64,000 bases of DNA, taken from Rhodothermus marinus DSM 4252 (GTDB lineage Bacteria > Bacteroidota > Rhodothermia > Rhodothermales > Rhodothermaceae). The notes beneath the pieces are model-generated. The model ran no database searches. It was not told the origin of the DNA and saw only the letters and a program-made list of their open reading frames with translations. Positions within the stretch are counted from its first letter, which is position 1. The number at the start of each line of letters is the position of its first letter. Made by a program: the position numbers and the translations under genes. This document shows positions 1 through 64,000 of this stretch, piece after piece. The stretch covers positions 2,150,874 to 2,214,873 of the forward strand of contig NC_013501.1 in the NCBI RefSeq assembly GCF_000024845.1, in the 5' to 3' direction.

Positions 1-797
1 TCGGCCACGCGTTGCAGGAAGTCGCGCAGTGGCTCGGGCTTTTCGAGCCGCCCGATCGCGCCCAGGCCCGCCCGGGTGTACGGCTGCCCGACGGGATACA
101 CGTCGTAGGCTACCTCTTCGTAAGGGTGGGCAGCCCGCATGGCCGCCAGCACTCGCGGCAGGTCCCAGCGGGCGACCTCCACTTCGAGGCGCAGCTCCTC
201 GGCCGACTCCAGCCTGCCCGGCTCGCCGATGAAGGGCCGCGCCATGTCGCCCGGACGGAAATAGCCGGTACCCCGCGTGGCGAACGCGCAGGCTTCGTAG
301 TTGCCGATGCGTCCGGCCCCCGCCTCGGCCAGCGCCTCGCGCACCTGCTCGAAGTGCGAGGCCGGCACGAACGTCACCAGCTTGTAGAGCGCCTGCTCCA
401 TCTTTGCCAGGAACTGCACGTCCTTCAGGCCCAGATGCTCGGCCAGCGCGAACGACACACCGCCCGGCGCCGCGTCCAGGTTCGTGTGAATGCTGTAGAG
501 CGCGATACCCGAGGCGGCCAGCCGAAGCGCCAGCGACGAAACCAGTCCGTCCGGCGTGAGCTGCCGAAGCGGTCGAAACAGCAACGGGTGGTGCGTGATG
601 ATCAGCTCGGCTTCGAGCGTCCGGGCCTCTTCGAGCACGGCCGGCGTCAGATCGAGCGCCAGGAGCGCCCGTCGCACGGACTGCTCCGGGTCGCCCACCT
701 GAAGGCCCACGTTGTCGTAGGACTGCGCCGAGCCCGGCGGCGCCCAGGCTTCCAGCGCCGCGGCAATCTCGCGAACGGTTGGATAGGTTTCTGCCAT
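1..797 (-). CDS. NIF3/YqfO-family dinuclear metal protein (3' end cut by window edge)
   Basis: The reverse-strand frame opens at ATG 797 and stays open to base 1, so about 265 residues of the N-terminal part are present. Visible family marks are YDNVGLQVGD near residues 27-36, the metal-ligand motif ITHHPLLF near 67-74, and HTNLD near 104-108. A segment with HPYEEVAYDVYP near residue 238 matches the CutA/PII-like domain inserted in the longer YqfO-type members (about 365 residues). The C-terminal His/Glu metal ligands lie outside the window. NIF3 proteins form hexamers holding two metals per subunit. Some are annotated GTP cyclohydrolase I type 2, but the biological role is unsettled, so no specific reaction is assigned. 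It lies just ahead of, and on the same strand as, nothing else visible here; the MFS gene upstream ends 54 bases away and may be co-transcribed. Confidence 0.88.
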   Translation of the reverse strand, partial: MAETYPTVREIAAALEAWAPPGSAQSYDNVGLQVGDPEQSVRRALLALDLTPAVLEEARTLEAELIITHHPLLFRPLRQLTPDGLVSSLALRLAASGIALYSIHTNLDAAPGGVSFALAEHLGLKDVQFLAKMEQALYKLVTFVPASHFEQVREALAEAGAGRIGNYEACAFATRGTGYFRPGDMARPFIGEPGRLESAEELRLEVEVARWDLPRVLAAMRAAHPYEEVAYDVYPVGQPYTRAGLGAIGRLEKPEPLRDFLQRVA

Positions 798-850
798 GGC
801 TCTCATTGATCTTTTCTCTCGACGCGCGGCTTGTTTGCCGGGAGGCCAAT

Positions 851-2149
851 TCAGGTTCCGTCCGCTTCGGCAGCCCGCGCCAGCCGCACGCCTTCGGCTT
901 CGTCCACCCGGGCCAGCAGCAGCATGCCCGCCAGGAAAAACAGCAGTACGGAGCTGACGCCCACGCGCTGGCTTCCCGACCAGTCCGTGAACAGCCCCAG
1001 TAGCAGCGGCCCGAGAAAGGCCGTGGCCTTTCCTGAAAAGGCAAAGAAGCCGTAAAACTCGTTGCGCTTGTCCGGCGGCGTAAAGCGTCCGAGTAGCGAG
1101 CGGCTGGCCGACTGGCTGGGACCGGCAAAAATCCCGATGAGCAGCGCAGCCACCCAGAAAAGGGTGCGGCTGGTGGTCACCACGGCCAGCAGGCTGGCCG
1201 CCGAAAGTCCCAGCAGGCTCAGCAAAAGCGTACGCTTGCCGCCCAGCCGGTCGTCTATAAACCCGAACAGCCAGGCGCCCAGCCCCGCCGCCACGTTGAT
1301 GACGATGCCGAACACGATCAGCTCGTCGGCCTCAAAGCCGAACGTCCCGGCTGCATAGATGCCGCCGAAGGAAAAAATGGTCAGCAGGCCATCGTTGTAG
1401 AGCAACCGGGCCAGCAGCAGGCGCACCACCTGACGGTAGCGCCGCACTTCGCGAAACGTCTCGACGAGCTGGCGCGTGGCCTGCCGGAAAACCTTCCGCA
1501 CCTCAGGGCGAACGGCCGGGCGCCGCTCGGGCACCCAGAGGAACAACGGCAGGCTGAACAGCCCGTACCAGAGCGCCACGAGCAGATTCGTAGCCCGAAT
1601 GTTCGCGTGGCCCTCGCGAGAAAACCCCAGCAGCGGCGTTTCCGGCTGAATCAGCGCCACCAGCGCCACCACCAGGCAGAGCAACCCGCCCACATAGCCC
1701 AGCGCCCAGCCGTAGCCCGAGACCCGGCCGATTCGCTCCGGCGGGGCGATGTCCGGCAGAAACGCATTGTAGAAGACGTTCCCCAGCTCGAAGGCCACGT
1801 TGGCGATGGTAAAAAGCACGAGCGCCGCCAGCACCTCGCCGGATTGCGGAACGTAAAGCGCCGCCGTGGAGAGCACACAGAGCACCGTGACGGCCAGCAG
1901 GAATCGCTTGCGGTACCCGCCCTGATCGGCCAGAGCGCCCAGATACGGCGACAGCAGCGCCACGATCAGTCCGCTGGCTGTCACCGCCCGCGACCAGAGC
2001 GTCGTGCCGGAAATCGGATCCGGCGCCACGGCCTGCGTGAAATAGGCAGCGTAGACGAACGTGACGACCAGCGTCGTAAACGCCGAGTTCGCGAAATCAT
2101 ACAGCGCCCACGCCCAGATCGTGCGGGGCCGGTAGGCGGGCGTTTCCAC
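851..2149 (-). CDS. MFS transporter, UMF1/Atg22-like
   Basis: This is a polytopic inner-membrane protein of roughly 430-465 residues with about 12 hydrophobic segments. The opening WALYDFANSAF motif is typical of the UMF1/Atg22-like branch of the major facilitator superfamily, whose bacterial members are presumed effluxers of unknown substrate. The start is uncertain. The frame can be extended to a GTG at 2254, but that extension is Arg-rich, not membrane-like, and overlaps the end of the next gene. The GTG at 2149 sits 8 codons before the conserved WAWALYDF segment and is preferred; a TTG at 2185 is another option. The gene lies between the NIF3 gene and a small beta-barrel-like gene on the same strand. 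Family assignment is good; substrate is unknown. Confidence 0.85.
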   Translation of the reverse strand: METPAYRPRTIWAWALYDFANSAFTTLVVTFVYAAYFTQAVAPDPISGTTLWSRAVTASGLIVALLSPYLGALADQGGYRKRFLLAVTVLCVLSTAALYVPQSGEVLAALVLFTIANVAFELGNVFYNAFLPDIAPPERIGRVSGYGWALGYVGGLLCLVVALVALIQPETPLLGFSREGHANIRATNLLVALWYGLFSLPLFLWVPERRPAVRPEVRKVFRQATRQLVETFREVRRYRQVVRLLLARLLYNDGLLTIFSFGGIYAAGTFGFEADELIVFGIVINVAAGLGAWLFGFIDDRLGGKRTLLLSLLGLSAASLLAVVTTSRTLFWVAALLIGIFAGPSQSASRSLLGRFTPPDKRNEFYGFFAFSGKATAFLGPLLLGLFTDWSGSQRVGVSSVLLFFLAGMLLLARVDEAEGVRLARAAEADGT

Positions 2150-2238
2150 GAAGCGATCCGTTGCCTGGTGATCGACCGGATGCAAAAAACGCAACCGAAC
2201 CCGCAAAAGGCAAGGGGCACCGCCGCGGCCGCTACGGC

Positions 2239-2832
2239 TTAACGGAAATACCACCGCACAAAAAACAGCGGCCGGGAATACAGAGCAGAAAACCTGTCAT
2301 TTTCCAGAAAGAGATGCATGTACAGCAGCTGTATTTCACCTCCCATTGAAAACCGACGGACCGGGAAGTATTCCATGCCGGTAGCTGGTCCTACCAGAAA
2401 ACCAATGCCTGAGCTTTCTGAGCGAATGATAACGTCCGAGTAGATGGGTTCGTCGCGAACAGACTGAAATAACCACATCAATCCCAGCCGTCCGCCCCAG
2501 TAACTCAGCAGATTGTCAGTGACATACCGCTGAGCAAAAATGCCGGATCCAAGTTGCAATGCAAAACGTGTTTCTTCGCGCTCCACAGACGAAAAGTCTT
2601 CACGAAGCAGACCGATTTCCGGCTCCAGGCGCAGTCTTTCTGTCTCGATAGGGAGATAGCAACTGATCGGCATCGGAAGTTCATTTCGGGCCCTACTTAC
2701 CACCACCGCCGTGATCCCCATCCCGAGCCCCCATCGTCGCACCGTTTGCGCCCGCACGTCCAATGCGCAGGTCGTCAGGATCAAAACAGCCAGACCCAAC
2801 AGCGCATACGCACGCATGACGCCGACCAGCAT
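2239..2832 (-). CDS. hypothetical secreted or outer-membrane protein
   Basis: A 197-residue protein with a clear signal peptide: a hydrophobic run LLGLAVLILTTCALDV followed by an Ala-rich cleavage region ending near RAQ. The mature part alternates hydrophobic and polar residues in strand-like segments and ends in aromatic and charged residues (FVRWYFR), as small outer-membrane barrels often do. I do not recognise a named family. ATG 2832 or ATG 2817 could be the start; the second gives a more standard signal peptide. Base composition is clearly lower in GC than the MFS and NIF3 genes (25 of 60 bases are G or C in 2281-2340), which fits an acquired gene. Its 3' end runs 16 bases into the extended reading of the MFS frame. 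Confidence 0.6.
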   Translation of the reverse strand: MLVGVMRAYALLGLAVLILTTCALDVRAQTVRRWGLGMGITAVVVSRARNELPMPISCYLPIETERLRLEPEIGLLREDFSSVEREETRFALQLGSGIFAQRYVTDNLLSYWGGRLGLMWLFQSVRDEPIYSDVIIRSESSGIGFLVGPATGMEYFPVRRFSMGGEIQLLYMHLFLENDRFSALYSRPLFFVRWYFR

Positions 2833-2990
2833 AATTGATCGACAGAGTGCAGAGAATCCTCCTCGACGCTGTGATTTGTCGAAGTAAAAACAATGGACGC
2901 TACTTTGTCAACGCCGACGGTGGATCGGAGCCTGTGGGCCGAAGCGGCGTTGCACCAGGGCACACGCCGCCCTTAACTTATCGATAGGCT

Positions 2991-3064
2991 GCCCACGTAG
3001 CTCAGTTGGATAGAGCAGCGGCTTCCTAAGCCGTTGGTCGCAGGTTCGAGTCCTGCCGTGGGCA
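2991..3064 (+). tRNA. tRNA-Arg (anticodon CCT)
   Basis: The cloverleaf can be drawn by eye. The acceptor stem pairs GCCCACG (2991-2997) with CGTGGGC (3057-3063), with discriminator A at 3064. The D arm is GCTC/GAGC, the anticodon stem GCGGC/GCCGT, and the T arm GCAGG-TTCGAGT-CCTGC. The anticodon loop TTCCTAA places CCT at 3025-3027, reading AGG codons. CCA is not encoded. An antisense reading frame over this gene gives a protein that looks conserved only because it is the complement of a tRNA; it was discarded. A short terminator-like hairpin follows at once. Confidence 0.96.
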
Positions 3065-3070
3065 CACGCA

Positions 3071-3095
3071 ACAGGCGTAAGCTCCTGTTTTTTTA
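3071..3095 (+). terminator. putative intrinsic terminator after tRNA-Arg
   Basis: Arms ACAGG (3071-3075) and CCTGT (3084-3088) enclose an 8-base loop, followed by a run of Ts to 3094. The stem is only 5 bp, so this is a weak call; its position 7 bases after the tRNA supports it. The rest of the gap up to 3331 is AT-richer than average. I see no gene in it, only a weak candidate for a dispersed repeat near 3215-3245. Confidence 0.5.
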
Positions 3096-3331
3096 ATCTG
3101 CAAATTCTCTGGTAAAACCAGGGTAAAGCCCAAAGGGCCTTTCCACGGATTTCGGAAGACGAAATCAAAGACCGGTGGAAGGTCGATAGCCTGTATAAAA
3201 CCGCATGTAAGAAAACGGGCCCACACGGCGAAGCGCCCCTACCGGAAATCTGCGATCCCATATTGTCATTTTTTTAGAGTTAAGGTCTGGGTTGTTCTGG
3301 TGATACCACTTCCAATTCGTCGAGACGACAT

Positions 3332-4390
3332 ATGAGAAAGCTGCGGTGGAAGTGGTCGAGTCTCTGGATGGCGGGGCTGTTACTGGCCGCCTGCTCGCTT
3401 TTCGAGCCGGAAAAAAAGACGCGTTTTGATTACGGGGGCGATCCTCTGCCCGGCACCGAGAACCTGTACAATCTACGTTTATCCCCGGACGGCGAATGGG
3501 TGGCGCTGATCCGAGCCTATACGCCGGAACGGCTCGATCCGCCCAATCAACTCTGGCTGGTCCGTCGCGATGGTCGGCAGATGCGTTTTCTGGGACCCAG
3601 CATCGGTAGTGCCGACTGGTCGCCGGATGGTAAACGGCTTGCATTGACTTACCATCGAGGGCTTTGCTGTGATGTTCATGTGGTGACGCTGGATCTGGAG
3701 AGTGGCCAGGTGGCGGTCTGGACGGGAGCCGATACGTTGCTGCTGTCGCATCCGACCGCCTCGTTCCCGCACTGGTTCCAGGACGGCCGACGACTGCTGT
3801 TTTCTGTTATCGGAAAGGCATATGGCCAGCTTTACGAGACAGGCATCTACGTCTTAAACCTCGAACACCGACAGGTGGAAGGCCCCCTGGTTAAGTCGAT
3901 GGTAGCGGCTCAATTAGGCGGGCGGGATCGTTTTGCGGTAGGGATTATGCCGCAGCCGCAGGGGAGGGTTTACCGGGAGAACGCCGTGCGATATGAATTT
4001 GCCACGGGCGCGTTGGCGGTGTTGACGGATTTTGGTCCGGAGGAAGCTTTTCGGTTTGCAGTGACACCCAGCCCGGTGGAAGACCTGATCGTGCTGGAGC
4101 GGCGAGTGGAGGGTGTGCCACAGCTTTTTCTGATGGACGGAAAGGGGCGCATTCTGCGACAATTGACCGAGCGGGGCGGACACAACCCGCGCTGGAGCTA
4201 TGATGGGCGGGCCGTGTTGTTTTTGCGGGATGTGGAGGCGGGTCCGGGGGCCCGGAATGTGCCCTTCGTGTACTGGTTGGACGAGGACCGTGAGGAGCCG
4301 CTCTGGCCGATGTTGCCGGACTCGGTGCCGGCGTTCCCTGTGCTGGACACATTGCTTGTAGATTGCATGCTCTGTGGAAAACTCCCGTAA
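3332..4390 (+). CDS. lipoprotein with WD40-like (PD40/TolB-type) propeller repeats
   Basis: A 352-residue protein. The N-terminus is basic then hydrophobic and ends in a lipobox, LLAAC (Cys near residue 21), so it should be lipid-anchored in the envelope. The mature part carries repeats of the PD40 type: LRLSPDGEWVALI near 50, ADWSPDGKRLALTY near 91-104, and NPRWSYDGRAVLFLRD near 287-302. These are propeller blades like those of TolB and the N-terminal domain of prolyl oligopeptidases. No hydrolase domain follows, so this is a propeller alone, probably a binding or scaffold protein. The start ATG 3332 is the only one giving an intact lipoprotein signal. It stands alone on the plus strand in the accessory region beside the tRNA gene. 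Confidence 0.72.
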   Translation: MRKLRWKWSSLWMAGLLLAACSLFEPEKKTRFDYGGDPLPGTENLYNLRLSPDGEWVALIRAYTPERLDPPNQLWLVRRDGRQMRFLGPSIGSADWSPDGKRLALTYHRGLCCDVHVVTLDLESGQVAVWTGADTLLLSHPTASFPHWFQDGRRLLFSVIGKAYGQLYETGIYVLNLEHRQVEGPLVKSMVAAQLGGRDRFAVGIMPQPQGRVYRENAVRYEFATGALAVLTDFGPEEAFRFAVTPSPVEDLIVLERRVEGVPQLFLMDGKGRILRQLTERGGHNPRWSYDGRAVLFLRDVEAGPGARNVPFVYWLDEDREEPLWPMLPDSVPAFPVLDTLLVDCMLCGKLP

Positions 4391-4410
4391 AAGCAAAACG
4401 GAAGGTGCCA

Positions 4411-4565
4411 TGTACCGAAGCTACAACCTAGGGCAGGCCATGACTTTAACTTTTCTGATGATTATTGGCCTGCACGAAGGGCGAGCGCAGATCATTCCCG
4501 ACATCCCCTATTTCCCCAACAACGGCCATATCTCTCAGAGATTCACCGGATCGAACCACCAGTAG
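4411..4565 (+). pseudogene. short secreted peptide, probably the truncated 5' end of a secreted-protein gene
   Basis: The frame from ATG 4411, preceded by a good ribosome site (GGAAGGTG), encodes 51 residues. There is a signal-peptide-like start with hydrophobic run MTLTFLMIIG and a possible cleavage after EGRAQ, then only about 24 residues before a stop at 4563-4565. The mature part (IIPDIPYFPNNG and beyond) is too short to fold alone, and its last 10 codons lie on the antisense of the next gene remnant. I infer that a longer secreted-protein gene was cut here by a rearrangement. A true small secreted peptide is the alternative. The frame can also be opened at 4374, overlapping the PD40 gene. 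Confidence 0.4.
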
Positions 4566-4834
4566 CCGCGCGCGGCCAGCTCTTCGTCTGTCAGCAGTGC
4601 CCGCATTTCGGGCGTTTGCAGATGTGGGTTGCTGCGCAAGCTCTAGCGTAGCTCCTCCCAGAGCTCTAGGTACTGGTCCTGGGGCACGTCCTCTTCCACC
4701 AGGCGCAGCAGGGCATTCTCCAGACTGTAGGGATTCAGGCCCGGATGCCAGTCCCGTGCCCAGGCAATGGCCAGCTCCAGTGCCCGGCGGTGTCTGGCGC
4801 ACTCTTCAGGTGCAGGGGTTGCTTCCGGCATCAT
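4535..4834 (-). pseudogene. hypothetical gene interrupted by an in-frame amber codon
   Basis: From ATG 4834 the frame encodes 63 residues ending LWEELR and stops at TAG 4643-4645. The same frame then continues for 35 more codons of ordinary protein-like sequence (SLRSNPHLQTPEM near its start, ARGYWWFDPVNL at its end) to TGA 4535-4537. Total length without the amber would be 99 residues, with no other stop. The family is unknown; the N-terminal part is helical and acidic (ALRLVEEDVPQDQYLELW). Either one substitution created the TAG and inactivated the C-terminal third, or the true protein ends at 63 residues. Suppression of TAG is possible but nothing here supports a recoding signal. Confidence 0.55.
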
Positions 4835-4897
4835 ACGACCTGTCGCCAACAGCGCACGTTCGAGCTTTTCTGTGAATCACTGCAAGAAATCAACGGG

Positions 4898-6073
4898 TTA
4901 TCGATGGAAATTCAGGAAGGGAAGCCAGCGCAGGGCGGGCGGCTGGTTGCCCGCGTAGTTCAGCAGACCGAGCTGCAGGCCGTGCAACCGACGCGCGTAG
5001 TTGAGCAGCCCGATGGTCAGCCCGCGCTGCGTGCCTCGAATGTGGTTGAAGGCGCTGACCGCTATGCCCCGGAAGTGGCCGTCCGGCATAATCTGGAAGT
5101 AGGCCCCGGCCACGGCCAGCCCGGTCATGTCCGAAGCACCCGCCAGCGCCCCCGCCAGCAACACCCCGCGTACGACCGGAGCCCCGGCGCCCACACCTCC
5201 GACGGCCACCCCGCGCAACGTCCCGCCGGCTCCGACGCCCACGCCGCCCACCAGCAGTCCGGTCGCATCGTTTCCGACGCCGGCGCCGAGTCCACCGACC
5301 AGTATCCCTGCGGCGTCTTCGCCTGCTCCTGCGCCCAGTCCCCCCACAGCAATGCCCTGGATCGTCTTACCGGCTCCGGCGCCCAGTCCACCAATCACCG
5401 TGCCCACGATGTTCTCCCCTGCACCGACCCCCAGCCCGCCCGCCGCAATCCCTGTGACCGATCCACCGGCACCGACGCCCAGGCCTCCAATCAGCAGACC
5501 GATAGCATCCGCACCGGCTCCCGCTCCCAGACCGCCCACGGCAATGCCCCGAATCGAACCACCGGCTCCGGCACCCAGCCCGCCCAGAAGCACCCCCTCG
5601 GCATCTGCACCCGCTCCCACGCCGAGGCCGCCGGCGAAAATGCCCCGCACGTCCTTGCCAGCCCCTATGCCTATCCCACCGATGCCGATGCCTGTTAATG
5701 GCCCGTCCGCTCCGGCCCCCACGCCGCCCAGCACCAGTCCGGTCAGTTGCTCCTCGGCGCTGACACCGAACAGGCCAACCCCGATTCCCTGAATGCGCCG
5801 GGCGCCCGTCAGCGGCAACCCGAGCGCCACGCCGTGCACGACCCCACGTGCCGGCTGGTAAGGGACCCAGATCGTCGCGTTCACGCCATCGACATGCTCC
5901 AGTCGGCGATCCCGAAAGTTCAGGCGCACACCGATCACGCGCCGCGAGTCCCCGATGCTGAGGCCTACACGATGTACGGTCAGATCCAGTGCCTGCGCCT
6001 GTAGTTCGGATGCGGTCGCCAGGAAAAGCGCCGGCCAGATCAGCAGCAACGCCAGCCGTTTACTCACCGCCAT
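4898..6073 (-). CDS. secreted surface protein with tandem 16-residue glycine-rich repeats (LA_2272-like)
   Basis: A 391-residue protein. The signal peptide is LALLLIWPALFLATA ending near LQAQA. Residues about 95-320 are about 12 tandem copies of a 16-residue unit whose first half is GG(L/V/I)GxGAG. The second half alternates between acidic types (ADAEGVLL, EDAAGILV, NDATGLLV) and polar or basic types (GSIRGIAV, KTIQGIAV, GTLRGVAV). The C-terminal part contains GLxxGLLN units (RGLTIGLLNYA, HGLQLGLLNYA) like the LA_2272-family surface repeat proteins first named in Leptospira. Such period-16 patterns fit a stacked or beta-solenoid fold, or barrel-like strands exported to the surface. Function is unknown. 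The gene is alone on its strand, with about 120 bases to the vapC-like gene. Confidence 0.75.
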   Translation of the reverse strand: MAVSKRLALLLIWPALFLATASELQAQALDLTVHRVGLSIGDSRRVIGVRLNFRDRRLEHVDGVNATIWVPYQPARGVVHGVALGLPLTGARRIQGIGVGLFGVSAEEQLTGLVLGGVGAGADGPLTGIGIGGIGIGAGKDVRGIFAGGLGVGAGADAEGVLLGGLGAGAGGSIRGIAVGGLGAGAGADAIGLLIGGLGVGAGGSVTGIAAGGLGVGAGENIVGTVIGGLGAGAGKTIQGIAVGGLGAGAGEDAAGILVGGLGAGVGNDATGLLVGGVGVGAGGTLRGVAVGGVGAGAPVVRGVLLAGALAGASDMTGLAVAGAYFQIMPDGHFRGIAVSAFNHIRGTQRGLTIGLLNYARRLHGLQLGLLNYAGNQPPALRWLPFLNFHR

Positions 6074-6196
6074 GGGAGCACCCTGTTGCGTTTGTCCGGA
6101 AAGACCGGCCCGGTCTACGCAACAGAGCCCTGCTCGGGTTACAATCGGCGTTCAAAAATGGGTGACTTCCGCCTCGTACCGGTGGGTTTCTTCTGT

Positions 6197-6586
6197 TTAC
6201 CAGACTACCAGATCCAGATCTGCCACGTGTTCAAAGTGCCGATCCCGACTGACGAGGGCCAGACGATGCTGACGAGCCAGCGCTGCAATCCAGATATCAT
6301 TCTCAGGAATGGGCGTCCCCTGGCGACGAAGGTTGTCTTTTACGATCCCGTACCATCGGGCTGTATATACGTCACAGGGCAATATGGTACTGGCCGCCGC
6401 CAGACGATCTATTTTTGCTACATTTTCTTCTGCACGCGTGGACCGATACGCTCCGTAGTACAGCTCTCCCAGAACAATGACTGGAATAAAAATCTCTCTG
6501 GCTTCTATTATTGACTGTACCACACTCCCTTCGCCGGCCAGCAGCGCAATGACAATGTTTGTATCCAGCAAATATCTACCATTCAT
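6197..6586 (-). CDS. vapC: PIN-domain toxin, VapC family
   Basis: A 129-residue PIN ribonuclease-like protein. The acidic active-site set is visible: Asp in RYLLDTN (residue 8), Glu in VLGELYYGAY (near 42), Asp in IPENDIWIAA (near 94), and Asp in LVSRDRHF (near 113). PIN toxins of this type usually cleave tRNA or rRNA and are held inactive by a cognate antitoxin. ATG 6586 is chosen because it overlaps the upstream antitoxin stop (6576-6578) by 11 bases, the usual coupling in such pairs; a GTG at 6604 would overlap further. GC content is well below the neighbouring aroC (25 of 60 in 6601-6660 of the pair), which suggests acquisition by transfer. The target is not predictable. Confidence 0.88.
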   Translation of the reverse strand: MNGRYLLDTNIVIALLAGEGSVVQSIIEAREIFIPVIVLGELYYGAYRSTRAEENVAKIDRLAAASTILPCDVYTARWYGIVKDNLRRQGTPIPENDIWIAALARQHRLALVSRDRHFEHVADLDLVVW

Positions 6587-6803
6587 GCGAGTCAATGCGC
6601 TCACAACCTTCTTCGATAGCAGTTGCTATCTGAGCAAGTTGATCTTCTTCTATACAACCGACAAAATCAAGGAAAGCCTTTCCTTCCTTACCAACAGGAC
6701 GCCTACTCAACGTTCTGGCAAAATGCAGCACCTGCTCCTGTTCTTCCTCAGAAAGCTGCACAAGTATTTCTTTCAGTTTTTTCTCGATAGATTTCATATT
6801 CAT
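6576..6803 (-). CDS. vapB: antitoxin-like protein of the VapBC-type pair
   Basis: A 75-residue, highly charged, helical protein with a Lys-rich start and an acidic middle (QLSEEEQEQVLHFARTL near 17-33) and an acidic tail containing IEEGCERIDSHEW. Size, position directly before and overlapping the PIN toxin, and composition mark it as the antitoxin. I do not see a clear AbrB, RHH or Phd DNA-binding motif, so the subfamily is left open. Its ATG (6801-6803) overlaps the aroC stop as ATGA, so it is translated in the wake of aroC; a second ATG lies two codons in. GC content is low (28 of 60 in 6661-6720). Confidence 0.75.
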   Translation of the reverse strand: MNMKSIEKKLKEILVQLSEEEQEQVLHFARTLSRRPVGKEGKAFLDFVGCIEEDQLAQIATAIEEGCERIDSHEW

Positions 6804-8017
6804 TCAAGTTTTGAGGCAAGCCCTGTTGATAGCTGTCCAATCTCCGCCTCGTACCGGCGGCGGATTTCTTCCAGGCTGTCGCCGCCGAATTTTTCCAGAA
6901 AGGCGTTGGCGATCACGAAGGCCACCGTGGCCTCGGCCACGACGGAAGCGGCCGGCACGCTGGTCACGTCGCTGCGCTCGTAGCGGGTCGGCTGCGCCTC
7001 ACCCGTGGCAATATCGACGGTTTCCAGCGGCTTGATCAGCGTGGGGATCGGCTTCATGTAGCCGCGCACGATGATGGGCATGCCGGTGGTCACGCCGCCC
7101 TCCAGGCCGCCGGCATGGTTCGAGCGGCGCCGGAAGACGCCGTTTTCTTTCGTGATCGGATCGTGCACCTGCGAGCCGGGCAGCGAGGCGGCTGCGATGC
7201 CGTCGCCGATCTCGACGGCCTTCTGGCCCTGAATCGACAGAATGGCCTGCGCCAGTTGACCGTCTAGCCGCCGATCCCAGTGCACGTAGGAGCCCAGTCC
7301 CGGCGGCACACCCGTCACGACGACTTCGTAGACGCCGCCCAGCGAGTCGCCCTGTTTTTTCGTTTCCTGGATGTGCGCAATGGCTCGCTCGGTCAGCTCC
7401 GGATCGAGCATGCGCACCGGGCTCTGGTCGGCCGCCCGGGCCAGCGCCTCGGCACCCTCGGCAATCAGCGCCTCCACGCGTGCCTGCCAGTCCTCAGGCC
7501 GTTCGTACCCCACCTGCCCGATCCGGAGCACGTGGCTGCCGATCTGGATGCCGAACTGACGCAACAGCTGCCGGGCGATCGTGCAGCAGGCCACCCGCAT
7601 GGCCGTCTCCCGCGCGCTGGCCCGGTCGATCACCGGCCGCAGGTCGTCGAACCCGTACTTCTGCGCGCCCACCAGGTCCGCGTGGCCCGGACGGGGGAGC
7701 GTGATTTTCTCGATGCCTTCGCCGGTGCCCTCGACGGCCATCACCTCGGGCCAGTGCGCCCGATCGCGATGGTAGGCCGCGTTGTCGATACGCAGGGCAA
7801 TGGGACTGCCGATCGTCTTCGAAAAGCGTACGCCCGAGTAGATGTGCACCCGGTCCTGCTCGATCTTAGCACGGCCACCCCGACCGTAGCCCTGCCAGCG
7901 TCGGGCCAGTTGTTCGTTGATCACCTCGGCCGTGAGCGGCACCCCGGCCGGCATGCCTTCAACAATGCCGATCAGAGCCTCTCCGTGCGACTCACCGGCG
8001 GTCAGATAGCGCAACAT
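6800..8017 (-). CDS. aroC: chorismate synthase
   Basis: Converts 5-enolpyruvylshikimate-3-phosphate to chorismate, the last common step toward aromatic amino acids; it needs reduced FMN. The 405-residue product starts with LRYLTAGESHGEALIGIVEG, the first family signature, and carries the other blocks: SGVRFSKTIGSPIAL, RPGHADLVGAQKYG near 110, RASARETAMRVA near 133, and the FRRRSNHAGGLEGG region near 295-310. This is slightly longer than the common 360-390 residues through its C-terminal tail. Start ATG 8017 puts GESHG at residues 8-12, as usual. It is followed without a gap by a low-GC toxin-antitoxin pair, and preceded by htrA ending 23 bases upstream on the same strand. Confidence 0.98.
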   Translation of the reverse strand: MLRYLTAGESHGEALIGIVEGMPAGVPLTAEVINEQLARRWQGYGRGGRAKIEQDRVHIYSGVRFSKTIGSPIALRIDNAAYHRDRAHWPEVMAVEGTGEGIEKITLPRPGHADLVGAQKYGFDDLRPVIDRASARETAMRVACCTIARQLLRQFGIQIGSHVLRIGQVGYERPEDWQARVEALIAEGAEALARAADQSPVRMLDPELTERAIAHIQETKKQGDSLGGVYEVVVTGVPPGLGSYVHWDRRLDGQLAQAILSIQGQKAVEIGDGIAAASLPGSQVHDPITKENGVFRRRSNHAGGLEGGVTTGMPIIVRGYMKPIPTLIKPLETVDIATGEAQPTRYERSDVTSVPAASVVAEATVAFVIANAFLEKFGGDSLEEIRRRYEAEIGQLSTGLASKLE

Positions 8018-8040
8018 AGACGCAAACTCGCTTCAGGTTA

Positions 8041-9648
8041 CTACTCCGAAAGGGCCGGGACGGGCACCTCGTAGAAGGCAATCGTGCCGTCCCGTTTCTT
8101 CACGCGGAAGAGCACCGTCTCGGCCTCGGACAACTCCCCCAGCAGCATCAGGGCGTCTTCGAGCGCGGCCACATCGATTCCTTCGATCTGAAGGATGACC
8201 ACATCACGCGGCAACCCGGCTTCCTCGGCCACACTTCCCCGCGCCACATAAGCCACGTAGACACCACCGTCCACGTCGAAGGCCGTCCGCTCCGAGGCGG
8301 TCAGATCGCGCAGGCCCAGTCCCCAGGCTTCCAGGTTGTAAACGCTGCCCCGGGGCGCTTCGGGCGTCAGCTCCGGCATCTGCGGCGGGGCTTCCTGCGT
8401 CAGCTCACTGAACCATTCGCGATAGGCCGGCGCGTCGCGGCCCATCAGCTCCACCTGCACCTGCAGCCGCCGCCCCTTCCGCCAGATCTCCAGCGTCAAG
8501 CGGTCGCCCGGGCGATAGCGGGCCACCACGCTCTGCAGTTCGTTCGGGGCGTTCACCGCCCGACCGTTGACGCGCAGCACCACATCGCCAGCCCGTACAC
8601 CAGCCTGATCGGCCGCCCCGCCCGCTCGAACTTCCGAGATCAACACGCCCTGCACGCCCGGCAACCCCAGCTCACGTGCCTGCTGTGCGTCGATCTCCTG
8701 AATCGAAACGCCCAGATAGCCCCGCTGCACCTCGCCGTAGGCGATCAGGTCCTCCACCACACGGGCCACCAGGTTCACCGGCACGGCGAAGCCATAGCCT
8801 TCGTAGGCACCGCTTTCGGTGGCGATGGCCGTGTTGATGCCTACCAGCTCGCCGCGCAGGTTCACCAGTGCCCCGCCCGAGTTGCCCGGATTGATCGCGG
8901 CGTCCGTCTGGATGAAATCCTCCACCCGGAAAAAGTCGTCGATGATGTTTACCTGACGGCCCAGCGCGCTGACGATCCCGGCCGTCACCGTGGAGGTCAG
9001 TCGGAACGGATTGCCGACGGCCAGCACCCACTCGCCCACCTTGAGTTCGTCCGAATTGCCGAAGGCAATCACCGGGAACGTCTCGCCCTCCGGCGGATCG
9101 ATCTTGAGGACGGCCAGGTCCGTCGAACGGTCAAACCCGATCAGCCGCGCCTCGAACTGACGCTTGTCGGCCAGCGTCACGCGGATTTCACGGGCATCCT
9201 CGACCACGTGATAGTTGGTCACGAGGTAACCATCGGGGCTGATGATCACGCCGCTGCCCACGCTCTGCCGGGGCGTGAACTCCCGGAAGAAACGCTCCTG
9301 GTTGGGATCGAACCGGTGGAAGAAGTCGCCGGAGAAGGAACGCGAGCCGGCCGTCACCTCGATGTACACGACAGCCGGCGTTACCCGCGCGGCCACTTCC
9401 CGGAAGACCTGGTTCAGCACGACCGGATCGAGCGCCAGTCGCCGGCCATCCCCCTCCGGAAGCGTGACGGCGCCCACCCGTTCGCCACCACCCAGCTGGA
9501 CCCGTTCCACAATGCGGGCCGGCGCGGCGGCCATCTGCACCTGCTGAAAGCGCCATTCCATCAAGAGCACGCCGGCCAGCAGTCCGACGAGCAAGAGTCC
9601 GATGCCGCCCAGAATCAGCAGCACCCGCGAACGCCCCTTTTCCGCCAT
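8041..9648 (-). CDS. Do/DegP-type periplasmic serine protease, HtrA family
   Basis: A 535-residue membrane-anchored protease for misfolded envelope proteins. Residues 8-30 form one membrane helix (VLLILGGIGLLLVGLLAGVL). The trypsin-like domain shows His in VTNYHVVEDA (near 145), Asp in FDRSTDLAVLKI (near 177) and Ser in NPGNSGGALVN (near 257). PDZ1 follows at about 300-390 (YLGVSIQEI, then GVRAGDVVLRVNGRAV), and a weaker PDZ2 at about 440-530 (WGLGLRDLT, VILQIEGIDV). With the anchor it should face the periplasm. The start ATG 9648 is well placed, just ahead of the basic residues before the helix. Neighbouring aroC and plsC are on the same strand but give no functional hint. Confidence 0.95.
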   Translation of the reverse strand: MAEKGRSRVLLILGGIGLLLVGLLAGVLLMEWRFQQVQMAAAPARIVERVQLGGGERVGAVTLPEGDGRRLALDPVVLNQVFREVAARVTPAVVYIEVTAGSRSFSGDFFHRFDPNQERFFREFTPRQSVGSGVIISPDGYLVTNYHVVEDAREIRVTLADKRQFEARLIGFDRSTDLAVLKIDPPEGETFPVIAFGNSDELKVGEWVLAVGNPFRLTSTVTAGIVSALGRQVNIIDDFFRVEDFIQTDAAINPGNSGGALVNLRGELVGINTAIATESGAYEGYGFAVPVNLVARVVEDLIAYGEVQRGYLGVSIQEIDAQQARELGLPGVQGVLISEVRAGGAADQAGVRAGDVVLRVNGRAVNAPNELQSVVARYRPGDRLTLEIWRKGRRLQVQVELMGRDAPAYREWFSELTQEAPPQMPELTPEAPRGSVYNLEAWGLGLRDLTASERTAFDVDGGVYVAYVARGSVAEEAGLPRDVVILQIEGIDVAALEDALMLLGELSEAETVLFRVKKRDGTIAFYEVPVPALSE

Positions 9649-9688
9649 GTCGATCTATGAGAGGTGTGGGTTCAATGCTTTCGGCCCG

Positions 9689-10555
9689 TCATTCAGAGAC
9701 CGTGCCAGGCCCGGTTTGTTTCATGGAAACGGGGGAAAAGATACGATCATCGGTGGGAAAGGGCATCGCCTCCGTCAACATTTCCTGATACAGCGTACGC
9801 ACCTGTTCGAAAGCCTCGCGGGCCAGCGCTTTGCGGTGCCGACCGGCCGTCGGGATCGGCGCGCCGATGCGCACCTGAAGCTGCATCTGCGCCGTACCAA
9901 GCCAGCGGATCAGGTGCCGGAGAAACGACAGCCCCTCGGTCCAGGCGTACCGGCGTCGCACTTCCGGCGTGGCCGGTCGTCCGTCCACCTGCTGCAGGCA
10001 CAGACTCACGGGCAGCACCCAGCTCCCTTCCAGTCCGGCTACGGCCTCGAAAGCGCCCGTCTTGAAGGGCTGTACCGTATCACCCGGCCCGGTTGTCCCC
10101 TCCGGAAAGACCATGACGGGCACGCCGGCTGCCAGCCGCTCCCGCACCTGCCGGACGAAGGCGACCGAGCGCGTCCGCCGCTCCCGTTCGACGAACAGCA
10201 CGCCGTAGGTGCGGCACAGCCAGCCGATCAGGGGCCAGCGGGCCAGCTCGGCCTTTCCCACGAACGCGACGGGCCAGCACGTGGCCAGCACGATGGGATC
10301 CAGCGCGCTGAAGTGATTGGCTACGAGCAGTCCGGGCCGCCCGGGGGGCAGCGACACCTCCGGCGCATGCACCGCAATGCCCAGCAGCCGGCACAGAATC
10401 CGGCAACCTTCCTGCTGCCGAAGTGCCCGGTAGCGCGGTTGCCGCTCCGGTGGAAGGCGACACGCCTGCAGGGCCGTTCGGGCCGTGTACCAGAGCGTGA
10501 TTGCCAGCAGTCGCGGCAAGCGCCGCAGTGCCCGCCACCAGCTCCACCCCGCCAT
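9689..10555 (-). CDS. plsC: 1-acyl-sn-glycerol-3-phosphate acyltransferase (PlsC-like)
   Basis: A 288-residue PlsC-type acyltransferase that would convert lysophosphatidate to phosphatidate in membrane phospholipid synthesis. The catalytic box NHFSALD (NHxxxxD) lies near residue 80 after LLVA, and the second box PEGTTG near 150-156, with a preceding VFP. A further segment with P-V-SLCLQQ is typical of the acceptor side. The N-terminal WWRALRRLPRLLAITLW looks amphipathic and would rest on the membrane. Its start is 2 bases after the stop of the large sensor kinase, so the two are probably one transcript, an unexpected pairing. A related acyltransferase acting on another lipid, such as an ornithine lipid, cannot be excluded. 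Confidence 0.9.
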   Translation of the reverse strand: MAGWSWWRALRRLPRLLAITLWYTARTALQACRLPPERQPRYRALRQQEGCRILCRLLGIAVHAPEVSLPPGRPGLLVANHFSALDPIVLATCWPVAFVGKAELARWPLIGWLCRTYGVLFVERERRTRSVAFVRQVRERLAAGVPVMVFPEGTTGPGDTVQPFKTGAFEAVAGLEGSWVLPVSLCLQQVDGRPATPEVRRRYAWTEGLSFLRHLIRWLGTAQMQLQVRIGAPIPTAGRHRKALAREAFEQVRTLYQEMLTEAMPFPTDDRIFSPVSMKQTGPGTVSE

Positions 10556-10557
10556 CG

Positions 10558-13500
10558 CTACGTCTCGGATACCTCTCGATGTGGCAACCTTCCGGAAGGC
10601 GTACCCCGCTCCGGCGCCCGCGGCAGCACCACGGTGAACGTGCTGCCTTTGCCTTTTTCGGTCACCACCTCGATCTCCCCTTCCATGAGCTTCACCAGGC
10701 GCGAAGCGATAGCCAGCCCGAGCCCGCTGCCTTCGAATTCCCGATCCGCCCCGGAAGACTCCTGGCGGAACTCATCGAAAATATGAGGCAGAAATTCTTC
10801 AGAAATGCCCACGCCCGTGTCGCGCACGGCAATCCGTACATGCTTTTCGTCGGCCGTCACCGAGATGACCACCTCGCCTTCCGGCGTGAATTTGATCGCA
10901 TTGCCCACCAGATTGGTGAGCACCCGCTCCACGGCGCTCGGGTCGCCAAAGACCCGCAGCGGCTCCGGTGGCAGCTCCATCCGAAAGTCCAGCCCTTTCT
11001 TACGGGCCAGCGGCTCCAGCAGTTTATAGACTTTCTGCACCGTCTCGGTCACCTCGACGGGCACGCGCCGCACCACCATCGAACCGGAACGCAACCGGGC
11101 CAGGTCCAGAATGTCGTTGATCGTGGCCAGCAGCCGATGCCCGCTTTCTTCGATGTGTTCCAGAAACTCCTTGTGCAGCGGATTGTCGGTCTCCTCCTTG
11201 ATCACCGAAGCAAAGCCGAGAATGGCCGAAAGCGGCGTGCGCAGCTCGTGCGTCGTGGTGGAAAGGATCGTCTCTTTGGCGGCGTTGGCCTCGCGGAGCA
11301 GGCGCGTGAGCAGTTTGATGCGGGAGCGCATGGCCTCGATGCGATCGCCCAGCACCGTGGCGATGTACATCTGGATGGCCCGCTGCTGCGCCACATAGTG
11401 CCGCCAGGTGAGCACCACGATGGTAACCAGCGTGATCAGGTACAGCGTGTAGGCCCACCAGGTGCGATACCAGGGTGGCAGAATACGTACTACCAGCGTC
11501 GTTGTCGGCGTGGTCATCCCCCAGGCGTTGCGCGCACGCACCTGAAAGCGATAGACGCCCTCCCACAGGTTCGGATACAGCCGTTGCGTGACAGTCGTCC
11601 AGTCGGACCACTCCTCTTTGCCCACCAGTCGGTACTGATAGCGGTTGTCCTCGGCGCGGATGAAGCTGGGCAACGCGAACTCGAACTGCAGATCGTTGAA
11701 CGCATAGGGCAGCTCCAGCACCTGGCCTTCCGGCTGCAATGCATGCAGCAGGCCGTCGGGCCCTACGAACGCACCGCCAAAGAGGATATGATCGCCGGAG
11801 GCCACCTGGCGGATCAACACGGGTGGCGGCTCGGGCGAGAACAGATGCTCGGGGAACGTCAGGTTGGGATCGTAGCGGATGAGCCGATCCCGGTTGCCCA
11901 GCCAGACGATGCCCGCGTCGTCCACGTACACCTGCACGGGCGCGCCCCAGTTCGGATAGCGAAACAGCAGGGGCGTCTCGAACCGATAGCCGCCGTCCGG
12001 CAACGGATGGGCGATGTCGATGTGCGTGGGGAAGACGGTCCAGACCCGTCCGAAGCGGTCCACCACCAGCGCCAGCAGTTCGTCGTGCCCTTCATGCCCC
12101 GGCGCCAGCAGCGTCGTATCCGGTTGAAATGCCGGCCGCGCACCCGGAACGAAGCGATAAATGCCCTCGCGGGAGAAGAACAGAACAGTGCTGTCCTTTT
12201 CTGCCATTTGTACAAAACTACCCGGCAACCCGTCTTCTTTGCCGTAAACAGTTACCTCCGGCTCCTGCATCCAGCCAGTTGGAAACTGCATTCGCACCAC
12301 TAAGCCATCCCGTAAGCTGAGCCAGAGCGTACGATTTGCCCGAACAATGCGCAGCACTTCGCCGGTAAGTCCAGGAACAGAATGAACTTCCCACGCTTCT
12401 CCAATCCTTTTCAGCAAATGCACACCGGTCTTCGTCCCCGCCGCAACAAGATTATCTGCAAGTTCTGCCAATGAAAAGACCGACCGTCCGGGAAGCTGCA
12501 GAAATTGCTTTGACCTGTCTCTATTGTTCTCTATAAAAACCCCTCTAGCTGTAGCAATCCACAATTGATCTTTCTGCAGCAGAAATTGAAAAGCCTGATC
12601 TTCAATTTCAACATCTTTAACAAAAATAGCGCGTCTCTGGCCTTGCTTTATCAGACGAAATACGCCCATACTGGTAGCTGCTAAAAACTCACCACCCTCT
12701 TTTGTCTGGAGCGCGTACATGAACCCATCCAGCCCCAACCGCTTATCCCAGACCGTAAGAAAAGGCACGGCGTCGGCGCGGGCCAGCCCCCGACTGTTGA
12801 GCGCCATCCAGAGGCTGCCCTGGCGATCGACGTACACGTAGTTCACCCAGCTATCGGGCAGACCCACCGCTTCGTCGATGACCTGCACGATCCGTCCCTC
12901 CCGGTCGATGATGAACACGCCGCCGCCCAGCGTGGCCAGCGCAAAGAACCCGCCGGGCATGGCCGTGCCGTGATAGAGTGGATAGGTCCGGAGCAGCGGC
13001 TCGACTTCGCTATCCAGGTGTTGGAACGTGCGGCCGTCGTAGAGCCAGAGTCCCGCCTCGCGCGTGGCGATCAGGATCCGGTCCCCGTCGTAGGGCATCA
13101 TCGCATAGATGCGCAGGTGGGCGAAGCGTTCGCCGCCGGGCACCAACTGCAGCGAATCGCCCACAACGGTCTGCAGCCCGATGCTGTCCTGACGCACGTA
13201 GAAACGGCCACGCACGGCAAAGGCCGTGTGGAAGTAGGTGCGGGGACGCCACACGCGGATCGTGTCGCCGTTCCAGCGGAAAAGCCGCGCGTGCGTCTGG
13301 AAGTAGACGCCCTCGGGCGTTACGCGCGTGGTCCACACGTCCCAGAAGTTCCGGTCCGCCTCGTCGGCGATCTCCGGCACCAGCGACCGGTAGTGCAGCA
13401 CGCCCAGCGAGTCGGGCCAGAAGTAGCCGAAGTCGCCCTGCGCGCCCACGTAGAGTCGTCCGGTGCTGTCCACGTCCAGCGAGCGAACCACCGTTTTGTT

Positions 13501-13782
13501 GGCCACCTGATGAAAACGCCAGTGTGCGCCGTCAAACTCAAGCAGTCCACGCACATTCCCTACATAGATCACCCCGCGTCGGTCCTGCACGATGGCCCAG
13601 TTCTGTGGAAACTGCCCGTAGTCCTGGGGTGCGTAGTGCTGCAGGTGCAGCGGTGCGCCGGTCTCCAGCCGATAGGGCACATCCTGAGCCTGTGCGAACG
13701 GCCGAAGGCCAAGCAGAAGCCACAGGACCGTGGCCCAAAGCAACAGCCAACGAATCGGTTGTGGTCGATGTGCGCGCGCCAT
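10558..13782 (-). CDS. large membrane sensor histidine kinase with extracytoplasmic propeller repeats
   Basis: A 1074-residue kinase. The signal/anchor is near residues 11-33. Residues about 40-700 are two-component-regulator propeller repeats (GVIYVGNVRGLLEFD, GRLYVGAQGDFGYF, GSLWMALNSRGLA, GRVWTVFPT, IVWLGNRDRLIRYD). A Y_Y_Y-type beta domain follows to about 770 (YRFQVRARNAWG), then one membrane helix near 780 (LYLITLVTIVVLTW). HisKA carries phospho-acceptor His845 in THELRTPLSAI, and HATPase_c shows VGNAIKFTPEG, VRDTGVGIS and GSGLGLAI near the end. No receiver or AraC-type domain is attached, unlike the classic hybrid kinases of polysaccharide loci, so a separate regulator is needed. A stretch of clearly lower GC (12200-12720) lies inside the propeller. 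Confidence 0.95.
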   Translation of the reverse strand: MARAHRPQPIRWLLLWATVLWLLLGLRPFAQAQDVPYRLETGAPLHLQHYAPQDYGQFPQNWAIVQDRRGVIYVGNVRGLLEFDGAHWRFHQVANKTVVRSLDVDSTGRLYVGAQGDFGYFWPDSLGVLHYRSLVPEIADEADRNFWDVWTTRVTPEGVYFQTHARLFRWNGDTIRVWRPRTYFHTAFAVRGRFYVRQDSIGLQTVVGDSLQLVPGGERFAHLRIYAMMPYDGDRILIATREAGLWLYDGRTFQHLDSEVEPLLRTYPLYHGTAMPGGFFALATLGGGVFIIDREGRIVQVIDEAVGLPDSWVNYVYVDRQGSLWMALNSRGLARADAVPFLTVWDKRLGLDGFMYALQTKEGGEFLAATSMGVFRLIKQGQRRAIFVKDVEIEDQAFQFLLQKDQLWIATARGVFIENNRDRSKQFLQLPGRSVFSLAELADNLVAAGTKTGVHLLKRIGEAWEVHSVPGLTGEVLRIVRANRTLWLSLRDGLVVRMQFPTGWMQEPEVTVYGKEDGLPGSFVQMAEKDSTVLFFSREGIYRFVPGARPAFQPDTTLLAPGHEGHDELLALVVDRFGRVWTVFPTHIDIAHPLPDGGYRFETPLLFRYPNWGAPVQVYVDDAGIVWLGNRDRLIRYDPNLTFPEHLFSPEPPPVLIRQVASGDHILFGGAFVGPDGLLHALQPEGQVLELPYAFNDLQFEFALPSFIRAEDNRYQYRLVGKEEWSDWTTVTQRLYPNLWEGVYRFQVRARNAWGMTTPTTTLVVRILPPWYRTWWAYTLYLITLVTIVVLTWRHYVAQQRAIQMYIATVLGDRIEAMRSRIKLLTRLLREANAAKETILSTTTHELRTPLSAILGFASVIKEETDNPLHKEFLEHIEESGHRLLATINDILDLARLRSGSMVVRRVPVEVTETVQKVYKLLEPLARKKGLDFRMELPPEPLRVFGDPSAVERVLTNLVGNAIKFTPEGEVVISVTADEKHVRIAVRDTGVGISEEFLPHIFDEFRQESSGADREFEGSGLGLAIASRLVKLMEGEIEVVTEKGKGSTFTVVLPRAPERGTPSGRLPHREVSET

Positions 13783-14022
13783 GCCAGCGGTGCGTTGCCC
13801 CTGCTACAGTATCGGGAAATCCGGCCGTGAACTCAAGGGCCATCCCGCCCTTTCACCCGGCTCTGGCCCCGAACGACTCGTTTTTTAGCACAGGATTAAT
13901 CCAAGTTACCTCTGCAACCTATAGCTTTTTTTCTATCAGAAATTTCATTTCTCATCAAAAATCCCCTTCTCCGCTACGCCAGATCGCTCGCCTTGTTCAT
14001 TGAGGCATCGGGGTGTTTTGGG

Positions 14023-14034
14023 ATGAGGCCTCAT
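14023..14034. promoter_or_regulatory. 12-bp perfect palindrome upstream of the small lipoprotein gene
   Basis: ATGAGGCCTCAT reads the same on both strands and ends 26 bases before ATG 14061, in the 278-base gap between the divergent sensor kinase and lipoprotein genes. A second short palindrome, GGATTAATCC, is at 13893-13902. Such sites can be operators, but 12 bp of symmetry is not proof. The gap is also T-rich between 13915 and 13975, as expected of a promoter region. Confidence 0.3.
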
Positions 14035-14060
14035 TCACTCACCCCAACCTATAAGGAACC

Positions 14061-14288
14061 ATGAAGAAGTTCATCAAACTGATGGCGATGCTGGCGGTGC
14101 CGGCGCTGCTGGCGGGCGGTTCGCTGACGCTCACGGGCTGCAGCTCGGATGCCCTGACGGGACCGGTTGTAATGGAAAACGGTGGTGGTAACAGCGGAGG
14201 TTCAACTACCATCGGTGCCGACCACAATAACTATAGTGGTGGTAATAGTGGTGGATCGACCACGATCGGGGCTGACCACAACAACTGA
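14061..14288 (+). CDS. very small lipoprotein with a duplicated Gly/Ser/Asn tail
   Basis: A 75-residue precursor with strong ribosome site AAGGAA. The basic start and hydrophobic run end in lipobox LTLTGC (Cys near 29), so the mature peptide is about 47 residues on a lipid anchor. The tail is a near-perfect tandem duplication of NSGGSTTIGADHNN preceded by GG, at about residues 43-58 and 60-75. At DNA level the two copies differ mostly at third positions, so the duplication is old enough to have drifted while the protein was kept. No known family is recognised. It could be an abundant surface peptide, a metal-binding tag (two Asp-His-Asn-Asn clusters) or a signalling peptide. It has its own terminator, so it is a one-gene unit. 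Confidence 0.7.
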   Translation: MKKFIKLMAMLAVPALLAGGSLTLTGCSSDALTGPVVMENGGGNSGGSTTIGADHNNYSGGNSGGSTTIGADHNN

Positions 14289-14314
14289 AAATCAGCTTTT
14301 CCAATCTACTATAT

Positions 14315-14342
14315 CCCGGCCTCCGTGGAGGCCGGGTTTTTT
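14315..14342 (+). terminator. intrinsic terminator of the small lipoprotein gene
   Basis: A perfect inverted repeat, CCCGGCCTCC (14315-14324) and GGAGGCCGGG (14327-14336), is followed by six Ts. Its strength sets the small lipoprotein off from the glycosyltransferase that starts at 14402. Confidence 0.9.
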
Positions 14343-14401
14343 ATTGCGCGGGGGTGGCGGGGCGGGGTATCTTGCGGGGAAAGTCGTGGTGTCCTGTCGG
14401 C

Positions 14402-15535
14402 ATGGTGGACGTCTGTTTTGCGCTGGTCGGGTCGGTCCCCCACAACAGCCGGGCGCTCCGGCAGCTCCGGGCGTTGGTTCGGCTCGGGTTGTGCATCGAG
14501 GCGTTCGGCTTCGGTCCCCCGGCCGCTCTGCCCGCCGATCTGCAGGACGCCGTACGCTACCATGCCCTGCCGCTCCCTGAACGTCAGGGACCGCGCTTCT
14601 TCTGGCAGGTGCATCGGCGCCTCAACGCTGCTGCACGTGCCTGCCGGGCGCGCGTCTATCACGCCAGCGACCTGTACGTACTCCCTGCGCTGGCAGCAGC
14701 CGCCCGTCGTCACGGTGGGCGGCTGGTCTTCGACGCCCGGGAGCGGTATCCCTACGTGGCTGGCACGGCCGGTCGTCCGCTCCGGCAGCATTTCTGGAAG
14801 CTGGTGGAGCGCCGCTACATCCGCCGGGCCGATCTGGTGCTAACCGTCAGCGACGGGATTGCCGCTCACCTGGTGCGCGACTACGGGATCGCGCCGCCGC
14901 TCGTGCTCTACAACGCGCCCGAGGCGTCGGCCGCGGCCGACCCATCCGCTTCGCTGCGGCGACGGCTGGCGCTCCCCGATCACATGGTCGTTTTTCTCTA
15001 CCAGGGACATCTGCGGCCCGGCCGGGGCTGCCTGCTACCGCTCGAAGCATTGCCCGACGTGCCCGACGCCGTGTTGGTCTACCTGGGCGATGGGCCGCTG
15101 GCCCCGATCATCCGGGAGCGGTCGGCCGCGCTGGGCGTCGCCGACCGCGTGCACCTGCTGCCGCCCGTGTTGCCTGACGAACTGCTGGCCGTGACGGCCT
15201 CGGCCGACGTCGGGCTCGTGCTGCTCGAAGACACCTGCCTGAACCACCGGCTGGCCCTGCCCAACAAGCTCTTCGAATACCTGGCGGCCGGTGTGCCCGT
15301 GCTGGCCAGCGCCCTGCCCGAACTCCGCCGCGTGGTGGAAACCTACAGGGTGGGCTGCGTCGTTGATCCTGCCAACCCGGGAGCGCTTGCGGCCGCCATG
15401 CGTCGACTTGCCGAAAATCCGACCCTGCGACGTCGCCTGGCGGCCAATACCGGCGCGGCTTTTGCGGCCCATAGCTGGGCGCACCGGGCCCCCCTTTTTC
15501 AGGAAGCCTACCGGAACCTGCTATGCGACGCCTGA
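14402..15535 (+). CDS. glycosyltransferase family 4 (GT-B fold)
   Basis: A 377-residue cytoplasmic or membrane-associated sugar transferase. The N-terminal half has the GT4 pattern VYHASDLYVLPAL and an acceptor-side VFDARERYPY block. The C-terminal half has the GT-B donor site: YQGHLRPGRG near 200-210, VYLGDGPL near 232, VHLLPPVLPDELL near 258, then LPNKLFEYLAAGVPVLAS near 292-309, where the Glu binds the nucleotide-sugar. ATG 14402 is preferred over the longer frame from 14354, which would begin inside the terminator region. The product probably works on exopolysaccharide or lipid-linked glycans. Its end overlaps the secreted thioredoxin by 13 bases, so the two are translationally coupled although their roles look unrelated. 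Confidence 0.88.
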   Translation: MVDVCFALVGSVPHNSRALRQLRALVRLGLCIEAFGFGPPAALPADLQDAVRYHALPLPERQGPRFFWQVHRRLNAAARACRARVYHASDLYVLPALAAAARRHGGRLVFDARERYPYVAGTAGRPLRQHFWKLVERRYIRRADLVLTVSDGIAAHLVRDYGIAPPLVLYNAPEASAAADPSASLRRRLALPDHMVVFLYQGHLRPGRGCLLPLEALPDVPDAVLVYLGDGPLAPIIRERSAALGVADRVHLLPPVLPDELLAVTASADVGLVLLEDTCLNHRLALPNKLFEYLAAGVPVLASALPELRRVVETYRVGCVVDPANPGALAAAMRRLAENPTLRRRLAANTGAAFAAHSWAHRAPLFQEAYRNLLCDA

Positions 15536-16041
15536 TCGTTTGCTGCGGGCTGATGCTGGCCGCCCTGCTTCCGCTCGGCGTGCAGGCCCAGTCCTCGCTC
15601 TTTGACCCCGCCATCATGGCCCCCATCGGCTGGAAGCGCGTCGAGGAGGCTATGGCCGCCGCCGAAAAAAGCGGCAAGAAGGTGCTCATCGACATCTCGG
15701 CGCCCTGGTGCCCCTGGTGCCGCCGCATGCAAAAAGAGGTCTATCCCGACTCGGCGGTGGTGGCCTACCTGAAGGCGCACTTCGAGTATGCCCGGCTCAA
15801 CGGTGAGGACAATACGCGAAGGCTCACATTCCGCGGCTACGACCTGACCGAGGCCGAGCTGGCCCAGGCGCTGGGCCTCACGGGCTATCCGACCACCGTC
15901 TTTCTCGAACCCGACGGCACCTACATCACGCGCGTGCCCGGCTTCGTGCCCACCGAGACGTTCCTGCAGATTCTGCGCTTCATCGGCTCCGAAGCTTACC
16001 GCACGCAGAGCTTCGAAGAGTTCGCCGGAAAGCAGCGCTGA
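15523..16041 (+). CDS. secreted thioredoxin-like protein (CPWC)
   Basis: A 172-residue protein with signal peptide VCCGLMLAALLPLGVQAQ. Its thioredoxin fold resembles the DUF255/thioredoxin-like DsbD-gamma type: KVLIDISAPWCPWCRRMQKEVY places the active-site Cys pair CPWC near residues 65-68, and the cis-Pro loop is TGYPTTVFLEPDG near 124-136. Export means it should work as a periplasmic thiol reductant or oxidant. The gene starts inside the end of the glycosyltransferase. A shared role with that gene cannot be read from the sequence. ATG 15523 gives the intact signal peptide. Confidence 0.88.
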   Translation: MRRLIVCCGLMLAALLPLGVQAQSSLFDPAIMAPIGWKRVEEAMAAAEKSGKKVLIDISAPWCPWCRRMQKEVYPDSAVVAYLKAHFEYARLNGEDNTRRLTFRGYDLTEAELAQALGLTGYPTTVFLEPDGTYITRVPGFVPTETFLQILRFIGSEAYRTQSFEEFAGKQR

Positions 16042-16048
16042 GCAGCAT

Positions 16049-16084
16049 AAAAAAGATGCCCCGACCGTCAGTGGCCGGGGCATC
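16049..16084 (-). terminator. intrinsic terminator after sat-cysC
   Basis: An 11-12 bp stem (GATGCCCCGACC at 16055-16066 against GGCCGGGGCATC at 16073-16084, with one mismatch) is followed, on the minus strand, by six Ts at 16049-16054. The T tract lies on the minus-strand side only, so it serves the sulfate gene ending at 16110, although the stem may also slow plus-strand transcription. Confidence 0.85.
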
Positions 16085-16109
16085 CGCTGTTATATGATGG
16101 CGAAAGCCT

Positions 16110-17846
16110 TCAGGCGCCGTTCTCCTCTTTCTTCAGGTAGCCTTCCCGGTAGAGATAGTCGAGGATTTTCTCGACGCACTGCTCGACCGTTTCTTCGGTG
16201 GTGCGGCAGACGATTTCCGGGTTTGAGGGCGGCTCGTAGGGATCGTCGATGCCCGTGAAGCCCTTGATGAGGCCGGCACGCGCCTTCGCATAGAGTCCTT
16301 TCACATCGCGCTGCTCGCACACCTCCAGCGGCGTATCGACAAAGACCTCGATGTAGCCGCCGAAGCTGCTGATAAGCTGGCGATTGTACTGGCGGTCGGC
16401 CTCGTAGGGCGCGATCGGCGCGCAGATCGCAATGCCGCGGTGTTTGGTGATCTCGCTGGCCACGTAGCCGATGCGGCGCACGTTGATCGAGCGGTCTTCT
16501 TTCGAGAAGCCCAGGCCTTTGCTCAGGTGCGTGCGCACCACGTCGCCGTCGAGCAGCGTCACGGGCCGCCCGGTCAGCTCCAGCAGGCGCGTCATGAGCG
16601 CGTTGGCAATGGTCGATTTGCCCGAACCCGAAAGCCCCGTGAAGAAGACCGTGAAGCCCTGCTGGTGACGGGGCGGATGCGTGCGGCGCAGTTCGGCCAC
16701 GACCTCGGGGTAAGAGAACCATTCGGGGATCTCCTCGCCCTCGGCCAGCCGCCGCCGCAGTTCGGTGCCCGAGATGCTCAGCGTCCGTTCCCCCTCCTTA
16801 ACTTCGTCGATCGGCTTGTAGGTGTCCTGGTCCGGCACGTATACCATCAGCTTGAAGGGCACCACCCCGATGCCCAGCTCGTCCTGGTACTTCTGCACCA
16901 GTTCCTGAGCGTCGTAGGGGCCATAGAACGGCCTGCCGCTGGAATCCTTGCCCGGACCGGCATGGTCGCGTCCGATGATCAGGTGCGTGCAGCCGTAGTT
17001 CTTGCGGATGATCGCGTGCCAGACGGCCTCGCGGGGCCCGCCCATGCGCATGGCCAGCGGCAGCAGGCTCAGCATGGCCCGCCCTTCGGGATAGTACTTG
17101 AGCAGCTTGCGGTAGCAACGCACGCGCGTGTAATAGTCGATGTCGCCGGGCTTCGTCATGCCCACCACCGGATGGATGAGCAGGTGGCCGCCCACCTCTT
17201 CGGCGGCGCGGTCGGTCAGTTCCTTGTGGGCCCGGTGCATGGGGTTGCGCGTCTGGAAGGCCACGATGCGCTCCCATCCCCGCCGCTCGAACTCGGCCCG
17301 GAGATGAGCCGGCGTGTGGCGCAGCTCCTTGAAGTCGTAGTGCACCGGAAGCTGCACGCCCTTGAGCGTGCCGCCCACGTAGTAGTCGCCGGCCTCGTGC
17401 ATCAGATAGGCCACGGCGGGATGCTCGGTGCTCGTCGTGCCGAAGACCAGCCGGGCTTCCCGCTCCTTGTCGGGCTTCCACACGTCCTCGACGTGCATGA
17501 CGGCCAGCAGCAGCCCGGTCGGGTCGCGCAGCGCCACCTCGTCGCCGGGGTTCAGCGTGCGGGCCACTGCTTCCGAAACGTCCAGCGTGATCGGCATGGG
17601 CCAGAGGATGCCGCTCTGCAGGCGCATCTCCTCGACGACCCGATCGTAGTCGGCCCGGTTCAGGAAGCCCCGCAGCGGCGAAAAGCCTCCGTTCAGCAGC
17701 AGTTCGATATCGCAGAGCTGCCGCGGCGTGAGCGTAATGGAAGGTAGCGTCAGCGCCTTTTCTCTGAGCGCCTCACGTTCGGCTTCCGGGACGATCAGCT
17801 CGCAGAGCGTTCCTCCATGTGGTTCGATGAGCGTGGTGGTAGGCAT
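16110..17846 (-). CDS. bifunctional sulfate adenylyltransferase / adenylylsulfate kinase
   Basis: A 578-residue fusion that activates sulfate: ATP + sulfate to APS, then APS to PAPS. The Sat part (about 1-390) has the LNGGFSPLRGFL start, the HxxH motif in RNPMHRAHKEL near 200, and the second active-site block IIGRDHAGPG near 290. The APS kinase part has Walker A GLSGSGKST near 400, a DGDVVRTHL block near 430, and ISSFGGYIEVFVDTP near 490. PAPS can feed reduction to cysteine or sulfation of polysaccharides or lipids; the sequence here does not decide. It is divergent in setting from the thioredoxin, ends at a strong terminator and follows an SLC13 permease 45 bases upstream on the same strand, so uptake and activation are probably co-expressed. 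Confidence 0.97.
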   Translation of the reverse strand: MPTTTLIEPHGGTLCELIVPEAEREALREKALTLPSITLTPRQLCDIELLLNGGFSPLRGFLNRADYDRVVEEMRLQSGILWPMPITLDVSEAVARTLNPGDEVALRDPTGLLLAVMHVEDVWKPDKEREARLVFGTTSTEHPAVAYLMHEAGDYYVGGTLKGVQLPVHYDFKELRHTPAHLRAEFERRGWERIVAFQTRNPMHRAHKELTDRAAEEVGGHLLIHPVVGMTKPGDIDYYTRVRCYRKLLKYYPEGRAMLSLLPLAMRMGGPREAVWHAIIRKNYGCTHLIIGRDHAGPGKDSSGRPFYGPYDAQELVQKYQDELGIGVVPFKLMVYVPDQDTYKPIDEVKEGERTLSISGTELRRRLAEGEEIPEWFSYPEVVAELRRTHPPRHQQGFTVFFTGLSGSGKSTIANALMTRLLELTGRPVTLLDGDVVRTHLSKGLGFSKEDRSINVRRIGYVASEITKHRGIAICAPIAPYEADRQYNRQLISSFGGYIEVFVDTPLEVCEQRDVKGLYAKARAGLIKGFTGIDDPYEPPSNPEIVCRTTEETVEQCVEKILDYLYREGYLKKEENGA

Positions 17847-17891
17847 CGGTACGTCTACCTCGGGTTTGGTTAAACGAATACAGCGAACGAT

Positions 17892-19667
17892 TTACAGCCA
17901 GGTTAACGAAATCATGGTCAGTCCGACCACGAAAACCAGCGCAGCCGCCGGAGCCCCCGCCTTCAGGTAATCGCTGAAGCGATACCCTCCGGCCGACATG
18001 ACCATCAGGTTGGTCTGATAGCCGATGGGTGTCAGGAAGCTGGCCGAAGCGGCCACGGCGATCGTAATGGCGAAGGCCCGGGGTTCAAGCCCGAGTTCGC
18101 CGGCCACGGCCAACGCCACGGGCAGCATGAGCGCGGCGGCCGCGTTGTTCGTGAACAACTCGGTCAGCACCATGGTGACCAGGTACAGCACGGCCAGCGC
18201 GGCCACGGGTCCCAGGTCGGCCGTCAGCGTCACCAGACCGTGGCCGAGGGCGGCGGCCAGTCCGGAGCGGTCGACGGCCTGGCCGATGCCCAGCGCCGCC
18301 GCGATCACCACGAGCACCTGCAGGTCGAGCGCCTGCCGGGCTTCGCTGCCCGACAGGCAGCGCGTCGCCACCATACCGAGCGCCGCGGCAAAAGCCGCCG
18401 TCACCAGCGGGACCCAACCCAATCCGGCCAGCAGCACCATGCCGGCAAAGATGGCCAGCGCGATGGGCGCATGGCGCGGACGCGGCCGGGGACGCTCGGG
18501 GCTTCGGGGCGCCACCAGATAGAACTCGTCGCGTCGGGCATTCCAGCGCCGGTCGAATCCGTTCCGGGCTTCGATCAGCAGCAGATCGCCCGCTTCGATC
18601 GGGATGCGTCCCAGCGACCCCACGATACGCTGACCTTGCCGCTGGATGCCCAGCACGACGCCGCCATATTGCTCCCGGAACTGCACCTCGCGGAGCGTCT
18701 TTCCCACCAGGTTCGACGAAGGCGCCACAACGGCTTCGAAAAGCGGGAGCGTCTGCGTGGCGTTTTCCTCCACCGAGGGCAGTGCCCGCTCCAACCCGTC
18801 GCGTTCCAGCAGCCGCTCGATCATACGGGCCGATCCCACGAACGTCAGCATGTCGCCGCCCTGCAGCACCTGCTCCGGCGCGGCCGGGATCACGCGCCCG
18901 CTACGCCGGATGTGCACCAGGTAGGCCTCGCCCAGCGCACGCAGGCCGGCTTCCTCCACCGTCTTGCCCTCCAGATGGCCGCCCGGTGTGACCCGCAGTT
19001 CGAACAGGCATTCTTTCAGCCCTTCCTCGAAGCCGCCCCGGTCGCGCCGCCGGTCCGGCAGCAGCCGGTGTCCGATCAGCGCAAAGAACAAAATCACGGC
19101 CACGGCCACGGGCAAGCCCACCCAGGTCAGGTCGAACATGCGCAGGCCCGGCAACCCGGCCTGGATCATCAGCCCGGAGATGACCAGGTTCGTGGAGGTC
19201 CCGATCAGCGTGATCATGCCGCCCACGATGGCCGCATACGAAAGCGGAATGAGCAGTTTGGACGGGGCCAGATTGTGCCGCTCGGCCCACTGCTGCACGC
19301 GCGGCATGAGCATCGCCACGATGGGCGTGTTGTTCAGAAAGGCCGAAAGCGCCGAAACGGGTGCCATCAGGCGCAGAACGGCCCGGCCCGTGGACGGCCT
19401 GCGAGGAAACAGGATGCGATCCACGAAGGCCAGCGCTTCGGTGCGTTGCAGACCGGCCGCCACCACGAACAGCGCCGCCACCGTCAGCACGGCCGGATTC
19501 GAAAAGCCCGCGAATGCTTCCTGTGGCGTGAGCACGCCGGTGAGCAGCAGCAACCCCAGCGTCCCCAGAAAGATCAGGTCCGGACGCGCCACTTCCCGCA
19601 CCAGCGCCACGACCATCGCGGCGATGGCCGCCAGCGTAATCCAGGCCTGCCATCCCAGCGCCTCCAT
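17892..19667 (-). CDS. SLC13-family permease with two TrkA-C domains, probable sulfate uptake
   Basis: A 591-residue inner-membrane transporter. The first half has five or six hydrophobic helices with the family motif LNNTPIVAMLMPRV near 113-126 and IGTSTNLVISGL near 160. A soluble middle holds two TrkA-C domains: LEGKTVEEAGLR to GGDMLTFVG near 225-275, and LVGKTLREVQFR to EAGDLLLIE near 313-365. The second half mirrors the first, with ELFTNNAAAALMLPVALA and SFLTPIGYQTNLMVM. The domain order membrane, TrkA-C pair, membrane is that of SLC13/DASS permeases. The neighbour sat-cysC points to sulfate as the substrate, but other members move dicarboxylates. The start ATG 19667 precedes the first helix. 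Confidence 0.92.
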   Translation of the reverse strand: MEALGWQAWITLAAIAAMVVALVREVARPDLIFLGTLGLLLLTGVLTPQEAFAGFSNPAVLTVAALFVVAAGLQRTEALAFVDRILFPRRPSTGRAVLRLMAPVSALSAFLNNTPIVAMLMPRVQQWAERHNLAPSKLLIPLSYAAIVGGMITLIGTSTNLVISGLMIQAGLPGLRMFDLTWVGLPVAVAVILFFALIGHRLLPDRRRDRGGFEEGLKECLFELRVTPGGHLEGKTVEEAGLRALGEAYLVHIRRSGRVIPAAPEQVLQGGDMLTFVGSARMIERLLERDGLERALPSVEENATQTLPLFEAVVAPSSNLVGKTLREVQFREQYGGVVLGIQRQGQRIVGSLGRIPIEAGDLLLIEARNGFDRRWNARRDEFYLVAPRSPERPRPRPRHAPIALAIFAGMVLLAGLGWVPLVTAAFAAALGMVATRCLSGSEARQALDLQVLVVIAAALGIGQAVDRSGLAAALGHGLVTLTADLGPVAALAVLYLVTMVLTELFTNNAAAALMLPVALAVAGELGLEPRAFAITIAVAASASFLTPIGYQTNLMVMSAGGYRFSDYLKAGAPAAALVFVVGLTMISLTWL

Positions 19668-19695
19668 GACCCGATCCTTTTACAACATCCCATGG

Positions 19696-20652
19696 TTAGC
19701 TGCCGGTCAGTCCCAGCCGCTGCTTGAAGTATTCCAGCGTGCGTCGCAATCCTTCGCGCCGGCTCACTTTTGGTTCCCAGCCCAGCACGCGTCGGGCCAG
19801 CGAGATGTCGGGCTGGCGCACCTTCGGATCGTCGGCCGGCAGCGGCTTGAAGACAATCTCGCTCTTGCTGCCGGTCAGTTCGATGATCTCTTTGGCAAAT
19901 TCCAGAATGGAGATTTCTTCGGGGTTGCCGATGTTGACCGGCCCCACGTAGTCGCTCATGAGCAGGCGGTAGATGCCTTCGACCAGATCGTCGATGTACT
20001 GGAACGAGCGGGTCTGGCTTCCGTCGCCGTAAACCGTGATGGGTTCTCCCTTGAGCGCCTGCGTCATGAACGTCGGGAGCGCCCGCCCGTCGTCGAGCCG
20101 CATCCGGGGGCCGTACGAGTTAAAGATGCGCACGATGCGCACGTCGACGCCGTGATAGCGGTGGTAGGCCATCGTCATGGCCTCGGCAAAGCGCTTGGCC
20201 TCGTCGTAGACGCCCCGCAGCCCCACCGGGTTGACGTTGCCCCAGTAGTCTTCGGGCTGCGGGTGCACCAGCGGATCGCCGTAGACCTCGCTGGTCGAGG
20301 CCAGCAGAAAGCGCGCACCTTTGGCCTTGGCCAGCCCCAGTGCCTTGTGCGTGCCCAGCGCCCCCACCTTGAGCGTCTGAATCGGATACTTCAGATAGTC
20401 GACAGGGGAGGCCGGGCTGGCAAAATGCAGCACGTAGTCGAGCGGTCCCTCCACATAGATGAAGTTCGTCACATCGTGGTGGATGAAGTGGAACCGCTCG
20501 TGGCCGATCAGATGCGCGATGTTGTCCGGGGAGCCCGTGATGAAGTTATCCATGCAGATCACTTCGTGGCCCTCGGCCAGAAACCGCTCGCACAGGTGCG
20601 AGCCGATGAAGCCGGCGCCCCCCGTGATCAGCGTACGCGGTGGACGACTCAT
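19696..20652 (-). CDS. UDP-glucuronate decarboxylase (UDP-xylose synthase)
   Basis: A 318-residue extended SDR enzyme that turns UDP-glucuronate into UDP-xylose with bound NAD. The Rossmann motif is GGAGFIGS (11-18). The catalytic set is Ser in [10 protein letters not shown] near 120 and YDEAKRFAE (Tyr-x-x-x-Lys) near 149-153. Family marks are MDNFITGS near 35, [17 protein letters not shown] near 78-94, [16 protein letters not shown] near 203, and [15 protein letters not shown]. Its ATG overlaps the stop of the upstream UDP-glucose dehydrogenase as ATGA, so the two steps UDP-glucose to UDP-glucuronate to UDP-xylose are coded as one coupled unit. The product would supply cell-surface polysaccharide. 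Confidence 0.95.
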
Positions 20653-22049
20653 GCGCCTGTTTTTCCGTCGGTTGTGCTTGAACTGGCCAGCAGTACCGGA
20701 TCCGGGTTGGCGTGCGGCGGATAGTGCGGCCGGCCGATCGAGTAGTACTCAAAACCCATCTCCGCCATCCGCTTTGGATGGTACAGGTTGCGGCCGTCGA
20801 AGATCAGCGGCCGCGCCAGCCGATTCCGCATGCGCTGAAAGTCCGGCCGCCGGAACTCGTTCCACTCCGTGCAGATGATCAGCGCCTCGGCGCCGTCGAG
20901 CGCTTCGTACATGCCCGGGGCATACGTGAGCGCATCGCCGAAGACGGCCCGCGTGTTTGCCATCGCTTCCGGATCGAACACCACGAGGTCGGCGCCATGC
21001 TCCAGCAGCTTGCGAATGATCACATGTGAAGGGGCCTCGCGCACATCGTCGGTGTTCGCCTTGAAGGCCAGGCCCCAGACGGCCAGCCGTCGGCCTTCGA
21101 GCTGTCCCTCGAAGTAGTCGTAGACGCGCTCGGCCAGCAACCGCCGCTGCCGCTCGTTGACGTCGAGCACGGCCTTCAGAATCTGAAACGCGTAGCCGTA
21201 CTCCTCGGCCGTGCGCGCCAGCGCCTTGACGTCTTTCGGGAAGCAGCTCCCGCCAAAGCCGATCCCGGCATAAAGGAACTGCTTGCCGATGCGGCTGTCG
21301 AGGCCGATCCCGCGCCGCACTTCGTCGACGTTGGCCCCGACGCGCTCGCACACGTTGGCGATCTCGTTCATGAACGTGATCTTCGTCGCCAGGAAGGCAT
21401 TGGCCGCGTACTTGGTCATCTCCGAGCTGCGCTCGTCCATGACCAGGATCGGGTTGCCCTGGCGCACGAACGGCTCGTAGAGCTGCGTCATGATCTCGGC
21501 CGCCCGCGGGCTGCGCGTGCCGATGATCACGCGCTCGGGTTTCATGAAGTCGTCGACGGCCACGCCCTCCCGGAGAAACTCCGGATTGGAGACCACATCG
21601 AACTGCTCGCCGGCCTTCAGTCCGTAGGACTCGAAAATCTCCCGCACACGGTCGGCCGTTCCCACGGGCACCGTGCTCTTGTTGACGATGATCTTATAGC
21701 CGGTCTCCGGATGGGCGACCATCCACCGGGCGATCTGATCGGCGACACCCAGCACGTACGAGAGATCGGCCGAGCCGTCTTCGCCCGGCGGTGTGGGCAA
21801 CGCCAGAAAGATCACCTCGCTTTCGGGCAGGGCGTCTTCCAGCGACGTGGTGAAGTGCAGCCGGCCTTCCCGCCGGTTACGCTCGTAATAGATTTCCAGA
21901 CCGGGCTCGAAGATGGGCAGTTCGCCCCGGTTCAATTTTTCGATCTTACGGGCATCAATGTCCACGCAGATCACCTCGTTGCCCATTTCGGCAAAGCAGG
22001 TGCCGGTCACCAGACCGACGTACCCCGTACCAACAATGGCCAGCTTCAT
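20649..22049 (-). CDS. UDP-glucose 6-dehydrogenase
   Basis: A 466-residue enzyme making UDP-glucuronate from UDP-glucose with two NAD+. The N-terminal Rossmann motif is [12 protein letters not shown] (5-16), followed by [20 protein letters not shown]. The middle carries [21 protein letters not shown] near 160-180 and [15 protein letters not shown] near 210. The nucleophile Cys sits in [10 protein letters not shown] near residue 268, and the C-terminal UDP-binding part has [17 protein letters not shown]. Length and motif order are normal. The stop is shared with the next gene by ATGA. This gene heads the pair; 428 bases without genes precede it. Confidence 0.97.
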
Positions 22050-22477
22050 GTTACCTCTTATGTTTTACCCCCGGGTCCTCCAGCGCTGTAAGAAAAGCCA
22101 CGCGGTGCCTCCACGCATGCGCCTGTGGCGAAAGTGCCCCTGCACTTTTTGCGTGCCTCTGTCAGACAGTTCGGCGGATTAACGCGGAAGTAAAGCCTGA
22201 AGATGCCATATTGCTGCAATGCGCACGCTTTTCATGAAAATCCCGTCGAGGTGTGCCTTCAGCATGTCCGTGTGGCAGGTCGACACTGCGAACGTGCATA
22301 CATCGGCAGACACAAAGGTCCGCCCCTACATGGGGGAAACGATGTCGTTTGCCTGATAGAGGCCCTGCCGTGGGCTTTCAAGATGGAGACGGGGATGCCG
22401 CGCATATGCATCCGGCCGGCCCGAAGGGTCCCGGGATTGTCATCTAACCGCCAGGCCGTTTCTCCGGCATCCGGCGA
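22050..22477. other. 428-base gene-free stretch upstream of UDP-glucose dehydrogenase
   Basis: This lies between the LytTR regulator stop and the ugd start, both on the minus strand. It should hold the terminator of the former and the promoter of the latter. A perfect 7-bp hairpin, AAAGTGC-CCCT-GCACTTT, is at 22131-22148 with a few Ts on each side, so it could end transcription in either direction. A short dispersed repeat lies at 22304-22343 and is listed separately. No open frame here has convincing coding character. Confidence 0.6.
22304..22343 (+). repeat. short dispersed repeat, copy 1 (family B)
   Basis: The core GGCAGACACAAAGGTCC followed by GCCCCTAC matches the copy at 52274-52313 at 20 of 25 positions, and both are followed by GGGG and, after a short spacer, GATG. 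Both copies lie in gene-free DNA. No flanking target-site duplication is visible. A weaker candidate is near 3215-3245. Confidence 0.55.
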
Positions 22478-23278
22478 TCACCCGGCATTCAGACCCAGCC
22501 GACGCTCCAGTGCTTCGCGGCGGCTGCGGCTGACCTTCAGGCGCACGCCGTTTTTCAGACGCACGGCATAGCGACCGCCGGCCCCGCGCAGCAGCACGTC
22601 GATCAGGTCGATCCGCACAATGGCGGAGCGGTGGATCCGGATGAACAGCTCCGGATCGAGCCGCTCTTCGAGCATCTGCATCTGCTCGCGGATCACGTAC
22701 ACCTGATCGCCCACGTGCAGCTCGGCATAGGGCCCGCTGGCCGTGATGTAGTCGATCTGACGGACCGGAATGACGCGCACCTGGCCACGCATTTCGACGG
22801 CAATGCGTTCCAGGTATTTCGAAGGCTTCGGTTGTGCCGACGGCCGCTCGTCCTGCAGAAGTTGCAGCAGGCGCTCGCGCAGCGCCTCCACTTCCCGGAG
22901 TTTCAGCAGGCGGCGGGCGCGCTCCAGCGCCTGTTCGAAGCGTTCGTCGTCGAAGGGTTTGAGCAGGTAGTCGATGGCCGCCACCTCGAAGGCCTTCAGC
23001 GCATACTGATCGTAGGCTGTCACGAAGATGGTCACGGGCATCTGTTCGGGACCGATCTCGCGCACCACGTCGAGCCCGGTCATGCCCGGCATCTGGACGT
23101 CGAGGAAGACCAGGTCGGGTTGCAGCGCGCGAATGGCCTCGACGGCCTCCCGACCGCTCGTGGCCTGTCCGGCCACTTCGATGTCCTCGCGGCCTTCGAG
23201 CAAGTCCAGCAGGCGCTGGCGGGCCAGCGGCTCGTCGTCGACGATCAGGACACGCAGCGGACGATCAGGCGTCGGCAT
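22478..23278 (-). CDS. LytTR-type response regulator
   Basis: A 266-residue regulator. The receiver domain (about 8-125) opens with VLIVDDEPLAR and has the phospho-acceptor Asp in LVFLDVQMPGMTG (near 58), then Thr in FVTAYDQYALKAFEV and Lys in DYLLKPFDDERF. The C-terminal half from about 165 is a LytTR DNA-binding domain: YITASGPYAELHVG, MLEERLDPELFIRIHRSAIV near 215-234, and a Lys/Arg-rich end. Its ATG overlaps the end of the sensor kinase by 14 bases, so the two make one two-component system, controlling an unknown regulon. LytTR systems often govern surface or exported functions, and several envelope genes follow on the opposite side. Confidence 0.95.
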   Translation of the reverse strand: MPTPDRPLRVLIVDDEPLARQRLLDLLEGREDIEVAGQATSGREAVEAIRALQPDLVFLDVQMPGMTGLDVVREIGPEQMPVTIFVTAYDQYALKAFEVAAIDYLLKPFDDERFEQALERARRLLKLREVEALRERLLQLLQDERPSAQPKPSKYLERIAVEMRGQVRVIPVRQIDYITASGPYAELHVGDQVYVIREQMQMLEERLDPELFIRIHRSAIVRIDLIDVLLRGAGGRYAVRLKNGVRLKVSRSRREALERRLGLNAG

Positions 23279-24434
23279 GGGCGCTCACGTGCAGGTCGGC
23301 TGCCGTATGATACGGCAAACTGATGCAGACTTCCATGCCGCCCTCCGGGGGCTGACGCAGTTCCATCCGGTAGGCATCGCCGTAGAGTCCCTCCAGGCGG
23401 GCCCGGGTGTTGCGCAACCCCAGCCCTTCCTGCCCCTGTCCGTTGCCGGAGAGGCCCGGGCCGTTGTCGCGCACGCACAGCCAGAGCTGATCGCCTTCAC
23501 GCCAGGCGCGCAGCGTGATGCGGCCGGTCGTCTCAAGGCGGCTTACGCCGTGCTTGATGGCGTTTTCCACGATGGGTTGCAGGATCAGATTCGGCACCAG
23601 CGCCTCGAGCACGTCCGGATCGATTTCCTGCTTCACCTCCAGCCGCCCCTGAAAGCGGATCTGTTGAATGTCGAGGTAGCCTTCCATAAAGCGCAGCTCC
23701 TGGGCCAGCGGCACCTCCTGCGCCCCGCTTTCGTCGAGCGTGTAGCGCAGCAGTTCGCTCAGGCGCGCGATCATGTGCCGCACGCCCTTCGGGTCGCGCT
23801 CGACCAGCGCCGAGATGGCGTGCAGCGTGTTGAAGAGAAAGTGCGGGTTGAGCTGCATGCGCAGCGCCTGCAGCCGGGCTTCGGTCAGACGCGCCTGCAG
23901 GTCGGCCGCCTGCGCCCGGAGCTGTGCGGCCTCCTGCTGGCGCTGCTGGTACCGGAGGAAGTAGTCCCGGGCAAAGCCGGCCGCCAGCACGGCGAAGAAG
24001 GTCACCAGGTCGTTGATGAACCAGAAGTGGCGAATGCCTTCCAGCAGGTCAAAACGACCACGCCGCCAGGGTAATTGATAGACGTAGAGGTAAAGAAAGT
24101 CCACCCAGATTTCCATCAGCAGCGCCACGGCCAGCCCGATCCCCAGCAGGAGCAGCAAGCGACCGGCCCACTGGGGACGATCGAAGGCCAGTCGGCGACT
24201 CAGCCAGAAAATGCCCGGCGTCAGCAGCGCCCAGGTATAAAATTCCGAAAAGATGTGCAGGACCTGCCGGCGCACCAGCGACACTTCCTGTCCGGCCCAG
24301 CGGGGATCGAGCAGTTTACCCGTCGCCACCAGCACCGCCAGAAACGTCCAGAACAGCCAGATCACCAGCACCTCTACCCAGCGTCGCCGCAGGAATCCTG
24401 CGCCGGCGCTTTCTGCTTCGTGCAAGGCGGCCAT
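23265..24434 (-). CDS. LytS-type sensor histidine kinase
   Basis: A 389-residue membrane kinase when started at ATG 24434, preceded by GGAA. A longer frame reaches 24548 but adds a Cys-rich, unlikely leader. Four hydrophobic helices lie in the first 150 residues (VLVIWLFWTFLAVLVATG; LLTPGIFWLS; LLLLLGIGLAVALLMEIW; FINDLVTFFAVLAAG). A coiled segment (QQRQQEAAQLRAQAADLQARL) leads to the His_kinase box LNPHFLFNTLHAIS near 195-208, where the His is phosphorylated. ATP-binding motifs are QPIVENAIKHG and VRDNGPGLSGNG, then GLGLRNTRARLEGLYG. No extracytoplasmic domain of note is present, so it probably senses the membrane or a small ligand. It forms a pair with the overlapping LytTR regulator. Confidence 0.94.
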   Translation of the reverse strand: MAALHEAESAGAGFLRRRWVEVLVIWLFWTFLAVLVATGKLLDPRWAGQEVSLVRRQVLHIFSEFYTWALLTPGIFWLSRRLAFDRPQWAGRLLLLLGIGLAVALLMEIWVDFLYLYVYQLPWRRGRFDLLEGIRHFWFINDLVTFFAVLAAGFARDYFLRYQQRQQEAAQLRAQAADLQARLTEARLQALRMQLNPHFLFNTLHAISALVERDPKGVRHMIARLSELLRYTLDESGAQEVPLAQELRFMEGYLDIQQIRFQGRLEVKQEIDPDVLEALVPNLILQPIVENAIKHGVSRLETTGRITLRAWREGDQLWLCVRDNGPGLSGNGQGQEGLGLRNTRARLEGLYGDAYRMELRQPPEGGMEVCISLPYHTAADLHVSAHADA

Positions 24435-24688
24435 GTATTTCCGTTTCGCTGTGATTACCCCGAACTGAAACGCCTGGATTTTCAAAAGGTCGCCCCGGTT
24501 GCATGAACGGCACGGCTCTGTCATAAAAGGCACGCCCCTGCATTGCAAAACAACTTCACCATATTTTAACCGAAAGCAGGTTACGCCTTCGCTGCGCCGT
24601 TGTCTTTCTCGTCAGCAGTGCGGGTCTCCGGCCGTTCTCGAGTCCGCCTGTGCCAAGCGTCGATTGCGAAAGCCATTCGCATCGGGCC

Positions 24689-27178
24689 ATGAAGCGGCAA
24701 CTCCTCGGGCTACTGGTCACCCTGTGCGCCTTGCCCGTCTATGCCCAGACGGTCCTTTTTCAGGAGCCGATCGACACGACCGGAACGTTTCCGGTCGGCT
24801 GGCTTACGCGCCGCTGGACAACGACCGACCAGACGCCGTCGCCGGGCTCCGGCGGGTTCAGCTTCGCATTGCAGGGGCGCCAGGCGGATCGACTCTGCAC
24901 CCCGGTTCTTGATGCGCGGGCGGCCACCCCGGACACGCTGTCCTATCTGGCGCGTCGAACGGGCTCGTACCCGGCGTTGCATCTGGTTGTACGGGCATCG
25001 GTGGACGGCGGCCGCACGTTTCCTTACGTCGTCGCGCCGGCCGGCGCGGCGCTGCCGGAGGCCGACGGAAGCTGGGCGTCGCTGCGCTTTGCCCTGCCGT
25101 CCGAAGTTTCGGGTACGCCGACCCTGCAGCTCTGCTTCGATGCCCTCGGAGGCACCAGCGCTAGCGCCCGCGTGCAACTGGACGACATTGCATTGCACGG
25201 CACGGGGCAGCTGCGCCGGTGGCCGCTGGCCGTATGGCCTGCACGCATCGACGCGGGCTTCGTGGCGGTGGGCGATACCGTGTCGCTACAACTGCAGGTG
25301 CGCAACCAGACCGACAGCACGCTGGCCGTCACCCTACCACCTCCGCCGTCGCCCTGGTGGCTGGCGCGAACCGCCGTGGCCCTGCTGCCCCGCCAGACCG
25401 ACACGCTGACCCTTTTCGTGGCGCCCACGCTGGCCGATACGTTTGCGGTCACCTGGGGGATACCGCTGGAGGGCGACACGTTCCCGGTGTCCCTGCATGT
25501 TACCTCGACGCCTCCGCTCCATGCGCTGGGCTGGCATACGCCAACCATTGCAGCCCGCGCGCAGGATACCGTGCAACTGGGATTGCAGCTTCAGCTTTCG
25601 GGCGAGGCGACCGTCCTGCAGGGGCTGCTGGTGACCGCCCTGTTGCCCGCGCACAGGCTGACCTATCTGGAGACGTTACCCGGCGCTTCGCTACCGAATC
25701 CGACGCAGTGGACGCTGCAGACCGCCCGGCGTGGCGATACGCTCCAGGTTTTGCTGCTGGGGGACGGCCTCCATGCGCTACCGGCCGGAAGTTATCCGGA
25801 ATTGCTGCAGTTCCGGCTGGTGCCCGGCGACGTGCCAGACACGACCCGTCTGGTCCTGGCACTGAACGCTTTGCAGGCCACCACGGCCACCCCGGAGGCA
25901 GCTCCCATGGTGCTGGCGCTCCACCCACGGCGCCTGCATCTCACGGTACGTCCGCGTACGGCGCAGGCCATCCTTTTTCCGGATACGCTGCGATTGCCGG
26001 CCACCGTGGCCGGAAGCCGTCAGACGGCCACCGCCTACCTGAGCAACCCCGGCGGCGAACGCACGCTCCACGCCCGCGTCCTTCCTCCCTCGGACCCCAC
26101 GCTGACCGTCGCGCCCGACTCGCTGGCTGTTGCGCCAGGCGACACGACCCGGCTGACGATCACGTTTCACCCCACGCTCCGCGATTTCGGCTACCGCGTG
26201 GCAACGGTGCGACTCCGGCACGATGGAGTCGGCACCGATACCCTGCTGATGGTCGAGGCAACGGGCGTCGGGGGTCTGGGCGACGCCACCGAAGAAGGCG
26301 CCGTGGACGTGGCCGATCTGCAGCGGGGCATCCGGTTCGTGCTCGCGCTGGAAGAGCCGGAAGCACAGGATCGGCTGGTGCTCGATGTGACGCCGTTTCC
26401 ATACGGGGATGGCCGGTTGCAGCTTGACGATCTGAGCGTGCTCGTGCAGGCCATCGTGCGCAACGCCTGGCCCGACGGCCATCCGCTTCCGGTGCCGCCC
26501 CCCACACCACCGGCGGCCGGCAAGCAGGAGGCGCCCATCGTCTTCCGTCCGGTCGTCAAAGCAGACGGACGTCTGCATCTGGAGATCGACGCCCCACAAC
26601 CCTTTGGCGCGCTCCAGCTCGTGCTGCCGCCCGTCTTCTGCGACACGACCGGCACCACGCTGCCCCCGGAGGCCCGCCTGCTGGCCGAGACCACGCCGGA
26701 CCGTCTCACGCTGCTGCTCTATCGCCTCGACGGGGCTTCCTTTGCGCCAGGACGTTACCGGCTGGGCGTCCTGGAGACGGAGCGGGCCGACACGCTGCGC
26801 CCCGTGCGCTGGGTGGCCGTCGACGAGACCGGCCGCTATCTACCCACGACCGTTCAGCCGGCCGAAGGTACCGCGATCGCGTCCGTTCCCAGGGCACCCA
26901 TTTTCTTCCCACCTTATCCGCATCCGTTTGTCGCCGGCCAGCACACCGCGCTGGTGCTTTCGGGCGAACTCCCGGCCCCGAGCCCCTTCATGCTGGAAGT
27001 CTTCGACCTGCTGGGACGCCGGCTGGCCGTCGAGCAGGGCCAGCTCCCCGGTGGATCGTTCCGGTACCGCTGGGAGGTTCGCGATGCGCAGGGGCATCGG
27101 CTGGCGCCTGGGCTCTATCTACTGCGTCTGCGAACGTCTTCCCACACCCGGACCTTTCCGCTCGTCGTGCTTCGCTGA
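24689..27178 (+). CDS. large secreted T9SS cargo with dockerin-like module
   Basis: An 829-residue exported protein. The start ATG 24689 gives signal peptide LLGLLVTLCALPVYAQ; the longer frame from 24650 does not. Residues about 20-170 resemble a jelly-roll binding module (FQEPIDTTGTFP). Residues about 185-540 are Ig/ASH-like beta repeats (VAPGDTTRLTITFHPTLRDFG near 480-500). At about 535-590 a dockerin-like duplicated pattern appears (VDVADLQRGIRFVLALEE, then GDGRLQLDDLSVLVQAIV). The last 85 residues form a type IX sorting domain: PYPHPF, VFDLLGRRLAVEQ, WEVRDAQGHRLAPGLYLLRL, ending LVVLR. It would cross the outer membrane by T9SS and stay on the surface or be released. No catalytic domain is recognised. 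Divergent from the LytS gene. Confidence 0.85.
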   Translation: MKRQLLGLLVTLCALPVYAQTVLFQEPIDTTGTFPVGWLTRRWTTTDQTPSPGSGGFSFALQGRQADRLCTPVLDARAATPDTLSYLARRTGSYPALHLVVRASVDGGRTFPYVVAPAGAALPEADGSWASLRFALPSEVSGTPTLQLCFDALGGTSASARVQLDDIALHGTGQLRRWPLAVWPARIDAGFVAVGDTVSLQLQVRNQTDSTLAVTLPPPPSPWWLARTAVALLPRQTDTLTLFVAPTLADTFAVTWGIPLEGDTFPVSLHVTSTPPLHALGWHTPTIAARAQDTVQLGLQLQLSGEATVLQGLLVTALLPAHRLTYLETLPGASLPNPTQWTLQTARRGDTLQVLLLGDGLHALPAGSYPELLQFRLVPGDVPDTTRLVLALNALQATTATPEAAPMVLALHPRRLHLTVRPRTAQAILFPDTLRLPATVAGSRQTATAYLSNPGGERTLHARVLPPSDPTLTVAPDSLAVAPGDTTRLTITFHPTLRDFGYRVATVRLRHDGVGTDTLLMVEATGVGGLGDATEEGAVDVADLQRGIRFVLALEEPEAQDRLVLDVTPFPYGDGRLQLDDLSVLVQAIVRNAWPDGHPLPVPPPTPPAAGKQEAPIVFRPVVKADGRLHLEIDAPQPFGALQLVLPPVFCDTTGTTLPPEARLLAETTPDRLTLLLYRLDGASFAPGRYRLGVLETERADTLRPVRWVAVDETGRYLPTTVQPAEGTAIASVPRAPIFFPPYPHPFVAGQHTALVLSGELPAPSPFMLEVFDLLGRRLAVEQGQLPGGSFRYRWEVRDAQGHRLAPGLYLLRLRTSSHTRTFPLVVLR

Positions 27179-27302
27179 ATCGCGCATCCATAGCGCCTGC
27201 GTGCCGTTCGTAACAGTTCGGTGCAGCTCGTACCAGCGGCTGTATCCCGCCGTTTGGCCTGTTGTATAAGATGCAGGTGAACGAAAATGACAGGTACGAG
27301 AC

Positions 27303-29759
27303 ATGCGCACAATTTTTCTGGGATTGCTGCTGAGCGTGCTGATAAGCGGCTGGACGCAGGCGCAGGACCGCCCGGCGGGATTGACCGCCACCCGGATCAG
27401 CGGCCAAGTGCTAGACGCCTCTACCAATCAACCCATCGAGACGGCCACCATTGCCGTCTGGCGCACGGCCGACTCGACGCTGGTGACCGGTACGGTGACC
27501 GACGCGGAGGGACGCTTTACCATTGAAGGACTTCGCCCCGGCCGCTACTACGTGACGATCAGCTTCGTCGGCTACCGGCGCCAGGTGATCTCGAACGTCA
27601 CGTTGCGCCCCCCCAATGCCCTGCAGGTCGATCTGGGCGCCATTCGGCTGGAACCCGACACGGCCCAGCTTCAGGAGGTGCAGGTGACGGCCGAACGGGA
27701 GGCCGTGGAAATTGGCATCGACCGGATTGTCTATAACACACGCGATCAGCTCGTCAGCGCGGGCGGCGCGGCTGTCGATGTACTGCGCAACATTCCGTCG
27801 GTCGAGATCGACGTCGAGGGCAACATCAGCCTGCGCGGCAACCAGAACGTTGCCATCCTGATTAACGGTCGCCCCTCGGCCCTGCAGGGCGAAGCACTCA
27901 CGCGCTTTCTGGAGGGGCTTCCTTCCGATGCCATCGAGCGCGTCGAGATCATTCCCAACCCGTCGGCCAAGTACGAACCCGACGGCATGGCCGGCCTGAT
28001 CAATATCGTGCTCCGACAGAACCAGGACCTTGGCCTGGGCGGTAGCCTTTCGCTGGGTGCCGGCACGCGCGACACCTACAACGCCTCCGGTACGTTGACC
28101 TTCCAGCGGGGTCCGTGGAATCTGACCAGCACCTATGGCTTCCGCACCGGCGAGCGGCCGGTCGAGGGCACCCGCTTCCGTGAAAACCGCTACGAGGACC
28201 CCCTCACCTATCTGGAGCAACTCGACCGGGGGACGTTCGAGCGCTACGCGCACAACCTGAACACCACGCTGGAATACCGGCTCGGCCGCCTGAACACGCT
28301 GGGCGCTTCGGCCCTGCTCAGCTTCCGGGGCGGCGGCGAAAACACGCGGGCGCTTTACCAGAATCTCGACGCCTCGCAAACGCTGACTTCTCAGTACGAA
28401 CGCCGCGTCGAAGGCGACCGCAACGATTTCAACATGGATTATCGCCTCTTCTTCCGCCGCATCGTCGATCCTTCCAAACACGAACTCAACGCCGAGCTGC
28501 GCTACGAGCGGGAAAAGGAAGACGACCTCGAGCATTATCTACAGCAAACGCTGACGCTGAGCGGGGATCCCACGGGCGAAGCGCAACGCGAACGCAACGA
28601 GCAGGACGAGCGAGGGTCTACCCTTTCTTTCCAGATAGACTATATGCGGCCGCTCGGCGACCGGCTCCGCCTGGAGGCCGGCTACAAGGGCGATCTCAAC
28701 GTGAACGACTACGCCCAGCGCTATGAGGTGCAGGGCGATGCGCCCTTCCTCAACGACTTTCGCTACACGCTGCAGCGCCATGCCGCCTATGGCATCCTCA
28801 ACTACGACCTGGGCGTCTTCGGCGTGCAGGTCGGGCTGCGCGCCGAGCAGGCCCGCACCGAGTTCGAGCAGCAAACGCTGGGCGAAACCTATCGGAAGGA
28901 CTACTTCAGCCTGTTTCCGAGTGTCTTTCTGAGCTTTCGACCGGTACAGACCCATCAATTCCGCCTGAGCTACAGCAAGCGCATCAATCGCCCCAACACC
29001 TGGCAGCTCAATCCGCTCAGCGATCTGGACGATCCGCTCTTCCGTCGCCAGGGCAACCCCTACCTCGATCCGGAGTACACGCACGCCTTCGAGTTCAGCT
29101 ACTCCTGGATCTCGCCGGCCGTTACGCTCACGCTGACGCCGTATTACCGCTACACAGTCGATGTTATCCGCTGGTACGAATCGATCGACCCCGAGACGGG
29201 TGTTTCCACGGTCACCTTCAGAAACCTGGCCTCGCGCGACGACTGGGGCTTCGAGACCGTCGGCACCTTCCGGCTGGGCAACCGGCTCAATGCCTTCGCC
29301 AACGTGAACGTCTTTCGCGTTACGACGGACGGCAGCAACATCGATACCGACTACGGTAGCGACGCGATCGGCTGGAGCACTCGTTTGAATACGACGCTGA
29401 GCGTCATGCCCGGTCTGATGCTGCAGTTTTCCTACTTCTACAGCTCTCCGCTGGATGTCGAGAACGGCCGCATCTCCGGACGCTCGATGGCCGACCTGGC
29501 GCTGCGCCAGCAGTTCCTGAACAACCGGGCCAGCCTGAGCGTGCGCGTCAGCGACCTGTTCAACACGATGCGCTTCCGGGTCGAACGTGAAGATGCGCTG
29601 TTCTACCAGCGGTTCAACCGGAGCTGGAATGCCCAGCAGGTCTTCCTGACTTTCACCTACAACTTCGGCCATCAGAACCAGCGCCGGAATCGCCGCTGGG
29701 ACGAAAATGGCGAGAACGGCCGGCCGGACGATGTCGAAGGGGTCTTCATCCAGCAGTAA
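27303..29759 (+). CDS. TonB-dependent outer-membrane receptor (carboxypeptidase-regulatory-like N-terminus)
   Basis: An 818-residue outer-membrane protein. The signal peptide is LGLLLSVLISGWTQA. An N-terminal beta-sandwich (about 28-110; ISGQVLDASTNQPIETATI, GRFTIEGLRPGRYYVTISFVGYR) is the domain of SusC-like and related receptors in this phylum. A plug follows (about 125-235; VLRNIPSVEIDVEGNISLRGNQNVAILINGRP in pieces), and the rest is a barrel with many alternating strands, typical of the 'outer membrane beta-barrel family' group (GYKGDLNVNDYAQRYEV, FRLSYSKRINRPNTWQLNPL). No SusD-type partner follows, so a glycan-utilisation role is not indicated; the substrate is unknown. A strong terminator ends the gene 21 bases later. 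Confidence 0.93.
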   Translation: MRTIFLGLLLSVLISGWTQAQDRPAGLTATRISGQVLDASTNQPIETATIAVWRTADSTLVTGTVTDAEGRFTIEGLRPGRYYVTISFVGYRRQVISNVTLRPPNALQVDLGAIRLEPDTAQLQEVQVTAEREAVEIGIDRIVYNTRDQLVSAGGAAVDVLRNIPSVEIDVEGNISLRGNQNVAILINGRPSALQGEALTRFLEGLPSDAIERVEIIPNPSAKYEPDGMAGLINIVLRQNQDLGLGGSLSLGAGTRDTYNASGTLTFQRGPWNLTSTYGFRTGERPVEGTRFRENRYEDPLTYLEQLDRGTFERYAHNLNTTLEYRLGRLNTLGASALLSFRGGGENTRALYQNLDASQTLTSQYERRVEGDRNDFNMDYRLFFRRIVDPSKHELNAELRYEREKEDDLEHYLQQTLTLSGDPTGEAQRERNEQDERGSTLSFQIDYMRPLGDRLRLEAGYKGDLNVNDYAQRYEVQGDAPFLNDFRYTLQRHAAYGILNYDLGVFGVQVGLRAEQARTEFEQQTLGETYRKDYFSLFPSVFLSFRPVQTHQFRLSYSKRINRPNTWQLNPLSDLDDPLFRRQGNPYLDPEYTHAFEFSYSWISPAVTLTLTPYYRYTVDVIRWYESIDPETGVSTVTFRNLASRDDWGFETVGTFRLGNRLNAFANVNVFRVTTDGSNIDTDYGSDAIGWSTRLNTTLSVMPGLMLQFSYFYSSPLDVENGRISGRSMADLALRQQFLNNRASLSVRVSDLFNTMRFRVEREDALFYQRFNRSWNAQQVFLTFTYNFGHQNQRRNRRWDENGENGRPDDVEGVFIQQ

Positions 29760-29780
29760 ATGCCCGGATGTGCTTCAGAG

Positions 29781-29814
29781 AAGCCCGCGTTCACCGACGA
29801 ACGCGGGCTTTTTC
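29781..29814 (+). terminator. intrinsic terminator after the TonB receptor
   Basis: Perfect 12-bp arms, AAGCCCGCGTTC (29781-29792) and GAACGCGGGCTT (29799-29810), enclose a 6-base loop and are followed by more Ts. On the minus strand the As before the stem also give a T tract, so it may work both ways, ending the barrel gene that stops at 29918. Confidence 0.9.
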
Positions 29815-29917
29815 TTGAACGGGCACCCTGCGTGCCTCGGAATTCGGATACCGGGATCCCCTGCGTCGTTCGATTCGGTAGCGGCGTCCCGTGGTGCGCC
29901 CGTTCGGGGAGGGCCGC

Positions 29918-31360
29918 TCAAAAGCCGACGTGCGTCAGCGAGAGCAGGAGCATGAAGCGCGAGCCGCTCCCCATCAGGTGGCTGCGCGGGCTCCCGGCTG
30001 CCGCAAGCCGCAGCCCCCAGGCGCGCAGCTGCAATCCCGTTCCGCCATAGAGCATGAGGGCTCCGTCGCCGCCGGTCAGCACACCGCCGAACAGCGGGAG
30101 GAAGCTCCATCGGGTTTCGGCGCCGAGCACAAGCTGCGGCACGCGCGCGCCGTTCGTTCCGGTGCGGTTCAGTCCCAGCGACAGCGTCGCATGCAGACGC
30201 GTGGTGCCGCCCAGCCAGTAGGTCGCGCCCAGATGCAGCGCGGCCGGCAGCATGGTGGTCACACCGGTTTCCTGCACGCGCACGTCTTCGTAGGCGGCGC
30301 GTGCCAGGCTGTCGAGCTGATGTTCGATGTAGGCGCCCAGGTCGTTATCGAATTCCGTGCGCAGCCGGTCCATGTCGAGCTGCACGCCTGCGAACGCAAA
30401 GACCGAATCGCCGGGCGTATGGCGCTTCACGTTTTTCCAGCGCAGAAAGCCCAGGTCGGTCAGACTGGCGCCGAGCAGCAATCCAGGCAGCAGCCGGTAC
30501 TGCGCGCCCAGCGAGAGACCGAGCCCCCATCCCTGCCGCCGCAGTCCTGCCATCTGACGCGCAATGCCATCCCCGGCTTCTTCATTCATCCGGCGATTGT
30601 CGAACAGATCGAATCCTTCCAGCAATTCGCTCGTGGCCCCGGTCAGATCCAGCGTATAGGCATAGCGGTGCACGACCTCCGCCGTCCCGACGGTGACCAT
30701 CGAGTGCATCCTGCCCCGCACGTAGTGGCTGCCCAGCAGCAGGCGCGGGGCCACTCCGACGATCAGGTCCGGGTTCAACTTGCGGGCATAGCCCACCACC
30801 AGTTCGTGATAGGTCATTGCCTGAAACTCACCGTTGACGGGCACGGTGCGCGGTTCTTCGGCGCCTTTCAGGAGCACGTCCGGCAGTCCCCGGTTCATCC
30901 ACAGCCGCTGCTGCTGACGCACGCGCCAGGCCACACCCCAGGCCGACCACCAGCCGGTATGCGTCAGCGCCAGCAGCGTCACCTCCACCGCCTCGCCGGC
31001 GGTACGCCAGGCGTCGGCGCTGCCGAACCAGGCGTCGAGCATGCGATCTACTTCATCCGGCGTTAGATGCCGACCGGCCGCTAGATACCGGTTGTAGAGG
31101 TCGAAGCGCACCAGGCTGCCGCCCGCCAGTCCGCCCAGCTCCATCAGACGCAGTCGGGGCCCTGTCACGCCCGCGTTCATCAACGCGGCGGGATTCAGAA
31201 ACAGCGCATCCGCGCCCGAGACGGCGGCCGGGTTGAAGCCGGTCTGGGCGGCCCAGGCGCTCAGCCGGGTGTACTGCGCCCGCACCGGTCCCGCAAGCAG
31301 CACCAGCAGCGCGAATATTCCAATCCGTCGCAGGATGCGTACCATGGCCTTTTTTCTCAT
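29918..31360 (-). CDS. outer-membrane beta-barrel protein, DUF5723-like
   Basis: A 480-residue exported protein with signal peptide IGIFALLVLLAGPVRAQ. The mature region resembles the FadL-like/DUF5723 type of barrel in Bacteroidota: an early FNPAAVSGADALFLNPAALM near 42-61, the strand-rich middle, and a C-terminal strand ending in HVGF, with terminal Phe as outer-membrane barrels need for assembly. ATG 31360 directly abuts the TGA of the upstream lipoprotein gene (31361-31363); ATG 31345 is also possible. The two genes are clearly one transcript, and I infer that a lipoprotein and a barrel act together at the outer membrane. Substrate or role is unknown. Confidence 0.75.
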   Translation of the reverse strand: MRKKAMVRILRRIGIFALLVLLAGPVRAQYTRLSAWAAQTGFNPAAVSGADALFLNPAALMNAGVTGPRLRLMELGGLAGGSLVRFDLYNRYLAAGRHLTPDEVDRMLDAWFGSADAWRTAGEAVEVTLLALTHTGWWSAWGVAWRVRQQQRLWMNRGLPDVLLKGAEEPRTVPVNGEFQAMTYHELVVGYARKLNPDLIVGVAPRLLLGSHYVRGRMHSMVTVGTAEVVHRYAYTLDLTGATSELLEGFDLFDNRRMNEEAGDGIARQMAGLRRQGWGLGLSLGAQYRLLPGLLLGASLTDLGFLRWKNVKRHTPGDSVFAFAGVQLDMDRLRTEFDNDLGAYIEHQLDSLARAAYEDVRVQETGVTTMLPAALHLGATYWLGGTTRLHATLSLGLNRTGTNGARVPQLVLGAETRWSFLPLFGGVLTGGDGALMLYGGTGLQLRAWGLRLAAAGSPRSHLMGSGSRFMLLLSLTHVGF

Positions 31361-34072
31361 TCAGTGAACACGCGTGCGATAGCGGAAAGCCCCCTGAAGC
31401 TGCAGGCGCAGCGCATCGGAGGCCCGGATGCGTACGGCCGACACCTGCTCGGCGGGCGTCTGCACCTGCAACACCAGCCGCGCCCGACGTCCCTGTTTCA
31501 GCAGCGCCAGTTGATCACGGGTCAACGAGACCGAGACCTCCCCTTCCCGATAGGTCGTGGCGAAGCCCTGTCCGTCCACGGGTGCCGCGGCGACCTGCAG
31601 CGTATTTTCCGCCGGAATACGCACGCCGATGGGCTGCTCGAAAGCATCGAGCAGTTCGATCTCGGTGGCGACGGCCAGCGGAATGCCGTTCGCGTAGCGC
31701 AGCGTCAGCCGGGCTTCTTCGACCTGCACGTCGTCCTGGGGATCGGTGGGCAGATCGAGCGAGCTCAGATCGACCTCCACCGTGTCCTGCACTTCGATGA
31801 CGTCCGCAGCGATATGCAGCGGAATGCGCAGGCCGGCCCGGGCCGTCACCGTCAGTGGTTTGCGTAGCTGTACGGTACCACTGGCCACCACCCGTCCCAC
31901 CACGCGCAGTTCCTGCGGCAGCAGACTGAGGAATTCGTCGATGTTGGAATTCGTCGCATCCAGCACGTAAGTGCGCGTAACCGGCCGGTCGGGATCGTCG
32001 GTGCCCATGAACGGCAACCGGATGAGCTGATCGGCACCAAGCGGCGACCCGTTGTAGCGCAGCGGGGCGATTACCGGATCGTCCGGCGTCACGGCATAGG
32101 CGCCTCTGCCGCGCAAAAAGCGTGTCGTTCCGTCGGCGGCCCGTCCCAGGATGGCCAGGTAGAGCGTGGCCTCCCCGCCGATGTTCGTAGTCAGGCTGAG
32201 CGTCAGGTCGGTTCCCTGCACCTGCAGGCCGCTGACGCGTTTGCTGAGTTCGTCGAGGCCGTCCACGCTGGAAATCCTGGCCTCCGCATCCAGCGCCACG
32301 TCGAGCAGCCCGTCGCCGTTCACGTCGTCGTTCAGGTCGGCCGTCAGGTTGCTCACCTGCACGTGGGCGTCCTTCAGGTCCAGATTCTCCAGGCGCACCA
32401 TGGCCCGCACGGAGTCCGTCGCTTCCAGCGCGCGCGCCTGCGAGGCCGTCTCCAGCCGTCCGTAGATGTGGTAGCGCAGCGTATTCTGGGCGGGATACAG
32501 GCGCAGATCACGCAGCGTCAACGCCCGCGTCACGGCGCTTCCGGCTGGGAGTCCGGCAAACAGGTAGCGCCCCGGATCATCGACCGCTCCGCGCACGAAA
32601 CGCACGACCAGCGTGTCGCCCGGCCCGTAAGGAGCACGGCGGATGTCCGGAAAGCTCAGCTGGAGCGTGTCCAAGTTCACGTCCAGCGTACTCAGCAGAT
32701 CTTCCAGCACGAGCTGTCCATCGGCCAGCGTCACGTAGTCGCCGGGCGCGAAGGCAACCTCATCGCTCTGAATCGAAATAGACCCGTCGGTCCGGAACGT
32801 CTCGCCCTGCGGGTAGAAGTACAGGGCATCGAGCCGGACCGTCCCCTGGAGGGTCATTTCCAGGCGGTCGGCGGCGGAGATGTCCACCGGCGTCGCACTC
32901 CCCGGTGTCGAGACCATCGCCACCGCATCCACTTCCCGGGAGACCACGCCGAGCTGCACCGGCACCGTCACGGTCTCACCGGGCCCCACGGTGACCGACC
33001 CCAGTTGCAGCGCCGTGTACCCGGCCGGATAGCCGCCCACCGGTTCGCGCGTCCGGATCTGGAGCGACTCGATCTGCAACGCGATGGGCAGCTGGTTGTG
33101 GAGCGTCAACGCCAGCTGACTCGAAGCCAGCACCGCGCCGAGCAACTGGCTCTCCCCTGCAACGGCGATTCGTTGCCGCTCCACCTGGACCGTCTGGCCG
33201 GGAACGGCCGCACGGGCGCGGTCAGCCTCCAGCGTGGTCGTCCACACCTGAAGCTGAATGGCTCCGTTGGGCTGGGCGGCCCCCCCATACGTGCCCAGAT
33301 CCAGCTCGTAGATCAGTTCGGGAACCAGCCGCTTCCCGGCCAGGCTGGCCATGCCCGCAGCCGTCTCGCCAGGCTGCGGCACCCGTTCGAGCACGACTTC
33401 CTGCAGCAGCTCTCCGGTATCGGCGTAGCGAATGCGCAGGCGCGGTGGGCTGGCGGCCCGACTGTCGGTCAGCGGCACGTCCAGCCCGTTGTAGAGCGAC
33501 ACGTGTAACTCGTTGACGCCGCCGGTGGCGTTGCCGAGCACGACCTCGGTCCCCTCCTTCAGATCGATAAACTCCGTGCCCAGATCCAGACGGGCCGGCG
33601 GTGAGGGAAGCGACGCTTCCAGAGGCAACACGGGTACCGGCATCGTCGTATCGACCAGTGCCAGCGGCGCAATACGCAGCACCTGCAGGTCGAAGCTGTA
33701 CGCAGCGCTCAGGTCCTGCTCCAGCACGTCGTCCACCCCGGCCGCCACCGACACAGGTGCCGGCGTGGCCCGTTCGGCCAGCGTGCGACTCAATTCGTCC
33801 AGCTGGACGAAATCCTCCAGCTCCTCCTCGGCCACCAGTGCCAGCACGTTGTCCGACTCTACCCGGAAAAGCGTATCGACCCCGTGACGGGTCGTGTCGA
33901 TCAGCGCGTCGGTCCCTTCCTGCGGTCCCAGCAACACGAACGTCTTTTCCAGAAGCAGCGGAGCCTGCAGGGACGATTCGAAAGAAAAGTCAGGGGCTCC
34001 GGTGGGCATCTCGCAGCGGCTGAGACTCAGACACAGCAGCAGGCCCAGGCACCCGGCCAGCGCACGTCGCAT
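31361..34072 (-). CDS. large all-beta lipoprotein of unknown function
   Basis: A 903-residue protein starting at ATG 34072; the frame can be extended to 34129 but the internal ATG gives a clean lipoprotein signal (ALAGCLGLLLCLSLSRC). The mature part is almost entirely beta-strand repeats with recurring phrases such as VTVGPGETVTVPVQLG, TVRLDALYFYPQ, RLEMTLQGTV and VTVELQDTVEVDLSSLDLP, suggesting tandem Ig-like or adhesin-like domains. Asp-rich loops (DLNDDVNGDGLLDVALD near 600) look like calcium-binding sites. No known family is recognised. It lies first in a two-gene unit with the DUF5723 barrel, and a surface-exposed stalk held by a lipid anchor is a fair guess. Confidence 0.7.
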   Translation of the reverse strand: MRRALAGCLGLLLCLSLSRCEMPTGAPDFSFESSLQAPLLLEKTFVLLGPQEGTDALIDTTRHGVDTLFRVESDNVLALVAEEELEDFVQLDELSRTLAERATPAPVSVAAGVDDVLEQDLSAAYSFDLQVLRIAPLALVDTTMPVPVLPLEASLPSPPARLDLGTEFIDLKEGTEVVLGNATGGVNELHVSLYNGLDVPLTDSRAASPPRLRIRYADTGELLQEVVLERVPQPGETAAGMASLAGKRLVPELIYELDLGTYGGAAQPNGAIQLQVWTTTLEADRARAAVPGQTVQVERQRIAVAGESQLLGAVLASSQLALTLHNQLPIALQIESLQIRTREPVGGYPAGYTALQLGSVTVGPGETVTVPVQLGVVSREVDAVAMVSTPGSATPVDISAADRLEMTLQGTVRLDALYFYPQGETFRTDGSISIQSDEVAFAPGDYVTLADGQLVLEDLLSTLDVNLDTLQLSFPDIRRAPYGPGDTLVVRFVRGAVDDPGRYLFAGLPAGSAVTRALTLRDLRLYPAQNTLRYHIYGRLETASQARALEATDSVRAMVRLENLDLKDAHVQVSNLTADLNDDVNGDGLLDVALDAEARISSVDGLDELSKRVSGLQVQGTDLTLSLTTNIGGEATLYLAILGRAADGTTRFLRGRGAYAVTPDDPVIAPLRYNGSPLGADQLIRLPFMGTDDPDRPVTRTYVLDATNSNIDEFLSLLPQELRVVGRVVASGTVQLRKPLTVTARAGLRIPLHIAADVIEVQDTVEVDLSSLDLPTDPQDDVQVEEARLTLRYANGIPLAVATEIELLDAFEQPIGVRIPAENTLQVAAAPVDGQGFATTYREGEVSVSLTRDQLALLKQGRRARLVLQVQTPAEQVSAVRIRASDALRLQLQGAFRYRTRVH

Positions 34073-34196
34073 GATCCGTAAACCGTCTGGTTCAACTTCG
34101 CAAACAGAGGGGATACGATTACCCTTCAAGGGTATCGGAACGGGATCGATGCGTCTTAAGCCGAGCCATGAAATGCGTGTTGTTACGTAGCGCGAC

Positions 34197-35360
34197 TTAT
34201 ATCCGCCGCAGCCCTTCGGCCACCGTCTCCAGCGTGCGGTCTATTTCTTCGGCCGTGTTGTAGTAGGTGGGCGAAAAGCGCAACATGCCGTTGCGCACCG
34301 AAGCGATGATCCGCTGCGCTTTGAGAAATGCCGCCAGCGCCTCGGCCTGCGGATGTCGCACGGTCACGATCCCGGAAGTGTGCGCCGGATCGTCGGTGCC
34401 GTAGCGCGCCAGTCCCAGCCGCCGGAGCCCCTCGGCCAGTTGCCGTTGCAATGCCAGCACCCGACGCGCGCACCAGTCCATCCCGAGCGCCAGGTACTGC
34501 TTCAACGCAGCATGCAACGCCACGATGGCCGCCTGGTTGGACGTGCCCGTCTCGTAACGCCGGGCGTCCGGATAGAATTCCAGCCGATAGTCGAAAAATC
34601 GATTCCAGTCCACCGGACCGTGCAGCCAGCCGGCCGGGGGACGAAGCACTTCCTGCAATGCAGGCCGAACGTAGCAGACGGCCAGCCCCTGCAATCCCAT
34701 CAGCCACTTGTGCGTGCCCGCCGCCAGAAAGTCGATCCCGGTCGCCTCCACATCGATCGGCAGAGCCCCCAGCCCCTGAATGGCATCGACGCTGACCCAG
34801 ACGCCGCGTTCGTGGCAACAGGCAACGATCTGCGCCAGATCGACCCGGAATCCTGACAGGAACTGCACCCAGCTCAGCGTCACCAGCCGGGTACGCGGTG
34901 TAAGCGCTCGGGCTACGTCCTCGACGGTAAACGTCCCTTCCCGATGCGGAATCCAGTCGATCTGCACACCCTGGTGCTGCAGGTTCATGAACGGATAGAC
35001 GTTGGCCGGAAACTCGCAGGCCGGGATGGCAATCCGGTCACCCGGCCGCCAGTCGATTCCCTGTGCCAGCAACCCCAACGCCGAGGAGGTGTTCGGCGCC
35101 AAGGCGATGCGATCGGGCGTCGTGCCCAGCACCGTGGCCACGAGCCGGCGCGTCTCGTCGATGATCGGCGCCAGCTCCTCGTAATTGTCGATCGGACCCA
35201 GGTACCGCTGCTGCAGGTAGCGCCGAACGGCCTGCACCACCGGACGGCTGAGTGGTCCCGTAGCGGCATGGTTCAGGTAGATCTGCGTGCGCGTGTGCGG
35301 AAAACGCCGACGCAGCGCCTGCAACTTGCGATCGGCTTCCATGTCTTTCGGGTTGCTCAT
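34197..35360 (-). CDS. class V aminotransferase-fold PLP enzyme
   Basis: A 387-residue PLP-dependent enzyme of the aminotransferase class V fold, related to cysteine desulfurases and isopenicillin-N-epimerase-like proteins. YLNHAATGPLSRPV at about 29-42 forms the start of the fold. SVDAIQGLGALPIDV near 190-204 holds the Asp that pairs with the PLP nitrogen, and AGTHKWLMGLQG near 211-222 holds the Schiff-base Lys. The family cannot be resolved further: no clear active-site Cys loop of SufS/NifS is seen. Its ATG overlaps the stop of the WbqC-like gene as ATGA. That link hints at an amino-sugar or surface-glycan role, but this is inference. Confidence 0.85.
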   Translation of the reverse strand: MSNPKDMEADRKLQALRRRFPHTRTQIYLNHAATGPLSRPVVQAVRRYLQQRYLGPIDNYEELAPIIDETRRLVATVLGTTPDRIALAPNTSSALGLLAQGIDWRPGDRIAIPACEFPANVYPFMNLQHQGVQIDWIPHREGTFTVEDVARALTPRTRLVTLSWVQFLSGFRVDLAQIVACCHERGVWVSVDAIQGLGALPIDVEATGIDFLAAGTHKWLMGLQGLAVCYVRPALQEVLRPPAGWLHGPVDWNRFFDYRLEFYPDARRYETGTSNQAAIVALHAALKQYLALGMDWCARRVLALQRQLAEGLRRLGLARYGTDDPAHTSGIVTVRHPQAEALAAFLKAQRIIASVRNGMLRFSPTYYNTAEEIDRTLETVAEGLRRI

Positions 35361-36031
35361 AGCGGCACCACCTGGCTGTGCGCCTCCAGCAGCGCCCGCG
35401 CCTCGACGGGGCCCAGGTTGAACAGCAGGTCCAGCGCCGTCATACCCGGCACGAACCCCTCAAAGTTCTGGCGGTACACGGGCTCCTCGAACCGAAGCGC
35501 ATAGACGCGCGGAGCCGCCGCCCGGTCGATCGGCGCCGTCGCCTCGGGCAGCAGCAGCGCATCGGCGGCCAGCACGCGGGCGATCTCCGCCATCGAAGCC
35601 GGACGCCCCACCAGCTCCGAGGCGCGGACGACCGGCACGTCGATCTCGAAAAACTGTAAGGTCAGCAGCACCGTCGCGCAGGTCAGCTCGCCCAGCGTCC
35701 GCCATTCCTGCCGGAAGAGTTCCTCCAGACGCGGCTCGTAAAACTCAAAGTACGGCGTTGTCCGGTAGTTGTAGCAGAAGGCCCGCCAGTGGCGGCGCTG
35801 CCAACCGCGGAGCTGTCCGATGGCGGCCCGGTCGATCGGCACGCCGTGCTGATGCGCCCGGAGCGGCACGGAGATCCACTGCCAGCCCTGCGGGTTGCGG
35901 AGCCGCGCGCGGTTGTGGTAGGACTGCCGGCTGTACTGGAACGTGTCGGCCAGCACCAGCCGACCGGCCCGGAGCGCCAGCGCCACGCGCTCCAGACGTG
36001 GGAAATACTCCGGCGGAACGACGGCCAGCAT
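35357..36031 (-). CDS. WbqC-family protein
   Basis: A 224-residue protein of the WbqC family, found in O-antigen and surface-glycan loci and thought to act on modified sugars, though the reaction is unproved. Family marks: VVPPEYFPRLERV at the start, LVLADTFQYSRQSYHNRARLRNP near 25-47, LRAHQHGVPIDRAAI, and ALDLLFNLGP near the C-terminus. ATG 36031 is preferred over the GTG at 36061, because family members begin right before the PPxYFP block. It overlaps the PLP enzyme by ATGA. The glycosyltransferase on the other strand starts 59 bases away. Confidence 0.85.
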   Translation of the reverse strand: MLAVVPPEYFPRLERVALALRAGRLVLADTFQYSRQSYHNRARLRNPQGWQWISVPLRAHQHGVPIDRAAIGQLRGWQRRHWRAFCYNYRTTPYFEFYEPRLEELFRQEWRTLGELTCATVLLTLQFFEIDVPVVRASELVGRPASMAEIARVLAADALLLPEATAPIDRAAAPRVYALRFEEPVYRQNFEGFVPGMTALDLLFNLGPVEARALLEAHSQVVPL

Positions 36032-36090
36032 GTGCGGTCGGGTCTGCGTCAAACAAAACACTCCGGCCGTAATTTAACGGCCACGCGCCA

Positions 36091-37200
36091 TTGTTTCTCG
36101 AAGCCCTGTCGCACGTGATCGTTCTGACGCTCCTGCTCGGCACGCTGCACCTGCTGCTCTGGGGGACGCTGCTGGCCTCGCTGCAATACCTGCGGCGACA
36201 GCCCCAACCGGTCCCCCAGGCCGACGTGTGGCCGTCGCTCTCGGTGCTGATCCCGGCCCGCAACGAAGCCGCCAACCTGCGCCGCCTGCTGCCCACGCTG
36301 CTACGCCAGGACTATCCGCACTTCGAGGTGATCGTCTACGACGACGGCTCGGACGACGCCACCCCTTTCGTGCTCGAGCGCTACCGCTTCGACCGGCGTC
36401 TGCGCGTGCTCCGGGGCGAAGGGCCGCCGCCCGGCTGGGTGGGCAAGGTCCATGCGCTCTACCAGGCCACCCGGCACGCCCGCGGCACGCTCTATCTGTT
36501 TCTGGATGCCGACACCGAGCTGCTGCGGACGGACGCGCTCCGCCATCTGGTGGCCCGCTACCGGGCGCTGCCGCCGGGCTCGGTGGCCACGGCGCTGCCG
36601 TCGCTGCGGGGCGGCGGCCAGCTGCTCGTCAGCCTCGTGCCGCTCATGATCCTGGCCGGACTGCCCTGGCCCTTAGTGCGTCGCCTGCCTCATCCCCTGG
36701 TGGGCGCCCTCAACGGCCAGTGCTGGCTCATCGACGCCACGCATTACCACCGACTGGAACCGCATCGTCGTCACAAAAACGAAGTGCTCGAAGACGTACA
36801 GATCGGCCGTTACCTGAAAAAGCACGGCCTGGTGCCCGAAATGCTGGACCTTCGCCGCGAACTGGCCGTGTACATGTATCCGGACCTGAAGGCCGCCTGG
36901 CAAGGCTTCCGCAAAAACGCCTACCTGCTCATGGGCGGTCGTCCGCTCCCTTTCCTGCTGCTCTGGCTCGGCTACGGGCTGACGTTCGTCCTGGCGCCGC
37001 TCGTCTGGAAACCGCTGCTCGTTTCCATACTCGGTCTCAAGCTGGTGGTCGATCGGCTGCTCGGCCACCCGCTCTGGCTGAGCCTGCTGGCGCCGCTTTC
37101 GCACCTGCTGGCCTGGGCATTGCAGCTCGACTCGGCCTGGAGCCACTGGCGCGGACGCGTCCGCTGGAAAGACCGGCCCGTCGGGCAACCCGGAGCTTGA
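36091..37200 (+). CDS. membrane glycosyltransferase family 2
   Basis: A 369-residue GT2 enzyme anchored by N-terminal and C-terminal hydrophobic helices (IVLTLLLGTLHLLLWGTLL and a pair near 285-345). The GT-A core shows SVLIPARNEAANL near 50-62, VYDDGSDDAT near 82, GWVGKVHALYQA near 115-126, the DxD motif FLDADTE near 137-143, and NEVLEDVQIGRYL near 230. The order and the GWxGK motif resemble carotenoid glucosyltransferases of the CruC/CrtQ type, and Rhodothermus makes glycosylated carotenoids, so that role is plausible but not shown. The start used is TTG 36091; a GTG at 36115 is possible. It is divergent from the WbqC gene. Confidence 0.82.
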   Translation: MFLEALSHVIVLTLLLGTLHLLLWGTLLASLQYLRRQPQPVPQADVWPSLSVLIPARNEAANLRRLLPTLLRQDYPHFEVIVYDDGSDDATPFVLERYRFDRRLRVLRGEGPPPGWVGKVHALYQATRHARGTLYLFLDADTELLRTDALRHLVARYRALPPGSVATALPSLRGGGQLLVSLVPLMILAGLPWPLVRRLPHPLVGALNGQCWLIDATHYHRLEPHRRHKNEVLEDVQIGRYLKKHGLVPEMLDLRRELAVYMYPDLKAAWQGFRKNAYLLMGGRPLPFLLLWLGYGLTFVLAPLVWKPLLVSILGLKLVVDRLLGHPLWLSLLAPLSHLLAWALQLDSAWSHWRGRVRWKDRPVGQPGA

Positions 37201-37271
37201 ATGCACTGCCGGAAACCCGCCGTTCACACCGATCTTTTAAGCGGCGTTCAACCACCTGTTTTTCATCAACC

Positions 37272-37568
37272 ATGCGAACCTCGTTTCTCATTCTGTCGCT
37301 GATCATCGCCATCCTGGCCGTGATCTTCGCCCTGTCCAATCCGGGGTACGTGACGCTGCGGTTCGGTCCCTATCAGACCGAGCAGTCCACGGCGCTGGTG
37401 GTGCTGGTCAGCTTCGCACTGGGTGTGCTCGTGGGCATTCTGGCCACCATTCCGGGCCGCATCAAACGCGCCCGTGAGCTTCGCCAGCTGCGCAAGCAGC
37501 TGACTACCGGTGGCGAGACAACCTCTTCTTCCGGGCTGGGATCGATGACCGAAAACCCGTACGGATGA
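37272..37568 (+). CDS. LapA-like small membrane protein (DUF1049)
   Basis: A 98-residue protein with two membrane helices: FLILSLIIAILAVIFALSN and ALVVLVSFALGVLVGILATIPG. A basic coiled tail follows (RIKRARELRQLRKQL). The NPGYVTLRFGP stretch between the helices is the LapA/DUF1049 signature; in enterobacteria the protein helps set lipopolysaccharide levels by working with LapB. No lapB is next to it here. ATG 37272 is 71 bases after the glycosyltransferase stop, and its stop overlaps the corA ATG as ATGA. Confidence 0.85.
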   Translation: MRTSFLILSLIIAILAVIFALSNPGYVTLRFGPYQTEQSTALVVLVSFALGVLVGILATIPGRIKRARELRQLRKQLTTGGETTSSSGLGSMTENPYG

Positions 37569-38656
37569 CGCACAGAATCTCCCGATTCCGCGAAATCCTT
37601 GCCCGGCGGCGCCGCAAGATCGGCCTGCCGCCGGGCACGCTGCTTCCTCCGGAGCGACCGCCGGCCGAGCCCGTCACCGTCCACCTGATCGACTACGACG
37701 CCGAGCACCTCGAAGAGCGAGAAATCGCGCTCGAAGAGATCGAAACGATCCTCAACTACAAGGACCGGCCGACGGTCACCTGGATCGACGTCACCGGTCT
37801 GCACGACATCCGGCTCATTCAGCAGCTCGGCAAGCTGCTTTCGATTCATCCGCTCACGCTCGAAGACATCGTCAGCACGGGTCAGCGTCCCAAGCTCGAA
37901 GAAGGCGAGGCCTATCTGTATATCGTCTGCCACATGCTCACCTTCGACGAGCAAGATTACACGGTGACGGCCGAGCAGGTCAGCCTGATTCTGGGCCGGG
38001 GCTTCGTGCTGACGTTTCAGGAGCGGTCCGGCGACGTGTTCGATCCGGTGCGCGAGCGCCTTCGTCAGCAGATCGGCCGCATCCGCCAGCGCGACGCCAG
38101 CTACCTGGCCTATGCGCTGCTCGACGTGATCGTCGATCACTACTTCGTGGTGCTGGAAGCGATCAGCGAGCGGGCCGAGCAGCTCGAAGCCGAAGTGCTG
38201 GAACGCGCCGACCAGCAGGTGCAGCACGAACTGGCCGCGCTGCGACGCGAACTGATCGGCATGCGCCGCGCCGTGTGGCCACTCCGGGAAGTGTTCGCCG
38301 AGCTGCAGCGCCTCGAAAACCCGCTCATCGCACCGGAAACCCGTCCCTTTCTGCGCGACACCTACGACCACATCGTGCAGGTGATCGAAATCGTCGAGTC
38401 GCTGCGCGAGCTGCTGGCCGGGTTGACCGACCTGTACCTGTCGCAACTGAGCCACCGCATGAACGAGATCATGAAGGTGCTCACGCTGGTGGGCACGATC
38501 TTCATTCCGCTCACCTTCATTGCCGGAATCTACGGGATGAACTTCGACTACATGCCCGAGCTGCACTGGCGTTACGGCTACCCGGCCGTCATGCTGCTGA
38601 TGCTGGTGCTGGCGCTGGGCATGCTCTACGCCTTCCGGCGACGGGGATGGATCTGA
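37565..38656 (+). CDS. corA: magnesium/cobalt transporter CorA
   Basis: A 363-residue CorA-type divalent cation channel. The cytoplasmic N-domain leads into a long helical stalk (AISERAEQLEAEVLERADQQ near 200-220), then two C-terminal helices: TLVGTIFIPLTFIAGIYGMNF near 305-325, with the invariant GMN motif at the channel mouth, and VMLLMLVLALGMLYAF. The basic C-terminus (RRRGWI) is also typical. It would form a pentamer moving Mg2+ or Co2+. ATG 37565 overlaps the lapA stop, and its own stop lies 10 bases inside the next gene, so three genes are tightly coupled. Confidence 0.95.
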   Translation: MTHRISRFREILARRRRKIGLPPGTLLPPERPPAEPVTVHLIDYDAEHLEEREIALEEIETILNYKDRPTVTWIDVTGLHDIRLIQQLGKLLSIHPLTLEDIVSTGQRPKLEEGEAYLYIVCHMLTFDEQDYTVTAEQVSLILGRGFVLTFQERSGDVFDPVRERLRQQIGRIRQRDASYLAYALLDVIVDHYFVVLEAISERAEQLEAEVLERADQQVQHELAALRRELIGMRRAVWPLREVFAELQRLENPLIAPETRPFLRDTYDHIVQVIEIVESLRELLAGLTDLYLSQLSHRMNEIMKVLTLVGTIFIPLTFIAGIYGMNFDYMPELHWRYGYPAVMLLMLVLALGMLYAFRRRGWI

Positions 38657-39588
38657 CGCTGCGACATCCGGCTCCGCTCCGGCCCGGCGATCGCGTGGCC
38701 GTCGTGGCCCCGGCCAGTCCCCCCGATCCCGAAAAACTGGAGGCCGGGATCCGGCGCCTGGAAGCGGCGGGGCTGATCGTGGAGCGCGGCCGCACGCTCT
38801 CGGCCCGCCGGGGCTATCTGGCCGGCGACGACCGGCTGCGGGCCGACGAACTCAACCACTACCTGCAACGCACCGACATCCGGGCCATCTTCTGCGCCCG
38901 AGGTGGCTACGGCTGTCTGCGCCTGCTGCCGCTGCTGGACTTCGAGGCGGCGGCCCACGCGCCGAAGCTGCTCGTCGGCTACAGCGACATCACGGCCCTG
39001 CATCTGGCCCTGCTGCACCGCGCCCGCCTGCCGGGTCTCTCGGGTCCCATGGTGGCCATCGACTGGCCCCTGCTCGACGATGAAACGGAACAGTGCTTCT
39101 GGGAGCTGGCCGGCGGCGCCGCGCCCGATCCGCTGCTGCCCGTCGGATCGGCCTCGCCCCGCGTGCTGCGGCCCGGTGCGGCCGAAGGGCCGCTGGTGGG
39201 CGGCACGCTCTCGGTGCTGGTGCGGCTCGTGGGCACCCCCTTTCTGCCCGATCTGACCGGCGCCATCCTGTTTCTGGAAGACATCGGCGAGGCCCCCTAT
39301 CGCATCGACGGCATGCTGGCGCAACTGCGCCTGGCCGGCGTGCTCGACCGACTGGCGGGGCTCGTGCTGGGGCATTTCACAGACTGCGCGCCGAGTGCTT
39401 CGACGCCGTCGCTTGCGCTCGACGAAGTGCTTGCCGATTACTTCGGCGCGGCGCCCTACCCGGTCGTGACCGACTTTCCCTACGGGCACGTCGCCGCCAA
39501 GAACACGCTTCCCGTGGGCGTGCGGGCCCGACTGGTGGCCGACGCTTCAGGCATACGGCTATCGCTGCTGGAACCCGTCGTGCGATAG
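38647..39588 (+). CDS. LD-carboxypeptidase (S66 family)
   Basis: A 313-residue cytoplasmic S66 peptidase that removes the terminal D-Ala from recycled tetrapeptides of murein, or a related bond. Visible: PGDRVAVVAPASPP at 13-26, CARGGYGCLRLL near 81-92, the nucleophile Ser in LVGYSDITAL near 115, Glu in LFLEDIGEAPYRID near 213-226, and His in PYGHVAAKNTLPVG near 280. These match the Ser-Glu-His triad. ATG 38647 is chosen because it lies just before the conserved start; the frame itself is open far upstream inside corA. It overlaps the corA stop by 10 bases. Confidence 0.92.
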   Translation: MDLTLRHPAPLRPGDRVAVVAPASPPDPEKLEAGIRRLEAAGLIVERGRTLSARRGYLAGDDRLRADELNHYLQRTDIRAIFCARGGYGCLRLLPLLDFEAAAHAPKLLVGYSDITALHLALLHRARLPGLSGPMVAIDWPLLDDETEQCFWELAGGAAPDPLLPVGSASPRVLRPGAAEGPLVGGTLSVLVRLVGTPFLPDLTGAILFLEDIGEAPYRIDGMLAQLRLAGVLDRLAGLVLGHFTDCAPSASTPSLALDEVLADYFGAAPYPVVTDFPYGHVAAKNTLPVGVRARLVADASGIRLSLLEPVVR

Positions 39589-39682
39589 GCCAGTCTGCTG
39601 CAGGGGCTTTTCCGGAAATTTTTTCAGCAAGTCCGCCCCGGGGGCGCTATACTTGGGGCGGCAACCGTCGCCACACGAACCG

Positions 39683-40351
39683 ATGTCGCAACCTGCAGCG
39701 CGTCCGCCCCTGCGGCTGGCCGTCTTCGCCTCGGGGAGCGGGACGAACTTTCAGGCCATCCTCGACGCCATCGAAGCCGGGCGTCTGCCGGCCCGCGTGG
39801 TGGTGTGCGTGAGCGACCGCCCCACGGCCGGTGCCCTGGAGCGGGCCCGGCGGCATGGCATCCCCACCGCCGTGCTCGCCCCGAAGGACTACCCTTCGCC
39901 GGAAGCCTTCGGTGAAGCGCTGCTCGAAGTGCTCCGTACCCACGAGGTCGAACTCGTGGCCCTGGCCGGCTACCTGAAGAAAATCCCCGACAACGTGGTG
40001 GCCGCCTATCGCAACCGGATTCTGAACATCCATCCTTCCCTGCTGCCCGCCTTCGGTGGACCGGGCATGTACGGCCGCCGCGTGCACGAGGCCGTGCTGC
40101 ATTACGGCGTGCGCTGGACCGGCGCCACCGTTCATCTGGTGGACGAGGAGTATGACCACGGGCCGATCGTGCTGCAGGAGCCCGTGCCGGTCCTGCCCGA
40201 CGATACGCCCGAAACGCTGGCCGCGCGTGTGCTGGAGGTGGAGCACCGGCTCTATCCCGAGGCGCTGCGGCTGTTCGCCGAAGGGCGTGTGGTAGTCGAC
40301 GGCCGCCGCGTCCGCATCCTGCCCGAAGCCCCTGAAACCCACAACCCGTAG
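39683..40351 (+). CDS. purN: phosphoribosylglycinamide formyltransferase
   Basis: A 222-residue enzyme of purine synthesis that formylates GAR with 10-formyl-THF. The opening LAVFASGSGTNFQAILDAI binds the phosphate of GAR. ILNIHPSLLPAF near 110-121 contains the catalytic Asn and His, and the Asp lies in EYDHGPIVLQE near 150. The end of the domain has LYPEALRLFAEGRV. ATG 39683 is preferred to ATG 39653 by distance to the conserved start. The next gene, purH, begins 2 bases after the stop, placing steps 3 and 9-10 of the pathway in one unit. Confidence 0.96.
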   Translation: MSQPAARPPLRLAVFASGSGTNFQAILDAIEAGRLPARVVVCVSDRPTAGALERARRHGIPTAVLAPKDYPSPEAFGEALLEVLRTHEVELVALAGYLKKIPDNVVAAYRNRILNIHPSLLPAFGGPGMYGRRVHEAVLHYGVRWTGATVHLVDEEYDHGPIVLQEPVPVLPDDTPETLAARVLEVEHRLYPEALRLFAEGRVVVDGRRVRILPEAPETHNP

Positions 40352-40353
40352 TC

Positions 40354-41952
40354 ATGCTGCATCAACCGCGCACCCACGAGCCGCCTCCGGACCTGCAACC
40401 CGTCCGGCGGGCGCTGCTGTCGGTGTTCGACAAAACCGGCCTGGTTGACTTCGCCCGTCGCCTGGCGGCGCTGGGCGTCGAGCTGATCTCCACGGGCGGC
40501 ACGGCCCGCACGCTGCGCGAGACCGGACTGACCGTGCGCGATGTCTCGGAGCTGACCGGCTTTCCGGAAATCCTCGACGGCCGCGTCAAAACGCTCCATC
40601 CGGCCGTTCACGGCGGCCTGCTGGCCCGTCGCAACGTGCCCGAAGACCTGGCCCAGCTCGAGCGGCACGGCATCGCTCCCATCGACCTGGTGGTGGTCAA
40701 CCTGTATCCCTTCGAGCAGGCCGTCGAACAGGCACCCGACGACGAGGCGCTGGCCGTCGAAAACATCGACATCGGTGGCCCCACGCTCATTCGCGCCGCC
40801 GCCAAGAACTTTTTCTTCACGGCCGTGGTGGTCGATCCGTCCGACTACGACGCCATCGCCGAAGAGCTGGCACAGCATGCAGGCGCGCTGACGCTGGCCA
40901 CGCGCCGCCGTCTGGCCCAGAAGGCCTTTGCCCGCACGGCCGCCTACGACCGGGCCATTGCCGCCTATCTGGAGCGTCGCCTGCAGCCCGCGGCACCGGA
41001 GCCGCTTCCACCCCGGCTGACGATCGACCTGCCGCGCGTTCAGATCCTGCGCTACGGCGAAAATCCCCACCAGCAGGCGGCCCTCTACGGCAACCCGGAG
41101 CGCTTTTTCCGCCAGCTCCACGGCAAGGCGCTCTCTTTCAACAACCTGCTGGACCTGAGCGCGGCGCTGCGACTGATCGACGAGTTCCGGGAGGCCGATC
41201 CCACCTGCGCCATCCTGAAGCATACGAACCCCTGTGGCGTGGCCACGGCCGACACGCTCGCCGAAGCCTACGCGCGCGCCTTCGCCACCGACCGGCGCTC
41301 GCCCTTCGGCGGGATCGTGGTGGTTAACCGCCCGCTTGACCGTGAGACGGCCGAAGCCATCGATCAGATTTTCACCGAAGTGATCATCGCACCGGACTTC
41401 GAGGAAGGCGTGCTGGACTTTCTGAAAAAGAAGGCCAATCGCCGCATCATCCAGCAGCTCCGTCCCGTGCAGGAAGAACTGGACGTGCGCTCGGCCGTGG
41501 GCGGGTTGCTGGTGCAGGAGCCCGACGGCCCCCTGCCGCCGCTGGAGGCGCTGCGTTCGTCCTGGCGCGTGGTGACCCGCCGCGCTCCCACCGAAGCCGA
41601 GTGGCGCGACCTGGACTTCGCCTGGCGCGTGGTCAAACATGTGAAGAGCAACGCCATCGTGTACGCACGCGACCGGGCCACGCTGGGCATCGGAGCCGGC
41701 CAGATGAGCCGGGTGGACGCCTCCGAGATCGCCGTGCTCAAAGGGAAACGCGAAGGGCACGATTTTACCGGAAGCGTGGTGGCCTCCGACGCCTTTTTCC
41801 CCTTTGCCGACGGGCTGCTCGCCGCCGTCGAAAGCGGCGCGCGCGCCGTGATCCAGCCGGGCGGCTCCATCCGGGACGACGAGGTGATCCAGGCGGCCGA
41901 CGCGCACGACGTGGCCATGGTCTTCACCGGCACCCGGCACTTCCGCCACTGA
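40354..41952 (+). CDS. purH: bifunctional AICAR transformylase / IMP cyclohydrolase
   Basis: A 532-residue enzyme for the last two steps of IMP synthesis. The N-terminal MGS-like cyclohydrolase domain (about 18-215) has LLSVFDKTGLVDFAR, STGGTARTL, and GRVKTLHPAVHGGLL near 75-89. The transformylase part has RYGENPHQQAALYG near 230, the Lys-His pair in AILKHTNPCGVA near 287-298, SPFGGIVV near 313, and SDAFFPFADG near 480. Length and order are normal. The transcription unit ends at a long-stem terminator at 41978-42008. Confidence 0.98.
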   Translation: MLHQPRTHEPPPDLQPVRRALLSVFDKTGLVDFARRLAALGVELISTGGTARTLRETGLTVRDVSELTGFPEILDGRVKTLHPAVHGGLLARRNVPEDLAQLERHGIAPIDLVVVNLYPFEQAVEQAPDDEALAVENIDIGGPTLIRAAAKNFFFTAVVVDPSDYDAIAEELAQHAGALTLATRRRLAQKAFARTAAYDRAIAAYLERRLQPAAPEPLPPRLTIDLPRVQILRYGENPHQQAALYGNPERFFRQLHGKALSFNNLLDLSAALRLIDEFREADPTCAILKHTNPCGVATADTLAEAYARAFATDRRSPFGGIVVVNRPLDRETAEAIDQIFTEVIIAPDFEEGVLDFLKKKANRRIIQQLRPVQEELDVRSAVGGLLVQEPDGPLPPLEALRSSWRVVTRRAPTEAEWRDLDFAWRVVKHVKSNAIVYARDRATLGIGAGQMSRVDASEIAVLKGKREGHDFTGSVVASDAFFPFADGLLAAVESGARAVIQPGGSIRDDEVIQAADAHDVAMVFTGTRHFRH

Positions 41953-41977
41953 AAGGAATGATTTTCGCACTTTTCTG

Positions 41978-42008
41978 CCGGCGGGCGGATCTATTTGCCC
42001 GCCGGTTT
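41978..42008 (+). terminator. intrinsic terminator after purH
   Basis: Arms CCGGCGGGC (41978-41986) and GCCCGCCGG (41997-42005) enclose a 10-base loop, followed by TTT, then ACTATTTT. Position 25 bases after the purH stop and stem strength support it; the T tract is interrupted. Confidence 0.75.
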
Positions 42009-42418
42009 ACTATTTTAAGGGCACGTCCGGCCGAAAGGCCAGCGTGGAGTCATACGATTTCTGAGAAATCATAGTGCATGTGAGAAAACACGGGCGCACC
42101 GTAGTGTGCTTCCAGCCCAAGCCCAGAATGAGCGACGCTCGGAACCATCAGAGCCACCCTCCCCCTGGCCCCCTCCCTGGCAGGGAGGGGGAAGCACAAG
42201 AGCGAAAGCCGCGACGCTGCAACACGCGCAGGCGCCTGCCTCCACCGCCAGCCGTAGCCCGTAGACACAGCTCCCCCTGTCAGGGGGAGCTGTCGCGAAG
42301 CGACTGAGGGGGTCATGAGAACCCGCTGCACCATGATATCCAAGAAATCGTATTATAACGCTCCTGGTCCGCCTGCATCATGCGCCGGCGGACCCGGACC
42401 CAAACCTTCAGTAGATCC
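42009..42418. other. gene-free stretch between purH and mreB
   Basis: After the purH terminator, bases 42009-42149 show no gene. Bases 42150-42316 are a structured dispersed repeat (listed separately). Bases 42317-42418 should hold the mreB promoter and leader; ATG 42419 is preceded by AGTAGATCC with no strong ribosome site. Small frames running through the repeat on both strands are Pro/Arg-rich artefacts. Confidence 0.6.
42150..42316 (-). repeat. structured dispersed repeat, copy 1 (family A)
   Basis: Read on the minus strand from 42316: a CCCCCTCAG lead, a 13-base hairpin GTCGCTTCGCGAC (42292-42304), a strong palindrome AGCTCCCCCT/AGGGGGAGCT (42269-42291), then about 75 bases that match the copy at 52401-52530. 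In the 56 bases after the palindrome 44 positions agree. Beyond this, a further inverted repeat CCCCCTCCCTG/CAGGGAGGGGG lies at 42169-42191. No open frame, no terminal transposase signal and no visible target duplication. The form suggests a mobile non-coding element or a transcribed structured RNA. Confidence 0.75.
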
Positions 42419-43429
42419 ATGGGGCTGTTCAACTTCGCCACCGACGTTGCCATTGACCTGGGGACGGCCAACACCCTGGTATACATCAAGGGCCGCGGCA
42501 TCGTGCTGAACGAACCCAGCATTGTGGCCGTGCACCGGAGCACGCGGAAGGTGATTGCCATCGGCCGCGAAGCCCTGCAGATGCACGAGCGCACGCACCC
42601 CGAGATCGAAACGATCCGGCCGCTCAAAGACGGTGTCATCGCTGACTTCGAGGTGGCCGAGCAGATGATCCGGGGTTTTATTCAGAAGGTACAGCGGAGC
42701 TGGTACACCTCGATCCGCCGCATGGTGGTCTGCATCCCCAGCGGCATCACCGAGGTGGAAAAGCGCGCCGTGCGCGACTCGGCCGAGCACGCCGGCGCCA
42801 AGCGCGTCTATCTGATCAGCGAACCCATGGCTGCCGCCATCGGCATCGGCCTGAACGTGGAGGAGCCGGTGGGCAATATGGTAGTGGACATCGGCGGCGG
42901 CACCACCGAGATCGCCGTGATCGCGCTGGCCGGAATCGTCGTGAACGAGTCGATCCGCATCGGCGGCGACGAACTGGACAACGCGATCATCCAGTACTTC
43001 AAGCGCAATCACAACCTGCTGATCGGCCAGCGCACGGCCGAGCGCATCAAGTGCGAGATCGGAAGCGCCGTCGAGCTGGACCCGGAGCTGGAACTGTCGG
43101 TCAAAGGACGCGACCTGGTCAGCGGCATTCCCAAGATCCGAACCATCTCGTCGGAGGACGTCCGCGAGGCGTTGCGCGAGCCGGTCAGCCAGATCGCAGC
43201 GGCCGTGCTGCGCTGCCTGGAGCGCACCCCGCCGGAGCTGGGCGCCGACATTCTGGAGCGCGGCATCATGCTCACGGGGGGAGGTGCGCTGCTCAAAGGG
43301 CTGGATGTGCTGATCCGTAACCGCGTGGAACTGCCGGTCTATGTGGCCGAAGATCCGCTGACGGCCGTGGCCCGCGGCACCGGCAAGGTGCTGGAGGATC
43401 TCGAACGCTACGAGCGGGTGCTGGTCTGA
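42419..43429 (+). CDS. mreB: rod-shape-determining actin homologue MreB
   Basis: A 336-residue bacterial actin that forms membrane-bound filaments guiding sidewall growth. Phosphate-1 motif AIDLGTANTLVYIKG near 10-24, a SEPMAAAIGIGL near 137, phosphate-2 VVDIGGGTTEIAVI near 155-168, and the adenosine motif ILTGGGALLKGLD near 285-297 are all present. The N-terminus MGLFNFATD is the expected start, so ATG 42419 is used rather than the longer frame at 42380. mreC follows after 3 bases. No mreD or rodA-type gene follows in this window. Confidence 0.98.
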   Translation: MGLFNFATDVAIDLGTANTLVYIKGRGIVLNEPSIVAVHRSTRKVIAIGREALQMHERTHPEIETIRPLKDGVIADFEVAEQMIRGFIQKVQRSWYTSIRRMVVCIPSGITEVEKRAVRDSAEHAGAKRVYLISEPMAAAIGIGLNVEEPVGNMVVDIGGGTTEIAVIALAGIVVNESIRIGGDELDNAIIQYFKRNHNLLIGQRTAERIKCEIGSAVELDPELELSVKGRDLVSGIPKIRTISSEDVREALREPVSQIAAAVLRCLERTPPELGADILERGIMLTGGGALLKGLDVLIRNRVELPVYVAEDPLTAVARGTGKVLEDLERYERVLV

Positions 43430-43432
43430 ACC

Positions 43433-44257
43433 ATGACGCGCGCAAACTGGCTCGTTGACGCCTTGCTGCTGGTAGTGGTGCTGGGCCTGTCGCTGACCCT
43501 GCTCCTGCTGCACAACGAGCCGGTGCTCAGGGGTCTGCGCGCGCTGACGCTGGAGCTTTCGGCCCGGGCCGAGGCGCGCCTGGCCTGGGCGGGCCACTAC
43601 TTCCGGGCGCTCGAGGAAAACGAACGACTGCGGGCCGAAAACATCCGCCTGGCGGGCGAACTGGCCCGCGCCCGCGAAGCCCTGAGTGCCAACGAACGCC
43701 TGACCCGCCTGCTGGCGCTGCGCGACAGTCTGTCGCCGCTGCCGGTCCGTGCCGCCCGCATCGTGGCGCGCGACATCACGCGCCAGCGCAACTACCTGAC
43801 GATCGACGCCGGCCGCAACGACGGCGTGCTGCCCGGCATGGCCGTTGTGGACGACCGGGGCATCATCGGCACGGTCCTGCTGGCCACGCCTCATTATGCC
43901 CGCGTCCTTCCTTACCTGAATACCGACTTTCGCGTGGCCGCCCGCATCCAGCCCATCGGCGCGGCCGGCATCGTGCGCTGGGACGGCGAGGCACCTGACC
44001 GCCTGCTCATGGAATTCGTCAGCCGCACCGAACCCGTACAGCCCGGCATGCTGGTGGTCACCACCACCTACAGCGGTATCTTCCCGCCGGGCTTTCCGGT
44101 GGGCCGCGTTGCCGAAGTCACCCGCCAGCCCGGCCTCAATACGCTGCGCATCTACCTGGAGCCGGCCTCGCCTCTGGGCCAGGCTTCCTACGTGTTCGTC
44201 ATCCTGCGGCCGCCCGACCCGGAACGCCAGCTGTTGAACAGCACCGACACGCCCTGA
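43433..44257 (+). CDS. mreC: rod-shape-determining protein MreC
   Basis: A 274-residue single-pass protein. Residues 7-27 form the membrane helix (LVDALLLVVVLGLSLTLLLLH), residues about 55-95 a coiled coil (ALEENERLRAENIRLAGELA), and the rest is the periplasmic two-domain beta part that contacts penicillin-binding proteins: NYLTIDAGRNDGVLPGMAVV near 118-137, GIIGTVLLATPHYARVLP, and VLTDFRVAARI-like strands. It links MreB to the cell-wall synthases. It starts 3 bases after mreB and ends 3 bases before the PBP4 gene, one operon. Confidence 0.95.
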   Translation: MTRANWLVDALLLVVVLGLSLTLLLLHNEPVLRGLRALTLELSARAEARLAWAGHYFRALEENERLRAENIRLAGELARAREALSANERLTRLLALRDSLSPLPVRAARIVARDITRQRNYLTIDAGRNDGVLPGMAVVDDRGIIGTVLLATPHYARVLPYLNTDFRVAARIQPIGAAGIVRWDGEAPDRLLMEFVSRTEPVQPGMLVVTTTYSGIFPPGFPVGRVAEVTRQPGLNTLRIYLEPASPLGQASYVFVILRPPDPERQLLNSTDTP

Positions 44258-44260
44258 GCC

Positions 44261-45754
44261 ATGCGCCTGCGCATCTGGCCGATCCTGCTGTTGCTGTGGA
44301 CCGTGCCGGCGCCGGTCCATGCCCAGTCGCCCCGGACGCTGCAGGCGACGCTGGATCGGGTGCTTGACGATCCAGCCTACGAGTCGGCCTTCTGGGGCGC
44401 GCTCGTACTGGACCTGCGCGACAGCACCGTGCTCTACGCCCGCCACGCCCGCCAGAACTTCACCCCGGCCTCCGTCACCAAACTGTTCATCACGGCGGCG
44501 GCGCTGGAGCAACTCGGCCCCGACTTCCGCTACGTGACCCGCCTGCTGGCCGACGGTCCCGTCGTGGACGGCGTGCTTCAGGGCAACCTGATCGTCCGTG
44601 GCGCGGGCGACCCTGCCATCGGCGGCCGCTTCACCGACGGGGACCGCACGGCCACGTTTCGCGCCTGGGCCGACTCGCTGCGCCGCCGGGGCATCCACCG
44701 GATCGCCGGCGACCTCATCGGCGACGACAACTACTTCGACGACACGCCGCTGGGAACGGGCTGGAGCTGGGACGATCTGACCTACTGGTATGCCGCCGAG
44801 ATCAGCGCGCTGTCGTTCAACGACAACTGCGTGGACGTCACGATCGAAGCGCGCCGCCCGGGCGAACCGGGCCGCCTGACGTGGGAGCCCCCCACCACCT
44901 ACGTCACGCTGATCAATCAGACCTACACAATTCCCGCCGGACAGCAGCTGAAAGAAGGCTATCGCCGCCTGCCCGGCACCAACACGATCGTGCTCTTCAG
45001 CCGCGTGCCCGAAGGCCGCCGCGACACCGAGTCGCTCACGGTCCATAACCCGACGCGCTACTTCGTGCACGTACTGCGTGAGGTGCTGCTGGCCGAAGGC
45101 ATCGCCGTCGAAGGACAACCCGTGGACGTGGACGAATTTTCGATCAAACCCGACTACACCGCTCCGAACCTGTGGACGGTAGCCACCTACACCTCGCCGC
45201 CGCTTTCGGAAATCGTCCGGGTCATCAACCGGCGGAGCCAGAACCTCTACGCCGAAATGCTGTTGCGCACGCTGGGCGCCGAGCGACCGGTGCCCGACAG
45301 CACGCTCACGCCCGGCTCGGCCGAAATGGGCCTGGCGGCGGCCGCCCGCACCTGGCTCCGCGCCGGCATCGACACCAGTCGGATTCAGTTCGTGGACGGC
45401 TCCGGCCTCTCGGCCCAGAACCTGGTCTCGCCCGAGGCCACCGTACGCCTGCTGGCCTACATGGCCGCCCATCCCGATCGCGCGGTCTGGCGAGCGTTCT
45501 ACGCGTCGCTCCCCACCGGCGGCGAAGAAGCGACTACATTGCAGAATCGATTCCGTGCCGGACGCGCCCGTGGCAACGTCCGCGCCAAGACCGGCACGAT
45601 CTCGAACACGAGCGCCCTGGCGGGATACGTGCGCACCGCCGACGGCCGCCTGCTCGCCTTTGCCATCTTCTGTAATCACTATACCGTCCCCACCCGTCAG
45701 GTCCGTCGCACCATCGACGCCTTCGTCGAGCACCTGGCCCGCTACCGCAACTGA
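44261..45754 (+). CDS. D-alanyl-D-alanine carboxypeptidase/endopeptidase (PBP4/DacB type)
   Basis: A 497-residue periplasmic class C penicillin-binding protein that trims stem peptides and cleaves cross-links. The signal peptide is ILLLLWTVPAPVHAQ. Active-site motifs: SxxK in PASVTKLFITAAAL (Ser near 69), SxN in RRSQNLYAEML near 325, and KTG in VRAKTGTISNTSALAG near 445. The domain inserted between SxxK and SxN matches the PBP4 type (GDLIGDDNYFDDTPLG near 148-163). It follows mreC directly, which ties wall trimming to the shape system. Confidence 0.95.
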   Translation: MRLRIWPILLLLWTVPAPVHAQSPRTLQATLDRVLDDPAYESAFWGALVLDLRDSTVLYARHARQNFTPASVTKLFITAAALEQLGPDFRYVTRLLADGPVVDGVLQGNLIVRGAGDPAIGGRFTDGDRTATFRAWADSLRRRGIHRIAGDLIGDDNYFDDTPLGTGWSWDDLTYWYAAEISALSFNDNCVDVTIEARRPGEPGRLTWEPPTTYVTLINQTYTIPAGQQLKEGYRRLPGTNTIVLFSRVPEGRRDTESLTVHNPTRYFVHVLREVLLAEGIAVEGQPVDVDEFSIKPDYTAPNLWTVATYTSPPLSEIVRVINRRSQNLYAEMLLRTLGAERPVPDSTLTPGSAEMGLAAAARTWLRAGIDTSRIQFVDGSGLSAQNLVSPEATVRLLAYMAAHPDRAVWRAFYASLPTGGEEATTLQNRFRAGRARGNVRAKTGTISNTSALAGYVRTADGRLLAFAIFCNHYTVPTRQVRRTIDAFVEHLARYRN

Positions 45755-45823
45755 CGGGATCAACCCCTCCGCTCCGGCCGTTCATGGACGGCATTTGTCA
45801 CACAACCTGCAGACAGATAACCG

Positions 45824-46375
45824 ATGCCCCACCGGCATATTCACGGCACCACGGTCCTGGGCGTACGCCATAACGGCCGCGTGGCGCTGGGCGCCGACGG
45901 CCAGGCCACACTGGGCAACACGGTCATGAAGCGCCGCGCCCAGAAAGTCCGGGCGCTCTACAACGGCAAGATCCTGGCCGGCTTTGCCGGCGCCACCGCC
46001 GACGCCCTGACGCTTTTCGAGCGCTTCGAAGGCAAGCTGCAGCAACACGGCGGCAACGTGCTCCGCGCGGCCGTCGAGCTGGCCAAAGACTGGCGCACCG
46101 ACCGCTACCTGCGCCGCCTGGACGCCCTGCTGGCTGTCGCCTCGCCCGACCGCCTGCTGCTCATCAGCGGCAACGGCGACCTGATCGAACCCGACGACGA
46201 CATCGTGGCCATCGGCTCAGGCGGCCCCTTCGCACTGGCCGCTGCCCGCGCCCTCCGCAAACACCGCCCCGACCTGTCGGCCCGCGCCATCGTCGAAGAG
46301 GCCCTCTCCATTGCGGCCGACATCTGCATCTACACCAACCACGAGTTCACGATTCTGGAAATCGATTCGAAGTGA
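45824..46375 (+). CDS. hslV: ATP-dependent protease proteolytic subunit HslV
   Basis: A 183-residue threonine protease that forms the double ring of the HslUV (ClpYQ) machine. The propeptide MPHRHIHG should be removed to expose Thr9 in [10 protein letters not shown]. Other marks: [16 protein letters not shown] near 21-36, [22 protein letters not shown] near 48-69, and [17 protein letters not shown] near 127-143. The ATPase partner is encoded downstream, but not next to it: another gene intervenes. The gap behind the stop is AT-rich and appears to hold a promoter. Confidence 0.96.
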
Positions 46376-46399
46376 TACTGGAATCCACAGGATTTTTGC

Positions 46400-46405
46400 T
46401 AGAAT
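46400..46405 (+). promoter_or_regulatory. candidate -10 element ahead of the NYN-domain gene
   Basis: The 58-base gap 46376-46433 is markedly AT-rich in a GC-rich setting. It contains TAGAAT at 46400-46405 following a T run, about 28 bases from ATG 46434. This would allow the NYN gene and hslU to be transcribed apart from hslV. No confident -35 element can be set. Confidence 0.3.
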
Positions 46406-46433
46406 TAATCAATAACAAATAATCACACGAATA

Positions 46434-47396
46434 ATGGATCGTTCGCATTCCAGAAAACCGATTCGTACCACGGCCCTCTTTGTGGATTACGAGAACCTGT
46501 ATCAGCAGGCTACCCGCTACCTAAAGCGTACCGATAACCTCAACGGACAGCTGGCCGATCTGCTCTACAGCCTCCGTCGCTATCTGCTGGCGCGTCGTCG
46601 CTTCCGGGTGGTGCTGGGACGTGCCTATGCCGACTTCGAGCAATACGACGATGGGCTGGCCATCCAGCGCGTACTGGCCGAACAGGGCATTGTGCCGCGC
46701 ATGGTGCCCTCAAGCTACGAGGCGCCATCCCGATCGCTCCAGCTCACCATCGACGCACTGCAGACGCTGCAGAGCCATCCCGAAGTGCAGGCGTTCGTGG
46801 TGGTCAGCGGCAACCGCTCGTACCTGCCGCTGCTGGAGCACCTGCGCGGCCACGGCCGCCAGATCGCCCTCCTGCAGCTGACCTCGCCTTCCGACCTGGT
46901 CTATGAGCGCCTGGGCGACCGTCTGCTGCTGGATCCCCGTCCGATTCTGGAGCACGCCGGCCTGCGCCAGTTACTGGCGCATCTCTCGGGCCCCGTGGCG
47001 GATACGCCGCCTGCTCCGCCGCCGGCCTTCGCCTCGCTGGCCGACGATCCAGATGCCCTGAAGGCGCTCGAACTGATCCTCGAACACTTCGGCCAGTACG
47101 AGGAAGTCTACCTCACGCCTTTGCTCCGGAAGATGTCGGAAACCTTCGACGAAACCCGGGTCGAGCCCAAAGAGCTGATCAACCGCCTCGAAGCGGCGGG
47201 CGCCGTCCGGCTGGAACGCCGCCGTGGCTTCCCCTACGATTACACTGTGCTTATCCTGCACGAAGACCATCCCGACGTACGTCGCCTTCGCGAAACGCTG
47301 GCCTCACGGCCCGAGCCGGAACCCGAAGCCAGTGGAGATCTATCCGAAGAAGATCACGTTGAAGACACTTCCGGGGAAGAACCGTCGGCGTTCTAA
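46434..47396 (+). CDS. NYN-domain protein with LOTUS-like C-terminal domain
   Basis: A 320-residue protein. The N-terminal NYN (PIN-like nuclease) fold starts with ALFVDYENLYQQA (residues 14-26), where the first acidic ligand is kept, and has VVLGRAYADFEQYD near 60. The block usually read as SGDSDF is here VVVSGNRSYLPLLEHLRGHG near 121-140, so two expected Asp positions are Asn and Tyr. The C-terminal part (about 205-285; LELILEHFGQYEEVYLTPLL, then PKELINRLEAAGAVRL) resembles the small helical OST-HTH/LOTUS domain. An acidic tail follows. NYN-LOTUS proteins usually act on RNA; here catalysis may be lost, leaving binding. It sits between hslV and hslU, 18 bases before the latter. Confidence 0.8.
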   Translation: MDRSHSRKPIRTTALFVDYENLYQQATRYLKRTDNLNGQLADLLYSLRRYLLARRRFRVVLGRAYADFEQYDDGLAIQRVLAEQGIVPRMVPSSYEAPSRSLQLTIDALQTLQSHPEVQAFVVVSGNRSYLPLLEHLRGHGRQIALLQLTSPSDLVYERLGDRLLLDPRPILEHAGLRQLLAHLSGPVADTPPAPPPAFASLADDPDALKALELILEHFGQYEEVYLTPLLRKMSETFDETRVEPKELINRLEAAGAVRLERRRGFPYDYTVLILHEDHPDVRRLRETLASRPEPEPEASGDLSEEDHVEDTSGEEPSAF

Positions 47397-47414
47397 TTCG
47401 TCAACCTGTCTGCC

Positions 47415-48854
47415 ATGGAGCAGGAACCCCTTACTTCGCAGGAGGCCGGAATGAAGCGCGAGCTGACCCCGCGCGAGATCGTCGCGGAGCTGGATAAATA
47501 CATCGTTGGTCAGGAGGAAGCCAAAAAGTGCGTGGCCATTGCGCTGCGCAACCGCTGGCGCCGGCTGAACGCCCCGCCGGAGATGCGGGAAGAGATCATG
47601 CCGAACAACATCCTGATGATCGGCCCTACCGGCGTGGGCAAAACCGAGATTGCCCGTCGCCTGGCGAAGCTGGCCGGCGCGCCGTTCATCAAGGTCGAAG
47701 CCACCAAGTTCACCGAGGTCGGCTACGTGGGCCGCGATGTGGACAGCATGATCCGCGATCTGGTGGACATCGCGGTCAACATGGTGCGCGAGGAGCACGA
47801 GCAGCGCGTGCGCGACCGGGCGCGTGAGCTGGCCGAGGAGCGCATCCTCGACATCCTGGTACCGCCGGCCCGCCCGACTCCCCGCCCGGAAATGGTGCAG
47901 GGTCCGGGCTTCTTCCTGCAGAGCACGGCCACCACGGCCGCCGACGACGCCGAGGCCGAAGCCCGGGAGCGCACCCGTCAGCGTTTCCGTGAAAAGCTCA
48001 AGGCGGGCGAGCTGGACGACCGGGAGATCGAAATCGAGGTGGCCGCCGACACGATGCCCATGGTGCAGGTCTTCGGGCCGCTGGGCATCGAGGAAATGGG
48101 CGTCAACCTGCAGGAGCTGTTCGGTAACCTGACGGGCCGCCGCCGCAAGAAGCGCCGCGTCACCGTGGCCGAAGCGCGCGAGATCCTCACGCAGGAGGAA
48201 GCGCAGAAGCTCATCGACATGGACAAGGTCACGCGCGAGGCGCTGGAGCGCGTGGAGCAGTCGGGCATCGTCTTCATCGACGAGATCGACAAGGTGGCCG
48301 CCCGCGACGGCGCCCGGGGCGGCCCGGACGTGTCGCGCGAGGGCGTCCAGCGCGACCTGCTGCCGCTCGTGGAAGGCTGCAGCGTGATGACCAAGTACGG
48401 CATGGTCCGCACCGACCACATCCTGTTCATCGCCAGCGGCGCCTTCCACGTGGCCAAACCCAGCGACCTGATCCCGGAGCTGCAGGGCCGCTTCCCGATC
48501 CGCGTCGAACTGAAGAGCCTGACCGAGGAGGACTTTTACAAGATCCTGACGCAACCCAAAAACGCGCTGCTCAAGCAGTACCAGGCCTTGCTGAAGGCTG
48601 AGGGCGTCGAGATCGAGTTCACCGACGCGGCCGTGCGTAAGATTGCCGAAATCGCCGCGCGCGTGAACGAGGAGGTCGAAAACATCGGCGCCCGCCGCCT
48701 GCACACGGTGCTGACCACGCTGCTGGAAGACATCCTCTTCGAGGTGCCCGACAACGTGCCCGAGGATCGCAAGATCGTGGTGGATGCCGACCTGGTGGAG
48801 CAGCGACTCAGCGGTATCGTACAGAACCGGGATCTGAGCCAGTACATCCTCTGA
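47415..48854 (+). CDS. hslU: HslU, ATPase subunit of the HslUV protease
   Basis: A 479-residue AAA+ unfoldase that feeds substrates to Hsl[22 protein letters not shown] near 16-36 opens the N-domain. Walker A is GPTGVGKTE near 72-80, followed by [18 protein letters not shown] near 95-112 with the GYVG pore loop. The intermediate domain is long and charged (about 110-250), Walker B is [12 protein letters not shown] near 282-293, and the arginine-finger region [15 protein letters not shown] is near 355. The C-terminus ends LSQYIL, the tail that docks into HslV. Two extra in-frame ATGs exist; 47415 gives the normal N-terminus. Confidence 0.97.
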
Positions 48855-48882
48855 ACACAGACGGCCGGCGTTCGACGCGCCC

Positions 48883-49812
48883 GTGATCTGCTATCGGCTG
48901 GAAGATCCGGAAGGACGGCGACGCTGGGAAGCCCTGCAGGCTGCCCGGACGTCGCCGTTTGCGCATCCGGAGGTGCTGCTCGGACTGGCGCGGATCTTCG
49001 ATCGCTGCGTCGAGATCGTGGAGGTGGACGCCGAGGGCGGTTCGGTCGCCGTAGCGCTGCTGGTGCGCCGCGTGGGCCTCTGGCGATGGGCCTCACATCC
49101 GCCCCTGCTGCCCGAGTCGCCGTTGGTCGTTCCTGATGCGTCCGTGCCGGCGCTCCCGGAGCGGCTGCTGGAGGCGCTATCTCGCCGCTATGCGCGCGTC
49201 GATTTGCACCTGCCGCCGGGGTGGACGGACGTGCGGCCGGCCCTGTGGCGCGGTTGGCGGGCCCAGCCGCTCTACACCTACGCGATCGACCTGGAGCAGA
49301 CTTCGCCCGCGCACTGGTCCGAAAATCCCCGCCGCCTTTTCCGCAAAGCGGCGGCGCATTACCGACTGATCGAAGACGCCCGGCTGGCCCCCGTAGTGGC
49401 CCGTCTGGTGGAGGCCGGCTACCGACGCCACCACCGTCCCCCTCCGGCGTCGGCCGAGCGCCTGGCCGCCCTGCTCGAAGCACTTGCAGCGGCCGGACCG
49501 GTCCGCATTTTCGGCGTGCAGCATGCATCAGGCGAAACGGAAGCGGCCGTGGCGCTCATGGTGGCACCGCCGCGCGCCTGGTACTGGCTGGCCGGAAGCA
49601 CACCCGGCCCCGCCATGACCGTGCTGCTGGGACATCTCTGGAGCCGGCTCCGGGAAGAGGGCTTTCGATGGTTCGACTTCGTCGGGGCCAACACGCCCTC
49701 GATTGCCGAATTCAAGCGACGCTTCAACCCGACACTGCAGCTTTACTTTCGGTTGAGCCGGGATCGCTCACCGCTGCAGACGCTGCTGCGCCACGTGCCC
49801 GGTCTTCGCTGA
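48883..49812 (+). CDS. GNAT/FemAB-like acyltransferase (BioF2-type)
   Basis: A 309-residue protein starting at GTG 48883. The N-terminal part has RTSPFAHPEVLLGLA and the middle ALYTYAIDLEQTSP; the C-terminal GNAT-like fold has EAAVALMVAPPRAWYWLAGSTPG near 225-247 and RWFDFVGANTPSIAEFKRRFNP near 270-291. The last phrase, with a substrate-anchoring FKRRFN, is a hallmark of the FemAB/BioF2-like acyltransferases that transfer aminoacyl or acyl groups onto surface polymers. It precedes a flippase by 3 bases, so a role in modifying an exported polysaccharide is plausible. The exact donor and acceptor are unknown. Confidence 0.78.
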   Translation: MICYRLEDPEGRRRWEALQAARTSPFAHPEVLLGLARIFDRCVEIVEVDAEGGSVAVALLVRRVGLWRWASHPPLLPESPLVVPDASVPALPERLLEALSRRYARVDLHLPPGWTDVRPALWRGWRAQPLYTYAIDLEQTSPAHWSENPRRLFRKAAAHYRLIEDARLAPVVARLVEAGYRRHHRPPPASAERLAALLEALAAAGPVRIFGVQHASGETEAAVALMVAPPRAWYWLAGSTPGPAMTVLLGHLWSRLREEGFRWFDFVGANTPSIAEFKRRFNPTLQLYFRLSRDRSPLQTLLRHVPGLR

Positions 49813-49815
49813 GCC

Positions 49816-51255
49816 ATGGAGCCTGCTCCCACATCCACGCCCTCAACCGACCGCCCGCTCCGAGGGCCGGTGCTCATGCTGCTGTCCGGCTCGTCGATCG
49901 CCCTGGTTCTGTCCTATCTGGCTCAGCCGCTGCTGACCCGCCTCTACACACCGGAAGCGTTCGGCGTGCTGGACGCCTTCGTGGCGCTGGCGAGCCTGCT
50001 GTTCGTGCTGGGAACGCTCCGGTACGAGGACGCGCTGCTGCTACCCCACGACGAAGCCGAAGCGCGCGGTCTGCTCCGTCTTTCCGTTTACATCCTGCTC
50101 GGCCTCAGCCTGCTCTGCTTAGCGCTGAGCCTGCCCGGACGTCTGTTGCTTGCACGCGCGGGCGAGGCGGCGCTGGCCGACTGGCTCCCCTGGCTCGGCC
50201 CCGCCCTGCTGCTCATGGGTGGGGGACGCCTGGCCGAGCTGTGGCTGATGCGCCGTGAGGCGTTCCGGACGCTTTCGGCCGGCACCGCCCTGCGTGCTGC
50301 CACCACGACGACGCTGCGGCTGGCGGCCGGTCTGCCGCCCCTGCAGGCCGGCGCGGCCGGACTCATCGGCGGTTTTCTGGGCGGGCACCTGAGCGCCCTG
50401 CTGTTCTACGGCTGGCGTCTGCGCCGCACGCCATCGGGAGCGTCGGCTCCTCCTCCTTCGCCGACCGCACTGGCCCGCCGCTACCGACGCTTTCCGCTGT
50501 TCACCCTTCCGGCCGCCCTGCTCAACGCGCTGAGCATGCGGCTGCCCTTTCTGCTGCTGCTGGCCTTCTTCGACGCCCGGGTGCTGGGCTTTTTCGGCCG
50601 CGCTTTCATGGTGCTGAGCGTTCCGCTGGGGCTGGTGGGCGGCGCGACCGGTCAGGTCTTTTTCGTCCGGGCCGCCGAAGCCCGCCACGGCGACGGCCTG
50701 GCCGCGCTGACCCTGCGCGTCTATCGACGCCTGCTGCAGGTGGGCCTCTATCCCGTGCTACTCTTGATGCTGCTGGGCCCCGACCTGTTCGCCTTCGTCT
50801 TCGGCCAGCCGTGGCACACGGCCGGCCGGTATGCCGTCTGGATCGCCCCCTGGCTGCTGCTGGCCGCGCTGGCCTCGCCGCTGAGCCGGCTGTTCGACGT
50901 GCTGGAGCGACAGCGGGCCGATCTTGCCACCAGCGTATTGCTCTTTCTGCTGCAGACGGGCGCGCTCGTCGGCGGCGGATTGCTGGGACGACCGGAGACG
51001 GCCCTGCTCCTGCTCGGACTGGCCGGCGTGCTGGGGCGCCTCGTCCAGCTCGGCGTCCTGCTCCACCTGGCCGGTGTTTCGCTGCGCGACGCCCTCGCGC
51101 CGGTGCTGCGCTATGCGCTCGTCAGCCTGCCGCTGCTGGCGCTGCTCTACCTGAGCGCTTCGCACCTGAGCCCTTCCCTTCATCTTGGACTGGCCCTGCT
51201 CAGCGTACCGCTCTATCTGGGCCTCGGCGTCTGGCTTGAACGACGAGCTGCCTGA
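49816..51255 (+). CDS. Wzx-type oligosaccharide flippase
   Basis: A 479-residue polytopic membrane protein with about 12-14 hydrophobic helices, starting with LMLLSGSSIALVLSYLAQPLLTRLYTPEAFG in pieces: this pattern is the hallmark of the MATE-like polysaccharide exporters. Further helices include LLLMGGGRLAELWL, LLALLYLSASHLSPSL and LVGGGLLGRPETALLLLGL. It would flip lipid-linked glycan units to the periplasmic face. No polymerase or other assembly gene is adjacent, only the FemAB-like gene upstream (3-base gap). Its end lies 7 bases from the convergent small gene. Confidence 0.9.
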   Translation: MEPAPTSTPSTDRPLRGPVLMLLSGSSIALVLSYLAQPLLTRLYTPEAFGVLDAFVALASLLFVLGTLRYEDALLLPHDEAEARGLLRLSVYILLGLSLLCLALSLPGRLLLARAGEAALADWLPWLGPALLLMGGGRLAELWLMRREAFRTLSAGTALRAATTTTLRLAAGLPPLQAGAAGLIGGFLGGHLSALLFYGWRLRRTPSGASAPPPSPTALARRYRRFPLFTLPAALLNALSMRLPFLLLLAFFDARVLGFFGRAFMVLSVPLGLVGGATGQVFFVRAAEARHGDGLAALTLRVYRRLLQVGLYPVLLLMLLGPDLFAFVFGQPWHTAGRYAVWIAPWLLLAALASPLSRLFDVLERQRADLATSVLLFLLQTGALVGGGLLGRPETALLLLGLAGVLGRLVQLGVLLHLAGVSLRDALAPVLRYALVSLPLLALLYLSASHLSPSLHLGLALLSVPLYLGLGVWLERRAA

Positions 51256-51262
51256 ACCATTC

Positions 51263-51673
51263 TCAACGCGGTGGCCGATCGCCATAGCGACCGGCCTCGC
51301 GCCGGCGCCGCTGGCCGAGCTGCTCCAGATGAAACAACACGCGGAGCTGCTCCGGAGGCGCACCACAGGCGACGGCCCAGTCGGTCAGCACCTGGAGCAC
51401 GTGCTGGCGACGCCGCCACGACCAGCGCGGCGCCCGGTCTTCCAGCACCCACCTCGTCAGCGCGGCGCCATAGCCTTTCTTGAAGAATCGCTGCACGGCC
51501 TCCAGGGCCATCCTGCGTCGGGGCGGCGACACGTCCGGCGTCAGTTGTTCCAGCCAGCCGGTATGATCGGCGCCCTGTCCGGATGGTCCCGCAAACGACA
51601 GGCACAGCACGGCCGCTTCTTCCGGAAACTCCCAGTCGACAGGAACGACCTGTTTAAAAACGGACGACTTCAT
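51263..51673 (-). CDS. hypothetical protein
   Basis: A 136-residue protein from ATG 51673, not recognised. The first part (SVFKQVVPVDWEFPEEAAVLCLSF) looks folded and non-membrane. The middle is helical and Arg-rich (RMALEAVQRFFKKGYGAAL, RRRQHVLQVLTDWAVACG), and the C-terminus is strongly basic (QRRRREAGRYGDRPPR), which could bind nucleic acid or acidic lipid. It is convergent to the flippase and divergent from the cupin gene, so it stands alone. Codon use fits the rest of the window. Coding status is likely but unproved. Confidence 0.6.
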   Translation of the reverse strand: MKSSVFKQVVPVDWEFPEEAAVLCLSFAGPSGQGADHTGWLEQLTPDVSPPRRRMALEAVQRFFKKGYGAALTRWVLEDRAPRWSWRRRQHVLQVLTDWAVACGAPPEQLRVLFHLEQLGQRRRREAGRYGDRPPR

Positions 51674-51756
51674 CCTGCAGAACAGCAGCCCTGGAACTAC
51701 ACAGGCTCCCCGACTGTATCGTCCGGCGCGCGACTTTCTTCAATCCGAAAACGACC

Positions 51757-52230
51757 ATGGCTGAAGTTCAGACGCTTCCTGCCACGCTGCGGCGCTTTCA
51801 GGCGACCGACGAAGGGTTTCGCTGGGAGACGGTTTCGCTGAAGCACTACAAGCCGGAAGGCACGCACTTCCGGGACATTACGCGCCAGGTGCTGTTCGGA
51901 CCGGAAAGTGGCCTGCCGGCCGAGCTACGCTACTTCGAAGTGGCGCCGGGCGGCTACTCCACCTTCGAGCGGCACGAACACGTGCACGCCGTGCTGATCC
52001 TGCGCGGACGGGGTCGCGCCATCGTAGGCGAGCAGCTCTTCGAAGTGCAGCCGTTCGATCTGATTCACGTGCCGGCCTGGACTTGGCATCAGTTTCAGGC
52101 CGCCGAAGACGAAGCGCTGGGCTTTTTGTGCATGGTGGCGGTGGACCGTGACCGCCCGATCCGTCCCACGTCCGAAGAAGCCGAGCAACTCCGCCGCCAC
52201 CCGGTCATCGGCCCCCACGTGCGGCTGTGA
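51757..52230 (+). CDS. cupin-domain protein
   Basis: A 157-residue single cupin. The first motif lies in VAPGGYSTFERHEHVHAVLI near 62-81, where HxH plus Glu would hold one metal; the second is LIHVPAWTWHQFQA near 106-119, with a further His. Family members include sugar isomerases, dioxygenases and binding proteins, so the role stays open. The N-terminal part (FRDITRQVLFGPESGLP) may bind the substrate. It has its own promoter gap from the divergent 51673 gene and is followed by repeat-rich DNA. Confidence 0.88.
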   Translation: MAEVQTLPATLRRFQATDEGFRWETVSLKHYKPEGTHFRDITRQVLFGPESGLPAELRYFEVAPGGYSTFERHEHVHAVLILRGRGRAIVGEQLFEVQPFDLIHVPAWTWHQFQAAEDEALGFLCMVAVDRDRPIRPTSEEAEQLRRHPVIGPHVRL

Positions 52231-52273
52231 GCGCGGCGGGCGTCCGTCTCCCATCGCCGGATCCGGGGCAGAC

Positions 52274-52320
52274 AGCAGACACACATGTCCATCCCTACGG
52301 GGATGATTCGATGGGACATG
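52274..52320 (+). repeat. short dispersed repeat, copy 2 (family B) with nested hairpins
   Basis: The core AGCAGACACACATGTCC, followed by ATCCCTAC, agrees with 22305-22329 at 20 of 25 positions. Here it is also part of a nested fold: CATCCC/GGGATG around 52289-52304 sits inside CATGTCC (52284-52290) and GGACATG (52314-52320). The first copy does not show the same outer arms clearly. Confidence 0.55.
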
Positions 52321-52400
52321 GCATCCCGTTGTTGATATGACGGGGGCAACTCCTCCTGGATTGATAGACAGGTATCAGGGCTTCACGGACGGCGACAGCT

Positions 52401-52530
52401 CATGTCACCCCCTCAGGTCCTTCGGACCAGCTCCCCCTCAAGGGGGAGCAGTGTCCACAGGTTACGGCTGGCTGTGAATGCAGGCGTCTACGCCTCTTTC
52501 AACGTCCATGCCTTCCGCTTAATGTGCTGC
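52401..52530 (+). repeat. structured dispersed repeat, copy 2 (family A)
   Basis: Opens with CACCCCCTCAG, then the 13-base hairpin GGTCCTTCGGACC (52416-52428) and palindrome GCTCCCCCT/AGGGGGAGC (52430-52449), then the shared body with GTTACGGCTGGCTGTG and CAGGCGTCTACGCC. Copy 1 is at 42150-42316 on the other strand. The hairpin stems of the two copies differ at three base pairs, each changed on both sides so that pairing is kept. Confidence 0.75.
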
Positions 52531-52614
52531 CAAGGGGGCGGGTTGTTACAGCCACTCTTCTTCGGAAGCTCCTACTGGAAGGGGAGCGAGCCCTGTACCT
52601 GGCTACGAGCGTGT

Positions 52615-52674
52615 GTTTGTAGCGTCAGCCGCACCGAGACGGCACTCCGCTTCGCTCTGTGCCTGACTACAAAC
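52615..52674. repeat. long imperfect inverted repeat
   Basis: Outer arms GTTTGTAGCGTCAG (52615-52628) and CTGACTACAAAC (52663-52674) pair over 12 bp with a 2-base bulge; inside, GGCAC (52641-52645) pairs with GTGCC (52659-52663) around a purine/pyrimidine-rich loop. There is no T tract, so this is not a plain terminator. A REP-like element or the remnant of a mobile element fits better. Confidence 0.6.
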
Positions 52675-52739
52675 GCGTTGATAGATCACCTCATAGCCCA
52701 ACCGGAAATTGTAAACTGAAGCCATTTTTCGAACGACTT

Positions 52740-53270
52740 CTACTGCCCCAAGGTCACCCGATCCGAGGTGACGAACGCGCCCTCGAAGCGGCGGGCGGCC
52801 AGCTCCCGCAGGCGCTCGGCCTCTTCGCGCGTCCGGAAGTTTCCCAGACGAATGCGGTAATACGGCGCGCGGTAGACGATATAGACCGGCGGCGGATCGT
52901 CCTGGGCACCGGGAATGCCTTCCAGCAATCCCTGCGCGGCCATCCGTCGCCACCAGGCGACCGCCGCCGTGTAGATGCTGTCGGCCGTGGCCTTGTTTTC
53001 GGTAAGGAAGATCTGCACGCGGTAGCCCTCCACGGTACGCGCGGCCGAGGCCCCGGCCTTTCCTTCCATCAACGCCTCCGGCACGTCGTGCTGCACCGTG
53101 AGCGGGGGCGGCGGGGGATCCGGATAGCGGGTCGGATCGAAGTCTTCGTAGGCCGACCAGTCGATCGGCGCTTCTTCGGGTGCCGGTCCCTGTTGTTCCT
53201 GCGCGCCGCGCGTGGCGGCACATCCCGCCAGCAGGAACACCAGACCGAAAAGGACAGGACGGTTCACCAC
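52740..53270 (-). CDS. SPOR-domain lipoprotein
   Basis: A 176-residue lipoprotein from a GTG start. The signal ends in lipobox LLAGC (Cys near 17). A Pro-rich, acidic linker follows (YPDPPPPPLTVQH), then a C-terminal SPOR-like fold: VEGYRVQIFLTENKATADSIY near 82-102 and APYYRIRLGNFRTREEAERLREL near 135-157, ending in a strand with VTLGQ. SPOR domains bind denuded glycan strands of septal peptidoglycan, so division-site placement at the outer membrane is likely. It is convergent with nothing; glgX lies upstream on the same strand, 43 bases away. Confidence 0.88.
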   Translation of the reverse strand: MVNRPVLFGLVFLLAGCAATRGAQEQQGPAPEEAPIDWSAYEDFDPTRYPDPPPPPLTVQHDVPEALMEGKAGASAARTVEGYRVQIFLTENKATADSIYTAAVAWWRRMAAQGLLEGIPGAQDDPPPVYIVYRAPYYRIRLGNFRTREEAERLRELAARRFEGAFVTSDRVTLGQ

Positions 53271-53313
53271 GGGTCAGGGGTTGCGTTCCTGAGGACGACG
53301 CCTTCTGAAAGCG

Positions 53314-55497
53314 TCAGGCCGGCTCCGTGTTTCCATCCGAGAACGGCGGTACGGCCACCAGCACCGTCAGCACGCCGGGCGGGAGCGACAGCGTCTCGCC
53401 GGGCGCGCACGTGGGGGGCTCCACATTGCGTTGAAACACCGGGACCACCTCCCAGTGGTGCGGCTTGCCACAGGAGCATACCTCCGGCACCACGACCGGC
53501 ACGGCTTCGCTGCCGTTGTTGAACAGAATCAGAAACGTGTCGTCGCGAAACGGTCGTCCGTGCTCGTCGGTCCCCTGAATGGCGTCGCCGTGCAGCAGCA
53601 GTCCGAAGGCCGTCAGCTCCGGGTTGGTCCAGTCCTCGTGGCGCATGGGCCGACCCTCAGGGTGCCACCAGACTGCGTCGGGGGCCTCTCCGCCGTTGGG
53701 CAATCCGGTCAGAAAATGGCGGCGCCGGAAGCTCCGATGCTGCTTGCGAAACCAGATCGTCTGGCGCACGAACTCCAGAAACTGCTGCTTGCGCGTGTCG
53801 AGCTGCCAGTTGTACCAGCTGATCTCGTTGTCCTGGCAATAGGCGTTGTTGTTGCCGTGCTGCGTGCGCGACAGCTCGTCGCCGCCCAGCAGCATGGGCA
53901 CGCCCTGCGAGAGAAAGAGCGTGCTGATCAGGCTGCGCTTGAGCGCTTCCCGGCAGGCCAGCACGGACGGATCCTGCGTGGGTCCCTCCACCCCGCAGTT
54001 CGTGCTGTAGTTTTCGTCCATGCCGTCCCGGTTGCCTTCCAGATTCGCTTCGTTGTGCTTTTTCGTGTAGCTGACCAGGTCTTCCAGCGTGAAGCCGTCG
54101 TGCGCCGTGACGAAGTTGATCGAAGCGAACGGACGACGACCGCTACGTTCGTACAGATCGCTGGAGCCGGCAAAGCGCGTGGCAAACTCACCGTTGAGGC
54201 CCCGATCGCCCCGCCAGAAGCGGCGCACGGCGTCACGATAGCGGCCGTTCCACTCGGTCCACTGCCAGGGAAAATGTCCCACCTGATACCCCCCCGGCCC
54301 GACGTCCCAGGGTTCGGCGATGAGCTTGACCTGGCTGAGCACCGGGTCCTGCTGAATGACCTGAAAAAAGGTCGAGAGCATGTCCACGTCGTACAGCTCG
54401 CGGGCCAGCGCGGCGGCCAGGTCGAACCGAAAGCCGTCGACGTGCATTTCAGTGACCCAGTAGCGCAGGCTGTCCATGATGAGCTGGATGACGTAGGGGT
54501 TGCCCACGTCCAGCGTGTTGCCGGTGCCCGTGTAATCGACCAGAAAGCGCGGGTTGTTCGGATCGGCCTTGTAGTAGGCGCGGTTGTCGATGCCCCGGAA
54601 CGACAGCGTGGGGCCCAGCACGCCGCCTTCGCCCGTGTGGTTGTAGACCACGTCGACGATCACCTCGAAGCCGGCAGCATGCAGCGCCCGCACCATCATC
54701 TTGAACTCGCGCACGGCCGAGATCGGCCCGTTCGTGGCGTACTCGGGCTCCGGCGCAAAGTAGCAGAGCGGATTGTAGCCCCAGTAGTTGCGCAGGCCGC
54801 GCTCGACCAGGTGCCGATCGTGCACTTTTGCGTGCACCGGAAGGAGCTGGATCGTGGTGACGCCCAGCTGCTTCAGGTGCTCCAGCACCGGCTCGCAGGT
54901 CAGCCCCAGATACGTCCCCCGCAGCGGCTCCGGCACTTCCGGATGCAGCTTCGTGATGCCCTTGACGTGCGTTTCGTAGATGATCGTGTCTTCCCAGGGA
55001 ATGCGCGGCGGGCGGTCGTCGCCCCACTCGAAACAGCCCTCCACGACGGCTCCCAGCGGCGCGTACGGAGCGCTGTCTTCTTCGGAGAACGACAGATCCC
55101 CGGCCGGATCGCCGATTTTGTAACCGAAGAGGCTGTCGTGCCAGCGAAGGGGCCGGCCGATGGCCTTCGCGTAGGGGTCGAGCAGCACCTTGTTCGGATT
55201 GAAGCGGTGGCCTTCCTCCGGCCGGTAGGGTCCGTAGACGCGATAGCCGTAGAGCTGGCCGGGACGCAGGCCGGGCAGGTACACATGCCAGATCGGGCCT
55301 GTCCGTTCGGTCACTTCGATCGTGCGCGAAGGCGCGGGATCGTCCGGGTGGTCGAACAGCACCAGTTCGACCGCCTCGGCGTGCTGGCTGTAGAGGGCAA
55401 AGTTGACGCCCAGCCCGTCCCAGGTGGCACCCAGCGGATAAGGCCGGCCGGGCCAGACGGCCTGTACCGACGTAACCGGTTGCGCGCTATGTGACAT
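53314..55497 (-). CDS. glgX: glycogen debranching enzyme, GlgX/isoamylase type
   Basis: A 727-residue GH13 enzyme that hydrolyses alpha-1,6 branches of glycogen. An N-terminal CBM48 ([21 protein letters not shown] near 26-46) leads into the barrel, with [15 protein letters not shown] near 355-369 giving the nucleophile Asp, [15 protein letters not shown] near 393-407 the acid Glu, and [15 protein letters not shown] near 458-472 the third Asp. The isoamylase order and length match GlgX/TreX. It is divergent from glgB with a 333-base gap between, so the two likely share control. Confidence 0.97.
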
Positions 55498-55830
55498 GAC
55501 TACTGACTACAACAATACGCCCTGAACGTCACGGCTTACAACAAAAGACACACCGAAGCGGGCGTTTGGCCTACGCGGTTTCATTTTTACGACAACGTAC
55601 GTACCCGCCTGTCATCGCCTGCCAGCCATTCGTCCTTTCATGCTGACGCCTGCGGACCGGGAAAGCCCGTACTTCAAGCGCAGCCGCTCTGTAACTTTTT
55701 GCCCAAACTCTGAAGCAACAGGTATCCTTTTCCGCCCACTCCGTTGTATCTTGGGGCCGATTTTCAGCAGGCGCCCTAAAATACGGCGCATTTCACACAA
55801 ACCAAAGTACCATCTGGCGAAGTTTTCCTG
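55498..55830. other. 333-base divergent promoter region of glgX and glgB
   Basis: No coding frame is convincing. The 60 bases before glgX contain a repeated TACAACA motif and are AT-richer; the 90 bases before glgB include the AT-rich stretch around 55770-55820. No ribosome site is clear at glgB. No operator of known type is recognised. Confidence 0.5.
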
Positions 55831-57696
55831 ATGAGCTGGCTCACGGAAGAAGACATCCGGCGCTGGGAAAGCGGCACATTCTACGACAGCTACCGGAAGC
55901 TGGGCGCCCATCCCGACGACGAAGGCACCTGGTTCTGCGTCTGGGCGCCGCATGCCGACGGTGTCTCGGTGCTCGGCGCCTTCAACGACTGGAATCCGGA
56001 GGCCAACCCGCTGGAGCGCTACGGCGGCGGCCTGTGGGCCGGCTACGTACCGGGAGCGCGCCCGGGCCATACGTACAAGTACCGGATCCGGCACGGCTTC
56101 TACCAGGCCGACAAGACGGACCCCTACGCCTTCGCCATGGAGCCGCCCACCGGCAGCCCCATCGAAGGGCTGGCCTCCATCATCACGCGGCTCGACTACA
56201 CCTGGCACGACGACGAATGGATGCAGCGCCGTAAAGGTCCGGCCAGCCTCTACGAGCCGGTTTCCATCTACGAGGTCCATCTGGGCTCCTGGCGCCACAA
56301 ACGACCCGGCGAGTCTTTCTCCTACCGGGAGATTGCCGAGCCGCTGGCCGACTACGTGCAGGAGATGGGCTTCACGCATGTGGAGCTGCTGCCCGTCATG
56401 GAACATCCCTACTACGGTTCCTGGGGCTATCAGGTGGTCGGCTACTACGCCCCGACGTTTCGCTACGGCTCGCCTCAGGACCTGATGTACCTGATCGACT
56501 ACCTGCACCAGCGCGGCATCGGCGTCCTTCTCGACTGGGTCCCGAGCCACTTTGCAGCCGATCCCCAGGGCCTGGTTTTCTTCGACGGGACCACGCTCTT
56601 CGAATACGACGATCCCAAGATGCGCTATCACCCCGACTGGGGCACCTACGTGTTCGACTACAACAAACCGGGCGTGCGCAATTTTCTGATCTCCAACGCG
56701 CTGTTCTGGCTCGAAAAGTACCACGTCGACGGGCTGCGCGTCGATGCGGTGGCCTCCATGCTCTACCGGGACTACTCACGTAAGGAGTGGACGCCCAACA
56801 TCTTCGGCGGCCGCGAAAACCTGGAAGCCATTGATTTCATCAAGCGATTCAACGAGACGGTCTACCTGCACTTCCCCGAGGCCATGACGATCGCCGAGGA
56901 ATCGACGGCCTGGCCCGGCGTGTCGGCCCCCACCTACAACAACGGGCTGGGCTTTCTCTACAAGTGGAACATGGGCTGGATGCACGACACGCTGGACTAC
57001 ATCCGGCGCGACCCCATCTATCGCAAGTATCACCACGACGAGCTGACCTTCTCGCTCTGGTACGCCTTTTCGGAGCATTACGTCCTGCCGCTCTCCCACG
57101 ACGAGGTGGTGCACGGCAAGGGCTCGCTCTGGGGCAAAATGCCCGGCGACGACTGGCAGAAAGCGGCCAATCTGCGCCTGCTCTTTGGTCACATGTGGGG
57201 CCATCCGGGTAAAAAACTGCTCTTCATGGGCGGTGAATTCGGCCAGCACCATGAATGGAACCACGATACGCAGCTCGAATGGCACCTGCTGGACCAGCCC
57301 TACCATCGGGGCATTCAGCTATGGGTGCGCGATCTGAACCACCTCTACCGTACGAATCCGGCCCTCTGGCACGACGGACCGGAAGGGTTCGAGTGGATCG
57401 ACTTCAGCGACCGTGACCAGAGCGTGATCTGCTACCTGCGTAGGAATGCCGGCCGCATGCTGCTGTTCGTACTGAACTTCACGCCTGTGCCACGTGAGCA
57501 CTACCGCGTGGGCGTGCCGATCGGCGGCCCCTGGCGCGAGGTGCTCAACAGCGACGCGGTGGCCTACGGCGGAAGCGGAATGGGCAACTTGGGCCGCGTC
57601 GAGGCGGTGCCCGAGTCCTGGCACGGCCGCCCCTTCCACTTAGAGCTGACGCTTCCCCCGCTGGCCGCCCTCATCCTGGAGCCGGAACACGGGTAG
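55831..57696 (+). CDS. glgB: 1,4-alpha-glucan branching enzyme
   Basis: A 621-residue GH13 enzyme introducing alpha-1,6 branches into glycogen. CBM48-like start: [20 protein letters not shown] near 35-54. Catalytic set: [19 protein letters not shown] near 297-315 (nucleophile Asp), [13 protein letters not shown] near 350-362 (acid Glu), and [15 protein letters not shown] near 418-432 (third Asp). The linking family block is [18 protein letters not shown] near 193-210. Length equals that known for the thermostable Rhodothermus enzyme, which is my main ground for naming the genus. ATG 55831 is the start; the gene ends 73 bases before a DUF433 gene. Confidence 0.99.
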
Positions 57697-57718
57697 CCGT
57701 CCTGAAAAAACTTTAAAC

Positions 57719-57767
57719 ACGGCACAGTCGTAGATAACGAGAACTGGCTACCAGAATCCTGTGCCGT
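57719..57767 (+). promoter_or_regulatory. 9-bp inverted repeat directly before the DUF433 start codon
   Basis: ACGGCACAG (57719-57727) and CTGTGCCGT (57759-57767) are perfect inverted arms with a 31-base spacer; the second arm ends one base before the ATG at 57769. Toxin-antitoxin operons are commonly self-repressed at such sites. It may instead form an mRNA hairpin hiding the start codon: no ribosome site is visible. Confidence 0.5.
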
Positions 57768-57768
57768 T

Positions 57769-58020
57769 ATGGACTGGCGTCCGTACATTCACGCTGACCC
57801 GGAAATCCTTCAGGGAAAGCCTGTTGTCAAAGGAACCCGTCTCTCGGTTGCCTTTATTCTCGGGCTTTTTGCCGCCGGTTGGACAACGGAGCAGGTGCTC
57901 GAGAATTATCCGACCCTGACACGCGAAGCGCTTCAGGCCGTCTTTGCTTTTGCTGCGGAATGCCTGCGCGAAGAGGCCCTGTACGTTCTTCCAGCCAGCA
58001 CGTCTCCATGCGATGCTTAG
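57769..58020 (+). CDS. DUF433-family antitoxin-like protein
   Basis: An 83-residue protein. The DUF433 pattern is clear: ADPEILQGKPVVKGTRLSVAFILGLFAAGWTTEQVLENYP spread over residues 9-48. DUF433 proteins are small helix-turn-helix-type partners of DUF5615 PIN-like proteins, in pairs thought to be toxin-antitoxin systems. The end overlaps the next gene by 13 bases. An inverted repeat lies just before the start codon, consistent with self-control. Confidence 0.88.
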   Translation: MDWRPYIHADPEILQGKPVVKGTRLSVAFILGLFAAGWTTEQVLENYPTLTREALQAVFAFAAECLREEALYVLPASTSPCDA

Positions 58021-58361
58021 CCAACGAAAACTTTCCGCTGAGCAGCGTACATCTCCTGCGCCAGGCCGGCTACGACGTCACCTCGATCATTCAGGAAATG
58101 CCAGGCGCCACCGATCACGAAGTACTGGCGCGAGCGTCACGTGAAAAGCGCATTGTGCTGACGTTTGACCGAGACTATGGCGCGCTGGTCTACCGCATGC
58201 GCAGCCCGGTACCTTCGGGCATCGTCCTTTTCCGCTTCGATCCGCAAACGCCAGAAGAGCCGGCCCAATGGCTCCTTCGGGTGCTCCAACAGCCGGGCCT
58301 CTTTTTAGAAGGAAAGTTTACTGTGATCGAACGCGAACGCGTGCGTCAGCGTCCCCTGTAA
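58008..58361 (+). CDS. DUF5615 PIN-like toxin candidate
   Basis: A 117-residue protein that begins MRCLANENFPLSSVHLLRQAG, the standard start of the DUF5615/PIN-like family, with the acidic or polar cluster NEN, a second acidic site in GATDHEVLARA near 33-43, and a third in IVLTFDRDYGALVY near 49-62. The frame can be read further upstream to 57879, but that part is out of line with the family. By analogy to other DUF433/DUF5615 pairs it is the putative nuclease partner. Function in vivo is unknown. Confidence 0.87.
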   Translation: MRCLANENFPLSSVHLLRQAGYDVTSIIQEMPGATDHEVLARASREKRIVLTFDRDYGALVYRMRSPVPSGIVLFRFDPQTPEEPAQWLLRVLQQPGLFLEGKFTVIERERVRQRPL

Positions 58362-58372
58362 TTGGACCGTTT

Positions 58373-58804
58373 CTACCCTTCCTCTCCCCAGAGCGTCAGC
58401 ACCAGGCGGCGGGGGCCGCCGTGGTTGCGATGCTCGCACAGGTAGATGCCCTGCCAGGTGCCCAGCGCCAGCCGTCCGTCGCGCACCGGCAGCAGCAGAC
58501 TGCTCCCCAGCAGCGATGCCTTGATGTGCGCGGGCATGTCGTCGGGACCCTCCAGCGTGTGTGCAAAATAGGGCGCGCCGTCGGGCACTGCCCGGCTGAA
58601 GTAGCGCTCGAAGTCGGCCCGCACCTCCGGACTGGCGTTCTCGTTGAGCGTCAGGCTGGCCGACGTGTGCTGGATGAACACGTGCAGCAATCCGACCCGT
58701 ACCGAGCGCAACTCCGGAAGCTGCGCCAGCACTTCGTCGGTGATCAGATGAAAGCCGCGCGGGCGCGGCCGCAGGGTGATCGTACGCTGCACCCACATGA
58801 TCAT
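58373..58804 (-). CDS. YjbQ/UPF0047-family protein
   Basis: A 143-residue protein of the YjbQ family. Clear marks: [18 protein letters not shown] near 42-59, a metal-site His cluster at [15 protein letters not shown] near 123-137, and [13 protein letters not shown] near 88-100. Members form trimers and have weak thiamine-phosphate synthase activity; the in vivo role is open. ATG 58804 overlaps the hemD stop as ATGA (a second ATG is two codons in), so it is the last gene of the hem operon. Confidence 0.9.
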
Positions 58805-59517
58805 GACAGGTTGGTTGCTTCCTGCATCGCGGCCAGCAAGCCTTCCGGCGTGGGCGTCCGGGCCACGGCGGCCACCGGCCAGCCTTCCTGCTGCAGCGCT
58901 GCGGCCGTCGTGGGACCGATGGCGGCCACTCGCACCCGCTCCCGGGCGATCGGAAGCCGTCGGGCGGCTTCCAGACCGGACGGACTGAAAAATACGACCC
59001 AGTCGGGCACCTCGGCGGGCAGTTCGGGCACGGACGGTCGGGTGTCGTACACGACCAGTTCTTCCAGCGGGAACGCGGCGGCGCGAAGCAGCGCCGGCAG
59101 TTCGTCGCGGCGACGCGCGCCGCACAGAAACAGCAGCGGACGCTCTGGACGCGGTGCCTGCAGGATCAGCCGGGCCAGCTCGCGCCCGGAGCCGGCCGCT
59201 TCGCCCCGGGGCTGCAGCCCCAGTGCCTGCGCGGCGGCGGCCGTGCGCGGCCCTACCACGTACACGGGCCGTCGGCGCCAGGCCTCCGGGAGCGATCCCA
59301 GGCGCCGGACGGCCTCCACGGCGCGCGGGCTGGTGAAAATCAACCCGCCGTATGCCTCCGACCGGGCCAGCACCGCCCGGAGTTGCTCGGTGTTGCACCA
59401 GACCACCGACAGCACCGGCAGCACGAACGGCCGGTAGCCCGCTGCCCGCAGCGCTTCGGCAAAGGGGTCCGACTCGGTCGTTTCCACCCGGAGCAGATAA
59501 ACCACCTCACCCGCCAT
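58801..59517 (-). CDS. hemD: uroporphyrinogen-III synthase
   Basis: A 238-residue enzyme closing and inverting hydroxymethylbilane to uroporphyrinogen III. The family is very divergent. Support comes from length, two similar Rossmann-like halves, the motifs [18 protein letters not shown] near 55-72 and [17 protein letters not shown] near 167-183, and [16 protein letters not shown] near 193-208. Position right after hemC adds weight: ATG 59517 lies 5 bases from the hemC stop. The frame could be read to 59973, but that part is inside hemC. Confidence 0.9.
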
Positions 59518-59522
59518 GGTGT

Positions 59523-60461
59523 TCAGGGATGCTGCCCGCGTATTTCTTCCAGAATCGCACGGGCGCCCTGTTGCAGAAGCGTTTCGGCCAGCGCTTCCCC
59601 GACCGCTTCGGGTTCCGCCATGGCACCGCGTTGCACGCCTTCCACCAGCTGGCGGCCGTCGAGCGAAACCACGCGCCCGCGCAGGACCAGCGTGCCATCG
59701 GCTTCCACCGCGGCCAGTGCGGCCACAGGCACCTGACAGCCGCCCTGGAGCGCATGCAGCAGCGCCCGCTCGGCCCGCACGGCCGCGGCGGTGGGTGCGT
59801 GATGCAACGCCTGCAGCAACGCACGAACGCGCCGGTTGGCTTCGGCGCAGACCACTCCAAGCGCCCCCTGCCCCACCGCCGGCAGCAAAATCTCCGGGGC
59901 GATGCGCTGACGGACGCGCTCCAGCAATCCCAGGCGTTGCAGTCCGGCCTCGGCCAGGATCAGCCCGTGCCACCCTTCGGCTTCCAGCTTGCGCAGGCGC
60001 GTATCGACGTTGCCGCGCACCGGCACCACCTGCAGATCCGAACGCCAGGCCCGCAGCTGCGCCTGGCGCCGCAGCGACGAAGTAGCCACCACGGCCCCCG
60101 TCGGCAGATCTTCGAGGCGTCCTGCAAAGTCCGGATGCGCCACGAAGACATCCCAGGGCGGAGCCCGCTCCGGCACGGCCGCCACCACCAGCCCTTCGGG
60201 CATTTCGGTGGGCAGATCTTTCAGAGAATGGACGGCCAGATCGATGCGCCCTTCCAGCAGCGCCTGGTCCAGCTCTTTCGTGAACAGCCCTTTGGCGCCG
60301 ATCTTCGCCAGCGGCACGTCCTGAATATGGTCGCCCGTGGTGCGAATGATTTCCACCTGCACCGATACGCCACGGGCTTCCAGAAAGGATCGGATCAGCG
60401 TGGCCTGCCGCAGCGCCAGCGCACTTCCCCGCGTTCCGAGGATCAGCGTCGGTTCAGGCAT
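59523..60461 (-). CDS. hemC: hydroxymethylbilane synthase (porphobilinogen deaminase)
   Basis: A 312-residue enzyme joining four porphobilinogens. LILGTRGSALALRQA near 6-20, HSLKDLPTEMPEGL near 78-91 with the catalytic Asp, TSSLRRQAQL near 127-136, and the dipyrromethane-cofactor Cys242 in ALQGGCQVPVAAL. All expected residues are kept. ATG 60461 gives the normal length; its first codons overlap the hemA end by 8 bases. It belongs to the tightly packed set hemA-hemC-hemD-yjbQ. Confidence 0.97.
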   Translation of the reverse strand: MPEPTLILGTRGSALALRQATLIRSFLEARGVSVQVEIIRTTGDHIQDVPLAKIGAKGLFTKELDQALLEGRIDLAVHSLKDLPTEMPEGLVVAAVPERAPPWDVFVAHPDFAGRLEDLPTGAVVATSSLRRQAQLRAWRSDLQVVPVRGNVDTRLRKLEAEGWHGLILAEAGLQRLGLLERVRQRIAPEILLPAVGQGALGVVCAEANRRVRALLQALHHAPTAAAVRAERALLHALQGGCQVPVAALAAVEADGTLVLRGRVVSLDGRQLVEGVQRGAMAEPEAVGEALAETLLQQGARAILEEIRGQHP

Positions 60462-61836
60462 GGTCCGCAGCGGAACGTTCCGGACGCGCGGCCGGTCGCT
60501 CGACGAACGGGCAGGGTCCCTGCGCGCGGGCGCGCTCCAGCAGCACCGACGGCTCGGGCAAGCGGACTTCCTGCGCCTCTTCGCAGCTCGGGCGGCTGAA
60601 GAGTTGCGCCAGCAGTTGAACGCCCCGCACAAAGTCAATGCTGTCCGGATCGATGCTCTTGAGCCGCACGATGGGAATGGCCAGCAGCTTCTGCATGATG
60701 GAACGCGTCAGCCGGTCCAGCTCTTCCCGGTCGATTTCTGAAAAGCGTCGGTGGTGGCGTTCGATCTCCTGGCGCCGGATCGTCTCGAACGTGTCACGAA
60801 TGGTCTGGATGACCGGCTGCAGCGCCTGCTGGTGGAAGTACCAGGTGACGAACTCGTGCAACAGTTCGTCGCAGATCTGTCGGGCCTGTCGGGCGGCCTC
60901 GCGGCGCCGGGCTTCCACGGCGGCCTGGCGTGCCTTGACGGCGTCCAGATCCAGCACTCGGTAGCCGGGCAGCCGATCGATGGCCGGATCGATGTTGCGC
61001 GGTACGGAAAGGTCGATGAGCAGCAGCGCATGCTCCCGGCAGCGCGGCGGCACCATGTCGGCCGTCAGAACCGGCTCCGGCGCACCGGTGGCCACGATCA
61101 CCAGGTCGCACTGCGTCAGTACTTCGGCCCGCCGTTCCCAGGGAATGAGCTGCTCGCCGGGCTGCGCCAGTTCCTCCGCACGCCGATGGGTGCGGTTGGT
61201 CAGCATCAGCACGGAAGGCGCCAGCGCACGCAGCGCCTCCAGCGTCAACCGGGCCATCTCGCCGGCGCCCATCACCAGCACGCGCACCCCTTCCAGGTCT
61301 GGCTGACCCCGACGGGCAAAATAACGCCGGGCAGCCTGCACGGCCACACCCGCCACCGACGTAGTGCCCTGATGCAGGCTCGTCTCGGAAGCCACCCGCT
61401 TAGCGGCCCGGAAGGCGCTGTGCAGCAGCCGGTGCATGACGGTGCCCACGCTGCCAGCCTCGACCGCCAGCCGGTAATCTTCTTTGATCTGCGAGAAGAT
61501 CTGCGCATCGCCCAGCACCTGCGAGCGCAACCCGCAGGTCACCTCCAGCACGTGGCGCAGGGCCGCCTCGTCCTGAAAGTGGAAGCTCTCGGCCTCCGGC
61601 CAGGAGCGTCCGGCATGCCGGCTGAGCAGGGTTCGCACCGCCGCCACGTCTTCGTCGGTGCCGTAGAGATAGGCCTCCGTCCGGTTACAGGTCGAAACCA
61701 GCAACAGCTCCCCTTCGTGCGCTTCCATCCAGACGGCGTACAACCTGCGCTTGGCTTCCCGATCCAGCGCAAACGCCTCGCGCACTCCTACCGAGGCCGT
61801 CTCGTGGTTCAGACCCAGCGCGTGGAACCCCTGCAT
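60454..61836 (-). CDS. hemA: glutamyl-tRNA reductase
   Basis: A 460-residue enzyme reducing glutamyl-tRNA to glutamate-1-semialdehyde, the first step of C5-pathway tetrapyrrole synthesis. The nucleophile Cys50 is in LLVSTCNRTEAYLYG. Other marks: GLRSQVLGDAQIFSQIKEDY near 112-131, SLHQGTTSVAGVAVQ near 167-181, the NADPH motif VLVMGAGEMARL near 199-210, and a long helical C-terminus. ATG 61836 is chosen: the frame is open to 62109 but adds a non-family leader. A divergent peptidase starts 179 bases away. hemB and hemL are not in the window. Confidence 0.97.
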   Translation of the reverse strand: MQGFHALGLNHETASVGVREAFALDREAKRRLYAVWMEAHEGELLLVSTCNRTEAYLYGTDEDVAAVRTLLSRHAGRSWPEAESFHFQDEAALRHVLEVTCGLRSQVLGDAQIFSQIKEDYRLAVEAGSVGTVMHRLLHSAFRAAKRVASETSLHQGTTSVAGVAVQAARRYFARRGQPDLEGVRVLVMGAGEMARLTLEALRALAPSVLMLTNRTHRRAEELAQPGEQLIPWERRAEVLTQCDLVIVATGAPEPVLTADMVPPRCREHALLLIDLSVPRNIDPAIDRLPGYRVLDLDAVKARQAAVEARRREAARQARQICDELLHEFVTWYFHQQALQPVIQTIRDTFETIRRQEIERHHRRFSEIDREELDRLTRSIMQKLLAIPIVRLKSIDPDSIDFVRGVQLLAQLFSRPSCEEAQEVRLPEPSVLLERARAQGPCPFVERPAARPERSAADHA

Positions 61837-62014
61837 GTTACCCTGCGCCAATTTCTCCTTTTTGAGTCCTGAATTTACGGACAAAGGCCGTCGGGGTTCG
61901 TGAATCCCTGTAAAAGGTTGCATCCCGTCCGGGCTGGCAAGCTTCGGGCCACCCTTTTTTCTCGGCCCCGCGTTATCTTTTCCAGGACTGAAAGTTTCAA
62001 AACGCACCGGATCC

Positions 62015-63133
62015 ATGTCGCAGACACCCCATGCGAAACGACTGGCGCGCCTGCAGCAGCTCCTGCAGGAAGCCGACATAGACGCCGTGGCCCTGAATGC
62101 CAGTCCCACGCTGACCTACCTGACGGGCCTCGAAGTGCACCTGTCGGAGCGACCGGTGGTGGGCATCTTTCCCGCTTCGGGAAAGCCGGCCCTGGTGCTT
62201 CCCGAACTGGAGACCGGCAAGCTGGCGTCGCTTCCGGTGGCGCTCGAAGCCTTTCCCTATGGCGAAAACCCGGACGCCTGGCCTGACGCGTTCGCACAGG
62301 CGCTGCGCTTCTGTGGCCTGACGCGGGCGCAGCTCGGCGTTGAGCCGCAGTGGTTTCGGTTTCTGGAGCTTCGGTTGCTGGAAAAAGCCGCGCCGGAGGT
62401 GCGCGTCACTTCGGCCGAGCCGGTGATCATGCGCCTGCGCAGCCAGAAAGACGCGGCCGAGGTGGCCGCCACGCGCCGGGCGCTGGACGTTGCCTGGCGC
62501 GCGCTCGAAGCGACGCTGCCGGTAATCCGGCCGGGCGTCACCGAACGGGACGTGGCGGCCGAACTGACGCTGCAGCTGCTGCGGGCCGGTAGCGATCCAG
62601 CGCTGCCGTTTTCGCCCATCGTGGCTTTCGGGCCGGAAAGCGCCAACCCGCACGCCGTGCCCGGCGACCGGCCACTGACGCCACCCACGCTCATTCTGAT
62701 CGACTGGGGCGCACGCGTCGAGGGCTACTGCGCCGACCTGACGCGCATGTTCGCCTTCGGTCCGCTCGACGACGAACTGGACCGCATCGTCCAGATCGTG
62801 CTGGAGGCCAACGAGGCGGCCCGGGCCCGCGTCGCACCGAGCGTACCGGCCGGCGAGGTGGACCGCGCCGCCCGCCAGGTGATCGAACAGGCGGGCTACG
62901 GCCCCTACTTCATCCACCGCACCGGCCACGGACTGGGACTGGAGATCCACGAGCCCCCGTACATCCGGGGCGACAACTCCGAGCTGCTGGCGCCGGGCAT
63001 GCTCTTTACCATCGAGCCCGGCATCTACCTGACGGGACACGGCGGCGCCCGCGTCGAAGACGACGTGCTCGTCACCGAGACAGGCGCCGAAACGCTCAGC
63101 GACTACCCGCGCACGCTGCGCCGCCTGGATTAA
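62015..63133 (+). CDS. M24 metallopeptidase (Xaa-Pro aminopeptidase/dipeptidase type)
   Basis: A 372-residue pita-bread-fold peptidase. The N-terminal creatinase-like domain has LTYLTGLEVHLSERPV near 31-46. The catalytic domain has dimetal ligands in LIDWGARVEGYCADLTR (two Asp near 229 and 240), HRTGHGLGLEIHEPPYI (His near 308), TIEPGIYL (Glu near 332), and VEDDVLVTE (Glu near 348). A proline-specific enzyme is probable, since members are Xaa-Pro aminopeptidases or prolidases; the exact type is open. Its stop overlaps the convergent RuBisCO-like gene by 3 bases. Confidence 0.93.
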   Translation: MSQTPHAKRLARLQQLLQEADIDAVALNASPTLTYLTGLEVHLSERPVVGIFPASGKPALVLPELETGKLASLPVALEAFPYGENPDAWPDAFAQALRFCGLTRAQLGVEPQWFRFLELRLLEKAAPEVRVTSAEPVIMRLRSQKDAAEVAATRRALDVAWRALEATLPVIRPGVTERDVAAELTLQLLRAGSDPALPFSPIVAFGPESANPHAVPGDRPLTPPTLILIDWGARVEGYCADLTRMFAFGPLDDELDRIVQIVLEANEAARARVAPSVPAGEVDRAARQVIEQAGYGPYFIHRTGHGLGLEIHEPPYIRGDNSELLAPGMLFTIEPGIYLTGHGGARVEDDVLVTETGAETLSDYPRTLRRLD

Positions 63134-64000
63134 GCGAGATCCGGATCGGAAAGTGCGGCGGCAGCCTCGGCCACACTCTCGACCAGGGCACGTGCCCGGG
63201 CCGTCAGTTCCGGTCCCGGATGAGCCCGGAGCAGGCTACCGCCGATGAGCAGCATGACGTCGCGCCCGAAGAACTCAACCAGTTCGCGCGCCCGCTCCAC
63301 CTGCATCCCACCGGCCGGCACCGGCAGCGCCGGCCGGTACGGTCCCCAGGGCTGGCGTGCCCGCTCGGCCAGTGCCCGGCATGTCGCCCGACTGTAGCTG
63401 AACCGTCCGCCAAAGCTCGGGAAGATGATCATGTCGGCCCCGTACAGACGGAACAGCTTCCCGAGCAACGTTTCAGGCAGGATGCGCTGCGCGCCGGCAA
63501 AGCTGGGATGGGCCAGCACGGGCACCTCCAGATGCCGCGTGACCAGCTCGTAGAAGAACGGCAATCCCAGCAACATGGGCGCCAGCAGCACGGCCCCCAC
63601 GCCACACTGCTGGGCGATTTCCGCCTGGCGCAGCACCTGCGAAGGCGTTCCCGACAGGCTGGGTGCGTACACGACGCGCCTGCCGGTGCGCGCCGACACC
63701 TCCTGCACCACTTCCTGGCAGCGCCGCACGCGCTCCTCGAACGGGGCAAACGGATGATCGGCCCAGTAGTGATCGTCCTTGATCACGTCGATACCGCCCT
63801 CGGCCAGACTCCGGCACAGTACCGCCAGCTCGTCCACCGAAAGACCCACCGGCTTCAGCGCCGAGGCCGTCAGCGGCCGATCGTGCACGCCCAGCAATGC
63901 CCGCACCCCTTCGATCCCGAATCGGGGGCCGGGGAAGCGATCGAACAGCGCAGGCGGCAGCTCGAAGTCTTCCAGTATGACCTGTTCGTGCAGCGAGGCG
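63130..64000 (-). CDS. RuBisCO-like protein (form IV), 5' end beyond the window
   Basis: About 289 C-terminal residues are present; the frame stays open to base 64000, beyond the GTG at 63906. FPGPRFGIEGVRALLG and ASALKPVGLS match the start of the RuBisCO large-subunit barrel. Next come GGIDVIKDDH (the loop holding the usual carbamylated Lys), VLLAPMLLGLPFF, VLAHPSFAGA, LLGKLFRLYGAD, FPSFGGRFSYS, VPAGGMQ, and LIGGSLLRAHPG. The Lys is kept but the Glu next to it in the metal site is His, and the loop motifs differ from carboxylating enzymes. So a form IV protein, probably in sulfur/methionine salvage or a related enolase-type reaction. Confidence 0.9.
   Translation of the reverse strand, partial: ASLHEQVILEDFELPPALFDRFPGPRFGIEGVRALLGVHDRPLTASALKPVGLSVDELAVLCRSLAEGGIDVIKDDHYWADHPFAPFEERVRRCQEVVQEVSARTGRRVVYAPSLSGTPSQVLRQAEIAQQCGVGAVLLAPMLLGLPFFYELVTRHLEVPVLAHPSFAGAQRILPETLLGKLFRLYGADMIIFPSFGGRFSYSRATCRALAERARQPWGPYRPALPVPAGGMQVERARELVEFFGRDVMLLIGGSLLRAHPGPELTARARALVESVAEAAAALSDPDLA

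Follow-up and report, generated by a model that had tools for sequence, protein, structure and literature searches.

Within the 64,000-nucleotide stretch of Rhodothermus marinus DSM 4252 DNA analyzed here (the window), two intergenic elements share a leader, a small hairpin and a palindrome, and the hairpin differs in bases between them while remaining paired. This raises the question of whether the elements act as a folded RNA or are pieces of mobile DNA and, in the latter case, what moves them.

Layout, copy number and relatives of the two elements

The two copies, with their leader, hairpin and palindrome, were borne out by direct reading and by a BLAST search of the genome with copy 1, which returned copy 2 at 79% identity over 107 nt (E 4e-18). 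Zero matches to the palindrome pattern are expected in shuffled sequence. The features discussed below are as follows.

42156..42313, minus strand: copy 1, palindromic element with leader, variable hairpin, palindrome H2, body, right palindrome H3 and right leader
42313-42305, minus strand: copy 1 leader, ACCCCCTCA
42292..42304, minus strand: copy 1 variable hairpin, GTCGCTTCGCGAC, that is GTCGC-TTC-GCGAC
42269..42291, minus strand: copy 1 palindrome H2, AGCTCCCCCTGACAGGGGGAGCT
42169-42191: copy 1 second GC palindrome, then CCAGGGGGAGGGT
42156..42191, plus strand: copy 1 right end, CCCTCCCCC-TGG-CCCCCTCCC-TGGCA-GGGAGGGGG (leader first), of BoxC/PIT/TM architecture
42055..42355, no strand assigned: composite insertion holding copy 1, 301 bp, with inverted-repeat ends
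52407..52545, plus strand: copy 2, palindromic element with a degenerate right end
52407-52415, plus strand: copy 2 leader
52416..52428, plus strand: copy 2 variable hairpin, GGTCCTTCGGACC, that is GGTCC-TTC-GGACC
52429..52449, plus strand: copy 2 palindrome H2

The family is considerably larger than the two copies counted in the first-pass annotation. BLAST of the genome found further copies beyond copy 2, and a covariance-model search of the kind the annotation had proposed, here with a model built from 12 copies and run on the genome (3,261,604 bp) with its plasmid and on six other Rhodothermus genomes, matched about 16 places in this genome and 16, 6, 116, 111, 51 and 0 in the other six (51 and 111 being the counts for genomes G004 and G006). 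With 16 copies in the genome, the possibility that only these two exist is excluded. Five copies form one tandem cluster in the R. marinus genome, and across the family copies lie in both orientations, in tandem arrays and next to unrelated genes, with no common downstream gene. Many contigs of the G005 draft (C45, C102, C134-C136, C216, C219 and others) start or stop inside an element copy; because contigs break there, true copy numbers in G005 may be higher.

The closest known relatives of these elements are the BoxC/PIT/TM repeats (PMC4666352). In both, a pyrimidine leader and a short linker precede a palindrome whose 5' arm is pyrimidine, an arrangement that each end of the Rhodothermus element has and that direct reading found in copy 1 and copy 2; both are also intergenic, lack strand bias and occur in many genomes. 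The Rhodothermus family differs in that its left-end linker is a covarying 13-nt hairpin instead of N3, and in that its two ends are joined by a body of about 90 nt. The TM consensus used here, CCCTCNCCC-N3-CCCTCNCCC-N3-6-GGGNGAGGG (the reverse complement of the published form), has no exact match in the window, where the right end of copy 1 misses it by a single base pair; the homologue of that end in a G005 sister copy (L343, 210-244) matches it exactly. The window element is a novel variant within the BoxC/PIT type. As its sequence allows, the leader CCCCCT could act as a third strand to AGGGGG. Holder et al. 2015 described no consensus function for the genes flanking the motif and did not find the E. 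coli motif linked with mobile elements (PMC4666352).

Although copy 1 is present as described, it is not a plain element, since it sits within the larger 301-bp inverted-repeat composite. The composite's arms (42052-42078 and 42327-42353) are 27 nt long and 85% identical, TA is duplicated at its borders, and the same site before mreB is empty in sister genome G002. A clean empty site and a TA duplication were likewise seen for a second composite (L054). Copy 1 is therefore a recent 301-bp insertion, and the composite carries the marks of a MITE, namely terminal inverted repeats, a target-site duplication and an empty site. MITEs with a TA target are of the Tc1/mariner or IS630 type. The composite resembles them in its inverted ends and TA duplication; it is unlike them in that no transposase with matching ends was found here, and the palindromic element also occurs outside the composite. 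Outside the composite the ends of the family are poorly defined: the L051 insertion, about 246 bp long, has an imperfect duplication of 7 bp, and its borders lie outside the leader. We considered the genome's own IS630-like transposases as movers of the composite and rejected them, as none of the three loci found carries its ends.

The composite's inverted ends are related to a separate repeat family of about 25 copies. Its members are interspersed, about 240 nt long, with ends ATACGATTTC...GTGCATG and CATGCACCGGTAAATCAGCGATCCCATAT and an inner GTAGGGGCGGACCCCTGTGTCCGCCC-like repeat, and they occur in this genome at L010, L012-L016 and L019-L030, and in the window as the right part, at 42052-42099. 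An imperfect hairpin repeat, GGCACTCCGCTTCGCTCTGTGCC, lies at 52641-52663 and is also present in the same genome at L048 (about 5519), L020 and L022.

DUF559 genes beside the repeats

DUF559 genes often have palindromes of this kind close by, and we took this as a lead for a test. Stand-alone DUF559 genes were scored for a leader-plus-palindrome (TM-like) unit within 200 bp, in one set from element-bearing genomes (set 1, n=56) and one from the phylum of R. marinus, not chosen for the repeat (set 2, n=16). A unit lay on at least one side of 50 of the 56 genes in set 1 and 15 of the 16 in set 2 (together 65/72), and on both sides of 28/56 and 10/16 (together 38/72). Among random segments of the set 1 genomes, the corresponding counts were 23/351 and 1/351 (DUF559 flanks versus random segments, Fisher p about 1e-26 and 8e-15). 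Among flanks of other genes, most of them non-coding, 6/63 had a unit, and a distal control in the phylum loci, scored with a simpler palindrome criterion, gave 7/100 and 0/100. The statistical association between DUF559 genes and the repeats is strong. The palindrome follows the DUF559 stop codon at a median gap of 21 nt, and examples of the gene with such a unit beside it come from Picosynechococcus, Deinococcus, Azospirillum, Pseudanabaena, Neisseria, Shinella and E. coli; in Sphingomonas the palindrome is downstream only. Two Rhodothermus genomes carry their DUF559 gene within an array of the window's own repeat family. The DUF559 frame often enters the 3' flanking repeat (L217, L218, L244, L269, L272), so the repeat supplies the last codons of the gene.

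DUF559 appears to be a new neighbor of such repeats; within the open-access papers searched, a set without bioRxiv, no earlier report of the link came up, though one may exist elsewhere. Most repeat copies are not beside a DUF559 gene, and in the 2-kb neighborhoods of pattern-found repeats in named genomes, no protein family specific to the repeats recurs, so the link becomes visible only when one starts from DUF559. We detected no stand-alone DUF559 gene in this genome or in G004 or G006. A DUF559 domain is present on the R. marinus plasmid (L057, C2:64828-65043) within a 1268-codon open frame; many DUF559 domains of the phylum are likewise embedded in open frames about 1100-1400 codons long.

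Stand-alone DUF559 proteins, of about 120 residues, form a family of Vsr-like PD-(D/E)XK endonucleases. A Rhodothermus member matches Pfam DUF559 at 3e-35, and all 23 diverse DUF559 proteins compared share residues D51, E62, D64 and H68. The DUF559 profile matches two solved structures, 3hrl ('endonuclease-like protein', 3e-35), which we take to be from Neisseria, and 3r3p ('Mobile intron protein', 5e-5), presumably I-Bth0305I. The closest known enzymes are the Vsr-like homing endonuclease I-Bth0305I and the Vsr repair endonuclease. DUF559 genes differ from that of I-Bth0305I in being free-standing and bracketed by palindromic repeats, not located in introns.

The E. coli K-12 representative is ycjD, flanked by sapF and fabI; an exact TM motif follows it at a distance of about 170 bp on the downstream side. 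A ycjD-type gene is present in 3362 of the 5426 complete E. coli genomes, and DNA resembling the repeat beside it is found at a median of four sites in each genome. Among E. coli genomes without ycjD we found no clean empty site at the locus, because these genomes carry other genes there. In K-12, part of the ycjD 3' end is repeated in the interval that separates the gene from its downstream BoxC/TM motif (L400, 1303-1340 and 1401-1439), a trace of past rearrangement.

The pairing of a small enzyme gene with palindromic DNA recalls REP/REPIN elements and their RAYT enzymes (PMC3733652, PMC3116915), which are likewise short, palindromic, non-autonomous and clustered, with a small nuclease or transposase gene adjoining in some genomes. 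There the enzyme is a tyrosine transposase; here it is a PD-(D/E)XK nuclease. CGTC-tagged REPs have been reported without a dedicated transposase (PMC3733652, PMC3116915). A RAYT partner was ruled out for R. marinus, whose genome has no match to PF01797 (Y1_Tnp).

Taken as a whole, DUF559 is at present the best candidate for spreading the repeats, and we lean toward reading both window copies as non-autonomous interspersed BoxC/PIT-type DNA that is probably propagated in trans by DUF559 nucleases. Repeat-rich genomes without a detected stand-alone gene weigh against mobilization by DUF559, as do the location of most copies away from the gene, the poorly defined ends of the family outside the composite, the missing link to mobile elements for the E. 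coli motif in Holder et al. (PMC4666352), and the fact that no transposition of a DUF559 unit was caught among the loci compared.

In a different role, DUF559 would be a repair or structure-processing nuclease (VSP-like, or removing hairpins or triplexes) kept beside repeats that spread otherwise, for example inside transposase-moved elements. Caulobacter VsrA, a DUF559 protein, triggers an SOS response and DNA damage when a cytosine methylase is deleted and has been interpreted as a mismatch-repair endonuclease; the passages that deal with it do not mention repeats (PMC12907096). The window family also travels inside a TA-target inverted-repeat element, and several copy-rich genomes have no detected stand-alone gene. 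Such a role, however, leaves unexplained both the two-sided bracketing at about 20 nt in many phyla and the accessory status of the gene in E. coli, and none of the three IS630-like loci here has the composite's ends. We therefore consider it unlikely, while counting it the most serious competitor to propagation by DUF559.

Pairing under base change

Three stem pairs are altered on both sides between copy 1 and copy 2, exactly as the first-pass annotation claimed, and a larger sample strongly supports a fold that is kept while its bases change. We fixed only the flanks of the hairpin (CCCTCAG ... CAGCTCCCCCT) and left the 11-19 bases between them free. In the genus, the free part of the matches is nearly always a perfect hairpin, apart from a few one-step mismatches, and its stems include GTCGC, GGCCC, GCCGC, GGTCC and GCTGC, each with its complement; the reversed flank pattern gave almost no matches. 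Of 141 matches in named genomes and viral contigs, 96 pair throughout, on a wide variety of stems 5-8 pairs long, and fully paired, mostly different stems occur in Alphaproteobacteria, Clostridia, Chloroflexi, Bifidobacterium and others. The two window elements thus belong to a DNA repeat family scattered over many bacterial phyla, in which bases change and pairing is kept.

For a quantitative estimate, 32 distinct 29-mers (left ends) were pooled from the genus and other phyla. Of their stem cells, 96.3% are paired, and 35 cells are changed on both sides, compared with 10.7 in shuffles. The covariation score is 0.543, against 0.151 for shuffled sequences and at most 0.114 for slid controls. 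Among twelve 300-bp elements sharing 88-100% identity with copy 1, four different stems occur, all fully paired and none broken. Kept pairing under base change is real and exceeds chance; its cause is less certain.

The annotation took the paired changes as a sign of selection on a folded nucleic acid. The pairing itself stood, but the step to selection is less secure than the annotation put it: block swapping between copies would yield paired changes in the absence of selection, and so would palindrome-correcting mutation. Pairing could then have been kept for mutational reasons, through block replacement by gene conversion or palindrome-correcting template switching. In L055, which is 95% identical to copy 1, 8 of about 16 differences fall within about 37 nt at the left end, a cluster of about half that fits recombinational block replacement. 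The stems belong to few recurring classes, and the genus lacks one-step intermediates for the G-to-C transversions at pairs 2 and 4 but has them for the T-A/C-G changes (GCCGC/GCGAC and GTCGC/GCGGC). Yet a large variety of stems, 5-8 pairs long and paired throughout, is seen across phyla, and block swapping can spread pairing but cannot create new paired stems. Moreover, the stem of copy 2 is identical at the orthologous G005 site (C139:240-268), and the loci are therefore not constantly rewritten. A purely mutational origin accordingly strikes us as improbable.

A functional RNA, whether a small RNA, a riboswitch, or an mRNA-stabilizing or -terminating hairpin, is far less probable still: the stem pairs covary and a transcript of copy 1 is predicted to fold stably (z -4.5), one of copy 2 more weakly (z -2.6), but the palindromes fold about equally on either strand, copies occur in both orientations, in tandem arrays and beside unrelated neighbors, an Rfam search of the window returned one tRNA only and matched neither copy, copy 1 is missing upstream of mreB in sister genomes, and E. 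coli PIT/BoxC elements are reported to lack promoter and terminator activity (PMC4666352). Given the mixed orientations, the unrelated neighbors, the absence of Rfam matches and the 301-bp insertion with its TA duplication, the elements behave as mobile or passenger DNA and not as a regulatory RNA. The small-RNA and RNA-switch suggestions are not supported, and the third suggestion of the annotation, a self-mobilizing non-coding element, fits best.

A possible route of propagation and its meaning

The hairpin and palindrome probably serve as single-stranded or extruded DNA ends, recognized while the unit is copied or moves. Acting in trans, the likely partner would be a DUF559 protein of the stand-alone type, whose own gene is bracketed by units of the same kind. 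We propose that this nuclease would nick or cut at the structured ends and that host repair would then fill the break with a copy of the unit, much as in homing. In R. marinus the partner would be gone, with only the fused DUF559 domain remaining on the plasmid, and copy 1 probably last moved as a passenger of the larger TA-target element.

Knowledge of BoxC/PIT repeats goes back to the 1990s, but their spread has had no explanation, and DUF559 is a little-studied family that has so far had no generally accepted role. The physical link between the two offers a testable answer to both problems in E. coli K-12. It also shows how covariation in a stem can come about in mobile DNA rather than RNA. 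We tentatively suggest, as a possibility short of an even chance, that stand-alone DUF559 proteins, including E. coli YcjD, may be the propagating enzymes of BoxC/PIT-type repeats in many phyla: a selfish PD-(D/E)XK system that would recognize structured DNA ends and in which the hairpin may diversify while its fold is kept.
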